Source: Bacteroides sp. SM23_62 (GTDB lineage Bacteria > Bacteroidota > Bacteroidia > Bacteroidales > SM23-62). Taken from it: a stretch of 49,574 nucleotides of DNA. Made by a program: the position numbers and the translations under genes. The notes under the pieces were generated by a model. The model did not search any database. It was not told the DNA's origin and saw nothing but the letters and a program-made list of their open reading frames with translations. This document shows, piece after piece, positions 1 through 49,574 of the stretch; the stretch's first letter is position 1, and the number at the start of each line of letters is the position of its first letter. The stretch spans positions 1 through 49,574 of the forward strand of contig LJUP01000005.1 in NCBI GenBank assembly GCA_001303955.1, written 5' to 3'.

Positions 1-153
1 ATTGGTGGCACCTGCATTACCGCTACCATACTCCCTTACATCCGTTCGGAAAAAAACCTTCCCTATCCAGACAGAAAAAGGCAGTGAACCTAACCCGTAG
101 GCTACTGCCATCAATATTGCTCCCGGGAATATTACCTCTTTGGCAGGTAACAT
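1..153 (-). CDS. plsY: Glycerol-3-phosphate acyltransferase PlsY, N-terminal fragment cut by window start
   Basis: This gene is not in the ORF track because it runs off the left edge. Reading the minus strand from the ATG at 151-153 gives about 51 codons that begin [13 protein letters not shown], continue with a hydrophobic helix containing [15 protein letters not shown], and end at the window edge in [12 protein letters not shown]. The GSxPF..IGK segment followed by an acidic residue and GSGNxGATN is the hallmark of PlsY, the membrane enzyme that moves acyl groups from acyl-phosphate to glycerol-3-phosphate in phospholipid synthesis. The start lies 6 bases after the pckA stop, so the two genes are probably co-transcribed. 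The remaining roughly three quarters of the protein lies outside the window. Confidence 0.9.
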
Positions 154-159
154 GGGATA

Positions 160-1794
160 TTATAGTTGCGGTCCGGCCGCAATCAGTTTCCTGGTATCTT
201 CCGTATCGGCAAAATGCTCAAAGTTGGCGATAAACTTCTTGGCCAACTCGGCAGCCGCGGCATCCCATTCTTCCGGGCTCGGCCAGTTATTCCTGGGGTT
301 CAGCAGGCTGGAATCGGTACATGGCACGGTTTTGGGTATCTGCAGGTTGAAAATGGGGAGTTTTTCGTATTCCACATCGTCCAGGCTGCCATCCAGGATA
401 CAGTCAATAATACCCCGGGTCGCAGGCAGGTCGATGCGGTGCCCGCCCTTGTTATAACCTCCGCCTACCCATCCGGTATTGACCAGCCAGGCTGTCGCCC
501 CGTGTTCCTTGATCTTGAGGGTAAGTTCATTGGCATAAATGATGGGGTCAAGCAGCAGGAAGGCAGCCCCAAAACAGGCTGAGAATGAGGGAACCGGTTC
601 GGTGATCCCACGCTCCGTGCCGGCTACCTTCGCCGTGTACCCGCTGATGAAATGGTATTTGGTCTGGTCCTCCGTCAACCTTGAAACTGGTGGCAGGATC
701 CCGAATGCATCTGCCGTCAGGAAAATGACATTCTTGGCATGTCCTGCCTTGGAAGGTGGTCCGACAATGTTTTTAATATGATATATGGGATAGGAAACCC
801 TGGTGTTCGCCGTCTTTGAATCATCCTCCCAGTCCACTTCACCATTGTGCCAGTCCACCGCCACATTTTCCAGCAGGGCATCCCGCTTGATGGCATTGTA
901 TATATCCGGTTCCTTTTCCGGGTCCAGGTCTATGGTCTTGGCATAGCAGCCACCTTCAAAATTGAAAATACCGTCGTCATCCCAGCCATGTTCATCGTCC
1001 CCGATCAGATGCCGTTTCGGATCGGCAGAGAGGGTGGTTTTCCCTGTGCCTGACAGTCCGAAGAATATGGCTGATACGCCGTCATACCCTACATTTGCTG
1101 CTGCATGCATGGAGGCTATTCCCCTGAGCGGAAGATAATAATTCATCACAGAGAAGATCCCCTTCTTCATCTCACCTCCATACCAGGATCCCCCGATACA
1201 TGCCCGTTTTTCCTTCAGGTTGAATACGGCATAAACCTCAGAGTTCATACCATGCTTTTCCCAGTTCGGGTTGGTCGTCTTGGAGGCATTCAGGACCACG
1301 AAATCCGGCTCAAAATATTTCAGCTCCTCTTCTGTGGGCCTGATGAACATATTCTTGACAAAATGGGCCTGCCAGGCCACTTCCATGATAAACCTCACTT
1401 TCATCCGGGTGTCCTCATTGGCACCTACAAAACCGTCCTGCACATAGAGCTTCTTCCCCGACAGCTGCCTGGTTGAATTCTCATAAAGTTCCTTCCAGAT
1501 CTCCTCTGAAAGAGGTTTGTTGTCGGAAGATTTACGTTGTGCATTTTTCCACCAGATATTCTTTTCGTTCTCAGATTCCCTTATAATGTATTTGTCATGC
1601 GGTGAACGGCCGGTAAAGATCCCGGTGTCCACAGCCACGGCACCTGTACTGGTCAGATGGCCACGTTCATAGCCTTCCAGGGAAGGATCGGTTTCATGCT
1701 TGAAGAGTTCTTCATAGGAGAGGTTATGATATATCACTTTTACATCGGATATACCGTATTGGGATAGATCCAAATGGCTGGTTCCTTTTGTCAT
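160..1794 (-). CDS. pckA: Phosphoenolpyruvate carboxykinase (ATP)
   Basis: A 544-residue ATP-type PEP carboxykinase, which interconverts oxaloacetate + ATP with PEP + CO2 + ADP in the cytoplasm (gluconeogenesis, or CO2 fixation toward succinate in fermenting Bacteroidota). The kinase-1a P-loop [14 protein letters not shown] sits near residue 250 and is followed by the metal/kinase-2 region [23 protein letters not shown]. Further upstream are the substrate-site motif TGRSPHDK and the segment [11 protein letters not shown]. Full length for the family (about 530-540). The track starts at a TTG at 1800; the ATG two codons later ([10 protein letters not shown]) is preferred. plsY follows 6 bases downstream, and ppdK lies upstream on the same strand behind a terminator, so pckA probably has its own promoter. 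Confidence 0.97.
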
Positions 1795-1829
1795 AATCAA
1801 TCTTTTAAGTGGTTATGGTAAATTTTCCG

Positions 1830-1845
1830 CAAATATACAAAAATA
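1830..1845 (-). promoter_or_regulatory. Probable pckA promoter (-7 boxes)
   Basis: On the minus strand this stretch reads TATTTTTG immediately followed by TATATTTG, two head-to-tail matches to the Bacteroidota -7 consensus TAnnTTTG. They lie 36-51 bases before the pckA ATG. A possible -33 TTTG lies 22 bases upstream of the first box, within the T-run of the ppdK terminator. The position between a terminator and a start codon supports a real promoter, but which box is used cannot be decided here. Confidence 0.45.
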
Positions 1846-1868
1846 TGTTTTACAGCATAAGCAGAAAC

Positions 1869-1900
1869 AAAAAAAGAAGCCCCAAAACCAGGAGCCTCTT
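1869..1900 (-). terminator. Rho-independent terminator of ppdK
   Basis: On the minus strand, AAGAGGCTCC - TGGTTTT - GGGGCTTCTT forms a 10-bp stem (two G:U pairs) with a 7-nt loop, followed directly by a run of T. It starts 26 bases after the ppdK stop codon and so closes the ppdK transcript before pckA. Confidence 0.85.
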
Positions 1901-1926
1901 CCGTTTTTGGTTTGGTTCTGTTATGA

Positions 1927-4653
1927 TCAGTTCTGTTTTATGGCGGCCTGAGCGGCAGCAACCCTGGCAATGGGCACCCTGTAGGGTGAACAGCTTACGT
2001 AATTCATTCCCACACTGTGGCAGAATTCCACTGAACTGGGTTCCCCGCCATGTTCTCCGCAAATACCAACTTTCAGATCCGGTCTGGTGGCACGTCCTCT
2101 CTCGGTACCCATTCTGACCAGCTGGCCTATCCCTTCCTGGTCAAGTACCTGGAATGGATCATGCTTCAGGATCCCGGCATCTACGTATATGGGCAGAAAT
2201 TTACCCGAATCATCCCTGGAATAACCGAATCCCATCTGGGTCAGGTCATTGGTCCCGAATGAGAAGAATTCCGCATATTCAGCGATCTGGTCAGCCGTCA
2301 ATGCAGCACGCGGGATCTCGATCATGGTTCCGACCAGGTATTCTATCCTGTCCCCCCGTTCTTCGAAGACCTTCTCGGCTGTGGAGCGGATGATATCCTC
2401 CTGCATCCTGAATTCCTGAACGGTCCCGATCAGGGGGATCATGATCTCGGGAATGGCCCTGATGCCTCTGGCTTTCAGGTTAAGGGCAGCCTCGATGATG
2501 GCGCGTGCTTGCATTTCTGAAATTTCCGGATAGGTGTTGCCCAGGCGGCATCCCCTGTGTCCCAGCATGGGATTGAATTCATGGAGGTCTTCCACCTTGC
2601 TTTTGATCTGCTCAACCGTGATGCCCATTTCCCTGGCCATTTCCTGCTGGTTCTCGGCTTCATGGGGCACAAATTCATGGAGTGGCGGATCCAGCAGCCT
2701 TACCGTGACAGGCAGGTCATGCATGGCCTCGAATATGCCTTCGAAGTCAGCACGCTTGATCGGCAGTAACTTTTCAAGTGCCTTGCGGCGTCCCGTCTCG
2801 TCATCGGCCAGGATCATTTCCCGCATGGCGGTGATCCTGTCCCCTTCAAAGAACATATGCTCGGTGCGGCAGAGGCCTATCCCCTTGGCTCCGAAATTGC
2901 GGGCCACCTGTGAATCTTTCGGACTGTCGGCGTTGGTCCGGACACTCATTTTTGTATGCTTTTCAGCCAGGTCCATCAGTTTCCCGAAATCACCGCTCAG
3001 GTCAGGATCCATGGTGGCGATCTTTCCCTCGTATACCTCACCCGTTGTTCCGTTGAGCGAGATCCAGTCACCTTCCCTGAAAACCTGGCCATCCACGGTC
3101 ATGGTCCGGCCCTTGTAATCAATCTTCAGGCTACCGGCTCCCGATACACAGCATTTCCCCATGCCGCGGGCAACCACTGCAGCGTGAGATGTCATCCCGC
3201 CGCGTGCTGTCAGGATCCCCTTGGCAACATTCATGCCACGAAGGTCTTCGGGAGAAGTTTCAACCCTTACCAGTACCACCTGTTTTCCGGCTTCGACCCA
3301 TTCTTCCGCTTCGTCAGCAAAGAAAACCATTTGTCCCGATGCAGCACCCGGGGATGCGGGCAGTCCCTTGGCAAGGACCCTGGCCTTATTGATGGCATCA
3401 CCATTAAATACCGGGTGCAGCAGCTCATCCAGTTTGTTCGGTTCAATCCTCAGCAGGGCCGTCTTCTCATCAATCATGCCTTCTTCCAGGAGGTCCATGG
3501 CAATCTTAACCATGGATGCACCTGTACGCTTTCCGTTCCTGGTCTGCAGCAGCCAGAGTTTACCTTCCTGTATGGTGAATTCCAGGTCCTGCATATCCTT
3601 ATAATGTGCCTCGAGCTTATGCTGCGTATCAAAAAGTTCCTTGTAGATCTCCGGCATCTGTTCTTCCAGTGAAGGATAATCAGCCGCCCGGTCCGCTTCG
3701 CTCACCTGTGCCAGTTCGGCCCATCTTTTCGAGCCTTCCAGGGTGATCTGGCGGGGGGTCCTGATACCTGCGACCACATCTTCGCCTTGGGCATTGATGA
3801 GGTATTCCCCGTTGAACATGTTTTCACCGGTCCCTGCATCCCTGGTAAAGGCTACTCCGGTCCCGGAGGTATCACCCATGTTGCCAAAGACCATGGCCTG
3901 TACGTTCACGGCTGTGCCCCATTCTGCAGGAATATTGTTCAATTTCCGATAGTATTCTGCCCTTGGGTTGTTCCAGCTGTCGAAAACGGCAGCAACCGAT
4001 CCCCAGAGCTGCTCCCATGCATCCGCCGGGAAATCCTGGCCGGTCTTTTCCTTGACAGCTTTCTTAAACCTTTTAACCAGATCCTTCAGGTCATCGGTGC
4101 TCAGATCCGTATCGTCCTCCACATCCTTTTCTTCTTTCACCTCATCAATGATCTCTTCAAAGGGATCATGATCCTCCTTGGATTCGGGTTTCAATCCCAT
4201 CACCACATCACCGTACATCTGGATAAATCGCCGGTAGGAATCCCATGCAAACCTTGCATTGCCGGTCTTCACTGCCAGTCCTTCCACAACCTCATCATTC
4301 AGTCCCAGGTTCAGGATGGTATCCATCATCCCCGGCATGGAAGCACGGGCACCTGATCGTACAGACACCAGGCAGGGATTTTCCTTGTCACCAAATTTTG
4401 AATTCATTAATTTTTCCACGTTGGCAATCCCATCCGCTACTTCTTCCTTGATAAGTTTGATGACTTCGTCTTTGCCCAGCTGATTATATTCAGTACAGAC
4501 TTCAGTGGTAATGGTAAAACCTGGAGGAACCGGAACACCGATCAGGTTCATCTCCGCCAGGTTGGCACCCTTGCCCCCCAGCAGGTTTTTCATATCGGCT
4601 TTACCTTCTGCTTCTTTGTTTCCGAATTTATAAACTCTTTTGACTCTAGACAT
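1927..4653 (-). CDS. ppdK: Pyruvate, phosphate dikinase
   Basis: About 908 residues, full length for PPDK, which interconverts pyruvate + ATP + Pi with PEP + AMP + PPi. In order: the ATP-grasp nucleotide-binding domain beginning NLLGGKGANLAEM and containing VSVRSGARASMPGMMDTILNLG; the swivelling phosphohistidine domain with GGMTSHAAVVARGMGK (catalytic His near residue 490); and the PEP/pyruvate barrel with CRTEHMFFE, FSFGTNDLTQM and GICGEHGGEPSS (catalytic Cys near 865). The track uses an ATG at 4662, but the ATG at 4653 (MSRVKRVYKFG) fits homologues and leaves a sensible leader behind the -7 box at 4676. Together with pckA it sets PEP/pyruvate/oxaloacetate flux, common in fermentative Bacteroidota that spare ATP using PPi. 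Confidence 0.97.
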   Translation of the reverse strand: MSRVKRVYKFGNKEAEGKADMKNLLGGKGANLAEMNLIGVPVPPGFTITTEVCTEYNQLGKDEVIKLIKEEVADGIANVEKLMNSKFGDKENPCLVSVRSGARASMPGMMDTILNLGLNDEVVEGLAVKTGNARFAWDSYRRFIQMYGDVVMGLKPESKEDHDPFEEIIDEVKEEKDVEDDTDLSTDDLKDLVKRFKKAVKEKTGQDFPADAWEQLWGSVAAVFDSWNNPRAEYYRKLNNIPAEWGTAVNVQAMVFGNMGDTSGTGVAFTRDAGTGENMFNGEYLINAQGEDVVAGIRTPRQITLEGSKRWAELAQVSEADRAADYPSLEEQMPEIYKELFDTQHKLEAHYKDMQDLEFTIQEGKLWLLQTRNGKRTGASMVKIAMDLLEEGMIDEKTALLRIEPNKLDELLHPVFNGDAINKARVLAKGLPASPGAASGQMVFFADEAEEWVEAGKQVVLVRVETSPEDLRGMNVAKGILTARGGMTSHAAVVARGMGKCCVSGAGSLKIDYKGRTMTVDGQVFREGDWISLNGTTGEVYEGKIATMDPDLSGDFGKLMDLAEKHTKMSVRTNADSPKDSQVARNFGAKGIGLCRTEHMFFEGDRITAMREMILADDETGRRKALEKLLPIKRADFEGIFEAMHDLPVTVRLLDPPLHEFVPHEAENQQEMAREMGITVEQIKSKVEDLHEFNPMLGHRGCRLGNTYPEISEMQARAIIEAALNLKARGIRAIPEIMIPLIGTVQEFRMQEDIIRSTAEKVFEERGDRIEYLVGTMIEIPRAALTADQIAEYAEFFSFGTNDLTQMGFGYSRDDSGKFLPIYVDAGILKHDPFQVLDQEGIGQLVRMGTERGRATRPDLKVGICGEHGGEPSSVEFCHSVGMNYVSCSPYRVPIARVAAAQAAIKQN

Positions 4654-4675
4654 TTTATGCATTTTTTTGAAAGTA

Positions 4676-4705
4676 CAAATGTATTTAAAATATGCTTAAA
4701 TCAAA
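4676..4705 (-). promoter_or_regulatory. ppdK promoter (-33 TTTG, -7 TACATTTG)
   Basis: On the minus strand a TTTG (4702-4705) is followed after 18 bases by TACATTTG (4676-4683), matching the Bacteroidota TTTG-N19-TAnnTTTG layout. The predicted transcript start lies about 15 bases before the ATG at 4653. It is the best two-box promoter seen in the window. Confidence 0.6.
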
Positions 4706-4734
4706 TCTAAATAATGCCAAATAAACATGAAGAT

Positions 4735-5640
4735 TCAGGCTTTGCTCCTGGGGTGGAAGCGGATGATGGCATCCCGCAGGTATTCCCTGTCGAGATGGGT
4801 GTAGATCTCAGTGGTCAGGATGGATTCATGTCCCAGCATTTCCTGTACGGCCCGCAGGTCTGCACCCCTGTCAATCAGCTCGGTGGCAAAGGAGTGGCGG
4901 AATGTATGGGGACTGACATTTTTCTTTATGCCTGCTGCTGCGACGAGGTCTTTGATCATGGTAAAAACCATGACCCGGGACAGCCGGCGGCCCCTCCGGT
5001 TAAGAAAGAGTATATCTTCATGATCCCGCTCGATTTTGGGCAGGGAATGGCGGTCTGGCAGGTAGTTGCGGATCTCTCTCAGGGCCATTCTCCCGATAGG
5101 TACCAGCCGCTCCTTGCTGCCTTTTCCCGTGACCCTGATAAATTCCTGGTCAAAATAGACATGGGACAACCTCAGCTCAGTCAGCTCTGAAACCCTCAAT
5201 CCGCATCCATAGAGTACCTCCAGCATGGCTTTATTCCTTCTGCCAGCCGGGCTCGAAAGGTCGATCTGTGACAGGATCTGTTCCACTTCTTCATGATTGA
5301 GTACCTCCGGGAGTTTCCTCCCGATCCTGGGGGTTTCCAGCAGGGTGGTCGGATCTGTTTCAATGACATCCTCCAGCAGCAGGAACCTGTAAAATGATTT
5401 GATCCCGGAAATAATCCTGGCCTGTGACCTGGCACTTAAACCCAGTTCATTCACCCAGGCAAGGAAAGCCGTCAGGTGCTGAAGTTCGACACGGGAAGGT
5501 GGCAGTGAATCATACTGTAACTCTATGAACATCACCAGTTTATCAATATCACGCGAATAGGCTTCGACGGAATTGGCCGAAAGGGATTTCTCCAGCTGCA
5601 GGAACATCCTGAAATCCTTTATGTACGTCTGCCAGCTCAC
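4735..5640 (-). CDS. xerD: Site-specific tyrosine recombinase XerD
   Basis: A tyrosine recombinase of about 301 residues that with XerC resolves chromosome dimers at dif. The N-terminal SAM-like core-binding domain contains FLQLEKSLSANSVEAYSRDI; the catalytic domain has the Arg in YGCGLRVSELTEL, the HxxR motif in SPHTFRHSFATEL, the His in MLGHESI and the nucleophile Tyr in TTEIYTHLD. The ending REYLRDAIIRFHPRS is more like XerD than XerC. The track start (TTG, 5655) adds residues that do not fit; the GTG at 5640 gives VSWQTYIKDF, matching family N-termini. It follows hupE by 39 bases with no clear promoter between, so read-through from hupE is likely. No integrase-type neighbours or att repeats were seen, so this is the housekeeping enzyme. 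Confidence 0.92.
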   Translation of the reverse strand: MSWQTYIKDFRMFLQLEKSLSANSVEAYSRDIDKLVMFIELQYDSLPPSRVELQHLTAFLAWVNELGLSARSQARIISGIKSFYRFLLLEDVIETDPTTLLETPRIGRKLPEVLNHEEVEQILSQIDLSSPAGRRNKAMLEVLYGCGLRVSELTELRLSHVYFDQEFIRVTGKGSKERLVPIGRMALREIRNYLPDRHSLPKIERDHEDILFLNRRGRRLSRVMVFTMIKDLVAAAGIKKNVSPHTFRHSFATELIDRGADLRAVQEMLGHESILTTEIYTHLDREYLRDAIIRFHPRSKA

Positions 5641-5679
5641 AGCGTAAAAATACAAAGTATTTCAGACGATCCATACAAC

Positions 5680-6264
5680 CTAGAAAGGCCATCTTTCAAC
5701 ACAAAGGATCAGGGATACCCCGATGGCAGCGCCGGAAAGAAGCAGGTTCCATTCCCTCCTCTTCATGCCGACAAGGTTCACCAGTACAAATGAAACCAGG
5801 AGCACTGCCAGCACGATCATGATCTGTCCCAGTTCCAGTCCCAGGTTAAATGAAAACAGGGGCAGCAGCAGGTCCTGTTCTGTCCCGAGCAGGCTCCTCA
5901 GATAATTGGAGAAGCCCAGTCCGTGTATCAGTCCAAAGAACAGTGCCATGGAGTATTTGAACCGGTGGGAAGCGGCATCACCCGCATCAGACCGCTGAAT
6001 GATATTCCACAGTCCCGTCACAAAAATGGTGACCGGGATCAGAAATTCTATGAGACCGGTGGCGATACGGATCAGATCCAGGGTTGCCAGGGCAAGTGTC
6101 AGGGTATGCCCCAGTGTAAATGCAGTAACCAGGATCAACACTTTGGCCCATTGTTTGATGCTGTAAACTGCACACAATGCCATGAGAAAGAGGATGTGAT
6201 CATACCCGGCAAAATCAGCTATATGGTCAATCCCGAGTGAAAGATACAGGCCGAATGTTGTCAT
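5680..6264 (-). CDS. HupE/UreJ-like multi-pass membrane protein
   Basis: A 194-residue protein that is mostly hydrophobic, with about six or seven predicted membrane helices. Conserved His/Asp positions are typical of the HupE/UreJ family: GIDHIADFAGYDHILFL near the N-terminus, TAFTLGHTLTLALA, and FGLIHGLGFSNYL. The family is associated with nickel/cobalt handling for urease or hydrogenase, but Bacteroidota members usually occur with no such enzyme nearby, as here, so the substrate is unknown. It is divergently transcribed from a DUF6702 gene, a recurring partner in this phylum, and the two share an 82-base intergenic region with overlapping promoters. xerD follows downstream on the same strand. 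Confidence 0.85.
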   Translation of the reverse strand: MTTFGLYLSLGIDHIADFAGYDHILFLMALCAVYSIKQWAKVLILVTAFTLGHTLTLALATLDLIRIATGLIEFLIPVTIFVTGLWNIIQRSDAGDAASHRFKYSMALFFGLIHGLGFSNYLRSLLGTEQDLLLPLFSFNLGLELGQIMIVLAVLLVSFVLVNLVGMKRREWNLLLSGAAIGVSLILCVERWPF

Positions 6265-6284
6265 GCATTTAATATTTTATAAAA

Positions 6285-6303
6285 CAAATTTATTGTAATT
6301 TTG
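6285..6303. promoter_or_regulatory. Back-to-back -7 boxes for hupE (-) and DUF6702 operon (+)
   Basis: TAAATTTG on the minus strand (6285-6292) and TAATTTTG on the plus strand (6296-6303) both match TAnnTTTG exactly and lie 3 bases apart. They would start transcripts about 14 bases before hupE and about 36 bases before the DUF6702 ATG. Neither has a convincing -33 TTG. The closeness means polymerase can probably occupy only one at a time. Confidence 0.5.
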
Positions 6304-6345
6304 CTAGGAATACCTTTGAGATGCGGGATTAACGGAATTAAGAAG

Positions 6346-6840
6346 ATGAGATGGGTGGGTTTGATAGTGTTGCTGACTGGTTCCTCCTGGCTTCATCCGG
6401 TTCATATATCAGTTACCAATTTAGACCTGGATCCTGTTAGGGGAAAGGTTGAGTTATCTGTAAAAATATTTGCAGATGACTTCCAGGACCTTATTTTGCA
6501 TAAGTACGGTGTACAGTTGAATATTGTGGAGCAGGAGGAACCGGGGGAAAGGATATCGGCGGTCAATGAATACATACAGGAGGCCCTGCGGCTGGTATTC
6601 AACGGGGAAGAGGCAGCAGATCTGCAATTTGTAGAATCCAGATTGAACGAAGAGGCCATCTGGTTGTTCTACAGATATGAGTTCCCCGGCAAGATCCGGA
6701 AGGTTGATATTTTGAACCGGGTGATGCTGGAGAAATTCAGTGATCAGACCAATTTGATGATTGTGACCTATGATGACAAACAAAATGGATACCGGCTGGA
6801 CAATAAAACCACTGAATTATCATTTAATATAAAGAAATAA
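6346..6840 (+). CDS. DUF6702 family secreted/periplasmic protein
   Basis: A 164-residue protein of unknown function starting with a short hydrophobic signal (MRWVGLIVLLTGSSWLHPVH) and followed by beta-rich sequence: HISVTNLDLDP, KVELSVKIFADDFQDLI, WLFYRYEF and LMIVTYDDKQNGYRLD. The opening H-x-S-x-T-x-x and the FxDDFQ..I segment are typical of DUF6702 proteins, which sit next to HupE-like genes in many Bacteroidota. The track starts at a TTG (6301) lying inside the predicted -7 box; the ATG at 6346 gives the signal peptide and is preferred. It is followed 7 bases later by the T9SS cargo gene, so it heads a probable four-gene transcript. No biochemical role is known to me. Confidence 0.8.
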   Translation: MRWVGLIVLLTGSSWLHPVHISVTNLDLDPVRGKVELSVKIFADDFQDLILHKYGVQLNIVEQEEPGERISAVNEYIQEALRLVFNGEEAADLQFVESRLNEEAIWLFYRYEFPGKIRKVDILNRVMLEKFSDQTNLMIVTYDDKQNGYRLDNKTTELSFNIKK

Positions 6841-6847
6841 ACAGGCC

Positions 6848-9469
6848 TTGTTGAGAAAGATACTCTTCATATTGTTTACCGGGTTTTTCACTGTAAGCGG
6901 GATGTATGCCACACATAACAGGGCGGGTGAGATCACCCTTACCCAGCATACAAATGATCCTTTTACCTATGATATCCTGATCCAGACCTTTACTTATTCC
7001 AAGTCTGCGGCTGACCGGAATGAGCTTGAAGTACAGTGGGGGGATCAAAGTGTTTCCATAGCACCGAGGACACAGAAACTCTCCCTGCCGAACTTTTATT
7101 TCTGGAACCAGTACAAGACTTCACACACCTTCCCCGGACCGGGTACCTATACCATCGTGGTCCAGGACCCGAACAGGAATTTCGGGGTTTTGAACATCCC
7201 CAATTCCGTCAACGTGATCTTTTCTGTCAAGACGACCATCGCCATCAATACAGGGATTGGGCATAACAGTACCCCTGTGCTCCTCAACCCGCCGATAGAC
7301 AGGGCAGCCATCGGCCAGGTTTTCGTCCATAACCCGGCGGCCTATGATCCGGATGGTGACAGCATATCCTATAAACTGACCGTCTGCACGGAAGAAAACG
7401 GGGAACCCATTGAGGATTATACACTTCCCCTGGCCAGCGACAGCCTGTATATCGATGAAATAACTGGGGACCTGGTCTGGAACACACCGGTTGATACAGG
7501 CATTTACAATATCGCCATCGAGATAGAAGAATGGAGATTCGGTGTTAAGATCGGGAGCATCGCCAGGGACATGCAGATCGATGTATACAACACTGATAAC
7601 CGCCCCCCTGAAATCATGCCCCTGCGTGATTTCTGTGTCGAGGCAGGGAACCTGCTCGAATACGATATACTGGCCACGGATCCGGACAGTAACGGGGTCA
7701 ATCAGTTTGCCACCGGTGGACCCTTCCTGTTTGAGGAAAGTCCCGCTACCTTCGACACCCTCTTTACTGGCAGGGGATTCAATGTTTCGAGGTTTTCCTG
7801 GCAAACTACCTGCACCCATGTGAGGAGCCAGCCATATAATGTGATTGTCAAGGCGGAGGATGACCACCCGATTCTCCAGCTGGTAGACATCAGCAACTTT
7901 CACGTCAAGGTGATCGGACCGGCACCCGAAAATCCGCGGACCACAGCCACGGCTAATTCCATCCTGCTCGAATGGGATGAGTCGGTTTGCCAGAACGTTA
8001 CATCCTATGAGATATACCGGCGCGAAGGCCGGCTTGGATACGTACCCGACACATGTGCCAACGGGATACCTTCGGACCTGGACTATGAGCTGGTCAGTAT
8101 CATTGACAGAAGGGACAGCACACGGTTCCCTGACGATAATGACGGAGAAGGACTGATCCAGGGAATCGAATACTGTTATATGGTCGTTGCCGTATTCGAA
8201 GATGGGACACCCGGATTCCCTTCAGAAGAGGTATGTGGCGTACTGACCCCGGGGAATCCTGCGGTATTACAGGCCAGTGTAACAGACCTGGATACCCAGG
8301 GAAGCATTCTGCTGTCCTGGGCCAGGCCAAGGGATCTGGATACCATCCCGGCACCCGGACCATATGAATACATCATATACCGTTCAGACCTGGATCCCAT
8401 GGGAAATAACCTCCAGGAAATAGACAGGTTCACCACCACAGATCTGGATGATACCACCTTTGTTGATTCACCGGTCAACACCATTGCCTTCCCCTATTCA
8501 TACAAGGTGGAACTTTATAATGATGAACCGGGGAACAGGTTCCTGATCGGACGCCAGGAAGTTGTATCGAGTACATGGCTGGAAATTGATGAAACAGACA
8601 ATGCCAACATTGTCCGGGTCCGTAAAAACACTCCCTGGGTAAACTATGAATACATTATATACCGCAAGGGACCGGGTAGTCAGGACTATGATTCCATTGG
8701 CATCTCGGATGCCAGTTCCTATGTTGACGATGGACTCAAGAACGGGGTAGCGTATTGCTACCGGGTGAAAACCAATGGGTGGCGAAGCGTAAACGATATT
8801 CAATACACTTCCATCAACCTGACGCATTTTGCCTGCGGGACGCCCCTTGACACCATCCCGCCCTGTCCTCCGGACCTTACCGTGGAATCATTTTGCGACA
8901 GCTCCTACAACCAGCTTACCTGGACCAATCCCAATCACAGCTGTGCGGACGATGTTGTGAAATACTATATTTATTATACCCAGGTGATGGATGGAGAGAT
9001 GGTTTTGATTGACAGTACCCTGTCCCCCGATGATACCACTTATATGCATTTTCCACCTGGATCACTGGCCGGGTGTTATGCGGTCACCGCGGTCGATTCG
9101 TTCAACAATGAAAGCAATTTCTCAGTAGTGTCCTGTGTCGACAACTGCATTGATTATATGCTGCCCAATGTATTCACACCCAACGGGGATGGCAGGAATG
9201 ATATATTCAGACCCAGCAATTATGCATTCGTTGAGAAAGTGGATATGAAGATCTATAACCGGTGGGGTGTGCTTATGTACCAGACCGAGGATCCGGATAT
9301 CAATTGGGATGGAAAACGCATGAACACCGACCAGATTGTGCCACCGGGAGTTTATTACTATGTTTGCGATGTTTTTGAGAACCGGTTGACCGGACTTGAG
9401 GTCCGGAGCTTGTCCGGCTTTGTATATGTTTTTACCGAACCAGATGCTGTTAATCCTGTGGAAAAATAG
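6848..9469 (+). CDS. T9SS type B cargo: multidomain adhesin-like protein with gliding-motility CHU_C C-terminus
   Basis: An 873-residue secreted protein. A signal peptide (LRKILFILFTGFFTVSG) is followed by the THNRAGEITL module common at the start of such proteins, a cadherin/Ig-like region (PAAYDPDGDSISYKL, DILATDPDSNGVNQ), and about four fibronectin-III-like repeats with YEIYRREG, YEYIIYRSD, YEYIIYRKG and YYIYYTQV strands. The last 95 residues carry the type B sorting domain: LPNVFTPNGDGRNDIFRP, KIYNRWGVLMYQTED, WDGK and PGVYYYVCDVFE. Such tails direct export by the type IX system and cell-surface display or release. No ATG precedes the signal peptide; initiation must be at TTG 6848 or TTG 6851, because the first ATG would cut the signal sequence. 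Ligand unknown; an adhesion or matrix role is inferred. Confidence 0.88.
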   Translation: MLRKILFILFTGFFTVSGMYATHNRAGEITLTQHTNDPFTYDILIQTFTYSKSAADRNELEVQWGDQSVSIAPRTQKLSLPNFYFWNQYKTSHTFPGPGTYTIVVQDPNRNFGVLNIPNSVNVIFSVKTTIAINTGIGHNSTPVLLNPPIDRAAIGQVFVHNPAAYDPDGDSISYKLTVCTEENGEPIEDYTLPLASDSLYIDEITGDLVWNTPVDTGIYNIAIEIEEWRFGVKIGSIARDMQIDVYNTDNRPPEIMPLRDFCVEAGNLLEYDILATDPDSNGVNQFATGGPFLFEESPATFDTLFTGRGFNVSRFSWQTTCTHVRSQPYNVIVKAEDDHPILQLVDISNFHVKVIGPAPENPRTTATANSILLEWDESVCQNVTSYEIYRREGRLGYVPDTCANGIPSDLDYELVSIIDRRDSTRFPDDNDGEGLIQGIEYCYMVVAVFEDGTPGFPSEEVCGVLTPGNPAVLQASVTDLDTQGSILLSWARPRDLDTIPAPGPYEYIIYRSDLDPMGNNLQEIDRFTTTDLDDTTFVDSPVNTIAFPYSYKVELYNDEPGNRFLIGRQEVVSSTWLEIDETDNANIVRVRKNTPWVNYEYIIYRKGPGSQDYDSIGISDASSYVDDGLKNGVAYCYRVKTNGWRSVNDIQYTSINLTHFACGTPLDTIPPCPPDLTVESFCDSSYNQLTWTNPNHSCADDVVKYYIYYTQVMDGEMVLIDSTLSPDDTTYMHFPPGSLAGCYAVTAVDSFNNESNFSVVSCVDNCIDYMLPNVFTPNGDGRNDIFRPSNYAFVEKVDMKIYNRWGVLMYQTEDPDINWDGKRMNTDQIVPPGVYYYVCDVFENRLTGLEVRSLSGFVYVFTEPDAVNPVEK

Positions 9470-9482
9470 AAAACCTCTCCGG

Positions 9483-10694
9483 ATGGGACCGGGCCCTATG
9501 CTGCCGGTATTATCCCTGCTCGTATGGCTGCTTCATCTGTCGGCCCTCTGCCAGGACCCATACCTCCTTGGTGTCGCCAGGCTGCAGGAGGGATCCTATG
9601 AAGCAGCAAGAAATCATTTTGAGCAGGTACTCGCCACTGACGGGGAAAACCCTGAGGGACTGCTGAAAATGGCTGAAACATATTATCAGGCAAATGACTA
9701 TAGGGATGCCATCGTGTACCTGGAACGTCTTGAAAAGGCGAGGGAAGGGATGGGCTGTTACCTGCTGGCCAAAACCTACGCCCAGTTGGGGGATGCCGCA
9801 ATGGCTGCACTTCTCCTCGAAAAACACCTCAGGTCGGGCTATAAACTTCCATCCGGGACCATCCTGCTGGATGAAGCTTTTGTTTCAATTGAGAACAGCC
9901 CGGAATGGAAATCTCTCTGGAGGAATGACTGGTATTCTGAAGATGAAGTTTTGTTCCAGGAGATCTCCTACCTGACCAATTCAGGGGATTACCTGGACGC
10001 CCTTGATTTGATTGACCAGGCCCTTGAAGGTGCGGCGGACCGGGCTTCTTTACTCACTGCCCGCGGAACGGTCTTTCACCACATGGGTAATTACCAGAAT
10101 TCAATCCAGGCATACACAGCTGCGATAGACCTTTCCCGGATGAATCCAGAGAGTTTCTACGGAAGGGCACAATCCTTTATGGCCCTTGGTAAATTCAAGG
10201 ATGCCATACCCGATCTGAAACGGACCATGCAACTGCAGCCGGAGAAACTTGAGCTCCTGAAGGAATTGGGCGAGGCCCATCGCGCTGCAGGGAATTTCGA
10301 CCAGGCCGCGGAAGTAATCGAAGAGTATACTGAGTATTTCCCTGAACAGGCCGAAGCTCATTATATACATGGACAGATCCTGTTTGAATCAGGCAAGTAC
10401 CTGAAAGCCCTTTCCTGTTTCAACCATTGCCTGGAACTGGAAACAAATGATCCCAGATTCTATGCGGCCCGTGGGGAAACATACCTGGCGACCAGCACTT
10501 ATCGGTACGCCCTGAATGATTTCGGAATGGCACTCGACCTTGATCCCAAAAACCACGAAGTATGGTTCCAGAAAGGGATGGCGCGGTGGTATTCCAATGA
10601 CAGGGAGGGATCCATAGCCGACTGGGAAAGGGCTGCCCGTTATGGATCAGAGAAGGCAGCAAAAAAGCTCGATGAGCTTGCCGTCAGGCAATAA
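9483..10694 (+). CDS. Secreted TPR-repeat protein
   Basis: About 403 residues with a signal peptide (MLPVLSLLVWLLHLSALCQ) and successive tetratricopeptide repeats across the rest: ARLQEGSYEAARNHFEQVLATDGENPEGL, AETYYQANDYRDAIVYLERL, ARGTVFHHMGNYQNSIQAYTAAIDLSRMNPESF, ARGETYLATSTYRYALNDFGMALDLDPKN and others. TPR arrays form protein-binding superhelices; the signal peptide places this one in the periplasm or on a membrane. The track start (9396) overlaps the upstream gene; ATG 9483, 13 bases after the previous stop, is chosen. Genetic coupling to the T9SS cargo suggests, but does not show, a role in its export or anchoring. Confidence 0.8.
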   Translation: MGPGPMLPVLSLLVWLLHLSALCQDPYLLGVARLQEGSYEAARNHFEQVLATDGENPEGLLKMAETYYQANDYRDAIVYLERLEKAREGMGCYLLAKTYAQLGDAAMAALLLEKHLRSGYKLPSGTILLDEAFVSIENSPEWKSLWRNDWYSEDEVLFQEISYLTNSGDYLDALDLIDQALEGAADRASLLTARGTVFHHMGNYQNSIQAYTAAIDLSRMNPESFYGRAQSFMALGKFKDAIPDLKRTMQLQPEKLELLKELGEAHRAAGNFDQAAEVIEEYTEYFPEQAEAHYIHGQILFESGKYLKALSCFNHCLELETNDPRFYAARGETYLATSTYRYALNDFGMALDLDPKNHEVWFQKGMARWYSNDREGSIADWERAARYGSEKAAKKLDELAVRQ

Positions 10695-10703
10695 CAGAGA
10701 CTT

Positions 10704-11225
10704 ATGAACCAGGGTAACCAGCAAAAGAAACCAGATCCGCAAATCCTGAAAGATCTTTGGTCGGCCGATGATATGCTGGTCCTGAAAACCCTTCATAAAC
10801 TCAGGACTGCCGGAAATCTTACCTATATGACGGATCTACTCAACCTCCTGAGCCAGACCAGGAATGAACTCATTGAAAAGGAGTTAATCAGGTTCCTTGC
10901 AGATATTAAGGAACGGGGCGTCATTCCTATTGTTGCGGCAGGATTGAAGGAACCCGGACTGAAGTCTGCCCGTGCCGGGATACTTTCAGCCATCTGGCAG
11001 AGCGGACTGGATTACAGCCAGTACATGCATCTATTTATCCAGCTCTTCCTCGAGGGAGATTACCTGGTTGCCCTTGAATCGTTTACCGTTATAGAGCAAT
11101 CCATTGAACATCTGAGTGACCAGGAAATAGAGGAAGAACGTAAAAATCTCCTCAATGGCCTGGACAGTGTCAGCGAGGACAAAAAGCCACTGGCCCGCGA
11201 GCTGGTCAACCTCCTGCAGATCTGA
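10704..11225 (+). CDS. HEAT-like repeat protein of unknown function
   Basis: A 173-residue cytoplasmic, fully helical protein with no signal peptide or membrane segment. Pairs of helices of about 35 residues (DMLVLKTLHKLRTAGNLTYMTDLLNLL, ELIEKELIRFLADIKERGVIPIVAAGL, SARAGILSAIWQSGLDYSQYMHLFIQLFLEGDYLVALESFTVIE) look like degenerate HEAT/ARM units, and the C-terminus is acidic. No catalytic motif is visible. It begins 9 bases after the TPR gene and is probably the last gene of that transcript; its stop is 3 bases from the stop of the convergent DHOD-like gene. A protein-interaction adaptor is the most that can be inferred. Confidence 0.7.
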   Translation: MNQGNQQKKPDPQILKDLWSADDMLVLKTLHKLRTAGNLTYMTDLLNLLSQTRNELIEKELIRFLADIKERGVIPIVAAGLKEPGLKSARAGILSAIWQSGLDYSQYMHLFIQLFLEGDYLVALESFTVIEQSIEHLSDQEIEEERKNLLNGLDSVSEDKKPLARELVNLLQI

Positions 11226-11228
11226 TCA

Positions 11229-12206
11229 TCAGTGATGGCTTGAGAAGTATTTCATGAACTGGCTTCTTTCATATACCTGTGGCTCGGGTAGATTTTTATA
11301 ATTCATGCGGCCGCGGAAAGCATCCAGACTGGCAAAATCCTTGTGAACCATCCAGGCATTCAGATCATCCAGCATGGCCTGGATTATCTTAGGACCATGC
11401 TTATAGATGGCCGAACATACCTGCACGGCCCGGGCCCCGGCGAGGATCTGCTTCACAAGGGCCTGTCCGTCATGTACGCCTGTTGAACCGGCAATATGGA
11501 CCTCGTCCACAATGGCCGAAACAATGGCCACCCAGCGCAGGGAAAACCGCAGATCCGCAGGAGAGCTGAATACCTCGGATGAGGTCATCTTCAGGTCCCT
11601 GATGTTGATATCGGGACTGTAGAAGCGGTTGAATAACACGACACCATCCACTCCCCTGTGGTACAGTAAATCCACCAGGTTCACCAGGTGTGTAAAGTGC
11701 ATGCCAAGTTTCATGACAACCGGGATATTTATCTGGCGCTTTACTTTTTCAGCGATGTCCAGGTAAAGTTTCTCATAAACCTGTGAGCTGGCATCCTTGC
11801 CTGCCGGAAGAAAATAGACATTCAGCTCCAGTGCACTGGCACCGGCCTCTTCAATTTTAGCCGCGAAATCGGTCCATTCTGTTGCAGAGACACAATTGAT
11901 GCTGGCAATGACGGGAACAGATACGGCGGAACTTGCCTGCACGATCAGATCCAGGTATTTATCAACACTGTTGGAGCGTGTATAATGCTGTATATAATCA
12001 TCGGCCTCCGGATAATCACTTGATTCCGCAAGGTGACCGGCCTCGAAAAGGATCTGTTCTTCGAAGAGGGATTTCAACACGACGGCTCCGGCACCGGCTT
12101 TTTCCAGTCCCTTGATTTTCTCGACGGAATCGGTCAATCCACTACTGCTGACAATCAGCGGATTACGCAGTTTTAGTCCCACAAAATCTGTACTAAGGTC
12201 TGCCAT
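11229..12206 (-). CDS. Dihydroorotate dehydrogenase-like flavoprotein (not a true PyrD)
   Basis: A 325-residue (beta/alpha)8 protein resembling class 1 dihydroorotate dehydrogenases: it opens LSTDFVGLKLRNPLIVSSSGLTDSVEKI, has PVVMKLGMHFTHLVNLV, and ends with HIAGSTGVHDGQALVKQILAGARAVQVCSAI, the FMN-phosphate region. Where class 1 PyrD has N-x-S-C-P-N with the catalytic Cys, this protein reads LELNVYFLPAGKD, so the catalytic residue and the orotate-binding Asn-Pro-Asn signature are missing. It therefore probably binds FMN but oxidises something other than dihydroorotate. It is the last gene of the serC-serA-DUF1015-yggS series, 21 bases after yggS, and no pyrimidine gene is nearby. True substrate unknown. 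Confidence 0.85.
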   Translation of the reverse strand: MADLSTDFVGLKLRNPLIVSSSGLTDSVEKIKGLEKAGAGAVVLKSLFEEQILFEAGHLAESSDYPEADDYIQHYTRSNSVDKYLDLIVQASSAVSVPVIASINCVSATEWTDFAAKIEEAGASALELNVYFLPAGKDASSQVYEKLYLDIAEKVKRQINIPVVMKLGMHFTHLVNLVDLLYHRGVDGVVLFNRFYSPDINIRDLKMTSSEVFSSPADLRFSLRWVAIVSAIVDEVHIAGSTGVHDGQALVKQILAGARAVQVCSAIYKHGPKIIQAMLDDLNAWMVHKDFASLDAFRGRMNYKNLPEPQVYERSQFMKYFSSHH

Positions 12207-12227
12207 ATTTACGCGTTTTAGGGAAAA

Positions 12228-12896
12228 TTAATAAGTCCTGGCTCCGAAGATAACGGTTCCGACCCTGATCATTGTGCTGCCTTCTTCAATGGCGATCGCA
12301 TAATCCCCAGACATTCCCATGGAGATCTGCCTGAAATTATCCGATCCCGCAAAATAAGCATTTTTTACCCTGGAAAAAACTTCCCTCAGGTAGCGGAACT
12401 CCGAACGAACCTTTTTCATATCCTCTGTGAAGGTAGCCATCCCCATGAGACCATCTATGCGTATGTTTTGCAGGAATGAAAGCTCCTTTGAGATAAGCAG
12501 GCTGTTCAATGCTGATTCAGAGAACCCGAACTTGCTTTCTTCCTCAGCAATATGGACCTGCAGGAGCACAGGGATGACACGGTCGTTCTTATGGGCCTCC
12601 TGATCAATGGCACGCGCCAGCTTCAGGCTGTCCACACTGTGGATCATGTCCACAAACCCGGCGATATATTTCACCTTATTGGTTTGCAGGTGTCCTATCA
12701 TATGCCATTGGATATCCCCTGGAAGAAGGGGCTGTTTTTCAACCAGTTCCTGGACCCTGTTCTCCCCGAAGACCCTGTGTCCCGCCTCGTAAGCTACCAT
12801 GATATCATCGACGGGTTTTCTCTTGGAGACCGCAATGATCATCACATGATCGGGTATTTCCGCTCTTAATTTCCTGATATTTTCATGAATACGCAT
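12228..12896 (-). CDS. yggS: YggS family pyridoxal-phosphate-binding homeostasis protein
   Basis: A 222-residue single-domain alanine-racemase-fold protein that binds PLP without a known catalytic reaction and keeps PLP and amino/keto-acid pools balanced. The PLP lysine is in IIAVSKRKPVDDI (Lys25), followed by GENRVQELVEK, IQWHMIGHLQTNK, IHSVDSLKLA, LQVHIAEEESKFG, GLMGMATF and the phosphate-binding end SMGMSGDYAIAIEEGSTMIRVGTVIFG. Length matches the family. It lies 12 bases downstream of the DUF1015 gene and near serC, a PLP enzyme, which fits a PLP-related role. Confidence 0.93.
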   Translation of the reverse strand: MRIHENIRKLRAEIPDHVMIIAVSKRKPVDDIMVAYEAGHRVFGENRVQELVEKQPLLPGDIQWHMIGHLQTNKVKYIAGFVDMIHSVDSLKLARAIDQEAHKNDRVIPVLLQVHIAEEESKFGFSESALNSLLISKELSFLQNIRIDGLMGMATFTEDMKKVRSEFRYLREVFSRVKNAYFAGSDNFRQISMGMSGDYAIAIEEGSTMIRVGTVIFGARTY

Positions 12897-12908
12897 GGAT
12901 CCTGTATG

Positions 12909-14159
12909 TCAGTCCCCCAGTTTATGGATCACCAGTCCACTCCTCAGTTTGGGTTCAAACCAGGTAGTTTTCGGTGGCATGATATGATTGGTGTCGGCAA
13001 TTTCCATCAATTGTTCCATGCTCACCGGATAGAGAGCGAAAGCCACTTTCATTTCACCCGAATCCACCCTGCGCTCCAGCTCTTTCAGTCCCCGTATACC
13101 CCCCACAAAATCAATTCTTTTGGATTTCCTGAGGTCGGTGATACCCAGCAGTGGCGTAAGTATATGCTCCGACAGCAGGGTCACATCCAGCTGGCCGATG
13201 GGATTATTGTCATCGTAGGTCCCGTCCCTGGCCGTCAGCGAATACCAGGTACCCGAAAGGTACATACCAAAATTATGCAGTGCACCCGGTTTATGTATTT
13301 CCTTTCCCCTTTTTTCGATGTCAAAGGCCTCCTGCAATTTACTGAGGAACTGCTCATCGCTCATCCCATTCAGATCCTTCACCACCCGGTTATAATCAAT
13401 GATGGTTAATTGATCGGCAGGAAAATGAACGGCCAGGAAATAGTTGTATTCCTCATCACCGGTGTGTCCTGGATTGCCCTGCCGTCGCTCGATACCCACC
13501 CCGGCTGCCGCTGCGGAACGGTGATGGCCGTCAGCCACATAGGTGACAGGGATATCGGATGCAAATATTGACTCCAGCCTGGCGATCCGTTCCGGTTCAC
13601 ATATCACCCACAACCGGTGTCCTATCCCATCGGCTGCGACAAAATCATATTCCGGATGCTGGCCGGCAACATGGCTTACGATCTCATCAATTTCCTGGTG
13701 ATCCGGATAGGCAAAAAAAACAGGTTCCGCGTGAAAACCAGAAACCCTCACATGCTGTTTCCGGTCCTCTTCCTTATCAGGCCGGGTCAGTTCATGTTTT
13801 CTGATTACATTATCCAGGTAATCCTGTACGCTGGCACAGCCTACCAGTCCATACTGTGTCTTGCCATCCATCGTCTGGGCATAAACATACAGGCAAGGGG
13901 CTTCATCCTGGAACAGGATACCCTCCGAGATCATTTTTTCGAGATTCGCCTTGCCCGTTGCATACACCATATCTGCATAAAGATCCGTTTCGGGAGGCAG
14001 GTCCACTTCCGGTTTTACCACATGCAGGAAAGAATAAGGGTTTCCTTTCACCTCTTCCCGGGCCTCTTCGGAATTCAGTACATCATAGGGACGCGAGGCG
14101 ATCCTGGCGGCCAGTTCCTTCCTGGGCCTGAATCCCCTGAATGCTTTTAATACAGCCAT
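12909..14159 (-). CDS. DUF1015 family protein
   Basis: A 416-residue cytoplasmic protein of the DUF1015 family, whose function has not been established. Recognisable landmarks are KAFRGFRPRKELAARIASRPYDVLNSEEAREEV at the start, NPYSFLHVVKPE, and VTYVADGHHRSAAAAGVG in the middle, the most conserved motif with paired His. The family sits beside serA/serC in many Bacteroidota and other anaerobes, and is sometimes annotated as a regulator, but there is no DNA-binding domain here; the conserved DGHHR looks more like a catalytic or metal site. Start ATG 14159; serA ends 9 bases upstream. Confidence 0.88.
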   Translation of the reverse strand: MAVLKAFRGFRPRKELAARIASRPYDVLNSEEAREEVKGNPYSFLHVVKPEVDLPPETDLYADMVYATGKANLEKMISEGILFQDEAPCLYVYAQTMDGKTQYGLVGCASVQDYLDNVIRKHELTRPDKEEDRKQHVRVSGFHAEPVFFAYPDHQEIDEIVSHVAGQHPEYDFVAADGIGHRLWVICEPERIARLESIFASDIPVTYVADGHHRSAAAAGVGIERRQGNPGHTGDEEYNYFLAVHFPADQLTIIDYNRVVKDLNGMSDEQFLSKLQEAFDIEKRGKEIHKPGALHNFGMYLSGTWYSLTARDGTYDDNNPIGQLDVTLLSEHILTPLLGITDLRKSKRIDFVGGIRGLKELERRVDSGEMKVAFALYPVSMEQLMEIADTNHIMPPKTTWFEPKLRSGLVIHKLGD

Positions 14160-14167
14160 GTTATAGG

Positions 14168-15091
14168 TTATTTGTTGACCTGAAAGGTCCTGTCTCCTTC
14201 TTCCAGGAATGCCACGACCTGCCTGGCAGCAGCCACACCCGCGTTGATGTTGGCCTCTGCGGTCTGGGCCCCCATTTTCTTAGGGGTAAAGAAACACCTG
14301 TCCGGGTAAGCATCCTTCAGTTTCGCGGCATTGTCCGGTGCGATATCCGAGGCATACCTGAAATCCGGGCGTTCGGCAAAAACCTTCTCAAGAGAAACCT
14401 CGTCGATCACCTCTTTCCGGGCCGTATTGATCAGTACGGCACCTTCCGGCATGACCGAGAGCAACGCATGGTTGATGGATCCGCGGGTCTCCTCATTGGC
14501 CGGGATATGCAGGGAAATATACTGGCAGGTTTCATAGAGTTGTTTTGCACTTTCCAGGCAGATAACACCATCCCTTTCGATCACCTCCCTGTCAATATAC
14601 GGATCAAAGGCATAAACATCCATATCGAATCCACCGGCGATCTTTGACACCAGTTTGCCCACGTAACCATAGGCATGGATGCCCAGTGTTTTTCCCCGGA
14701 GTTCCGTCCCTGATGAACCATCAAACTGGTTCCGTGCCATGTATACCATCATGCCCAGGGCCAGTTCAGCAACTGCATTGGAATTCTGACCGGGTGTATT
14801 CATTGCAACAATCCCCTTCCCGCTGGCCGCATCAAGGTCGATATTATCATAGCCTGCCCCGGCCCTGACCACAATTTTCAGTTTACCGGCGGCCTGGATC
14901 ACTTCTCTGTCCACCAGATCGCTCCTGATGATCAGGGCATCCGCATCGGCAACAGCACTGACCAGGTCATCCTGGCTGCCGTATTTTTCAAGAAGGACAA
15001 ACTCATAGCCCCCGTTTTGAATGATCTCACTGATCTGTTTAACAGCCGTGGGGGCAAAGGGCTTAACCGTGGCAACTAATACTTTTGGCAT
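14168..15091 (-). CDS. serA: D-3-phosphoglycerate dehydrogenase, short form, Lys-type active site
   Basis: A 307-residue NAD-dependent dehydrogenase catalysing the first step of serine synthesis. The substrate domain has VVRAGAGYDNIDLDAASGKGI and NTPGQNSNAVAELALGMM; the NAD domain has GIHAYGYVGKLVSKIA; the active-site elements include INTARKEVIDEVSLE. Most PGDHs have a catalytic His in a PHxG motif; here the corresponding segment is FTPKKMGAQTAEAN with Lys near residue 272, a substitution described for the Entamoeba histolytica enzyme class. There is no C-terminal ACT regulatory domain, so serine feedback inhibition of the classic type is not expected. It lies 12 bases after serC. Confidence 0.93.
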   Translation of the reverse strand: MPKVLVATVKPFAPTAVKQISEIIQNGGYEFVLLEKYGSQDDLVSAVADADALIIRSDLVDREVIQAAGKLKIVVRAGAGYDNIDLDAASGKGIVAMNTPGQNSNAVAELALGMMVYMARNQFDGSSGTELRGKTLGIHAYGYVGKLVSKIAGGFDMDVYAFDPYIDREVIERDGVICLESAKQLYETCQYISLHIPANEETRGSINHALLSVMPEGAVLINTARKEVIDEVSLEKVFAERPDFRYASDIAPDNAAKLKDAYPDRCFFTPKKMGAQTAEANINAGVAAARQVVAFLEEGDRTFQVNK

Positions 15092-15103
15092 AGCTAAATG
15101 GAT

Positions 15104-16171
15104 TTATTTTTTCTCAAATTCTTTCATGGTTTCCACCAGGGCCAGGACGCTCTCCCTGGGCAGGGCATTGTAGGTAGATGCCCTGAACCCGCCTACCGAA
15201 CGGTGTCCCTTGATCCCTACCATTCCGCGGGAGCTTGCGAATTCCAGGAAGTCGGCTTCCCGTTCCTGGTGGGCATCCGTCATTACAAAACAAATATTCA
15301 TCCGGGACCTGTCCTGCTCGTCCTCCACGGTACACCTGAACATGGGATTCCGGTCGATCTCGTCATACAGGAGTGCCGCCTTTTCAATGTTGATCCTTTC
15401 CATGACGCTCACGCCACCCAGATCCCTTAGCCAGCGAAGGGTTTGCAGGGCCGCATAGATCGGCACCACGGGGGGCGTATTGAACATGGATTTATGCTCA
15501 ATATGGATGCGGTAATCCAGCATGGATGGGATGGACCTGTCCACCTTGCCCAGGATATCCTCGCGGATGATGACAACGGCAACTCCGGAAGGGGCCAGGT
15601 TCTTCTGGGCTCCTCCGTATATGATCCCGTATTTGGATACATCCATCGGGCGGCTTAATATATCGGAAGACATATCCGCCACCAGTGTCATGGGGACATC
15701 CAGGTCTTCCCTGATCTCGGTCCCATAGATGGTATTGTTCGTGGTGATATGGAAATAATCCGCATCGGCAGGGAGCTCATAGCCCCGGGGTATGTAACTG
15801 AAATTCCTGTCCCTGGATGAGGCCACTTCAACCGCCTCTCCGAAAACGGCTGCTTCCTTCAGGGCCTTGGAGGCCCAGGACCCCGTGTTGAGATAGGCTG
15901 CCTTTTTCTGAAACAGGTTGTAAGGAACCATACAAAACTGCATGCTGGCCCCGCCTCCCAGGAACAGGACATGGTAGCCCTGCGGCACATCCAGCAGCTC
16001 CTTGATCAGGGACTGGGCCTGTTCCATGATGTCCATGAACTCTTTGCTCCTGTGGGATATCTCCATCACCGATAATCCTGTATTATCCAGCTCAAGGATG
16101 CCTTTGGCTGTATTCTCAATGGTATAGGCCGGCAGGATGGATGGTCCAGCATAAAAGTTGTGTTTTTTCAT
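15104..16171 (-). CDS. serC: Phosphoserine aminotransferase
   Basis: A 355-residue class V PLP aminotransferase converting 3-phosphohydroxypyruvate and glutamate to phosphoserine and 2-oxoglutarate. It begins [17 protein letters not shown], has EISHRSKEF and [17 protein letters not shown], carries the PLP lysine in [17 protein letters not shown] (Lys190), and ends with [23 protein letters not shown]. Full length. It heads the run serC-serA-DUF1015-yggS-DHOD-like; 104 bases of AT-rich sequence separate it from comB upstream, where I see no good TAnnTTTG box, so the promoter is undecided. Confidence 0.96.
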
Positions 16172-16275
16172 AATTTTCTCATTTAAATTTGATTACATTC
16201 ATTTACTCTGGTGTGCCAATGCAGCGTTAAATTTCATAAAAATATGGCAGAAATATACCGGCTGTTTATAAGTTT

Positions 16276-17019
16276 TTAAAGTTCATCAGGATTTGTTTCA
16301 AGCGCCTCCAGGTGATTGTTCCTCAGGACAGGTATGACCCGGGTCAGGTCGAAGGTATGGCAGTAACCGATCACATCATCCAGCTTGTTCTTGCGCAAGC
16401 GTGACCGCTGGGCCACCTTGTCGATATATTTCATCAGGTCCCCTCTGGCCTGACCATACAGGTCAATGGATGCCTTGGTTGAATCACAGATTGTATCAAA
16501 GGTACCGGTGGCAATCAGGTCCCGGGCCATGGCCCCTGAAAACAGGGTATCCTCAAGATTGAATTTGTTCTTCCAGCCTGCACAGAGGAAAATCACGTCT
16601 CTCTCCTGCCTCATGATCCAGTTCTTCAGCGCCGTAAAATTCAAATAAGCTCCGATCACAACATGGATGCAGTCTCTGGCCACATGTATGGCCTGGGTAC
16701 CATTGGTAGTTGAATATACGATCTGTTTCCCGGCGACTCTTTCCCTGGTGAAATTATAGGGCGAATTACCGAAATCGGCAAAATCCCGTACCAGTCCATC
16801 CCTTTCTGCGGCCACCATAAAACCTGTCTCCTTCAAGGCCCTGGCCTCTTCAAGCGTACCCACGGGAATGATCCGTTCCACACCGTTTTCAAAGGCGGTC
16901 ACGATGGCAGAGGTGGCTCGGAGGATATCAACGATCACTGCGATGGCCTCGGGATTCCTGAAATGCCGGAAAAGGGCCGGTGAGAAACATACCTCTATAT
17001 TTTTCTTTTCCTCTGTCAC
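16276..17019 (-). CDS. comB: ComB family 2-phosphosulfolactate phosphatase (orphan)
   Basis: A 247-residue protein of the ComB fold: VIVDILRATSAIVTAFENGVERIIPV, AERDGLVRDFADFGNSPYNFTRE, IVYSTTNGTQAI and IFLCAGWKNKFNLEDTLFSGAMA. The founding members hydrolyse 2-phospho-3-sulfolactate in coenzyme M synthesis. No comA, comC or other coenzyme M gene is in the window, and Bacteroidota do not make coenzyme M, so the physiological substrate here is uncertain. Translation must begin at the GTG at 17019; no in-frame ATG is available. It starts 15 bases after the gcvT stop and is probably its operon partner, with serC next downstream. Confidence 0.87.
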   Translation of the reverse strand: MTEEKKNIEVCFSPALFRHFRNPEAIAVIVDILRATSAIVTAFENGVERIIPVGTLEEARALKETGFMVAAERDGLVRDFADFGNSPYNFTRERVAGKQIVYSTTNGTQAIHVARDCIHVVIGAYLNFTALKNWIMRQERDVIFLCAGWKNKFNLEDTLFSGAMARDLIATGTFDTICDSTKASIDLYGQARGDLMKYIDKVAQRSRLRKNKLDDVIGYCHTFDLTRVIPVLRNNHLEALETNPDEL

Positions 17020-17034
17020 AATGAGGTGAAAAAG

Positions 17035-18126
17035 TTATTCCTTTTGGTAAATAGGCAGTTGGACCACCACTGCCCTGGGCCGCTTGTTCCGGATCCGGAT
17101 AAGGATCTCCTGTCCGGGTACAGCATAGTCAGCAGCCACATATCCCATCCCGATGCCAATGTTCATCGACGGGGACATGGTCCCTGAAGTGACTTCACCA
17201 ATCCTGCTGCCTTCCCCATCCAGGATCTCATAGTGTTGCCTGGGAATCCCCCGTTCCACCATGGTAAATCCCACCAGTTTTCGTTTAACTCCCTCTGATT
17301 TTTGTTGCTGAAGTCTTTCCCTGTCGATAAAATCATTGTTTTCCGTAAACTTGGTGATCCATCCGAGTCCAGCTTCAATCGGCGAAGTGGTCTCATCAAT
17401 ATCATTCCCGTAAAGGCAAAATCCCATTTCGAGCCGAAGTGTATCCCTGGCGGCAAGACCTACTGGTTTGATGCCGAATTCACGGCCTGCCTCCATCACT
17501 GCATTCCATATTTTTACAGCCTCTTCCGCCTGGAAATACAGCTCGAATCCTCCGGCCCCGGTATATCCGGTGGCCGATATGATCACATCCTCGACACCGG
17601 CAAAAGAGTCAATAAGGAATGTATAATATGCGATCCCTCCCAGGTCAAGGTTTGTCAGTTTCTGTAAGGTCTCCGTGGCTTTGGGTCCCTGTACTGCCAG
17701 CTGGGCTGTCTGATCCGAAGCATTCTCCAGTTCCGCACCAACTGTATTCTGCTCGTTCAGCCAGTCCCAGTCTTTCTCTATATTGGCTGCATTTACCACC
17801 ATCAGGAAATGCTCATCCGCAACCTGGTATACAAGCAGATCGTCGACAATCCCTCCCCGGCCGTTTGGAAAACAGGTATACTGTATCCTGCCGACATATA
17901 GTTTGTGAACGTCATTGGTGGTCACCCGCTGGATGAACCGGGCCGCCTGCGGCCCCCTCACCCAGATCTCACCCATATGGGATACATCGAATACTCCTAC
18001 AGCGTTCCTGACAGTTACATGTTCATCCTTCACACCGGTGTATTCCACGGGCATATTATACCCTGCAAAAGGCACGATCCGGGCTCCCAGTTCCCTGTGT
18101 ACACCGGTCAAAGCAGTATCCTTCAT
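17035..18126 (-). CDS. gcvT: Aminomethyltransferase (glycine cleavage T protein)
   Basis: A 363-residue tetrahydrofolate-dependent enzyme that releases ammonia from the aminomethyl-lipoyl H protein and makes 5,10-methylene-THF. The start ([30 protein letters not shown]), [34 protein letters not shown], the folate-site stretch [14 protein letters not shown], and [22 protein letters not shown] are characteristic, as is the C-terminal barrel with [22 protein letters not shown]. Full length. The H and P proteins are not in the window. It links serine/glycine metabolism to the serC-serA genes downstream. A -7 box lies 35 bases upstream. Confidence 0.96.
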
Positions 18127-18160
18127 ATTGGATTTTTAATAAGGTCTCGCTGAAGATGGA

Positions 18161-18168
18161 CAAAAGTA
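18161..18168 (-). promoter_or_regulatory. gcvT promoter -7 box
   Basis: TACTTTTG on the minus strand matches TAnnTTTG and would start a transcript about 28 bases before the gcvT ATG. It lies immediately after the terminator of the upstream oxidoreductase gene. No good -33 TTG is present. Confidence 0.45.
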
Positions 18169-18169
18169 A

Positions 18170-18201
18170 TAAAAATTAGGAAGGGGACCGTTATTCCTAA
18201 T
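18170..18201 (-). terminator. Terminator of the Gfo/Idh/MocA gene
   Basis: On the minus strand ATTAGGAA - TAACGGTCCCC - TTCCTAAT is a perfect 8-bp stem with an 11-nt loop followed by TTTTATTA. The stem begins within the stop codon region of the oxidoreductase gene (TAG at 18197-18199), separating it from gcvT. Confidence 0.7.
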
Positions 18202-19225
18202 GTGTTGATTTCTGTGAGTTTTCTTCGGAGGATTGGTCGGCCTCAAAAATGACCTTGTGTGCATGCAAGGCATCGGTCAAACTGGTCAGTGGCATCTCCC
18301 GGCCATTCGCAAGTGCCTCAAAGAAGGTTTCGAACTGGGTTTGATATGGATGGTCTGACACATCCCCGGAATCAAGCATATTCATCGAGAGTTTGCTCCA
18401 TTTACCTTTATCAAGGCCTCCCAGCTGTGTTGAATAAAACTTATTGTCAAGCAAACTGCCCTCACTGCCGATCAGATGAATATGGAAATAATAAGGCTGG
18501 AAACAGTCTATGACAGACGCGACTTTTCCGATCCTTCCGTCAGCGAACTTCATGATGGTCACACTGCTGGTAGGATATTCATAGGTGGCGAAATCCCTGT
18601 TCACCGATGAAGTTGAGTAACTGCTCACCTTCTCCACATCATTGCCCATGAATAATAGCAACGCATCAAGTGCGTGGCAGCCTGCCGATAAGAGGCTGCT
18701 GCCGCCAGCATTTTTTTTCGTATTCCACCTGTACTGGCCATACCAGGGTCCTATCCCATGGTAATAATCAACCTCCGCGTAATGAATCCGACCCAGCAGG
18801 CCCTTGTCGATCATCGACTTTATGGTGGTCACCTGATTTGAAAAACGGCATTCAAAGCAGACACAGGTTTTCACTCCGGCTTCCTCTACGGCGGTTTGAA
18901 CGGCCAGGCAGTCATCCCAACTCAGCGCCAGCGGTTTCTCGATGATCAATTGTTTTCCCGCTTTTGCTGCTGCAATGGCCTGGCTGGCATGTTCATAGGG
19001 ATAACTGCAAATGGATACCACATGAATATCCGGGTTGGCCAGCATCGTACCAAGATCGGTGTAACAGGTGATTGGGCTTCCGTACTTGTTGCTGATCCGG
19101 GTGGAATCAAGTTTCCGGGAAGACCATAGGGCGGTGACCTGTGCACAGGAAGTTGCATTGATTGCTTCGATATGTGCTTCTGATGCCCAGCCGTAGCCAA
19201 TGATACCAACGTTGTATTTCTCCAT
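18197..19225 (-). CDS. Gfo/Idh/MocA family NAD(P)-dependent oxidoreductase
   Basis: A 342-residue protein with an N-terminal Rossmann domain (YNVGIIGYGWASEAHIEAINA, AQVTALWSSRKLDS), the family signature IIEKPLALSWDDCLAVQ near residue 95, and a C-terminal alpha/beta domain with GRIHYAEVDYYHGIGPW, NAGGSSLLSAGCHALDALLLFMG and TIMKFADGRIGKVASVID. These enzymes oxidise or dehydrate sugars, cyclitols or sugar-nucleotide derivatives; the substrate cannot be read from the sequence. The track begins at 19273, but ATG 19225 places the Rossmann strand right after the start (MEKYNVG) and is chosen. No sugar catabolic genes adjoin it. Confidence 0.88.
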   Translation of the reverse strand: MEKYNVGIIGYGWASEAHIEAINATSCAQVTALWSSRKLDSTRISNKYGSPITCYTDLGTMLANPDIHVVSICSYPYEHASQAIAAAKAGKQLIIEKPLALSWDDCLAVQTAVEEAGVKTCVCFECRFSNQVTTIKSMIDKGLLGRIHYAEVDYYHGIGPWYGQYRWNTKKNAGGSSLLSAGCHALDALLLFMGNDVEKVSSYSTSSVNRDFATYEYPTSSVTIMKFADGRIGKVASVIDCFQPYYFHIHLIGSEGSLLDNKFYSTQLGGLDKGKWSKLSMNMLDSGDVSDHPYQTQFETFFEALANGREMPLTSLTDALHAHKVIFEADQSSEENSQKSTH

Positions 19226-19305
19226 GAGACCAGGTATTTTCTGAGAATTAGTAATGCTAGCACAAATATGCAAAAAATACAGATAAATAGAATGCCGTAT
19301 TTCGC

Positions 19306-19330
19306 TAGGTAAATATTGAGAAATTACCTA
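19306..19330. promoter_or_regulatory. Dyad TAGGTAA-N11-TTACCTA in divergent promoter region
   Basis: A perfect 7-bp inverted repeat with an 11-base spacer lies between the divergent oxidoreductase (minus, start 19225) and the M1 peptidase (plus, start 19373). Its centre is 55 bases before the peptidase ATG. No convincing TAnnTTTG box is seen on either strand here. It could be an operator; a hairpin is also possible. Confidence 0.35.
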
Positions 19331-19372
19331 AATTAATAAGGTATATATTCCTGTTGAGAATGCTTATTTCCT

Positions 19373-21277
19373 ATGAAAAGACTAATCATACTCCTCGCAA
19401 TCAGTTGTCCAATTTCATTGACTGCTCAGGGTTCCGAACTCTGCGAAACGGTTAATTTTCAAAATGCCGTAAAGAATGGTACGCGCAGCCGGGATGGTAA
19501 ACCCGGACCCAAGTACCGGCAAAACCGTGCAGATTATAACATAACTGTTCGTCTGGACACAGCATCAAAAAGGATCCATGGCAAGGAATCCATTACCTAT
19601 CACAACCAGTGTGCTGATCCCCTTACCAATATTGTACTTCGACTCTATCAGGACAGGTATAAAAAGGGAGCGGTCAGGGACACTGAGGTCCGTCCCGGAA
19701 ACATCCATGAAGGCATGCATCTTGATACCATTATCATAGATGAAACCGGCATTTCTCTTGAGGGATACAGGATAATGACCAATGGGACAAACCTTTCCAT
19801 TCCTTTGAAACACCCGTTACCACCCAACAGGACACTTGACGTTTATTGTGAATGGAGTTATGAAATACCCATGGAACCCGAGTTTAGAAGAACCGGTTAT
19901 TACAGGGATAAAGCCTGGTTTATTGGATATTTCTATCCCCAGATAGCTGTATACGATGATATGGAGTACGCTCCGTCCATGAAGGGATGGGACTATCTGC
20001 TATTCCACACGGGCCTGCAGGAATTCTACAATGATTTCAATAATTATGAAGTATGCATAGAAGTGCCTGAAGGATTTTATGTATGGGCTACCGGTAATTT
20101 AACAAATGAGAAGCAGGTGTATACGAGTTCCATACTGGAAAGGCTGGAAAAAGCCAGGACCACTGATGAAACGGTAAAGATTATATCCAAAGATGATCTG
20201 CCTAAAGATCTACTGGCAGGCAATAAATGGAAATTCAAGGCGAACGGAGTACCTGATTTTGCATTCGGAACTGCGAACCATTACTTGTGGGACGGGTCCA
20301 GTGTGATGGTGGACAATCGAAGGGTATTCGTTGATGTAGCTTATCATCCGGATGCTGAGTTTTATCCTCGAGTAATTGATATTGCCAGGAAAACCGTCAA
20401 ATATACATCAGAAGAATTTCCGGGTATTCCATATCCATATCCCAGTTCCACCACATTTAACGGCATGTGGGGAGGAGGCATGGAGTTCCCGATGATAGCA
20501 AATAATTGTGATGAAGGGGATACCATTTTTATGATCCTGATGACCTTTCATGAAATATGCCATAACTATCATCCCTTTATGACAGGCATCAACGAGAAGA
20601 GGTATCATTTCATGGATGAAGGACTTACACAGCTTGCCACCATTCATTTCCTCTGGGATCAGTATAAACTGGATTTTTACGCCAATTCCAAGGGATCCGA
20701 AAGAGCCAATGGAATATTCAAGGTATATAACCATTTCTGCATTTCCACCCAGGATAACTGTTCATTGTATAATGCTTATGCACAAAATGATGATAACAAT
20801 GTTTATTACCAATATGTGGTAAAACCGGTCGTTCCATTAATGCTCTTTGCTGAGATGGTAGGTGAAGAAAAATTCCTGTATGCCTATCAGGAATTTGTTC
20901 GGAGGTGGGAGGGAAAACATCCTACTCCTTTCGATCTGTTCTATACCATGAATGATGTTTTGGGTGAAAACTTCAACTGGTTCTGGAATGCATGGTATAT
21001 GGATTTTGGCTATCCTGACATGGGAATCGAACTCGAGGGGAACCATATCATAGTCAAGCGGATCGGTGCCAGGGCGCTACCCCTGCCGGTAAGCCTGACC
21101 ATTGAATATAATGATGGTACCTCAAGTACGATCTCTGAACCAATGGACATTTGGAAAAATGGGGCCAGGCGAATAACCATTGAGATTGAAAATCCGGACG
21201 GCTTAAAGTCTGTCAGTTTGGACGTAATAAATGTTCCGGATATTGATCACAGCAACAATTATATTGGAATTAATTAA
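19373..21277 (+). CDS. M1 family zinc metallopeptidase, secreted
   Basis: A 634-residue protein with a signal peptide (KRLIILLAISCPISLTAQ). The N-terminal beta saddle (YNITVRLDTASKRIHGKESITYHNQ) is followed by the catalytic domain with FNGMWGGGMEFPMIANN in place of the usual GxMEN, and the zinc site HEICHNYHPFMTGINEKRYHFMDEGL. The last of these is HExxH-x18-E with His393, His397 and Glu416; the downstream Tyr region follows. It lacks the long C-terminal helical domain of aminopeptidase N, as in many Bacteroidota M1-like proteins. Predicted periplasmic or exported peptidase. The remnant gene and the E2-like gene follow on the same strand. Confidence 0.9.
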   Translation: MKRLIILLAISCPISLTAQGSELCETVNFQNAVKNGTRSRDGKPGPKYRQNRADYNITVRLDTASKRIHGKESITYHNQCADPLTNIVLRLYQDRYKKGAVRDTEVRPGNIHEGMHLDTIIIDETGISLEGYRIMTNGTNLSIPLKHPLPPNRTLDVYCEWSYEIPMEPEFRRTGYYRDKAWFIGYFYPQIAVYDDMEYAPSMKGWDYLLFHTGLQEFYNDFNNYEVCIEVPEGFYVWATGNLTNEKQVYTSSILERLEKARTTDETVKIISKDDLPKDLLAGNKWKFKANGVPDFAFGTANHYLWDGSSVMVDNRRVFVDVAYHPDAEFYPRVIDIARKTVKYTSEEFPGIPYPYPSSTTFNGMWGGGMEFPMIANNCDEGDTIFMILMTFHEICHNYHPFMTGINEKRYHFMDEGLTQLATIHFLWDQYKLDFYANSKGSERANGIFKVYNHFCISTQDNCSLYNAYAQNDDNNVYYQYVVKPVVPLMLFAEMVGEEKFLYAYQEFVRRWEGKHPTPFDLFYTMNDVLGENFNWFWNAWYMDFGYPDMGIELEGNHIIVKRIGARALPLPVSLTIEYNDGTSSTISEPMDIWKNGARRITIEIENPDGLKSVSLDVINVPDIDHSNNYIGIN

Positions 21278-21318
21278 CGGTTGCCTGATTTAATAATGCA
21301 TATAAACATGTTGTAGCC

Positions 21319-21555
21319 ATGGGTACTAAAATAATCTCATTTTGTTTACTGTCAATTTTGCCGGCCACTTTTTGCAGTGGCCAGGACAACTGGGACACCC
21401 TTCTGATGGATGGATTTGATAAGGGCTCATTGGCAAATTGGGTCGTAGGTCCTGAATGGGCAATCAATCAAACCGGTGATAATTATTATCTGACAGGAAA
21501 AAATCATAGTTGGGCAAATTGTAACCAGGGAAATCTCTGGATTGACTATAATTAG
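21319..21555 (+). pseudogene. Truncated secreted-protein remnant (N-terminal fragment of a beta-sandwich protein)
   Basis: A 78-codon frame with a good signal peptide (MGTKIISFCLLSILPATFCSGQ) followed by DNWDTLLMDGFDKGSLANWVVGPEWAINQTGDNYYLTGKNHSWANCNQGNLWIDYN and a stop. The mature part reads like the first strands of a LamG/DUF1080-type jelly-roll domain (a DDF..GSL..W opening, a GHSWA turn and a W.DY strand). Such domains run about 150-200 residues, and this one stops where the next strands should begin. The E2-like gene starts 9 bases later, so the rest has been lost rather than frameshifted in place. It might still be expressed as a tiny secreted peptide. Confidence 0.55.
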
Positions 21556-21563
21556 GATAATAA

Positions 21564-22340
21564 ATGAATTCAGGATACAGATCAATACCACTTACTTTTA
21601 ACCGGAGGGCTGTAATGGCATCGGCATCGGTAACCAGGGAGAAAAACACGATACATGGTTTTACAGAAATAGATATCACCGAACCACGTCGTTTGATCAA
21701 AGAACATTTTGAAAAAGAGGGCGAAAAATTATCATTTACGGCTTATATTGTTACCTGTCTGGCACAGGTAATAAAAAAACACCCTCAATTGAATTCATTC
21801 ATCAGGGGGAAAAGACTTGTTATGCTTGATGATGTTACCGTCAGTGTATTGATAGAAAGAGAAGTTGCTGGAGAAAAGGTCCCTGAACCAATAGGCATAA
21901 AACAGGCACAGATAAAAACATTTCGTCAGATACACAATGAAATAAGGGAAGCCAAAAAGCAGCAAAGCGATAAAATTGGCAGTTTGTCCGATCAAACCTG
22001 GATCCGTCACATTCCCAGCTTTCTGTTAAAAACATTCATTCGAATGGCTGATAAAAACATAAAGATGGCGAAACGCTATGGGAAGGTGGCTGTCACGGCT
22101 GTCGGAATGTTCAGTGAAGAAGCCGTATGGTTTATCCCTCATGGAAGTGCAACCGTTCTGATCACGGTGGGAAGCATAAGCAACAAAATCATTGAATTGG
22201 ATGGAAATCTCCTTTCCAGGGAACATCTTTGCATAACCGCCTCTTTTGACCATGACATTGTGGATGGCGCACCGGCATCAAGATTCATGAATCAGTTCAC
22301 AGCAACCATTAAAAGCGGTAAATTGTTGCAAACGGAATGA
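21564..22340 (+). CDS. Stand-alone 2-oxoacid dehydrogenase E2-type acyltransferase catalytic domain
   Basis: A 258-residue protein that corresponds to only the catalytic domain of dihydrolipoamide acyltransferases (chloramphenicol acetyltransferase fold). Features: FTEIDITEPRRLIKE, KLSFTAYIVTCLAQVIKKHPQLNSF, VTVSVLIERE, an AVTAVGMF segment, and the active-site motif SFDHDIVDGAPASRF matching DHxxxDG (His230, Asp234). There is no lipoyl domain or E1/E3-binding domain, and no E1/E3 genes are nearby. The middle insertion (EIREAKKQQSDKIGSLSDQTWIRHIPSFLLKTFIRMADKNIKMAKRYGK) is longer and more basic than in E2s. Probably a CoA-dependent acyltransferase on an unknown substrate. It converges with the PorE-like gene 16 bases away. 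Confidence 0.82.
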   Translation: MNSGYRSIPLTFNRRAVMASASVTREKNTIHGFTEIDITEPRRLIKEHFEKEGEKLSFTAYIVTCLAQVIKKHPQLNSFIRGKRLVMLDDVTVSVLIEREVAGEKVPEPIGIKQAQIKTFRQIHNEIREAKKQQSDKIGSLSDQTWIRHIPSFLLKTFIRMADKNIKMAKRYGKVAVTAVGMFSEEAVWFIPHGSATVLITVGSISNKIIELDGNLLSREHLCITASFDHDIVDGAPASRFMNQFTATIKSGKLLQTE

Positions 22341-22356
22341 TCTGAATGATCCCTGA

Positions 22357-24426
22357 TTATTTACTCAGGATCTTGAATTCAACGCGGCGGTTCTGTGCCC
22401 GTCCCTCTGCGGTGTTATTGGGTGCAATCGGCTGTGAGAATGCATAACCCCTGGCATCCAGCCTGTCTACCGTAATCCCTCGCTCCACCAGGTAATCAAC
22501 AACAGCCTGGGCCCTTGCCTGTGACAGGCGTGTATTGAGCCGCAGGGAACCTGTATTGTCAGTATGGCCTGATATTTCCATCCTGACAGATGGGTTGCCG
22601 TTCATGAATTGCAGTACCTGCTCAAGCTGGGGAAATGATTCAGGTTTCAGGGTAGCCTTATTGAGTTCGAAGAAAATATTTTTCAGGATTACGGTAGCCC
22701 CCACTTCGATCGGGTCCAATCCGATATTATGAGCAATTACCTCATCTGGATCTTCCACTGAAAGGTCCAGTATATCCAGGAAAAACAGGTAATCCCTGGC
22801 CACGACCTCCACCCCGTATGCCTTGCCTTCCGGAAGGCTTGCATCATAATAGCCGCTGTCATTTGACAGGGTAGTAGCAATGACCTTGCTGACATCCACA
22901 TCGATGAAATCAAGTTTTGCCTGAACCCCTTCATTGGTCTTGACATTATATACTTTCCCCGACAGCAGGTATGCCCCTACAGTCAGTGGTGCAGCCGGGA
23001 CAAAGAACCCGGTTTTGCCGTCTGTTTCCATCCCGGCAATCAGGATATCCTCGGTGCTCATCAGCATCTCCTTTTCCTCACCCAGGAATACGATCTTGTA
23101 AATATCCCGTCCGCCATGGCCCCCCATCCTGTTCGCAGAATAATAGGCAATGCGCTCATCGTTGGTGACCTTGTAGAAAACATCATCGTCGGGAGAATTT
23201 ACGGGGTAACCCAGGTTTTCAGCGGGACTCCATTCTCCCATGCCGTTCCTTTCGGACTTGAATACATCAAACCCGCCCATGGTATTATGTCCTTTCGAAG
23301 AAAAATAAAGTGTATTGCCATCGGGAGAAATAAATACCCCTTCCTCGTCATATCTGGAATTGATCTCTTTCCCGATATTCACAGGATCTTTCCATTTGCC
23401 CTGTGCATCCTGCTCAGATACCAGGATATCCTTGCCCCCATGTGTCAACTTTTCATTATCGGAGACAAAATAGAATGTTTTGCCATCGGGACTGAAACAC
23501 ATCGTGGTTTCCCGGTATTTCGACCTCAGCTTACCAGGCATGTTTTTAGGGGCGGTCCATTTCCCTTCTTTCATTTCAGATCTGAAGACCCCGCCCCCGC
23601 TTTTGTGCCCCCTGTAAATATAGAGCGTCTTGCTGTCAGGGGAAATGGCGACTGCAGCCGTATTATGGTTGATATGATTTAAGGGTTTTCCCATGTTCCT
23701 TGCCGGTTCCCACTCTGTCCCAACAGCTGAGGCGACATATATATCCTCATAATGCTTGTTATCAAGGGGGCTCCTTTTTGCCTTCTCATCATGATTCCTC
23801 CGGCTGGTAAAATATATGGCCGTATCTGCCGCAGCAAAAATGGGATTATAATCATCACCAACAGAATTGATCGGTTCACCCATGTTATTGATGATCACCC
23901 GCCCTGGTTTGGCAACCAGGGCCTTCCCGTGCTCACATTCGGTTATCAGCTTGTCTATGGTCGCGGCCTGAAGGGCTCTCTGCTTTGGATCAAGGGATTC
24001 CTTGTATTTCCGGTACTGATTTATTGCATCATCAAAATTAAGCGTCATTTGATAAGCTTTCGCACCCATTAACCTGATGTCAGGTGAAACATGCTCATCA
24101 AGCAGGAAAGCTTTTTCCAGGTATTTGATCGATTCAAACTTATCATCTGAGAACAAATAACAAATCCCTATCTTATAATTCAGCGCCGCGTTATCCGGAT
24201 TATACTGGGCAGCGAACAGATAATGTTCCCTGGCTTCACGGTATGTCCCCAATCCGGCCTTGAAAAGCTTGTCTCCCTGCCTGATGCTTTTCCAGGCTTC
24301 CTCGAATCCAAGTTCCTGCTCCGTCTTAAAATCGGCCTTTTTTAGTTTCAGATTTTGCTGGGCCATCAAAGTTACCGGTACCAGGATGAGGGAAAAAACC
24401 AGCAAACAGAATCCGTGATATTTCAT
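22357..24426 (-). CDS. PorE-like outer-membrane protein: TPR, PD40 propeller, carboxypeptidase-regulatory domain, OmpA C-terminus
   Basis: About 689 residues with a signal peptide (MKYHGFCLLVFSLILVPVTLMAQ). Domain order: TPRs (residues ~30-140: SIRQGDKLFKAG, EHYLFAAQYNPDNAALNYKIGICYL); a WD40/PD40 propeller (~185-450) with repeated SPDGKTLYIYRG, SPDGKTFYFVSD and SPDGNTLYFSSKG; a carboxypeptidase-regulatory-like domain (~465-540, LSGKVYNVKTNEGVQAKLDFID); and an OmpA peptidoglycan-binding domain (~580-688) with MEISGHTDNTGSLRLNTRLSQARAQAVVDYL and GRAQNRRVEF. This is the arrangement of PorE, which anchors the T9SS to peptidoglycan, but there is no lipobox Cys here, unlike lipoprotein PorE. ATG 24426 replaces the track's TTG 24432. 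Other OmpA/PD40 proteins share parts of this layout, so PorE itself is a likely but not proven identity. Confidence 0.8.
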   Translation of the reverse strand: MKYHGFCLLVFSLILVPVTLMAQQNLKLKKADFKTEQELGFEEAWKSIRQGDKLFKAGLGTYREAREHYLFAAQYNPDNAALNYKIGICYLFSDDKFESIKYLEKAFLLDEHVSPDIRLMGAKAYQMTLNFDDAINQYRKYKESLDPKQRALQAATIDKLITECEHGKALVAKPGRVIINNMGEPINSVGDDYNPIFAAADTAIYFTSRRNHDEKAKRSPLDNKHYEDIYVASAVGTEWEPARNMGKPLNHINHNTAAVAISPDSKTLYIYRGHKSGGGVFRSEMKEGKWTAPKNMPGKLRSKYRETTMCFSPDGKTFYFVSDNEKLTHGGKDILVSEQDAQGKWKDPVNIGKEINSRYDEEGVFISPDGNTLYFSSKGHNTMGGFDVFKSERNGMGEWSPAENLGYPVNSPDDDVFYKVTNDERIAYYSANRMGGHGGRDIYKIVFLGEEKEMLMSTEDILIAGMETDGKTGFFVPAAPLTVGAYLLSGKVYNVKTNEGVQAKLDFIDVDVSKVIATTLSNDSGYYDASLPEGKAYGVEVVARDYLFFLDILDLSVEDPDEVIAHNIGLDPIEVGATVILKNIFFELNKATLKPESFPQLEQVLQFMNGNPSVRMEISGHTDNTGSLRLNTRLSQARAQAVVDYLVERGITVDRLDARGYAFSQPIAPNNTAEGRAQNRRVEFKILSK

Positions 24427-24446
24427 GCTCAAGGAATATTAATAAT

Positions 24447-25505
24447 TCACTGATCACATTCAGATACATACTGGGAAGCTGCTTCCACTCCCAACTCCAG
24501 CGCCCTGGACCAATCCTCACAGGCTCCGGTTAGATCTCCCATTAACTCCCTTACAAATCCCCGGTTCAGGTAAGCAATTCCGCTCGAATCGTTTAATTCA
24601 ACGGCCCTGGCCAGATGCATGGCAGCTTCTTCAATATTGTTGAGTTTGGTCTGCGTATTGCCTATGTTGATATATGCCGGGGCATAATCCTCATTCAACT
24701 CAAGAACCCTGTTAAAGTCCTCCAGGGCACCCTGGTAATCACCCATCTGGAATTTGGCACTCCCCCTGTTGTTGTATGCCCTGTAGAACCCGCTGTCCAG
24801 GTTGATAGCCACCGTAAAGTCATCGATGGCTCCCTGGAAATTACCAAGATTTATTTTTACACTGCCCATATTGTTGTATGCCAGGGTAAAATCCGGTTTA
24901 CGGTCCACTGCCTGCCGGTAATCGTACACAGCACCCTGGTAATCTCCCAGCAACCGCTTTGCGGTTCCCCTGTCATGGTAGGCAAGTGCATAATCATCAT
25001 CCAATTCCACCGCCTCGGTGAAATCAAGAATAGCCTCTGTATAATCATTCTTCAGCAGCCTGTAGATGCCCCTGTAATAAAATACATATGGCTCCTTGAA
25101 TCCATTCGCAAGGGCCGCGCTGAAATCGGTATTTACCCGGTCGGGAGGATCATCATTCAGCAAGGCATAGCCACGGTAAAAATAAGCCTCCCCGAAATCA
25201 CCGTTCAGCTCAATGGCCATGGTAAAATCCTGAACAGCCTCATCAATATTGTCCAGGTAAAGGTTTACCTTGCCCCTGGTCAGATACCCCATCTCAAACC
25301 GCGGATTATAATCCAGTGCAGCACTCAGGTATTCAAGAGCCACCCAATAGCTTTCTTCACCAATGCTCTGGATGCCTTTGTTATATGCAGTCTGAGCATT
25401 CTTTTTCTGCTGAAGGCTGATTTCCTGGCCGTAAATCCGGATGGCCAGCGAAGGGATGATTAAAACGATAAAAAATAAGAAAATATGCAAGCGAAATTTT
25501 CTCAT
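24447..25505 (-). CDS. Exported TPR-repeat protein
   Basis: A 352-residue protein with a signal peptide (MRKFRLHIFLFFIVLIIPSLAIRIYGQ) and about nine back-to-back TPRs of 34 residues, very regular: AYNKGIQSIGEESYWVALEYLSAALDYNPRF, GYLTRGKVNLYLDNIDEAVQDFTMAIELNGDFGEAYFYRGYALL, AYHDRGTAKRLLGDYQGAVYDYRQAVDRKPDF, AYNNMGSVKINLGNFQGAIDDFTVAINLDSGF, AYNNRGSAKFQMGDYQGALEDFNRVLELNEDYAPAYINIGNTQTKL. It lies 20 bases upstream of the PorE-like gene and is probably co-transcribed, consistent with a periplasmic scaffold role, possibly in secretion. ATG start at 25505. Confidence 0.85.
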   Translation of the reverse strand: MRKFRLHIFLFFIVLIIPSLAIRIYGQEISLQQKKNAQTAYNKGIQSIGEESYWVALEYLSAALDYNPRFEMGYLTRGKVNLYLDNIDEAVQDFTMAIELNGDFGEAYFYRGYALLNDDPPDRVNTDFSAALANGFKEPYVFYYRGIYRLLKNDYTEAILDFTEAVELDDDYALAYHDRGTAKRLLGDYQGAVYDYRQAVDRKPDFTLAYNNMGSVKINLGNFQGAIDDFTVAINLDSGFYRAYNNRGSAKFQMGDYQGALEDFNRVLELNEDYAPAYINIGNTQTKLNNIEEAAMHLARAVELNDSSGIAYLNRGFVRELMGDLTGACEDWSRALELGVEAASQYVSECDQ

Positions 25506-25575
25506 CTACCTATGAATGTTTAAATTAACTAAGGAAATATACGCAAATGAGGAAATTAGGTTATTGCGAGACAGC

Positions 25576-25598
25576 AATTTTTATTAAAAATAAAAATT
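25576..25598. repeat. Perfect AT-only palindrome (10-bp arms, 3-nt centre)
   Basis: AATTTTTATT-AAA-AATAAAAATT is a perfect inverted repeat made only of A and T, in the 170-base divergent region between the TPR gene and hpt. The rest of this region is AT-rich with no exact TAnnTTTG box; TACTTTTA at 25604-25611 is a seven-of-eight match pointing toward hpt. The A/T tracts would also be intrinsically bent. Confidence 0.5.
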
Positions 25599-25675
25599 TT
25601 AAGTACTTTTAATCTTCATTACCAAACATCCTGTAACACAAATCATAAACATTAAGCGCTGAATAACAGTATTTT

Positions 25676-26017
25676 ATGAAGACAGACCTATCCTATTTGG
25701 TAGATATGACAGAGGGAAACAAGGGTCTTATCTCGGAAATGATTGAGATCTTTTCAACACAGGTTAATCAATATCGATCCCTGATGTTACAGTTCTATAT
25801 AGAGGAAAACTGGGACGAGATCAGTCATCTGGCACATAAGGCAAAATCTTCTGTGGCCATCATGGGTATGAAGGATCTCGCAGAAAAACTAAAGGAACTG
25901 GAACTGCTGGCGCGGGATGGAAAGGATACTGAACGCTACCCGGCCATGATCGATGATTTCAGGAATGAATGCAAGATTGCCATTGCAGAATTACAGGATT
26001 ACGTATCAAATCGCTAA
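25676..26017 (+). CDS. Hpt (histidine phosphotransfer) domain protein
   Basis: A 113-residue all-helical protein consisting of one Hpt domain: LVDMTEGNKGLISEMIEIFSTQVNQY, then the phosphorylatable His in ISHLAHKAKSSVAIMGMKDLAEKLKELELLARDG, the canonical HxxKSS(A/V)..(M/L)G..(D/L)L pattern. Hpt proteins relay phosphate between hybrid kinases and response regulators. No kinase or receiver gene is in the window, so its partners lie elsewhere. It is followed 21 bases later by a STAS protein, the likely second gene of the transcript, pairing a phosphorelay component with a partner-switch component. Confidence 0.88.
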   Translation: MKTDLSYLVDMTEGNKGLISEMIEIFSTQVNQYRSLMLQFYIEENWDEISHLAHKAKSSVAIMGMKDLAEKLKELELLARDGKDTERYPAMIDDFRNECKIAIAELQDYVSNR

Positions 26018-26038
26018 AACCATAAAACACAGGCAAAA

Positions 26039-26374
26039 ATGTTAAAAACAGAAACCATACAGGACATCATTGTAGTGCGTTTTGAGAACGTGAACCGTTT
26101 CAATGCCCTGATCGCAGATTCCGTCAAGGAACAGCTTAAACAGTTCTATGAGCAGCCCCATACCAAACTCATCCTGAACCTGGAAGACATTGATTTCATC
26201 GACAGTACCGGTTTTGGCGTATTCCTTTCCATTATGAAGACGGCGAATAACAGTTATGGTTTCTTCAAGCTCTGCAATATCCATCCCGATGTGATGGAAT
26301 TATTCAAGCTCCTGAAATTGCACAACGTATTTGAGATCTATAACACCCTGGATGACTGCGTAAGCAGTTTTTAA
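26039..26374 (+). CDS. STAS-domain anti-anti-sigma factor-like protein (SpoIIAA family), copy 1
   Basis: A 111-residue single STAS domain: IIVVRFENVNRFNALIADSVKEQLKQFYEQPHTKLILNLEDIDFIDSTGFGVFLSIMKTANN. The DSTGFG motif carries the usual phosphorylatable Ser/Thr pair. Proteins of this type bind and sequester a serine kinase or anti-sigma partner when dephosphorylated. No anti-sigma kinase of the RsbW/SpoIIAB kind or PP2C phosphatase is adjacent. Its stop overlaps the stop of convergent clpB by 3-4 bases, leaving no room for a terminator. Confidence 0.9.
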   Translation: MLKTETIQDIIVVRFENVNRFNALIADSVKEQLKQFYEQPHTKLILNLEDIDFIDSTGFGVFLSIMKTANNSYGFFKLCNIHPDVMELFKLLKLHNVFEIYNTLDDCVSSF

Positions 26375-29001
26375 GCATGCCGCTTCTCTTTTGCCACGTT
26401 CCTGAAAACCAGTTCGTCTCCTTCAAGGGCCAGTATGATATCCTGATTGGCATGTATCTCTCCTGCAATGATCTGTTTTGACAGTTCATTAAGAACGGTT
26501 CTTTGCAGGACCCGTTTGAGGGGACGGGCACCAAACAATGGATCATAGGCCATTTCCGCAAGCTTTTCTGCCGCTTCGGGCTCCATGGTGATGCTGACCT
26601 GTTGGCTGGCAAGCTTTTCACGCAAGAGGTTGAACTGCAAATCTACGATCTGGCGAATCTCACTCCTGGTCAATGGACTGAACATGATGATCTCGTCAAC
26701 CCTGTTCAGGAATTCTGGCCGTATGGATCGGTTCAGCAGTTCAAGGACCTGATCCTCAATCTCCCGGTAGAGTGTCTCCGTGGACCGGCTATCCAGATCC
26801 GGATTGGCCTGGAGCTTTTCATGAATGATCTGGGAGCCCATATTTGAAGTCATGATGACAATGGTATTTTTAAAATTAACCACCCGCCCTTTGCTGTCTG
26901 TCAACCTTCCGTCATCGAGTACCTGGAGTAGTATGTTGAACACATCAGGATGGGCTTTTTCAATCTCATCCAACAATATCACGGAGTAAGGTTTCCTGCG
27001 GACAGCCTCGGTCAGCTGTCCACCTTCATCATATCCCACATACCCGGGAGGAGCTCCTACCAGCCTCGATACGGAATGCCTTTCCTGGTATTCAGACATG
27101 TCTATCCTGGTCAGCAGGTTCTCGTCATCGAACAGGAACGCAGCCAGCACCTTGGCCAGCTCTGTTTTTCCAACCCCGGTTGTCCCGAGGAATATGAATG
27201 AACCTATGGGCCTGTCGGCATCCTGAAGACCGGCCCTGCTTCTTCTGACCGCATCGGCAACAGCCTTGATCGCACTGTCCTGGCCAATGACCCTTTTGTG
27301 CAATTCATTTTCCAGTTGGAGCAATTTTTCCTTTTCGCTCTGGAGCATTTTGCTTACGGGAACCCCTGTCCACCTGGCCACCACCTCTGCAATATCCTGG
27401 GCATCGACCTCTTCCTTTATCAGGGCATCACCGCCCTGCTGTTCCTTGAGTTCCTCCTTGAGTTTCCCGATGGCTTTTTCCCTGTCCTGCAGAAGTCCGT
27501 AACGGATCTCAGCAACCCGTCCGAAATGACCCTCCTTTTCCGCCTGCTCAGCCTCCTCTTTAAGCTGCTCGATTTCCTCTTTCGTATTCTGTATCTGGTT
27601 GATTGTCTTTTTCTCAAGTTCCCAGCGGGCATACAGCCTTTTCCTGGTTTCACCAAGATTGGCGATCTGCTCACGGATCAGGTCCAGCTTCTTACTTTTA
27701 CCCTCCCTTTTTATAGCCTCTCGTTCAATCTCGTATTGCTTGATCTTCCTTTCAATCTCATCAATTTCCTGGGGCACGGAATTCATCTCAAGCCGAAGTT
27801 TTGAAGCCGCCTCGTCGATGAGATCAATAGCCTTGTCAGGCAGCCGCCTTTCCGTAATATAGCGATACGAAAGTTCCACGGCCGCGATAATGGCCTCATC
27901 CATGATCCTGACCTTGTGATGATTTTCATACCGCTCTTTCAGTCCCCGTAAAATGGATATGGAACTGACCGTATCCGGCTCATCTACCATCACCACCTGG
28001 AACCTTCTTTCAAGTGCCTTGTCTTTCTCAAAGTATTTCTGGTATTCATCCAGGGTAGTGGCCCCGATGGCCCGCAGTTCTCCTTTGGCCAGTGCTGGTT
28101 TCAGTATGTTGGCGGCATCCATGGCACCTTCTCCCTTACCGGCGCCCACAAGGGTGTGTATCTCATCGATGAACAGTATGATCTCACCTTCTGAGCTGAT
28201 GACTTCTTTCACTACGGCTTTTAAGCGTTCCTCAAACTCGCCCTTGTATTTGGCCCCGGCAATCAGGGCTCCCATATCGAGGGCAAAAACCTGTTTGGAG
28301 CTCAGGTTTTCAGGAACATCCCCTCTTACTATGCGCTGTGCAAGGCCTTCTGCTATGGCTGTTTTACCCACACCGGGCTCACCCAGCAGCACCGGATTAT
28401 TCTTGCTCCTGCGTGCCAGTATCTGCAATATCCTCCGGATCTCTTCATCACGGCCGATCACCGGGTCAAGTTTGCCTTGCCCTGCCAGCTGATTCAGATG
28501 TATCGCATATCGCCCCAGGGCATTATAGCTTTCCTCAGCAGAAGGATGGTCTACCTTCGAGCCTTTCTTGAGCCCGGCAATGGCCTGCTCCAGTGCCTTT
28601 TTATTCAACCCCTGGTCCTTCAGCATACGTGCGATATCCCCGGGCGTTTCCAACAGGCCAAGCAATATGTGTTCCACTGCCACAAACTGGTCTCCTTCCT
28701 GCTGTGAAAATTGCATGGCCTTCTGGAGTACCTTGTTGGCATCCTGCGAAAGATATGCATCTCCCCCGCTTACCTTCGGGTAGTTCTCGAGCATGGCATC
28801 CAGGGTCCGTTCCACGGTCTCCATGTCAAGGGCGGTTTTTTGCAGCAAATATCCAATGACATTGTCTGCCGTTTTCAACAGTGCCTTGAAAATATGTGCC
28901 GGTTCAACTGCCTGGTGACCCATGCGGCTTGCAATGTCAACAGCTGCCTGTAATGCCTCCTGTGATTTTATGGTTAAATTATCCTGTCTCATATTTTCCA
29001 T
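26371..29001 (-). CDS. clpB: ATP-dependent disaggregase ClpB
   Basis: An 876-residue class I Clp/Hsp100 ATPase that rescues aggregated protein with DnaK. The N-domain repeats span residues ~1-150 ([16 protein letters not shown]); the first AAA module has [15 protein letters not shown] (~205) and [25 protein letters not shown]. The long coiled-coil middle domain (~410-540, [27 protein letters not shown]) distinguishes ClpB from ClpA/ClpC. The second AAA module has [15 protein letters not shown] (~605), [16 protein letters not shown] and [10 protein letters not shown]. Start at ATG 29001 or the in-frame ATG 28992 (MRQDNLTIK); both are plausible. It is monocistronic, and the upstream region holds paired dyads that may mediate heat-shock control. 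Confidence 0.98.
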
Positions 29002-29309
29002 TTGATATTGTTACGGTTTGTTTTCATTTTCATCAGTACCGGCAAACTTCCTGCCAATGGAATAAATCTCTAAAACCTGTCATTTTGACCCACAAACCAC
29101 TGAAATTCATGCCATTGTGGCATTGTTCGTTTTCGTGCGGACCTGTATCATTAGCGGTCAGTTGAAAGGAAGGCTCTCAGGCAATAATAATCAGTCTTTT
29201 AATAAATTATGAAAATTGGCATGAATCCTGAGGTAATTCACTGTTATTCCATCCGGCAATCACTGTTCTCCTGTCATTGCATCAAATAAATTCAAACATT
29301 TCAAGGGTT
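29002..29309. other. 308-base divergent intergenic region between clpB and the retropepsin gene
   Basis: No coding frame with plausible composition is seen on either strand and no tRNA-like fold was recognised. The region contains the paired dyads at 29078-29123 on the clpB side. Neither strand has an exact TAnnTTTG box, which is unusual for this window and fits use of an alternative sigma factor for clpB. Confidence 0.5.
29078..29123 (-). promoter_or_regulatory. Two matched dyads upstream of clpB (TGNCA-N3-TGNCA type)
   Basis: Read on the plus strand, TGTCA-TTT-TGACC (29078-29090, one end mismatch) and ATGCCA-TTG-TGGCAT (29109-29123, perfect) share the form TG(T/C)CA-N3-TG(A/G)C. Their centres are 32 bases apart, about three helical turns, so a dimeric regulator could bind both on the same face. 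They lie 77-122 bases before the clpB start. A regulatory role in stress control is inferred, not shown. Confidence 0.4.
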
Positions 29310-30563
29310 ATGCTACCACTGAGGCATATCTGTTTCCTGGGCTTGCTCATCATGGGCCAATCAGCTATGGCACAGGATGTTCTCACTGGAGATAAACCAG
29401 TTACCTACGGATGGGACCAGGGCCGTATGATCATGCCGTTCAGGACGGTAAACGAGCTCATCCTCATACCCGTTCAGATCAATGGTTCTGACACTTTACA
29501 GTTTATATTTGACACGGGACTTGAAAATTCCATCATATGTGAACTGGAAGCAGATGAGGTACTCGAACTCAAGCATGCAAGGGAGGTCCAGGTCAGGGGA
29601 ATCGGATCCGGTAACAAGATTGACGCCATTCAATCAAAGGGTAACAGCCTGAGGGTTGGGGATGTGACCATTCCGGACCAGGATTACGTTATCCTTTCCA
29701 ATAATGTATGGCAACTTTCCCGCAAGATGGGCACAAGGATACATGGCCTGCTGAACATGCATGCATTTGAGCAGTACATAATCGCCATTGATTATGACAG
29801 GAGGCATCTGACCTTTTATCAACCCGGATATTTCAGGCGGCATGAAAACCTTGACGGATACACGTCCTTCCAGGTGGATATCTGCATGGGGGCGCCATGT
29901 ATTGATGCGACCATCCATACCGTCAGCAGCAGCTCCTACCCGGTGAAGCTCATGCTTGATACTGGTGCGGGCAACGCATTGAGCCTGGACACTGGTTCCC
30001 TGCCCGGATACTCCATTCCTGAAGGAAGCCGGGATTGTTATATTGGCTGCAGTATCAACGGTAATATAAAAGGAAAAATTGGCAGGATAAAAGGAATGGA
30101 TATCGGTCCCTATCACCTGCAGGATGTGCTGGTTTCTTACCCCGATCCACAGGCAGCTGCACCGGGTGAAGCTGGACAGGGGCCAAATGGCAGCCTGGGT
30201 GCTGAACTGCTCAGGCGCTTCAATTTGATCATTGACTACCCTGACAAAAAGATACATATCATGGCCAACAGCGCCTATGACGATGAATTTCGTTACGATA
30301 TGAGTGGCATTGAGCTAATGGTTCCGGTCCCATATGAACATCGCTACATCATTAGCGGTATCCGCGAGCAATCAAAAGCAGCGCTGGCAGGTATCAGGCC
30401 CGGGGACGAGATCCTCACCATCAATGGTACCCCTTCCGACCAGCTGAGCCTGGATGATATTTACAAAAGCTTGCTCGGGAATGATGGCAAAAAGATCAGG
30501 CTGGAATTATTGAGGGAGGGTGAAAAGATAAGGGCCAGTTTCCGCCTCGAAAAATATATCTGA
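29310..30563 (+). CDS. Exported retropepsin-like aspartyl protease with PDZ domain
   Basis: A 417-residue protein with a signal peptide (MLPLRHICFLGLLIMGQSAMAQ). It has two aspartyl-protease lobes, FIFDTGLENSIICEL (Asp68) and VKLMLDTGAGNALSLDTGSL (Asp217), each with the catalytic D-T-G, followed by LGAELLRRFNLIIDYPDKKIHIM. A C-terminal PDZ domain (~345-415, YIISGIREQSKAALAGIRPGDEILTINGTPSDQLS) completes it. The double DTG means one chain can form the active site without dimerising. This arrangement is common among uncharacterised periplasmic proteins of Bacteroidota. The track's TTG start adds a tail that would bury the signal peptide; ATG 29310 is chosen. Substrates unknown. Confidence 0.87.
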   Translation: MLPLRHICFLGLLIMGQSAMAQDVLTGDKPVTYGWDQGRMIMPFRTVNELILIPVQINGSDTLQFIFDTGLENSIICELEADEVLELKHAREVQVRGIGSGNKIDAIQSKGNSLRVGDVTIPDQDYVILSNNVWQLSRKMGTRIHGLLNMHAFEQYIIAIDYDRRHLTFYQPGYFRRHENLDGYTSFQVDICMGAPCIDATIHTVSSSSYPVKLMLDTGAGNALSLDTGSLPGYSIPEGSRDCYIGCSINGNIKGKIGRIKGMDIGPYHLQDVLVSYPDPQAAAPGEAGQGPNGSLGAELLRRFNLIIDYPDKKIHIMANSAYDDEFRYDMSGIELMVPVPYEHRYIISGIREQSKAALAGIRPGDEILTINGTPSDQLSLDDIYKSLLGNDGKKIRLELLREGEKIRASFRLEKYI

Positions 30564-30651
30564 GCAAACCTGCATCAAAAACACTTTCTTTTTTTTGAGT
30601 TATTCATTCTCTTTCGCTTTTTTTGCAGTCGCAAACCAAAATGAATCCATT

Positions 30652-31266
30652 ATGACGACCAGAATTTTCAGCCTGTTTATATTGCTTGTCCTGGCAATTT
30701 CCTGTGGACAACAAACCGGTAAAACCGCAGACCTTGGGGAATTGGAATTATCTGAAGTGACCGTCCAATCACTCCTTGCAGATGCATCGCCATTCGTTGA
30801 AAAACCCGTATCCATCCAGGGAAGGGTTGTTCATGTTTGCCGTCATGGCGGACAGCGTTTATTTATCGTTGGCGAGGACGGAGAAGATCGCTTTCGCATC
30901 ACGGTGGGTGAAAATATATCTGAATTCGATGTCGAGCTGGAGGGCAGTATGATTGAGGTAAACGGTATTGTCAAGGAATTGATCATCGATGAAACTTACC
31001 TGGCCGAATGGGAGGCTGAAGTTACGGAAGGTTCAAAACACAGCCGCGGGGAAGGACATGCAGGCGGTGTAGGAAATGGTGACAACCATGGTGGGGTCCA
31101 GGTTGCTGACGGTGAAGAAGCGGAAGGGGAACACGACGCTGAAATGCAGATGGCAGCACAGCTGAAAAGAATACAGGAAGCAAGGGATGAAATTGCAGCA
31201 AGCGGCAAAGACCATCTCTCAGACTACTGGATTGAAACCGTAGAATTCAAGGTCATTGCAGAATAG
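30652..31266 (+). CDS. OB-fold-like lipoprotein with His-rich insert
   Basis: About 204 residues starting with a lipoprotein signal (MTTRIFSLFILLVLAISCGQQ, acylated Cys18). The core VEKPVSIQGRVVHVCRHGGQRLFIVGEDGEDRFRITVGENISEFDVELEGSMIEVNGIVKELIIDETYLAEWE reads as an OB-fold barrel, with a C-x-H pair in HVCRHGG that could bind metal. It is followed by a Gly/His/Glu-rich stretch (SKHSRGEGHAGGVGNGDNHGGV...GEHDAEM) and a helical tail ending YWIETVEFKVI. I recognise the core as a family of unknown function in Bacteroidales. ATG 30652 gives the lipobox; the track start at 30595 does not. The PepSY-TM gene follows 34 bases later. Confidence 0.75.
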   Translation: MTTRIFSLFILLVLAISCGQQTGKTADLGELELSEVTVQSLLADASPFVEKPVSIQGRVVHVCRHGGQRLFIVGEDGEDRFRITVGENISEFDVELEGSMIEVNGIVKELIIDETYLAEWEAEVTEGSKHSRGEGHAGGVGNGDNHGGVQVADGEEAEGEHDAEMQMAAQLKRIQEARDEIAASGKDHLSDYWIETVEFKVIAE

Positions 31267-31300
31267 CCCCTGATCATTCACAAACCTCCATTCGTTTCCA

Positions 31301-31855
31301 ATGAAAATCCGGAAATGGCTCCGTATCATACACCGGGATATGGGATACATCTTTTTTGGCATGTCCCTGATCTACGGTGTTTCAGGGATTGCCCTTAACC
31401 ACCTGGACGACTGGAATCCGGATTACATCATCAGGATTTCCGAATCTTCCCTGCAGGATGTCCCCGCCGCTGATGACATTTCCAGGGAGGTGGCGGGATC
31501 ACTGGTCAGGCAAATTGACCAGCATTATCAGTACAGGAGCCATTTTTTCCCCAGTCGGGGTATACTGAAGATATTCATCAAGCAGGGATCCGTTACGATA
31601 AACCTGGACAGCGGCCAGGCAACCATCGAGGTGATAAAAAGGCGGCCTGTTTTCAGGGAAATGAACTTCCTGCACTACAACAAACCGAAAAAACTCTGGA
31701 CCTGGTTTTCAGATGGATTTGCCCTCGCACTGATCCTTCTGGCAATTTCCGGCCTGTTTATGATCCGGGGAAGAAAGGGCATCACCGGGAGAGGTGCCTG
31801 GCTTACTGCCCTTGGAATTCTTATTCCCGTCATATTCCTCATCCTGTACCTGTAA
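31301..31855 (+). CDS. PepSY-associated transmembrane helix protein
   Basis: A 184-residue inner-membrane protein with one N-terminal helix (MGYIFFGMSLIYGVSGIALNH), an external domain of about 85 residues beginning LDDWNPDYIIRISESS, a re-entry motif REMNFLHYNKPKKLWTWFSDGFALALILLAISGLFM, and a last helix (WLTALGILIPVIFLILYL). The NHLDDWNP and LHYNKPK.LWTWFSD motifs are typical of PepSY_TM proteins, found with iron, copper or heme uptake systems. This is a short form with about three helices. Coupling to the upstream lipoprotein suggests a two-component envelope system, possibly for metal reduction or uptake; no TonB receptor is in the window. Confidence 0.85.
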   Translation: MKIRKWLRIIHRDMGYIFFGMSLIYGVSGIALNHLDDWNPDYIIRISESSLQDVPAADDISREVAGSLVRQIDQHYQYRSHFFPSRGILKIFIKQGSVTINLDSGQATIEVIKRRPVFREMNFLHYNKPKKLWTWFSDGFALALILLAISGLFMIRGRKGITGRGAWLTALGILIPVIFLILYL

Positions 31856-31888
31856 CTTTGCCCTGATTTTCACGTATTGGTGGTATAC

Positions 31889-31896
31889 TAATTTTG
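31889..31896 (+). promoter_or_regulatory. -7 box of the large ABC transporter gene
   Basis: TAATTTTG matches TAnnTTTG and lies 16 bases before the ATG at 31913, giving a leader of about 10 bases. No good -33 box is seen, so its strength is uncertain. Confidence 0.45.
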
Positions 31897-31912
31897 TATT
31901 ACTCCCACAGGC

Positions 31913-34900
31913 ATGAGTGAACAGATACTGAAGGCCCTGATGCAGCTTTTCGCCATTATTGCAAGGCCTGATAGTAGCAGGAGTGACAGGAGGACTGTTG
32001 TTGAAGCTTATCTGCAAAAGCAGCTGAACCACGAGATCGTTCAGGAATACCTGAAGGTATTTGACGAATACTATACACTTCACCAGGAAAAGCAAAAGGA
32101 ATCCGATAAAAGGGCCAGGAGGATTTCCGCCAGTTCTGTCAGGGTACTTAAGATCGCAACTGCCATCAATGAGGAACTTGCACAGCCACAGAAGATCATT
32201 GTGCTGATCCGTCTGCTCGAATTTGTCAGATCGGACAATGGAGAGATTACGGAACAGGAGATGGAATTCATCAGCACTGTGTCTGAGACCTTTAATGTGC
32301 TGGAGGAGGAATATGAGCAGATCAGGAACTTTGTGTTGTTTTCCCCTGAAGATGTCCCGGACAATGAAGACATCATGATGATTGACAGCAACCGGGATTT
32401 TAACCTGGAAAAATCCAAACATATTTATATTGAATCGATCAGGGGACAAATGAGGGTGTTGCATGTACCGAGTGCCAGGCTGTATTTTATCAGGTATATC
32501 GGTGAGAGTGAAATGTACATCAACAGTCAGTTGATCCAGGTGGATAAGGTATATGTGCTGAGCAGCGGTTCTTCGATCAAGAGCCAGCAGATCAAGCCCA
32601 TTTACTACAGCGATATCGTCAGCCGTTTCCAGCTTGACAAGATCAAGGACCGGATCACCTTTGAGGTCAGTAATGTGGAATACCGCTTCAAGAGCGGCGA
32701 GACAGGCTTACATAAGCTCAGCTTGAAGGAAGAATCCGGAAGGATGGTTGGCATCATGGGTGCCAGTGGTGCAGGAAAGTCAACCCTGTTGAACGTCCTG
32801 AACGGATCGGTCCCTCCCACCTCGGGCAGGGTACTTATCAACGGGGTGAACATATTCACGGAAAAAGAGAGGATCGAGGGGATTATCGGGCATGTATCCC
32901 AGGACGACCTGCTGATTGAAGAGTTGACGGTTTACCAGAACCTGTATTACAATGCCAAGCTGTGTTTTGATAATTATTCAGAAGAGCAGATCGTTGAATC
33001 GGTAAACCAAACCCTCGAAAACCTTGGATTATTTGAGATCCGTGATATACAGGTTGGCAGTCCCCTGAACAAGAAAATCAGCGGTGGCCAGCGGAAAAGG
33101 CTTAATATTGCGCTAGAATTGATCAGGGAACCATCCGTACTGTTCCTGGATGAACCTACCTCAGGCTTGTCTTCCAGGGATTCGGAAAACATCATGGACC
33201 TGCTGAAAGAACTCTCCCTGAAAGGAAAACTCGTTTTTGTAGTCATCCACCAGCCTTCTTCGGATATCTTCAAGATGTTTGACAATATGATCATCCTGGA
33301 TACGGGCGGTTGGATGATCTACGACGGAGATCCCATTGAGTCCATTGTCTATTTCAAAGAAAGGATACACCATGCCAATTGTAATGAAAGTGAGTGCCAG
33401 GTTTGCGGTAATGTGAATCCCGAACAGATCTTTAACATTGTTGAATCCAATGTAATCGATGAATATGGCAAGGCTACCAAGGTAAGGAAGATCTCCCCGA
33501 AAGAATGGCACGATCATTATTTGAAGAGGGAGTTGAAAAACGGCAGGAACTTTGAGCAGCATACCACCTTACCTGAGATCTCATTTAAAATCCCTGACAG
33601 ACTGAAACAATTACTGATCTTTGTCAAGCGAGATGTGCTGTCCAAGCTTTCAAACACCCAATACATGGTGATCAATTTCCTGGAAGCACCCTTACTGGCT
33701 TTCCTGCTGGCATATATCATCAAGTATTTTAATGTCAATGTCACCAATGTTCACGGTTACAACCTTGAAGGAAACGCCAACCTTCCCGTTTATATCTTTA
33801 TGTCTGTGATCGTTGCCATTTTCATGGGACTCACAGGCAGTGCCGAGGAGATCATAAAGGACCGGAAGATCAAAAAGAGGGAAGCTTTCCTGAACCTGAG
33901 CCGCTCAGGATACCTGCTTTCGAAGGTTGCCGTCCTGATGACCCTCTCAGCCATACAGGCCCTTTTGTTCGTGGTGATCGGCAACAGCATTATGGAGATC
34001 AAAGACATGTACTGGCAATACTGGCTGGCCCTTTTCAGTGCCTGGGTCTCATCCAACCTGATGGGACTGGTCATTTCAGACAGTTTCAAGACCGTGGTAA
34101 CCATCTATATCCTGATCCCTTTTCTGGTCATACCACAGATTATCCTGAGCGGAGTCATCGTAAAGTATGAGAAACTTAATCCAAAAATATCCTCTCCTAC
34201 CAGTATCCCGCTTTACGGTGAGATCATGACCGCCCGGTGGGCATACGAGGCCCTTGCAACCTACCAGTTCATGAACAATGATTACCAGTCTCAGTTCTAT
34301 CTATATGACAAGGTAATGAGCGAGGCCGGATACCGTAAGGACTACTGGACCATGGATCTGCTGAACAAGGTGGAAAGCATAGCACGGAATCTGCAAGATC
34401 CTGAAAAAGCCGAAGTCATTAAGCAACACCTCACCCTCCTCAGGGATGAAATCGGAGATGAACTGAAAAACAATTCACTCATCCCTTTTGATCACCTGGC
34501 GGACCTCACCCCCGAAAGGATCAGCGAAGATATACTCAATTCAACACGTAACTACCTGAACGATATCAGAGGGTACAATATTAAATTATACAATAAGGCC
34601 AATTCCAAGAAAGATAAACTAACCAAGGAACTTCAGCAAACCGAGGAAGAAAAGGAAGCGTTCTACAAGACAAAGCGGGAGCAGAACAATGAATCACTGG
34701 AAGAATTTGTGAAGAATTCCAATGTCAGGGACCGGATCATTCAGTACAAAAACCACCTGTACCAGAAAATCAATCCAATCTATATGGATCCGGAACATAA
34801 ACTGATAAAAGCACACTTCTACGCACCAAGAAAGCAGGTTTTCGGTAACTTTTTCAGCACTTTCGCTGTCAATATCACTGTCATTTGGATTATGACACTG

Positions 34901-34990
34901 ATCTTCTACATGATTCTCTACTACAGACTACTGAAGAAATTCCTCGATTTCTTCGAACAATTTAGCCATCGCAATAAACGGGAAGGTTGA
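31913..34990 (+). CDS. Large ABCG-like ABC half-transporter with TerB/FHA-like N-terminus and Cys cluster
   Basis: A 1025-residue protein. Residues 1-145 form a helical domain resembling TerB/tellurite-resistance folds (LMQLFAIIARPDSSRSDRRTVVEAYLQKQL); 160-250 is a beta-rich, FHA-like stretch (KSHIYIES.. VLHVPSARLYFIRYIGESEMYINSQ). The ABC domain has Walker A GASGAGKST (~285), signature ISGGQRKRL (~389) and VLFLDEPTSGLSSRDSENI (~408), an ABCG pattern. A four-ligand-like HHANCNESECQVCGN follows (~487). The ABC2-type membrane part (~585-745) has about six helices; after a soluble region with coiled coil (~890-930) a final helix (FSTFAVNITVIWIMTLIFYMILYY) lies near 980. The exporter substrate is unknown. 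It precedes the convergent siaBC genes. Confidence 0.85.
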   Translation: MSEQILKALMQLFAIIARPDSSRSDRRTVVEAYLQKQLNHEIVQEYLKVFDEYYTLHQEKQKESDKRARRISASSVRVLKIATAINEELAQPQKIIVLIRLLEFVRSDNGEITEQEMEFISTVSETFNVLEEEYEQIRNFVLFSPEDVPDNEDIMMIDSNRDFNLEKSKHIYIESIRGQMRVLHVPSARLYFIRYIGESEMYINSQLIQVDKVYVLSSGSSIKSQQIKPIYYSDIVSRFQLDKIKDRITFEVSNVEYRFKSGETGLHKLSLKEESGRMVGIMGASGAGKSTLLNVLNGSVPPTSGRVLINGVNIFTEKERIEGIIGHVSQDDLLIEELTVYQNLYYNAKLCFDNYSEEQIVESVNQTLENLGLFEIRDIQVGSPLNKKISGGQRKRLNIALELIREPSVLFLDEPTSGLSSRDSENIMDLLKELSLKGKLVFVVIHQPSSDIFKMFDNMIILDTGGWMIYDGDPIESIVYFKERIHHANCNESECQVCGNVNPEQIFNIVESNVIDEYGKATKVRKISPKEWHDHYLKRELKNGRNFEQHTTLPEISFKIPDRLKQLLIFVKRDVLSKLSNTQYMVINFLEAPLLAFLLAYIIKYFNVNVTNVHGYNLEGNANLPVYIFMSVIVAIFMGLTGSAEEIIKDRKIKKREAFLNLSRSGYLLSKVAVLMTLSAIQALLFVVIGNSIMEIKDMYWQYWLALFSAWVSSNLMGLVISDSFKTVVTIYILIPFLVIPQIILSGVIVKYEKLNPKISSPTSIPLYGEIMTARWAYEALATYQFMNNDYQSQFYLYDKVMSEAGYRKDYWTMDLLNKVESIARNLQDPEKAEVIKQHLTLLRDEIGDELKNNSLIPFDHLADLTPERISEDILNSTRNYLNDIRGYNIKLYNKANSKKDKLTKELQQTEEEKEAFYKTKREQNNESLEEFVKNSNVRDRIIQYKNHLYQKINPIYMDPEHKLIKAHFYAPRKQVFGNFFSTFAVNITVIWIMTLIFYMILYYRLLKKFLDFFEQFSHRNKREG

Positions 34991-34993
34991 TTT

Positions 34994-35067
34994 GTTTTAA
35001 AATATCAGATAAGGAGCCTATAAATATTGCTTGCAAGATTTTCAGCGACGATCTGATATCTTAAAAC
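34994..35067. repeat. Long inverted repeat (17-bp arms, 40-nt spacer)
   Basis: GTTTTAAAATATCAGAT (34994-35010) pairs with ATCTGATATCTTAAAAC (35051-35067), 16 of 17 positions complementary, between the convergent ABC and siaC genes. It starts 3 bases after the ABC stop codon. Neither strand has a T-run at the end of the stem, so it is not a typical intrinsic terminator; it could stabilise the mRNA 3' end, or be the vestige of a small mobile element. No flanking target-site duplication is evident. Confidence 0.6.
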
Positions 35068-35069
35068 AA

Positions 35070-35103
35070 CAAAAAAACCACCCCGGAAATATTCTGAGGT
35101 GGT
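35070..35103 (-). terminator. Rho-independent terminator of siaB-siaC
   Basis: On the minus strand ACCACCTCAG - AATATTT - CCGGGGTGGT forms a 10-bp stem (one mismatch, one wobble) with a 7-nt loop and is followed by TTTTTTTG. It begins 32 bases after the siaC stop codon. Confidence 0.85.
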
Positions 35104-35135
35104 GTGGATGTTTTTGGTTGAATAATCAGCCCGAC

Positions 35136-35516
35136 CTATTCTACTATTTCAATCATTTTGAAGGGGACCCTGATGATGGATTCATAATCCTCGCCGGCTT
35201 CCAGCATATCTTCATCGTCTTCTTCATAGTACCAGTTTATCACCACTTCGTTCTTGGCTTTATGGATGGATTCCAGCTTCTTGAATACATCCAGGATGCA
35301 TTTGGAAGAACTGGTGTTGAAATACTCCAGCTGTACATTTACAGTTGTTTTATCCATTGGTCTTTTCGCGTATTCCTCCAGCCAATCAACCAAGGGCTTG
35401 TAAAACTCAATAGAATTTTCCGGGATTGATCGCCCTTTGATCTCTATTTTCCCAGATCCTGCGTCAAACTTTACAGTTGGTGTCTTTGTTGTACCTTCGA
35501 TTGAAATTGGTTCCAT
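35136..35516 (-). CDS. siaC: SiaC family regulatory phosphoprotein (DUF1987), canonical Thr site
   Basis: A 126-residue small regulator. Family landmarks: TPTVKFDAGSGKIEIKGRSIPENSIEFYKPLVDWLEEY, the phosphosite LEYFNTSSSKCILDVFKKLE, and VVINWYYEEDDEDMLEAGEDYESI. Starting at ATG 35516 rather than the track's GTG 35519, the Thr of NTSS is residue 68, the same number as the SiaB-phosphorylated Thr68 of Pseudomonas aeruginosa SiaC. In that system unphosphorylated SiaC activates the diguanylate cyclase SiaD to control aggregation. No siaD or siaA gene is in the window, so the output partner is unknown. It follows siaB by 20 bases and precedes a strong terminator. Confidence 0.93.
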   Translation of the reverse strand: MEPISIEGTTKTPTVKFDAGSGKIEIKGRSIPENSIEFYKPLVDWLEEYAKRPMDKTTVNVQLEYFNTSSSKCILDVFKKLESIHKAKNEVVINWYYEEDDEDMLEAGEDYESIIRVPFKMIEIVE

Positions 35517-35536
35517 CACTATTAAAATATTTTTAA

Positions 35537-36094
35537 TTAGTTTTCTTCGGTTATATAAACATCCAGGTTAAAGAAATAATAATCATCCTGGTAATGCTGA
35601 AAGGTATACTCCAGCTTGTTTCCTGTTTTTCGTGCAATATCAACAAGACCAAGTCCACCGCCACCTTTTGCGGAGAGCTTCTGGTGATTCAGAATGAACT
35701 TGTACATGTCTTTCAGTTCATCCATTGACAGCGAATTGATCTTATCAATCTTATCTTTCAGGAATTTAATCTTCTCTGAACTGATAAAATTGCCCGTTGA
35801 AATCCGGTATGCCTTATTCTCACGGGAGACAACCAGTATTCCGAACTTTGATTCAAAATCGTTTTTCAAATTATCCGGCAGTTCCTCGATGTGATGATAG
35901 AGGTTCTGCAGGCTTTCAACCAGCACGTTGTACACCTTCTTCTTTATCTTGGCCTGTTCATCCACACCATCCATCTTCTCCTCAATCTCTTCCAGTACAT
36001 TATTGATCAGGTCAGTGGTGATACTACCTTTAAAGGCAACCAGAACATCTCCGCCGTTCAATTTGGAAAAATACTCATGAACATCAAAGCTCAT
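35537..36094 (-). CDS. siaB: SiaB family protein kinase (DUF6272)
   Basis: A 185-residue GHKL-fold serine/threonine kinase-like protein. It starts MSFDVHEYFSKLNGGDVLVAFKGSITTDLINNVLEEIE, carries the N-box-like KVYNVLVESLQNLYHHIEELP that would hold ATP-Mg, and ends with the Gly-rich ATP lid KGGGGLGLVDIARKTGNKLEYTF. By analogy with SiaB it phosphorylates SiaC on the NTSS threonine, switching it off. Directly upstream of siaC in the same transcript, which supports the pairing. A -7 box lies 58 bases upstream and an inverted repeat sits where the -33 box would be. Confidence 0.92.
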   Translation of the reverse strand: MSFDVHEYFSKLNGGDVLVAFKGSITTDLINNVLEEIEEKMDGVDEQAKIKKKVYNVLVESLQNLYHHIEELPDNLKNDFESKFGILVVSRENKAYRISTGNFISSEKIKFLKDKIDKINSLSMDELKDMYKFILNHQKLSAKGGGGLGLVDIARKTGNKLEYTFQHYQDDYYFFNLDVYITEEN

Positions 36095-36151
36095 CTGCGG
36101 AATTCGTTAAATATTCTCTTGACTAAATTAATCAAATTTCAAAATGCTCAG

Positions 36152-36159
36152 CAAATATA
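36152..36159 (-). promoter_or_regulatory. siaB -7 box
   Basis: TATATTTG on the minus strand matches TAnnTTTG and would give a leader of about 50 bases before siaB. There is no TTG at the -33 position; instead a dyad occupies that place. Confidence 0.45.
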
Positions 36160-36173
36160 TAAAAAAAATGAAC

Positions 36174-36190
36174 TTCCTGAAAGACAGGAA
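36174..36190. promoter_or_regulatory. Dyad TTCCTG-N5-CAGGAA upstream of siaB
   Basis: A perfect 6-bp inverted repeat lies 14-30 bases upstream of the siaB -7 box, covering the expected -33 element. Such a position suits an activator or repressor controlling siaB-siaC. It also lies 78 bases before the rlmL-like stop, in otherwise featureless AT-rich sequence. Confidence 0.35.
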
Positions 36191-36268
36191 TTCGAGTGGT
36201 TTACCAAACATTTCAAGCTTTAGATACGCTTAAATCAACTTAAAGGTTTTAAAATACATAAAAAAATT

Positions 36269-37423
36269 TCAAACCGGATCATCGCGATGGAATTTTTTCC
36301 TCGAACCGTCATATAGTTCATATTGATGGTATTTACACCTTATCGGACCGTTGTAGAGGGCCAGCTTACGGCTTGTCTTTAATCCGACATATTTCATCGC
36401 ATCCGGGTTGCCACTGAAAATCCAGGCCTCGTAACCTGAAAAGTTTTTTTTCAGGGTATCTCCTATGTTCTTATACAGAGCCTGCAGGTCAGTTTTCTCC
36501 ATTCTCTCTCCATAGGGGGGATTCATAATGATTGTGCCGGTTCCGGGTGAAAGCTGCCATGATTCAAAGTCTGATTTTACCAGTTCAATCTTCCCGAGCA
36601 GTCCTGCTCTTGCCAGGTTCTGCTGGGCAGCCCGGATGGCAGGGAAGGCCAGATCACAGGCCATGATCTCCGAATCCCGGTATTCCCTGAGGAATCGTTC
36701 CTTTCGTATGGCTTCAAACAATTCCGGCTCATAATCCTTCCAGGCCTGGAACCCGAATCCCGGCCTGAAATACCCTCCGGGCAAACCCCTGGCGATGATT
36801 CCAGCCTCAATGGCCAGGGTGCCGGATCCACACATGGGATTGACCAGCCTCTTATCAGGTTCCCATCCTGATAGCCTGATCAGGCCCGCGGCCAGGACCT
36901 CGTTCAGGGGGGCCTTGTAGGCTTGTGTCCGGTAACCTCGTTTGTGCAGGGATTCTCCTGAACTGTCAAGTGACACATTGCAATGCGTATCTCCCAGGTG
37001 TATGTGGATCCGGACATCCGGATCCTTCAGGTCAACCGACGGCCTCTTCCCCATCCTGTCCCTGAACCTGTCAACGATGCCATCTTTTACTTTCTGCGAT
37101 ATATAACCGGAGTGTTTGTACCTGCTGGATACCAGCACCGTTTCAACTGCCAGCGTATTTTCCGGTCCCATAACCCCCTCCCATGCCATGTCCCGGATGC
37201 CCTTGTAAATATCTTCTTCGTTTCTTGCCGGAAAGGCCCGAAGAGGCTTGAGAATCCTGAGGGCAGTACGGAGGTGGTAATTGGCCCGGTACATCATTTT
37301 CTTATCTCCGGAAAAGGAAACTGCACGGTTATGTGCCCTGACAGAACCTGCACCCAGGCCAGTCAGTTCCTCCGCCAGTAAAGCTTCAAGCCCATACAGG
37401 GTGGTGGCTATTAAATCTTTCAT
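36269..37423 (-). CDS. THUMP-domain class I rRNA methyltransferase (RlmL N-half-like)
   Basis: A 384-residue SAM-dependent RNA methyltransferase. An N-terminal ferredoxin-like/THUMP region (YGLEALLAEELTGLGAGSVRAHNRAVSFSG) is followed by a Rossmann methyltransferase domain with LVNPMCGSGTLAIEAGIIARG (SAM site) and the target-base motif IIMNPPYGERM, a D/N-PPY typical of guanine-N2 methylation. It matches the N-terminal half of E. coli RlmL, which makes m2G2445 in 23S rRNA; the RlmK half is absent, which is usual in Bacteroidota. The start overlaps the stop of the nadR-like gene by 4 bases, so translation is coupled. Confidence 0.9.
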   Translation of the reverse strand: MKDLIATTLYGLEALLAEELTGLGAGSVRAHNRAVSFSGDKKMMYRANYHLRTALRILKPLRAFPARNEEDIYKGIRDMAWEGVMGPENTLAVETVLVSSRYKHSGYISQKVKDGIVDRFRDRMGKRPSVDLKDPDVRIHIHLGDTHCNVSLDSSGESLHKRGYRTQAYKAPLNEVLAAGLIRLSGWEPDKRLVNPMCGSGTLAIEAGIIARGLPGGYFRPGFGFQAWKDYEPELFEAIRKERFLREYRDSEIMACDLAFPAIRAAQQNLARAGLLGKIELVKSDFESWQLSPGTGTIIMNPPYGERMEKTDLQALYKNIGDTLKKNFSGYEAWIFSGNPDAMKYVGLKTSRKLALYNGPIRCKYHQYELYDGSRKKFHRDDPV

Positions 37424-37953
37424 GGTTTATGGCTACCATAAGTAAAATGCTTCCCGACAACCCTTTTTGCATTGTCGAACCTTTCTGTTCCGCTTCCCCT
37501 GATAACCTCACAGGGCCTTCCCAGGGCTTTAATTTCCTTCAGATAGGATTCATATAGAAAGGCCCGCCGGGGACCCGGATTTTCGCGTATCGGGTCCGGG
37601 ATCCATTCAATATCGTAATAACACAATAAAAAAAGATCGATCCCTGCATCTGCTAGACACTGATCTATCCAGTCCGGGATAAGCCCATAAACCTCACGGA
37701 ACCAGACTTTTGTAATGATCAGGTAGGTGTCCAGAAACAAGATGGGCAATTTCACATCCCGGTACTGCCGTAACTGTTCAACCTGCATCCTGGCTATACT
37801 CTCGACATCTTCAAAGGTATACGGACGGTTCAGGGAGACTATATACTGCCTGGCATATTCCGGAATAAATACCGTTTCGAAGGAAGCTGCCAGGAATTTG
37901 CAGATCTCAGTCTTACCAGTAGATTCGGGTCCCGTTACGACTACCTTGAACAT
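37420..37953 (-). CDS. NadR-like ribosylnicotinamide kinase (kinase domain only)
   Basis: A 177-residue P-loop kinase: VVVTGPESTGKTEICKFLAASF (Walker A), FIPEYARQYI, ILFLDTYLIITKVWFREVYG, and a C-terminal lid region IRENPGPRRAFLYESYLKEI. This matches the C-terminal domain of NadR, which phosphorylates nicotinamide riboside to NMN; the NMN adenylyltransferase and DNA-binding domains of enterobacterial NadR are missing. The transporter gene pnuC precedes it by a single base, a classical pair for nicotinamide riboside salvage, with the kinase trapping imported vitamin. ATG start at 37953. Confidence 0.88.
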   Translation of the reverse strand: MFKVVVTGPESTGKTEICKFLAASFETVFIPEYARQYIVSLNRPYTFEDVESIARMQVEQLRQYRDVKLPILFLDTYLIITKVWFREVYGLIPDWIDQCLADAGIDLFLLCYYDIEWIPDPIRENPGPRRAFLYESYLKEIKALGRPCEVIRGSGTERFDNAKRVVGKHFTYGSHKP

Positions 37954-37954
37954 A

Positions 37955-38563
37955 TTATACCGGATTTTCAGATAAACTTTTCTTCCATTGAAAGTACCCT
38001 ATCACTGCAATAACGGTGTAGATCAGATAAAGCAGAAAGGAAGGGTAAAGACCCTTATAGAAATATAGTCCGGCTGCCACACTGTCAACTACTATCCATA
38101 CCAGCCAGTGTTCCAATACTTTACGCGCAAGCATCCAGGTGGCTATGATGCTTCCAGCGGTGGTAAATCCATCTCCCCACGGCACATCAGAGTCTGTGAA
38201 GTGCTGCAGGATATATACAATCCCCAGCATGATCACAATCCCTGTCATACTCAGGATCATGGCCAGTTGCCGGGGGATCCTGCAAACAGGCAGGGTACTC
38301 TTTTGATCCCGGGTTATCCCTCCGCGGGACCAGTAAATCCATCCGTAAATGCTCACTCCCAGATAGTAGACCTGGAGTCCCATGTCAGCATAGAATTTAC
38401 TGTTAAAAAAAATAAGGATGAACAGCGCTGATGAGATGATCCCGAAAGGCCAGAGCCAGATGATCTGCCTGACACTGAAATACAAATAAACCAGGCTGGT
38501 GATAACGCCTGTGACCTCAACATAATTACTGCTGAACCAGCTTATCAATGAATCCAGGTCCAA
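37955..38563 (-). CDS. pnuC: PnuC family nicotinamide riboside transporter
   Basis: About 202 residues and seven predicted membrane helices with YVEVTGVITSLVYLYFSVRQIIWLWPFGIISSALFILIFFNSKFYADMGLQVYYLGVSIYGWIYW, carrying the W.xFG and YADMGLQ motifs of PnuC transporters, and a C-terminal region with WMLARKVLEHWLVWIVVDSVAAGLYFYKGLYPSFLLYLIYTVIAVIGYFQWKKSL. Related PnuT proteins move thiamine, but the adjacent NadR-type kinase favours nicotinamide riboside. The track start (TTG 38632) would overlap the S41 protease by 56 bases; TTG 38563, 13 bases after the protease stop, fits the family N-terminus better. Either way no ATG is available. Confidence 0.85.
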   Translation of the reverse strand: MDLDSLISWFSSNYVEVTGVITSLVYLYFSVRQIIWLWPFGIISSALFILIFFNSKFYADMGLQVYYLGVSIYGWIYWSRGGITRDQKSTLPVCRIPRQLAMILSMTGIVIMLGIVYILQHFTDSDVPWGDGFTTAGSIIATWMLARKVLEHWLVWIVVDSVAAGLYFYKGLYPSFLLYLIYTVIAVIGYFQWKKSLSENPV

Positions 38564-38576
38564 AAAATTCAGAATA

Positions 38577-40181
38577 TTATTGCTTAGACTGCAACAAGGC
38601 CTGGTAAATATCCTGACCTTCAAGCACTTCAATCGCCTTCAATACACTGGGATTGTTGGTATTGTATACCTGGTAAAATTCACTGGTGCTCCAGAGATCC
38701 CTGGCGATATAAGATTTGAGTACCAGCCTGATATGTTCCCTGGATACGTTGAAGTCTTCTTCGCTGAAGGCAAGATCCTCTTCAGAAGCATAGGTGGTCA
38801 GATCCTCCAGGATCTTGTCGCTGATGGTGAAACCAACGAGGAAAGACTGGAAAGTGGGATATTTTGCATGCAACTCAACACGGTGATCATCAACATACGA
38901 CAGGGTGAAGAAATTGATAATGCCCCTGTTCAACAACCTGTTGTAATATTCTGAATTATAAGTTGTGTCAAGGGGAACGAAATAATCTGGCATGATCCCT
39001 CCTCCCCCATATACCGGACGCCGGGTTACCAGGGTCTGGTACTTGAGTGATTCCGGAAAAACAATGCTGTCTGAATGCAGTAGTTCTCCCGCATTGTACC
39101 GGTTGATCAGGTCTTTCGAATATTCCTCGAATCCATCTTCGTAGGGCTTCTGGATCAGTCGCCCGGTAGGTGTATAGTACCTGGCTATGGTGAGCCTTAG
39201 CATGGAACTGTCAAGCAATAGCATCGGATTCTGTACAAGTCCCTTCCCAAAAGACCTCCTGCCCACGATGACACCCCGGTCCCAGTCCTGAACAGCCCCG
39301 GCCACGATCTCGCTGGCTGAAGCAGAACCCTGGTCAATAATGATGACCACCCGTCCATCAAGGAAATCACCGCGGGATGAAGAATAGAATTTACGCCTGG
39401 GATGGGAATTCCCTTCGGTATATACAATGATTTTCCGGTCATCGAGGAACTGGTCAGCCAGTTTGATGGCCACATCCATATATCCGCCTCCGTTGCCTCC
39501 CAGATCCAGGATAAGGTCCTTCATCCCTTGGCCTTTCAGTTCGCCAAGTGCCATTCGGAATTCATCCATGGTGGTATAGGCAAACCTGTTCAGCTTGATG
39601 TAGCCCATGTCATCATCGATCATGTAGGATGCATCCAGGCTGTAAATAGGGATCTTATCCCTGGTGATGGTAAAATCCAGTAACTCGCTCACCGATCTCC
39701 TGCTGATGGATACACTCACCCTCGTGCCTTTCTTGCCCCTCAGTTTTGCATATACATCCGAGGTTTTTATACCAACCCCTGCCACCGGCTGTCCTTCAAT
39801 TTTAACAATCCTGTCCCCGGCCCTGATACCGACCTTCTCTGATGGACCGTTAGGGATGGGATTGATTACAAAAATGGTATCGTTCAGGATATTGAAACTG
39901 ATGCCTATGCCTTCAAAATTGCCCTGTAAGGGCTCTGACATTGCCTTGACCTCTTCCTTGGTCAGGTAGGTAGAATGCGGATCAAGGTTCTGCAGCATTT
40001 CTACGATGGCCTTCTCCACCAGCTCAGATTTGTTGACCGTATCAACATAATACTTATCGATCCAGTTTATTACCTGGCTGAATTTCAATGCTTCATCACT
40101 AAATACCTGTCCCATGATCCCTGTCGGAACCATCCATCCGAACAGAAAGGAAAACCAGATAATGCCCAGCCTTTTTTTCAT
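38577..40181 (-). CDS. S41 family C-terminal processing peptidase (CtpA/Prc-like)
   Basis: A 534-residue periplasmic serine protease with a signal peptide (MKKRLGIIWFSFLFGWMVPTGIMGQ). A lead domain (DEALKFSQVINWIDKYYVDTVNKSELVEKAIVEMLQNLDPHSTYLTKEE) is followed by a PDZ domain (VGIRAGDRIVKIEGQPVAGVGIK) and the protease domain with the catalytic Ser in VIIDQGSASASEIVAGAVQDW and the catalytic Lys in GRRSFGKGLVQ. A further C-terminal extension follows the protease core. The -7 box at 40212 overlaps the track's start codon (TTG 40214), so ATG 40181 is chosen. pnuC, the nadR-like gene and rlmL follow closely and are probably read from the same promoter. Confidence 0.93.
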   Translation of the reverse strand: MKKRLGIIWFSFLFGWMVPTGIMGQVFSDEALKFSQVINWIDKYYVDTVNKSELVEKAIVEMLQNLDPHSTYLTKEEVKAMSEPLQGNFEGIGISFNILNDTIFVINPIPNGPSEKVGIRAGDRIVKIEGQPVAGVGIKTSDVYAKLRGKKGTRVSVSISRRSVSELLDFTITRDKIPIYSLDASYMIDDDMGYIKLNRFAYTTMDEFRMALGELKGQGMKDLILDLGGNGGGYMDVAIKLADQFLDDRKIIVYTEGNSHPRRKFYSSSRGDFLDGRVVIIIDQGSASASEIVAGAVQDWDRGVIVGRRSFGKGLVQNPMLLLDSSMLRLTIARYYTPTGRLIQKPYEDGFEEYSKDLINRYNAGELLHSDSIVFPESLKYQTLVTRRPVYGGGGIMPDYFVPLDTTYNSEYYNRLLNRGIINFFTLSYVDDHRVELHAKYPTFQSFLVGFTISDKILEDLTTYASEEDLAFSEEDFNVSREHIRLVLKSYIARDLWSTSEFYQVYNTNNPSVLKAIEVLEGQDIYQALLQSKQ

Positions 40182-40211
40182 GATATATCCTCCCACACTA
40201 TGATAAGGATT

Positions 40212-40219
40212 CAAAGATA
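40212..40219 (-). promoter_or_regulatory. -7 box of the S41 protease operon
   Basis: TATCTTTG on the minus strand matches TAnnTTTG and would begin transcription about 24 bases before ATG 40181. It overlaps the space between the siaC-like stop (40230) and the protease start, so siaC2 and the protease may be separate transcripts. Confidence 0.45.
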
Positions 40220-40229
40220 TAAAAAATGA

Positions 40230-40634
40230 TCAGTCTTTTAATACCTTGAATTGAAAGGTCACCCCGGTTAATTCTGCAAGATCCTTGCCATTTTCGAGGA
40301 TATGAAGGTCTTCTTCTTCATAATACCAGTCAATCACGGTATCGGTCTGAATATCAGCTATCATCCTCAACTTCTGCAAAATAAAAATCAGCATCCTAAC
40401 GGAACCGGAATTGTAATAGGTCATTTTGAAGGATACCTTTGGAGCGGGAAAAGAAAACTGGTTCTCAACCTTCCTTATGGCAGCGAGATAGGCATCGAGC
40501 CATTCCAGCACAGGCATGTAGAATGCAAACAGGTCTTCCGGGAGGGATATTCCCTCAAATTCGAAAATACCGGCACCGGGATCCAGGAGGATCCTCGGTG
40601 TATGGTTTTTCTCAGGAATCTGAAGGATTTCCAT
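40230..40634 (-). CDS. SiaC-like protein (DUF1987), divergent phosphosite
   Basis: A 134-residue paralogue of the siaC product encoded at 35136. It keeps the frame of the family: TPRILLDPGAGIFEFEGISLPEDLFAFYMPVLEWLDAYL, then VSFKMTYYNSGSVRMLIFILQKLRMI, and TVIDWYYEEEDLHILENGKDLAELTG. The NTSS phosphosite of the first copy reads NSGS here, so the acceptor Thr is replaced by Ser76 and the next residue by Gly. No SiaB gene is adjacent; the nearest is 4.5 kb away. It may compete for the same kinase or be a non-switchable variant. It stands between guaA and the S41 protease. Confidence 0.85.
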   Translation of the reverse strand: MEILQIPEKNHTPRILLDPGAGIFEFEGISLPEDLFAFYMPVLEWLDAYLAAIRKVENQFSFPAPKVSFKMTYYNSGSVRMLIFILQKLRMIADIQTDTVIDWYYEEEDLHILENGKDLAELTGVTFQFKVLKD

Positions 40635-40670
40635 AAATCATGGATTTCGCGGTAGAAAGATATAAACAAT

Positions 40671-40694
40671 CCCGGTAAATTTCAATATACCGGG
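40671..40694 (-). other. Hairpin CCCGGTA-N10-TACCGGG downstream of guaA
   Basis: A perfect 7-bp inverted repeat starts 28 bases after the guaA stop and is followed on the minus strand by ATTGTTTATATC. The T-rich tail is weak for an intrinsic terminator but the position fits one; alternatively it lies in the leader of the siaC-like gene, 36 bases before its start. Confidence 0.4.
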
Positions 40695-40721
40695 CATACC
40701 AATTATCCTGGCTCAATCTCC

Positions 40722-42251
40722 CTATTCCCACTCAATGGTCGCCGGTGGCTTGGAGCTGATATCATAAACCACCCTGTTGATCCCCCGGACCTTGTTGATG
40801 ATATCATTGGATACCCTTGCCAGGAAATCGTAGGGCAGTTTTGCCCAGTCAGCCGTCATGCCATCCACCGATGTGACAGCCCGCAGGGCCACGGCCAGTT
40901 CATAGGTCCGCTCATCTCCCATCACTCCTACGGATTGAACAGGCAAAAGCACCACGCCCGCCTGCCAGACTTCTTCATAGAGTCCTGTTTCCATGAGTCC
41001 GCCTATAAATATATCATCCGCCTCCTGCAGCATCCTCACCTTCTCTTCAGTGATATCTCCCAGGATCCTTACCGCCAGTCCGGGTCCCGGGAAAGGATGC
41101 CTGTTCCGGATAATGGGATCCAGTCCCACGCTCTTACCAACCTTCCTTACCTCATCCTTGAACAGCAGCTTCAGGGGTTCAACGATGTCCAGGTTCATCA
41201 TCTCGGGCAATCCTCCCACATTATGATGGGATTTGATCTTGGCTGAGGGACCGTTCACCGAAACAGACTCTATCACATCCGGGTATATGGTACCCTGTGC
41301 CAGCCACTTGACATCCTCAAGTTTGCCTGCCTCTTCCTCGAATACCTCGATGAAATTCCGGCCTATGCTTTTGCGTTTCAGTTCCGGATCTGTGATCCCT
41401 TTCAGGTCATCCAGGAATTTTTTACGGGCATCCACCCCGATCACGTTCAACCCAAGTTTTTTATATGTGGCCAGGACCTTCGTGAATTCATCCTTTCGCA
41501 GTAAACCGTTATCCACGAAGATACTAATCAGGTGATCACCGATGGCCTTATGCAGCAACATGGCCGCAACCGATGAATCGACACCCCCTGAAAGTCCCAG
41601 TACCACCCTGTCGTTTCCCAGTTTTTCACGCAGTTCACTGACCGTTGATTCCACAAAGGAGTCAGGTGTCCACAACTGGCCGCATCCACAAGTGCCGACC
41701 AGGAAATTATGCAGGATCTTCCGGCCTTCCGTTGTATGATGCACCTCGGGATGGAACTGGAGCCCGAATGTGCTTTCACCCGTGATCTGGAAGGCACCGA
41801 CCTCAATATCCCCGGTGCTGGAGATGATCCGGTAATGATCCGGCATCCTTACGATGGTATCCCCGTGGGACATCCAGACCTGAGACCCGCTGCTGACCCC
41901 ATCCAGCAGGGAGGCTTCGGGATCAACAGAGGCCAAATTGGCCCGGCCGTATTCCCTGCTTGCAGCCGGGGCAACCTCCCCACCATATGCATGAGCCAGG
42001 TACTGAGCACCATAACAGATGCCAAGAAGCGGGAGCCTGCCCTTGATGTTGTCAAGGTCGGGTATCGGTGCATCCTTATCCCTCACTGAATACGGGCTGC
42101 CTGAAAGGATCACCCCCTTCACTTCCGGTCCCGGGTCAGGCACCTTATTATATGGATGGATCTCGCAATAAACATTCAGCTCCCGCACACGCCGTGCGAT
42201 CAGCTGCGTATATTGTGAACCGAAATCCAGTATGTAAATTGTTTCCTGCAT
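40722..42251 (-). CDS. guaA: GMP synthase (glutamine-hydrolysing)
   Basis: A 509-residue two-domain enzyme converting XMP to GMP with ATP and glutamine. The class I glutamine amidotransferase domain (1-190) has the nucleophile in [19 protein letters not shown] (Cys79) and the His/Glu in [15 protein letters not shown]; the ATP-pyrophosphatase domain begins [23 protein letters not shown], and the dimerisation domain contains [17 protein letters not shown] and ends [34 protein letters not shown]. Full length. A TAnnTTTG box lies 23 bases before its ATG, so it can be transcribed apart from the upstream rnz gene, whose stop is only 31 bases away. Confidence 0.98.
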
Positions 42252-42273
42252 GTTTTTGAATGGTTAGAAAGGG

Positions 42274-42281
42274 CAAAGATA
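42274..42281 (-). promoter_or_regulatory. guaA -7 box
   Basis: TATCTTTG on the minus strand matches TAnnTTTG, giving a leader of about 16 bases before ATG 42251. The upstream sequence required for a -33 element lies inside the rnz gene end and has no TTG at the right spacing. Confidence 0.4.
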
Positions 42282-42282
42282 A

Positions 42283-43197
42283 TCAATCCACCTCAAAGCG
42301 GTCACCGTCATTCACGAGGGTAGTACCAGGGAATATTTCCCTGGCTTCGGTCTCCAGCAGGGAGATGTCTTTATACCTGGAGGAAAAATGGCCGATGAGC
42401 AGCCTGCCAACCCCTGCCCCAGCTGCCAGTTCTGCCGCCTGCCGGGCCGTGGAATGAAAGGTCTCATGGGCCAGGGAAGCATCTTCCTGGGCAAATGTAG
42501 CTTCGTGGTATAATAAATCAACACCTTCCAGGTGGGGTATGTTCACCTTGTTCGGACGGGTATCTGAACAGTATGCATAACTTCTCGGCGCCGGTGGAGG
42601 AAGTGTTAGCAAAGCATTTGGAATGCTGGTTCCGTCCGGCAAGATGAAATCTGCTCCCTGCTTGATCTTCACGATATCCTTTACCGGGATATTATACTCA
42701 ATGATCTTTTCCTTCAGGATATTTCTTTCCCTCGGTTTCTCCCTGAAAAGAAACCCGCAGGTGGGAATCCGGTGGATCATGGGCAGGCTGAGGACGGTAA
42801 TGTTTTTATCTTCATGTACCAGGGCTGGTCTCCTGCACTGTATCCTGTGGAAATAAAGTTCAAATCCCAGGTCATTCTGAAAAAATTTCAGATGGTCGAG
42901 GACCAATTCCTCCAAACCCTCCGGCCCGAATACATGCAATGGCTCTTCCCTGCCCAGCAGGCTGAAGGACGATAGCAAACCGAAAATGCCAAAGATATGA
43001 TCCCCGTGCAGGTGGCTGATGAAAATATGGTGGATCTTCCCCAGGCGGATCCTGTATTTGCGAAGCTGCATCTGTGTACCTTCTCCGCAATCAATCAAAA
43101 AAAACCGCTCATTCACATTCAGCAATTGAGCGGTGGGAAATCTTTCTGATGTAGGCAGCGCGGAACTGCTACCCAGTATAGTTAAACGGAATGACAC
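42283..43197 (-). CDS. rnz: Ribonuclease Z
   Basis: A 304-residue metallo-beta-lactamase-fold nuclease that matures tRNA 3' ends. The zinc site is FISHLHGDHIFGIFGLL (His62, His64, Asp66, His67), with later ligands in YCSDTRPNK and LLIGHFSSRYKD; the substrate-facing exosite arm is seen in EKIIEYNIPVKDIVKIKQGADFILPDG. Length is standard for the bacterial short form. Translation begins at GTG 43197 (SFRLTILGSSSALPT). It follows the STAS gene by 9 bases; a STAS-rnz pair recurs in Bacteroidota, though why is not known to me. Confidence 0.96.
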   Translation of the reverse strand: MSFRLTILGSSSALPTSERFPTAQLLNVNERFFLIDCGEGTQMQLRKYRIRLGKIHHIFISHLHGDHIFGIFGLLSSFSLLGREEPLHVFGPEGLEELVLDHLKFFQNDLGFELYFHRIQCRRPALVHEDKNITVLSLPMIHRIPTCGFLFREKPRERNILKEKIIEYNIPVKDIVKIKQGADFILPDGTSIPNALLTLPPPAPRSYAYCSDTRPNKVNIPHLEGVDLLYHEATFAQEDASLAHETFHSTARQAAELAAGAGVGRLLIGHFSSRYKDISLLETEAREIFPGTTLVNDGDRFEVD

Positions 43198-43206
43198 AGC
43201 CTGAAT

Positions 43207-43554
43207 TTACTCGGCTGCCCTGATCATTTCTTCACCTTCTTGAACTGTATTGGTAATGTTTAATACAGTGTCCAGCTGAGAAATGGTAATCAGCCTTTCA
43301 ACGGCTTCATTTAATCCCGTCAGTACAAATGTGCCATTGGCATTTTTACAAAGTCGGTTGGCCACAAGAATCGCGCTCAAACCTGAAGAATCACAATAAC
43401 GCACATGATCCAGGTCCAGTACAATGTTTTTCTCGCCATTTCCTGATACCAGTACGAGTTCTGACTTAAGGGTCGGAGCGATATGTGTGTCCAGTTTTTC
43501 CTCCAGCACCTGAATCAATGTGTAATTATCAAGCTTTTCGATCTTGAATTCCAT
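43207..43554 (-). CDS. STAS-domain anti-anti-sigma factor-like protein, copy 2
   Basis: A 115-residue single STAS domain: KIEKLDNYTLIQVLEEKLDTHIAPTLKSELVLVSGNGEKNIVLDLDHVRYCDSSGLSAILVANRLCKNANG, with the DSSGLSA phosphosite motif characteristic of SpoIIAA/RsbV proteins that are controlled by a serine kinase. It differs clearly from the STAS protein at 26039 (DSTGFG). It lies between rpsA (25 bases after its stop) and rnz (9 bases before its start), so its expression is likely tied to ribosomal protein S1. No cognate kinase or phosphatase is in the window. Confidence 0.92.
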   Translation of the reverse strand: MEFKIEKLDNYTLIQVLEEKLDTHIAPTLKSELVLVSGNGEKNIVLDLDHVRYCDSSGLSAILVANRLCKNANGTFVLTGLNEAVERLITISQLDTVLNITNTVQEGEEMIRAAE

Positions 43555-43579
43555 ATGCTATTGAATTTTAAAAGTGTGA

Positions 43580-45868
43580 CTATTTATCTTTTGTGGAGTC
43601 TTCCTTCGTTTTCTTCTCGTTCTGCTCCATTTCCGATTTCAGCGCGGCCAGTTCGGAAATATCTCCCAGTGTTGTCTTTTCGAGTCCGCTCTTCAATTTC
43701 CTGGCAGCACGCTTGGTCTCGGTTTCGGCTGTCCGCTTTTTGGTATCCTCTGTTTTACGCTGCTTGTCTTCGAATAAACGGGTATGCGACAGTACGATAC
43801 GCTTGGCAGACTTGTTGAATTCAATGACCTTGAATTCCAGTTTTTCATCTGCCTTTATCAAGGATGCATCTTCCTTCACCATATGCTTCTGTGCAACAAA
43901 ACCTTCAACACCATAAGGAAGCGCAACAACCGCTCCTTTGTCAACTATTTCAATGACCGTTCCCTCATGTATTGAACCCTGTTTAAATACCGACTCAAAT
44001 ACATCCCAGGGATTCTCTTCCAATTGCTTATGCCCGAGGCTTAAGCGCCTGTTTTCTTTGTCAATCTCCAGCACGACCACTTCAATCTCTTCCCCGATGG
44101 CCGTAAATTCAGCAGGATGCTTGATCTTTTTTGTCCACGAGAGGTCAGAAATATGGATCAATCCATCCACGCCCTCCTCTATTTCAACAAAGACGCCGAA
44201 GTTAGTAAAGTTACGAACTTTTGCGTTATGTTTCGTGCCGACAGCATATTTTTCTTCAATTTTTTCCCATGGATCTGCCTTCAATTGTTTCATGCCCAGG
44301 GACATCTTACGCTCCTCCCGATCGAGGGTAAGGATCACTGCTTCTACCTCATCACCAACGTTCAGAAATTCCTGTGCACTGCGCAAATGTTGTGACCATG
44401 ACATCTCAGATACATGGATCAGGCCTTCCACTCCGGCTGCTATTTCGACGAATGCTCCATAATCGGCCATCACAACAACTTTCCCCTTCACTTTGTCTCC
44501 GACCGTCAGCTTCTCATCTAGTGAATCCCATGGATGAGGGGTCAGCTGTTTGAGTCCAAGTGCAATCCTTTTCTTGTCATCATCGAAATCGAGGATCACT
44601 ACATTCAACTTCTGGTCAAGTTGCAGGATCTCTTCAGGATGATTTACGCGTCCCCAGGAAAGGTCAGTGATATGTATCAGTCCGTCGACACCTCCAAGGT
44701 CAATGAAGACCCCGTATGAAGTGATATTTTTTACTGTACCTTCAAGTACCTGGCCTTTTTCAAGCTTGGCAATGATCTCTTTCTTCTGCTGTTCCAGCTC
44801 AGCCTCGATCAGGGCTTTGTGTGAAACAACGACATTCTTGAATTCATGGTTGATCTTGACCACCTTGAATTCCATTGTCTTGCTGACGTAGGCATCGTAA
44901 TCACGTATGGGTTTGACATCTATCTGTGAACCGGGCAGGAACGCTTCAATGCCGAAGACATCAACGATCATTCCTCCTTTGGTCCGGCACTTGATATATC
45001 CTTTGATGATCTCATCCTGCTCCAGCGCGGTATTGACCCTGTCCCATGAACGCATGGCACGGGCTTTCTTGTGAGAAAGGACGAGCTGTCCTTTTTTATC
45101 TTCCTGGCTTTCGACATACACCTCGACGGTATCACCGACTTTCAGTTCAGGATTATACCTGAATTCGTTAAGGCTGACAACCCCTTCTGATTTAAAGCCT
45201 ATGTTGATAACGACTTCCCGCTTGTTCATTGAAATTACGGTCCCGTCAACCACTTCAGCTTCGGCGATCGTCGAGAGGGTCTCATCGTACATGTTCTCGA
45301 ACTTGCTCCTCTCGGCATCCCTGTCCACATCATCGGATTTGCCGAAACTATCCCAGTCAAATTCACCTGCACTGTCCCCCAGGCTTACAGGAGCCGGGGC
45401 TGGAGCCTCGTCGGCTTCCAATGCCGGTGTATCTTCGGCAATGGTTCCGGATGTTTTCTCCGTCTCAGCCTCTGTTGATTCAGCATCGGCTGGTTCAGGT
45501 ATTTCCTGAACTTTCTCAGGCGTTTCGGCTTCTGCCATGGCAGGTTCAGCATCTTCCTTTTCGGCTTTTGCATCCCCGGCTTTAACCTCAGTTTTAGTGG
45601 CCTTGCTTGTTTCTTTGGTTTTTGCCTTCGTAGAATCCTCTCCGGATTTTTTTTCACTCTCTGCAGCTTTGGGTTTCGCCGTGGATTTTTTGGCGCTGGC
45701 TGCTGATGTTGTTCCAGCCTTGGCAGTGCTGGTTTTAGCATCTTTGGACTGGTCAGTTTTATTTGCTGATTCTGCTACTTTTTCTTCCTGTTTTTCAACT
45801 TTTCCCTTTGTCACATTTTCCGGGGTTTTTTCGCTTGCCCCATCCATGCTTTTTGTTTCTTCACTCAT
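43580..45868 (-). CDS. rpsA: 30S ribosomal protein S1 with long charged N-terminal extension
   Basis: A 762-residue S1 with six S1/OB repeats from about residue 205: VVDGTVISMNKREVVINIG, IIKGYIKCRTKGGMIVDVFG, VLEGTVKNITSYGVFIDLGGVDGLIHITDLSW, VKGKVVVMADYGAFVEIAAGVEGLIHVSEMSW, AKVRNFTNFGVFVEIEEGVDGLIHISDLSW and IHEGTVIEIVDKGAVVALPYG. Residues 1-165 are a low-complexity stretch rich in Ala, Lys, Glu, Ser and Thr (KTSTAKAGTTSAASAKKSTAKPKAA; later acidic EPADAESTEAETEKT), so the protein is about 150 residues longer than a typical Bacteroidota S1. The last 60 residues are also charged. It heads rpsA-STAS-rnz and possibly guaA. Confidence 0.95.
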   Translation of the reverse strand: MSEETKSMDGASEKTPENVTKGKVEKQEEKVAESANKTDQSKDAKTSTAKAGTTSAASAKKSTAKPKAAESEKKSGEDSTKAKTKETSKATKTEVKAGDAKAEKEDAEPAMAEAETPEKVQEIPEPADAESTEAETEKTSGTIAEDTPALEADEAPAPAPVSLGDSAGEFDWDSFGKSDDVDRDAERSKFENMYDETLSTIAEAEVVDGTVISMNKREVVINIGFKSEGVVSLNEFRYNPELKVGDTVEVYVESQEDKKGQLVLSHKKARAMRSWDRVNTALEQDEIIKGYIKCRTKGGMIVDVFGIEAFLPGSQIDVKPIRDYDAYVSKTMEFKVVKINHEFKNVVVSHKALIEAELEQQKKEIIAKLEKGQVLEGTVKNITSYGVFIDLGGVDGLIHITDLSWGRVNHPEEILQLDQKLNVVILDFDDDKKRIALGLKQLTPHPWDSLDEKLTVGDKVKGKVVVMADYGAFVEIAAGVEGLIHVSEMSWSQHLRSAQEFLNVGDEVEAVILTLDREERKMSLGMKQLKADPWEKIEEKYAVGTKHNAKVRNFTNFGVFVEIEEGVDGLIHISDLSWTKKIKHPAEFTAIGEEIEVVVLEIDKENRRLSLGHKQLEENPWDVFESVFKQGSIHEGTVIEIVDKGAVVALPYGVEGFVAQKHMVKEDASLIKADEKLEFKVIEFNKSAKRIVLSHTRLFEDKQRKTEDTKKRTAETETKRAARKLKSGLEKTTLGDISELAALKSEMEQNEKKTKEDSTKDK

Positions 45869-45920
45869 TTAACAAAATAATTAATAATTAGTAAGTTAGA
45901 CAATATGTATAGTAAATTGA

Positions 45921-45954
45921 GGTGCAAAAATAAGACTTTATTCTTAATTGCACC
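45921..45954 (-). promoter_or_regulatory. rpsA promoter with flanking inverted repeat
   Basis: On the minus strand TATTTTTG (45925-45932) matches TAnnTTTG, giving a very AT-rich leader of about 50 bases before rpsA. A perfect 7-bp inverted repeat GGTGCAA-N20-TTGCACC (45921-45927, 45948-45954) has one arm on the -7 box and the other on the expected -33 region, so a bound protein would block the promoter. Confidence 0.45.
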
Positions 45955-45961
45955 AGCATTC

Positions 45962-45976
45962 CGGCAAAATTTGCCG
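45962..45976. promoter_or_regulatory. Palindrome CGGCAAA-A-TTTGCCG between rpsA and ugd
   Basis: A perfect 7-bp inverted repeat around a single central base lies in the 195-base divergent region, 94 bases before rpsA and 88 bases before ugd. The tight spacing is that of a dimeric DNA-binding protein site rather than an RNA hairpin. No regulator gene is adjacent to suggest its identity. Confidence 0.45.
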
Positions 45977-46017
45977 ATTATTTTAGGGATTGCTTTTCAT
46001 ATTCCTGATATTATTCA

Positions 46018-46049
46018 TTGTTGAAAATTAGAGAAAAGGTATATCTTTA
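46018..46049 (+). promoter_or_regulatory. Probable ugd operon promoter
   Basis: TTGTTG (46018-46023) is followed after 18 bases by TATCTTTA (46042-46049), seven of eight matches to TAnnTTTG, about 15 bases before the ugd ATG. The last base differs from consensus, so this is a plausible but not strong call. Confidence 0.35.
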
Positions 46050-46063
46050 AGACCAAAACAAGT

Positions 46064-47383
46064 ATGAAAATCACTGTAGTGGGAACCGGATATGTTGGAC
46101 TCGTCACCGGAACGTGTTTTGCTGAAACGGGACTTGATGTCGTATGTGTTGATATCGACGCAGATAAAATCAATCATCTTAACAAAGGGGAGGTCCCTAT
46201 CTTTGAACCCGGACTTGACAGGCTGATAGCGAGGAACCTGGAATCAAAAAGATTGCACTTTTCGACAGATTACCAGCAAGCCCTGGCTGAAACAGATGCT
46301 GTTTTTATTGCCGTCGGCACTCCCCCCGGAGAAGATGGCACTGCAGATCTCAAATATGTTCTTGAGGTAGCCCGGCAGATAGGCAAGCTGATCACTGAAT
46401 ATATCGTGATTGTAACAAAGAGTACCGTGCCTGTGGGAACGGCGGAAAAAGTCAGGGCTGCGGTACAGGAGGTTTTGGACCAGCGGAAGGTAAATATCCC
46501 GTTTGATGTTGCCTCAAATCCTGAATTCCTGAAAGAAGGGAACGCCATTGATGACTTCCTCAAACCTGACAGGATTGTTATCGGGACTGATTCACCGCGT
46601 GCCGAGAAGATCATGAAACGGATGTACAATCCTTTTCTCCTGAACGGGCATCCCCTTATCTTCATGGATATCCCGTCGGCTGAAATGACCAAATACGCCG
46701 CCAATGCCATGCTGGCTACCAAGATCAGTTTCATCAATGATATCGCCAATCTCTGTGAACGGACAGGGGCTGATGTCAACATGGTCAGAAGGGGTATCGG
46801 AAGCGACAGCCGTATCGGCAATAAATTCATCTATGCCGGCGTAGGGTATGGCGGCTCATGCTTCCCCAAAGACGTTAAGGCATTGATTAATACGGGACTT
46901 GAATACGGGTATCCCATGCGGATCCTGCAGTCGGTTGATGAGGTGAACGAGTACCAGAAAACCATACTCGTTGGGAAAATAAATTCATATTTCAAGTCGG
47001 TCAAGGGCAGGACCCTGGCGGTATGGGGACTCTCATTCAAGCCCAATACCAATGATACCCGCGAAGCACCTGCTTTGGTGGTTATCTCTGAATTACTGAA
47101 GGCCGGCTGCCACATCAAGGCTTTTGACCCGGTAGCCATGGATGAATTTAAAACGATTATGGGAGACAGGATCGAATATACCAAAGACCGGTATGAGGCC
47201 CTGATTGATGCAGAGGGACTGGTACTGATCACTGAGTGGTCAGAATTCAGGATCTTGAATTACCCCCTGCTGAAGAAACTGATGAAGGAACATGTAGTGT
47301 TTGACGGCCGGAATATTTATGATCCTGCTGAAATGAAAGAAAACGGCATTACCTATTACGGGATAGGCCGGAACGTAGACTAA
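46064..47383 (+). CDS. ugd: UDP-glucose 6-dehydrogenase
   Basis: A 439-residue NAD-dependent enzyme oxidising UDP-glucose twice to UDP-glucuronate. The N-terminal NAD domain starts [22 protein letters not shown]; then [61 protein letters not shown], the catalytic Cys in [17 protein letters not shown] (Cys266), and the C-terminal UDP domain with [17 protein letters not shown]. Full length. Its product is the substrate of the next gene, 10 bases downstream. First gene of the nucleotide-sugar cluster ending the window. Confidence 0.97.
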
Positions 47384-47393
47384 ATTGCCTGCC

Positions 47394-48329
47394 ATGAAAA
47401 GAATTCTCGTAACCGGCGGGGCCGGCTTTATCGGCTCCCATCTCTGTGAGCGCCTCCTTGACATGGGATATGAAGTGACCTGCCTGGATAATTTCTTCAC
47501 GGGGACAAGAAAGAATATCATCCACCTGATCGACAACCCTTATTTTGAACTCGTCCGGCATGATATCATCATGCCCTATTTCATGGAGGTGGATGAGATC
47601 TATAATCTTGCCTGTCCAGCATCACCGGTACATTACCAGTTTAACGCCATCAAGACCATCAAGACATCGGTAATGGGCACCATTAATATGCTGGGCCTTG
47701 CCAAAAGGGTAAAAGCCAAGATCCTTCAGGCTTCCACCAGTGAAGTGTATGGTGACCCGCATGTTCATCCACAAACTGAAGCATACTGGGGACATGTGAA
47801 CCCGATCGGGATCCGTTCCTGCTATGACGAGGGCAAACGGTGTGCCGAGACCCTTTGTATGGATTACCTGAGACAGAATAAGGTCAAGGTAAAGATTGTC
47901 AGGATCTTTAATACTTATGGACCCAGGATGCATCCCAGTGATGGGCGGGTAATATCCAATTTTATTGTCCAGGCCCTGAAGGGCAGGGACCTGACTGTGT
48001 ACGGTGATGGCTCTCAGTCCCGCAGCTTTCAGTATATTGATGACCTGCTGGAGGGACTGGTCCGCATGATGGAAACCAAGGACGATGTCACCGGTCCGGT
48101 GAACATGGGGAATCCCAGGGAATTTACGATCAAACAGCTCGCAGAGCTGGTGATCAGATTGACCAACAGCAAATCCAGGATCACCTATGCGCCGCTGCCA
48201 CAGGATGATCCCATCCAGCGGCAACCCGACATATCCCTGGCCAACAGGCTGCTGGACGACTGGAAACCAAAGATAAAGCTGGAGGAAGGCTTGCTGAAAA
48301 CAATTGATTATTTTAAAGAAAGCATTTAA
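47394..48329 (+). CDS. uxs: UDP-glucuronate decarboxylase (UDP-xylose synthase)
   Basis: A 311-residue short-chain dehydrogenase/reductase that decarboxylates UDP-glucuronate to UDP-xylose. It has the NAD motif [61 protein letters not shown], the Ser in [12 protein letters not shown], and the catalytic Tyr-Lys pair in [36 protein letters not shown] is diagnostic of UXS rather than UDP-glucose epimerase. The track start is TTG 47385; ATG 47394 directly precedes the NAD strand. Together with ugd it makes UDP-xylose for cell-surface glycans. Confidence 0.94.
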
Positions 48330-48330
48330 A

Positions 48331-49221
48331 ATGAAAGGAATTATTCTTGCAGGCGGTGCAGGAACACGGCTGTATCCACTGACCAAAAGCATTTCAAAAC
48401 AGATCATCCCGGTCTATGATAAACCCATGATATACTACCCCCTGTCTGTGCTTATGCTGGCCGGGATACGCGAAATCCTGATCATATCCACACCGGAAGA
48501 TCTACACCTGTATGAAGACCTGCTGGGGGACGGGCAGCAATTGGGACTGAACCTCAATTATGAGATACAGCCTTCCCCGGACGGACTGGCACAGGCATTT
48601 ATCATTGGTGAGAAATTCATAGGCAGTGATCCTGTATGCATGATCCTGGGAGACAATATTTTTTATGGACACGGATTTGGCAAGGTGCTGCTCGATACCT
48701 CCAAATTGAAAGACGGGGCTGTGGTATTCGGTTATTATGTTACCGACCCCGAGAGATACGGGGTGGTGCAGTTTGACGCTGAAGGGAAAGCCCTGACCAT
48801 TGAGGAAAAACCCAGACAGCCCAAAAGTAATTATGCTGTGACCGGACTTTATTTCTACAGCAATGATGTCATTGACAAGGCCAAATCATTAAAGCCATCG
48901 GCACGTGGAGAGCTGGAAATAACAGATCTGAACCGGCTCTATCTGGAGGAAAAAAGGCTGAAGGTCAGGATCATGGGAAGGGGGATGGCATGGCTCGACA
49001 CAGGCACCCATGAAAGCCTCCTGCAGGCGTCCAATTATATCTATACCATAGAAGAGAGGCAGGGGCTGAAAGTTTCGTGTATTGAGGAGATCGCCTTCAA
49101 ACGCGGTTACATTGACAGGAAACAACTGGTCCGGCTGGCTGAGCCCCTGCTTAAGAACCAGTACGGACAGTATCTGATGAATATTGCTGAAGAGAAGATC
49201 TTCACTTTTACCATTGAATGA
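48331..49221 (+). CDS. rfbA: Glucose-1-phosphate thymidylyltransferase
   Basis: A 296-residue nucleotidyltransferase making dTDP-glucose, the first step to dTDP-rhamnose. Motifs: [112 protein letters not shown] and [23 protein letters not shown]. Starts 1 base after the UXS stop; the track start 48304 overlaps that gene and is rejected. rfbC follows 4 bases downstream; rfbB and rfbD presumably lie beyond the window. Confidence 0.97.
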
Positions 49222-49225
49222 TCAT

Positions 49226-49574
49226 ATGGAAATCAGGGAAACAGGAATTGAGGGATTGTTGGTGATTAAACCGAAAATATTCGAGGATGCCCGGGGTTAC
49301 TTTTTTGAAAGTTTCAACGAGTCTGACCTGGAGAAGGCCGGACATCCGTTCCATTTCATCCAGGATAATCAATCCAAATCTGTTTATGGTGTGGTCCGCG
49401 GACTCCATTACCAGCTCGAACCCAGGGCACAGACCAAGTTTGTCAGGGTCCTCGAGGGCAGCATCTGGGATGTAGCCGTAGACCTGCGTGAAAATTCCCC
49501 AACATTCCTGCAATGGAAAGGGGTTGAGCTTTCGGCAGAGAACAAGCTGCAAATGCTTATACCCAAAGGTTTTG
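49226..49574 (+). CDS. rfbC: dTDP-4-dehydrorhamnose 3,5-epimerase, N-terminal fragment cut by window end
   Basis: Not in the ORF track because it runs off the right edge. The frame from ATG 49226 gives 116 codons: MEIRETGIEGLLVIKPKIFEDARGYFFESFNESDLEKAG, FIQDNQSKSVYGVVRGLHYQLEPRAQTKFVRVLEGSIWDVAVDLRENSPTFLQW, then MLIPKGF. The DxRGxFxE opening, SxxGVxRGLHYQ with the catalytic His, and KxVRVxxGxxxDVAVDxR are RfbC signatures. The usual length is about 180, so roughly a third is missing. It begins 4 bases after rfbA, within the same transcript. Confidence 0.96.
   Translation, partial: MEIRETGIEGLLVIKPKIFEDARGYFFESFNESDLEKAGHPFHFIQDNQSKSVYGVVRGLHYQLEPRAQTKFVRVLEGSIWDVAVDLRENSPTFLQWKGVELSAENKLQMLIPKGF

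Follow-up and report, generated by a model that had tools for sequence, protein, structure and literature searches.

A lipoprotein with a predicted OB fold and a short PepSY_TM_like_2 (PF16357) membrane protein are encoded by adjacent genes in Bacteroides sp. SM23_62, and the two genes form a phylum-wide module rather than a random adjacency. The two proteins may act as a transmembrane electron donor and a periplasmic metal-binding acceptor for the reductive release of a metal, most likely iron, a reading to which we give about an even chance. The membrane half is of an already known kind, while the OB-fold partner with its HxCxH motif appears to be undescribed, no description of such a lipoprotein having been found in the literature examined.

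Conservation of the gene pair

The window, by which we mean the whole 49.6-kb stretch of DNA that was analysed, is an entire contig. On its forward strand the lipoprotein gene (30652..31266, 204 aa; recognised from its ORF, signal peptide, a weak Pfam match, AlphaFold2, Foldseek and HHalign) is followed after 34 bases by the PepSY_TM_like_2 gene (31301..31855, 184 aa; recognised from Pfam, AlphaFold2 and alignment). ORFs and Pfam agree here with the original prediction, made from the sequence alone, of a lipoprotein with an HVCRHGG motif and a His/Glu/Gly-rich segment followed 34 bases later by a PepSY_TM protein. Among 60 relatives of the same order, the lipoprotein gene lies directly upstream, on the same strand, for 28 of the 33 PepSY matches, at distances of 14-385 bases, and among 396 genomes sampled evenly across the phylum the same holds for 35 of 57 strong matches. 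In genus-level comparisons where dS was computable, dN/dS came to about 0.05-0.22 in the lipoprotein gene and 0.05-0.11 in the PepSY gene. Because order and conservation hold phylum-wide and dN/dS is low, the pair represents more than chance, and since the neighbours differ between families, the pair itself is the conserved unit. The original prediction had been staked on conservation of the pair and of its Cys/His positions in other Bacteroidales, and both are conserved.

In the window the pair is preceded by an aspartyl-protease/PDZ gene and followed (31913-34990) by a gene for a 1025-aa fusion of TerB-like, ABC ATPase and ABC-2 membrane domains, which is also found after the pair across the genus and in a few further genomes (L047, L048, L058). 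At the position of the protease gene, upstream of the lipoprotein gene, locus L044 (1425-1742) has a 105-aa ORF, apparently a remnant of that gene, and L050 is similar. Neither the aspartyl-protease nor the ABC neighbour is an obligatory partner, both being missing next to the pair in most other families. A plasmid search gave no match, no Rfam elements were found near it, and a scan for sigma-70 promoters and terminators performed no better than chance level. The consensus of Bacteroidetes promoters is TAnnTTTG, and a block in which TTTTTTTG resembles it (30594..30625, forward strand; TTTG, 20 b, TTTTTTTG) lies upstream of the lipoprotein gene and is conserved in genus-level relatives; by this resemblance, it is a candidate promoter of the pair.

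The OB-fold lipoprotein

The lipoprotein has a signal peptide with C18, and its AlphaFold2 model (mean pLDDT 85, core >95) shows a confident OB barrel at about residues 52-112, a His/Glu/Gly-rich linker at about residues 124-169 (31021..31158, forward strand; from alignment and AlphaFold2) and a C-terminal helix and strand (residues 159-201). The OB fold, already part of the original prediction, is thus supported by the model, as well as by the best Foldseek matches, the OB subunits RPA14/RPA32 (E 8e-5), and by a weak Pfam match to tRNA_anti-codon (E 9.6e-4, under the cut-off); an NCBIfam search of both proteins returned nothing useful. The motif HVCRHGG (residues 61-67, H61-V-C63-R-H65-G-G; codons at 30832..30852, forward strand, from alignment) sits at the end of strand 1 in the OB model, and among 26 relatives no variation was seen at G57, H61, C63 or G105 and hardly any at H65; the constancy of H61, C63 and H65 applies to HxCxH-type partners. 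The linker contains 0-6 His among relatives, varies in length and sequence, and is modelled as disordered (pLDDT 50-60, low around residues 131-160). It is therefore lineage-variable, as had been suspected; its importance for function finds no backing in the unconserved sequence and low pLDDT, and the varying His number and length rule it out as the core metal site.

The kinship of the lipoprotein with DUF4920 (PF16267), a family for which no paper was found in the literature searched, had been missed by the original prediction. HHalign of the domain without its signal peptide against DUF4920 gave a probability of 98.7% (E 3.6e-16), with shuffled controls below 1%, and on this profile comparison the OB domain is a divergent DUF4920 relative. 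It carries HxCxHGG where DUF4920 has CxxxxGCW, and has a longer linker and C-terminal part; the window protein itself has neither a Pfam DUF4920 match nor a CxxxxGCW motif. Less closely related genomes encode DUF4920-type CxxxxGCW proteins at this position upstream of the PepSY gene, and partners of this type go with one branch of the PepSY tree (clade support 100/99). The PepSY columns H81, G96 and Y126 differ between HxCxH- and CxxxxCW-partnered proteins; since the CxxxxCW partners form a single clade, and so represent one event, we did not take these differences to prove that the two proteins touch.

DUF4920-like OB lipoproteins also occur without a PepSY partner (L115:4338-6576, L121:4141-6497), adjoining a gene that resembles a subunit of NADH dehydrogenase (NuoG-like) by its N-terminus. 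At two other loci (L135:9373-11331, L140:8054-10024) membrane 4Fe-4S (Fer4_5) proteins are encoded directly upstream of a DUF4920/PepSY pair and may provide a further electron donor.

The PepSY_TM_like_2 protein

The membrane protein matches PF16357 over residues 6-183 with 54.3 bits, against a Pfam gathering cut-off of 27. Since earlier work already counts PF16357 with the extracytosolic electron-transfer proteins that have a link to iron reduction (PMC8238504), the membrane half of the pair belongs to a known kind. Its AlphaFold2 model (mean pLDDT 90) places three TMs around one extracytosolic alpha/beta PepSY-like domain: TM1 with H11 and S28-G29, the periplasmic PepSY-like domain at residues 42-114, H125 followed by TM2 with S150-G151, and TM3 at residues 164-183. 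In 54 PepSY sequences H11 and H125 are invariant and H34 is nearly so. The signature of PepSY_TM proteins, a His ahead of each TM and (S/T)G at the TM end (PMC10866019), is thereby present twice, as H11...SG29 and H125...SG151. FoxB contains two sets of this kind, along with two hemes that are each coordinated by a pair of His (PMC13038864; PMC11334425), and in FoxB as in CrpH such His serve for haem and for metal reduction (PMC13038864). Having two of the His + TM + (S/T)G units known from the di-heme reductase FoxB, the PepSY protein looks like half of a FoxB, and we infer by analogy that two copies of it may make up one FoxB-like unit. This half-size, haem- and electron-transfer-like look had also escaped the original prediction. 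TM1 aligns with the TM starts of canonical PepSY_TM proteins; HHalign against single FoxB segments gave nothing significant except TM1-like stretches of other PepSY_TM proteins, and searches of the PDB by sequence and by fold (Foldseek E<=0.001) found no significant solved relative of the PepSY protein.

Genomic context and known systems

No TonB plug domain and no iron gene was found in the window, and the genome to which it belongs carries 55 TonB plug domains. The original observation that no TonB receptor lies nearby therefore stands for the whole contig, and the pair does stand alone here, but to conclude from this that the module is self-contained goes too far, since in a genome of the same order (L130) the pair is part of an operon with the order TonB receptor-DUF4876-DUF6850-OB lipoprotein-PepSY-ABC ATPase-permease-DUF4857. 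The same annotated gene content is found in Bacteroides thetaiotaomicron BT3633-BT3625, whose expression goes up 37-128-fold when iron is depleted (PMC10434189), and from gene order, annotation and the homologous loci BT3628/BT3629 are the apparent counterparts of the pair. In other genomes of the same class the PepSY gene comes directly after a TonB receptor gene (L109-L111, L150, L151, L154), and in two families of the phylum (f70, f72), as well as for a second copy in genome G070, it stands beside genes for CbiX-type lipoproteins; HmuY and a TonB receptor are also encoded at three CbiX-type loci (L127, L146, L148). In another genome (G407, L125:4820-6045) a lipoprotein with a flavin-reductase domain is encoded directly upstream of PepSY, in the usual slot of the OB lipoprotein. 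A metal-linked function, as had been suggested for the pair, is likely, because the homologous operon is iron-regulated (PMC10434189) and the partners of PepSY elsewhere include TonB, HmuY and CbiX.

At five loci of family f72 (L126, L128, L142, L143, L145) PepSY_TM_like_2 is flanked by CbiX-type lipoproteins, two of them in several cases, near TonB receptors; these chelatase-like periplasmic lipoproteins look like a system for the de-metallation of haem or tetrapyrroles. A cluster of TonB receptor, HmuY-like lipoprotein, CbiX-type lipoprotein and PepSY_TM_like_2 (L148:1607-5903) forms a putative compact operon for the uptake of haem iron that would include an electron donor of its own.

The window protein resembles the FoxB/PiuB-type reductases (FoxB, FpvG, FhuB, HiuB) in the His before the TM and the (S/T)G at its end and in the periplasmic PepSY fold; in relatives (L109-L111, L130, L151 and L154) the PepSY gene also has a TonB receptor gene beside it, which is absent in the window. 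It differs in having only three TMs and a single PepSY domain, against four and two in one FoxB chain, and in being paired with an OB lipoprotein. With the PepSY-like flavinylation systems (PF03929/PF16357; eLife 2021) it has in common the Pfam family and the character of a three-helix extracytosolic electron-transfer protein; those clusters carry ApbE and DUF2271, whereas the immediate neighbours in the window include no ApbE, DUF2271 or FMN-binding gene. The Xus system of B. thetaiotaomicron (XusABC, BT2063-2065) likewise combines a lipoprotein with an inner-membrane PepSY protein in iron uptake, but its lipoprotein XusB is a DUF4374 protein at the cell surface and a TonB transporter, XusA, goes with it, whereas the window pair has an OB-fold HxCxH lipoprotein and no transporter of its own.

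Proposed mechanism and alternative explanations

For the reading of the pair as electron donor and metal-binding acceptor, the following course of events may be envisaged. The half-size PepSY protein would bind haem b, probably as a homodimer that recreates the two bis-His hemes of FoxB, one through H11 on the cytoplasmic face and the other through H125, possibly together with H34, on the periplasmic face, and would take up electrons from a donor in the cytoplasm or from a quinol and pass them to the periplasmic side. The lipoprotein, facing the periplasm and presumably in contact with its membrane partner, would bind a metal or metal complex through H-x-C-x-H at the electron outlet, where it would either accept the electrons or carry the ion once this is reduced. 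The metal reduced would most likely be Fe(III) brought in by TonB receptors whose genes lie elsewhere in the genome, and the resulting Fe(II) would then be held or handed on for import.

Copper is the main rival to iron. The membrane protein could be a CrpH-like cupric reductase, and the OB protein, with its Cys/His (or Cys/CW), could carry the Cu(I) for the assembly of haem-copper oxidases, an explanation that we consider unlikely. CrpH of Bordetella is likewise a metal-linked PepSY_TM protein with conserved haem-type His, which it needs in supporting haem-copper oxidases (PMC13038864), and the partner motif contains thiols. COX1 is present in the genome of the window, and among the 60 relatives the presence of PepSY is associated with COX1 (20/11/8/21; Fisher p 0.005), so that copper in place of iron is allowed. 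However, CrpH is larger, has two His per membrane face and no described OB partner, and whereas members of its subfamily would be expected only alongside haem-copper oxidases, COX1 is missing from 11 of 31 PepSY-positive relatives, the near-complete G026, G046, G043 and G055 included. The homologous operon of B. thetaiotaomicron, moreover, answers to iron starvation, and the genes found in partner swaps are those for HmuY and CbiX-type proteins.

These same swaps bear on an explanation by haem, which we regard as distinctly unlikely: the OB lipoprotein would accept haem or a tetrapyrrole via H61/C63/H65, and electrons from PepSY would drive the reductive removal of iron from it. De-chelation by HmuS of B. 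thetaiotaomicron requires reduction by an electron route that is unknown (PMC12583661), and CbiX-type lipoproteins adjoin PepSY genes, in three loci together with HmuY and TonB receptors; yet this context belongs to loci without the OB lipoprotein, and neither HmuS nor HmuY was found adjoining the pair itself. That PepSY regulates a peptidase or helps in assembly, with the lipoprotein as its structural partner and no part played by redox or metal, is highly improbable, for although peptidase regulation was the role originally proposed for the PepSY domain (Yeats 2004, as cited in PMC8238504) and an aspartyl-protease/PDZ gene lies just upstream, that gene is no constant neighbour, its place in L044/L050 is taken by a 105-aa fragment, and the invariant His at the membrane faces and the iron-uptake contexts would be left unexplained.

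Returning to electron donation with metal release, a wider form of this reading, which we hold tentatively and rate somewhat below even, is that PF16357 proteins are half-size di-haem wires acting as homodimers, a shared electron outlet with swappable periplasmic acceptors, namely the OB-fold HxCxH lipoprotein, DUF4920 CxxxxGCW proteins, CbiX-type chelatases and flavin-reductase-like lipoproteins; the OB-fold HxCxH proteins would then be an undescribed class of periplasmic iron or copper carriers in Bacteroidota. How gut and environmental members of this phylum bring electrons across the inner membrane for the reduction of iron, copper and haem is largely open. A widespread two-gene module with strongly iron-regulated apparent counterparts in BT3628 and BT3629 is a directly testable candidate for this task, and would give the DUF4920-like family of OB proteins a first proposal for its function.

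Follow-up and report, generated by a model that had tools for sequence, protein, structure and literature searches.

A TerB/FHA-like ABCG-type half-transporter genomically linked to the SiaB-SiaC phosphorylation pair in Bacteroidota

Results

Genes and domain architecture of the locus

The stretch analysed here (hereafter, the window) comprises 49,574 nt of Bacteroides sp. SM23_62 (assembly GCA_001303955.1, contig LJUP01000005.1, positions 1-49,574, forward strand). An open reading frame at 31913..34990 (+), reported in a first-pass annotation of the sequence and found here to be real, encodes a 1025-aa TerB-FHA-like ABCG-type half-transporter with four paralogues in the same genome. Directly upstream lies a gene for a PepSY-TM-like protein (PF16357; 31301..31855, +) that is conserved only beside the nearest orthologues of the window gene, and before it a gene for a predicted lipoprotein with weak OB-fold similarity (30595..31266, +), also present upstream in the nearest orthologues only. 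The window additionally encodes a secreted retropepsin-like aspartyl protease with a PDZ domain (29277-30563, +). On the opposite strand, downstream of the transporter gene, lie siaC (35136..35519, -), encoding a SiaC-family phosphoprotein, and siaB (35537..36094, -), encoding a SiaB-family protein kinase.

Pfam searches and structure modeling resolve the 1025-aa protein into four parts, from the N-terminus onward: a helical domain of TerB type, an FHA fold, the ABCG-type ATPase and the permease. Pfam matches cover TerB (residues 41-139), ABC_tran (266-417) and ABC2_membrane (566-759), so that the nucleotide-binding domain (NBD) precedes the transmembrane domain (TMD) in one chain, as in a half-transporter. 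The full-length AlphaFold model (pLDDT 86.8) returned ABCG5/G8, ABCG2, ABCG1, ABCG16, ABCG25 and Cdr1 as its best Foldseek matches in the PDB, with TM-scores by target mostly of 0.65-0.78; a few of the first 50 matches were entries for Cdr1, a PDR transporter and full-length ABCG relative. The closest named NCBIfam model was the pigment-precursor (ABCG/white) permease TIGR00955, although the score fell far below its cut-off. The ABCG-type assignment made from the sequence alone is upheld by the two Pfam domains and by the ABCG chains heading the structural matches, and the transporter is probably homodimeric.

A TerB-like domain and a degenerate FHA fold precede the ATPase

The N-terminal region had been described as TerB-like and beta-rich, with an FHA fold suspected. 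Residues 41-139 match TerB (PF05099) with E=5e-6 and 27.2 bits, above the Pfam gathering score of 24.4, and a TerB match at E<=1 is obtained for 32 of the 41 family members, confirming the TerB-like assignment; deeper homologues score 39-44 bits. In the AlphaFold2 model computed for residues 1-250 from 41 sequences (pLDDT 84), a beta domain comes after seven helices. The TerB-like seven-helix domain, delimited by the Pfam match, the modeled helices and Foldseek, spans residues 3-142 (31919..32338, +), and the FHA-fold domain, delimited by Foldseek, residues 152-240 (32366..32632, +). FHA domains or FHA-containing proteins made up 49 of the 50 best Foldseek matches of the N-terminal model in the PDB; the best of them had E=0.0075 and a probability of about 1.0, with modest TM-scores. 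The sole non-FHA entry among the 50 was Porphyromonas gingivalis PG1108 (2h5n), which we take to be a TerB-like protein. Structure prediction and fold search thus bear out the FHA fold, and homology of the modeled beta domain to FHA is likely. Searches by sequence gave neither a Pfam FHA match in the window protein at E<=1 nor anything significant when the N-terminal part was compared with the PDB by sequence profile; a weak match to the MEK1 FHA domain (E about 1) helped set the register only.

The residues with which FHA domains bind phosphothreonine are missing across the family. In the expected stretches of the 41 members, GR occurs in four, SxxH in one and NG[TKSV] in none. Because these residues have been lost, the domain is unlikely to be a canonical phosphothreonine reader, and we rejected a phosphopeptide-reading function for it; a docking role for the degenerate domain is possible. 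This bears on whether the transporter might be controlled in the manner of Mycobacterium tuberculosis Rv1747/PknF, in which a Ser/Thr kinase would phosphorylate a partner protein and the FHA domain would read the mark. Both proteins combine an exporter ATPase-permease with an N-terminal FHA fold and phospho-signaling partners (PMC3908365, PMC5549992), and FHA I of Rv1747 does bind phosphothreonine of Rv2623 (PMC5549992). Rv1747, however, carries two FHA domains, retains all five phosphothreonine-binding residues in FHA I and is partnered by a Ser/Thr kinase (PMC5549992), whereas the window family has one degenerate FHA domain, a TerB domain and SiaB/SiaC partners. Given this loss and the missing Pfam match in the window protein, we regard classical phosphopeptide control as very unlikely. 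Phosphopeptide-controlled export, as first proposed for this gene, finds no support as it stands, and phospho-control, if any, more likely operates through SiaC phosphorylation.

An intact ATPase followed by a conserved CxxC motif

The NBD (residues 247-484; 32651..33364, +) retains an intact Walker A (GASGAGKST), signature (ISGGQ), Walker B with its catalytic Glu, and switch His. The window protein does contain the HHxxCxxxxCxxC cluster originally noted after the ATPase, but its relatives do not conserve the cluster as a unit. Among 37 aligned sequences, the HH and first Cys are free to vary and few relatives have them, Trp being common at the position of the first Cys; the only residues of the region conserved at >=90% are C495, C498, G499, N500 and P503. 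What survives is a near-invariant ECxxCGN(V)NPE(Q)(I/V)(F/L) sequence, represented in the window protein by ECxxCGNVNPEQIFNIVE at residues 494-511 (33392..33445, +) and kept as ECPVCKNVEPD in remote homologues, about 1200 residues long, that lie outside the class. A conserved Cys/His metal site was therefore rejected as originally written, the ligands other than the CxxC varying in orthologues.

The motif that follows the CxxC is the likely counterpart of NPxDF, an ABCG-specific element located at residues 289-293 of ABCG2, where it makes a constant NBD-NBD contact (PMC7037313, PMC8100176). The alignment to ABCG2 ends at residue 490 of the window protein and residue 286 of ABCG2, just before NPxDF; beyond that point, the conserved NPEQ(I/V)(F/L) at residues 502-507 keeps the Asn and Pro of the motif with Gln in place of Asp. 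A search of the PDB by sequence with the post-ATPase segment alone gave no useful match. From the aligned sequences we infer that the CxxC would lie at the ABCG-type NPxDF contact of the NBD dimer, where the two CxxC motifs across the dimer could be metal-binding or redox-active. What remains of the metal-site idea is a pair of Cys in each protomer, located at a predicted NBD-dimer contact.

The permease carries an enlarged EL3

A connecting helix and TM1-TM5 occupy residues 563-744 (33599..34144, +) according to the model and the ABC2_membrane match, with TM5 at 728-744 in the full-length model. TM6 (983-1003) and a cytoplasmic C-terminal helix follow at residues 983-1024 (34859..34984, +). 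Between TM5 and TM6 lie about 240 residues, mostly hydrophilic helix (model helices at 792-934), which by ABCG topology are predicted to form an enlarged extracytoplasmic (periplasmic) EL3 of helical, coiled-coil-like character (residues 745-982; 34145..34858, +). The region first read as a soluble coiled-coil block before a lone final helix thus resolves into an enlarged EL3 plus TM6, in the normal ABCG arrangement. The protein therefore resembles eukaryotic ABCG half-transporters (ABCG2, ABCG1, ABCG5/G8) in its NBD-TMD order, its six TM helices, the placing of EL3 after TM5 and before TM6, and a likely NP motif following the NBD, but differs from them in its N-terminal TerB and FHA-like domains, its EL3 of about 240 residues with a helical insert, the CxxC before the NP motif, and the Gln replacing Asp of NPxDF.

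The transporter family is linked to siaBC

Both neighbors across the intergenic region are credible members of their families. Window SiaC matches PF09345 with E=1e-46, above the Pfam cut-off and below the NCBIfam equivalog cut-off, and keeps the phosphosite Thr (YFNTSSSK, compared with LLYLNTSSIK around T68 of Pseudomonas aeruginosa SiaC); SiaB scores 155 bits against the subfamily cut-off of 85 for NF038262 and keeps the N-box-like motif E..QN...H. The pair does adjoin the transporter gene, as had been noted, and is convergent with it, but we found no terminator-like site between the ABC gene and siaC. A second SiaC-family gene, at 40230-40634 (-), lies downstream of GMP synthase with no adjacent siaB (PF09345, E=4e-28) and has NSGS where the phosphosite NTSS would be expected.

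The assembly contains five copies of the transporter family, the other four being 42-45% identical to the window copy. Family members occur in 20 of 41 genomes searched (the source genome and 40 relatives), in 84 of 198 genomes of the order, and in 7 of 297 genomes sampled across the phylum with two candidates scored per genome. Two of the homologues from the same phylum but outside the class (L092 and L093), about 1200 residues long, have a stronger TerB match, the same CPxC-NV-x-P segment and extra N-terminal domains that are FHA-like by eye.

SiaC (PF09345) occurs in 87 of the 198 order genomes. Co-occurrence with the transporter, suggested earlier as a check for siaBC, was confirmed for SiaC in this sample: 79 genomes have both SiaC and the transporter and 106 have neither, with 13 discordant (transporter alone in five, SiaC alone in eight; Fisher p=3e-39, a value inflated by the shared ancestry of the sampled genomes). 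The association extends to gene order. At least 65 of the best 116 transporter genes, from 49 genomes, have siaC within 1.5 kb, 33 with siaC convergent downstream, as in the window, and 32 with siaC co-directional upstream. A tree of 44 transporters separates the convergent (window) type and the operon (co-directional) type into distinct clades, with a small divergent pair in a third, and the SiaC tree splits in the same way, which is uninformative on binding because linked genes share their history. The window pair retains both the SiaC Thr and the SiaB motif, and so do the pairs of the convergent and operon types. In the divergent pair (L047 and L082), where siaB-siaC is transcribed divergently beside the transporter, Ser replaces the SiaC Thr and the SiaB motif is altered; SiaC there may be phosphorylated on Ser, or the pair may be non-catalytic.

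Several observations run against coupling. The convergent siaBC of the window is not co-transcribed with the ABC gene, a third or more of the fetched family loci lack nearby siaBC (many have the lipoprotein described below only), and the divergent clade departs from the usual SiaC and SiaB residues. SiaC copies also outnumber ABC copies in many genomes (eight against five in the source genome), and SiaC proteins must therefore have other outputs too. An ordinary exporter with accessory domains might also come to lie beside siaBC simply through conserved gene order, as the convergent orientation in the window and the extensive gene order shared around the nearest orthologues would allow. We consider this quite unlikely, since the arrangements differ between clades and outside the order, and since genome-level co-occurrence holds also for unlinked genes. 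Coupling of the transporter to siaBC is strongly supported by genomics, from which we infer that the two are functionally coupled and that SiaC may bind the transporter directly.

The operon form resembles a sensory locus

In the co-directional arrangement the genes follow the order CheR, CheB, GAF, GAF/PAS/PP2C phosphatase (SiaA-like), SiaB, SiaC, ABC transporter, lipoprotein (c3) and secreted protein (c6). The C-terminal PP2C part of the operon-type phosphatase has SiaA as its best match (NF038263, 6e-52, below the equivalog cut-off); near the window gene we found no SiaA-like phosphatase. Four loci (L067, L071, L101 and L102) carry the full operon, chemosensory-like in content, and no chemoreceptor gene was seen there. 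Both siaC arrangements, as well as a paralogue accompanied by the lipoprotein only, recur outside the order in families of the same class.

The c3 lipoprotein has 25 members in the fetched loci, with a Cys after the signal peptide in all aligned members, and c6, c13 and c30 are small secreted proteins. Neither the lipoprotein nor the secreted proteins matched a Pfam or NCBIfam family above cut-off, and their PDB matches were chance-like. Members of the lipoprotein family (L057:11097-12002 and relatives) and of the secreted family (L057:10676-11083 and relatives) stand beside the transporter in each of the three clades; next to the window copy there is neither a c3 lipoprotein nor a c6-type secreted protein.

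These partners could alternatively be taken to mean that the transporter is an input to the switch and not a target of SiaC: together with the lipoprotein it would sense or flip an envelope molecule, and its TerB/FHA domains would report to SiaB, SiaC and SiaA by mechanotransmission to the cytosol. The siaBC linkage data fit this reading as well, the CheR, CheB, GAF and PAS proteins make the operon a sensory locus, and a large periplasmic EL3 with a lipoprotein partner would suit a sensor. Yet the PAS/GAF phosphatase supplies an input already, SiaC faces the output in the known P. aeruginosa system (PMC8457831), and the ATPase motifs are fully kept, as for a working pump. An input role is accordingly unlikely.

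Relatives lack the GGDEF effector of the Pseudomonas switch

The P. aeruginosa switch works on the diguanylate cyclase SiaD, which SiaC binds and activates when unphosphorylated; SiaB phosphorylates SiaC at T68 and SiaA reverses the modification (PMC7647112, PMC8457831). No GGDEF domain was found at E<=1e-10 in the 40 relatives, and because GGDEF proteins are absent there, SiaC cannot act through a diguanylate cyclase in these genomes. One GGDEF domain is present in the source assembly (G000:C329:44191-44646), on a contig other than that of the window, in a bin listed as 6% contaminated; this contig is possibly a contaminant.

Discussion

The family brings together two known kinds of system, an ABCG-type exporter and the SiaABC switch. 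Its operon-type loci resemble P. aeruginosa SiaABCD in having a SiaA-like PP2C phosphatase, a SiaB kinase, a SiaC protein with its target Thr conserved, and the operon order A-B-C-effector. They differ in that the TerB-FHA-ABCG transporter sits in the effector position instead of the GGDEF protein SiaD, in the added CheR, CheB and GAF genes, and in the absence of GGDEF proteins from 40 relatives. The linkage and co-occurrence with siaBC lend support to signal-controlled export, which had been suggested on first inspection.

The explanation that we favor as probable is an ABCG-type exporter gated by SiaABC through partner switching. Its TerB-like domain and degenerate FHA domain would together serve as a cytoplasmic docking platform, and the enlarged EL3 would be a periplasmic domain, cooperating across much of the family with the companion lipoprotein and small secreted protein. 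Exporter activity would be set in this way by SiaB as kinase, SiaC as phosphoprotein and the SiaA-like PP2C phosphatase, with the transporter in the place that SiaD holds in P. aeruginosa. When unphosphorylated, SiaC would dock either on the TerB/FHA platform or on the NBD dimer at its CxxC-NPE contact and so change the ATPase cycle; once phosphorylated by SiaB, it would let go. The phosphorylation state of SiaC would then gate the transporter, most simply via TerB/FHA docking. We advance more tentatively, at somewhat less than even chances, a more specific proposal: that in Bacteroidota SiaC, instead of activating a diguanylate cyclase, has been re-wired into a direct, phospho-switched regulator of an ABCG exporter, docking on the TerB/degenerate-FHA domains, and that the CxxC motifs of the two NBDs come together in the dimer as a four-Cys site.

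In the literature searched, which left most subscription journals outside, we found no description of a link between SiaABC and a transporter, and nothing relevant on TerB combined with an ABC transporter or on DUF1987/SiaC in Bacteroidota. In Pseudomonas, SiaABC is known to switch c-di-GMP synthesis through its control of an enzyme that makes a biofilm signal. The family described here, which 79 of the 87 sampled genomes with SiaC in the order carry, is a concrete candidate for the SiaABC output in GGDEF-less Bacteroidota. If the re-wired reading is true, these loci would constitute a signaling-to-export module that brings along a lipoprotein and a secreted protein of its own. The family would also provide a bacterial exporter of ABCG type whose regulatory domains are part of the chain, and thereby a model of control at the constant NBD contact shared by ABCG transporters.
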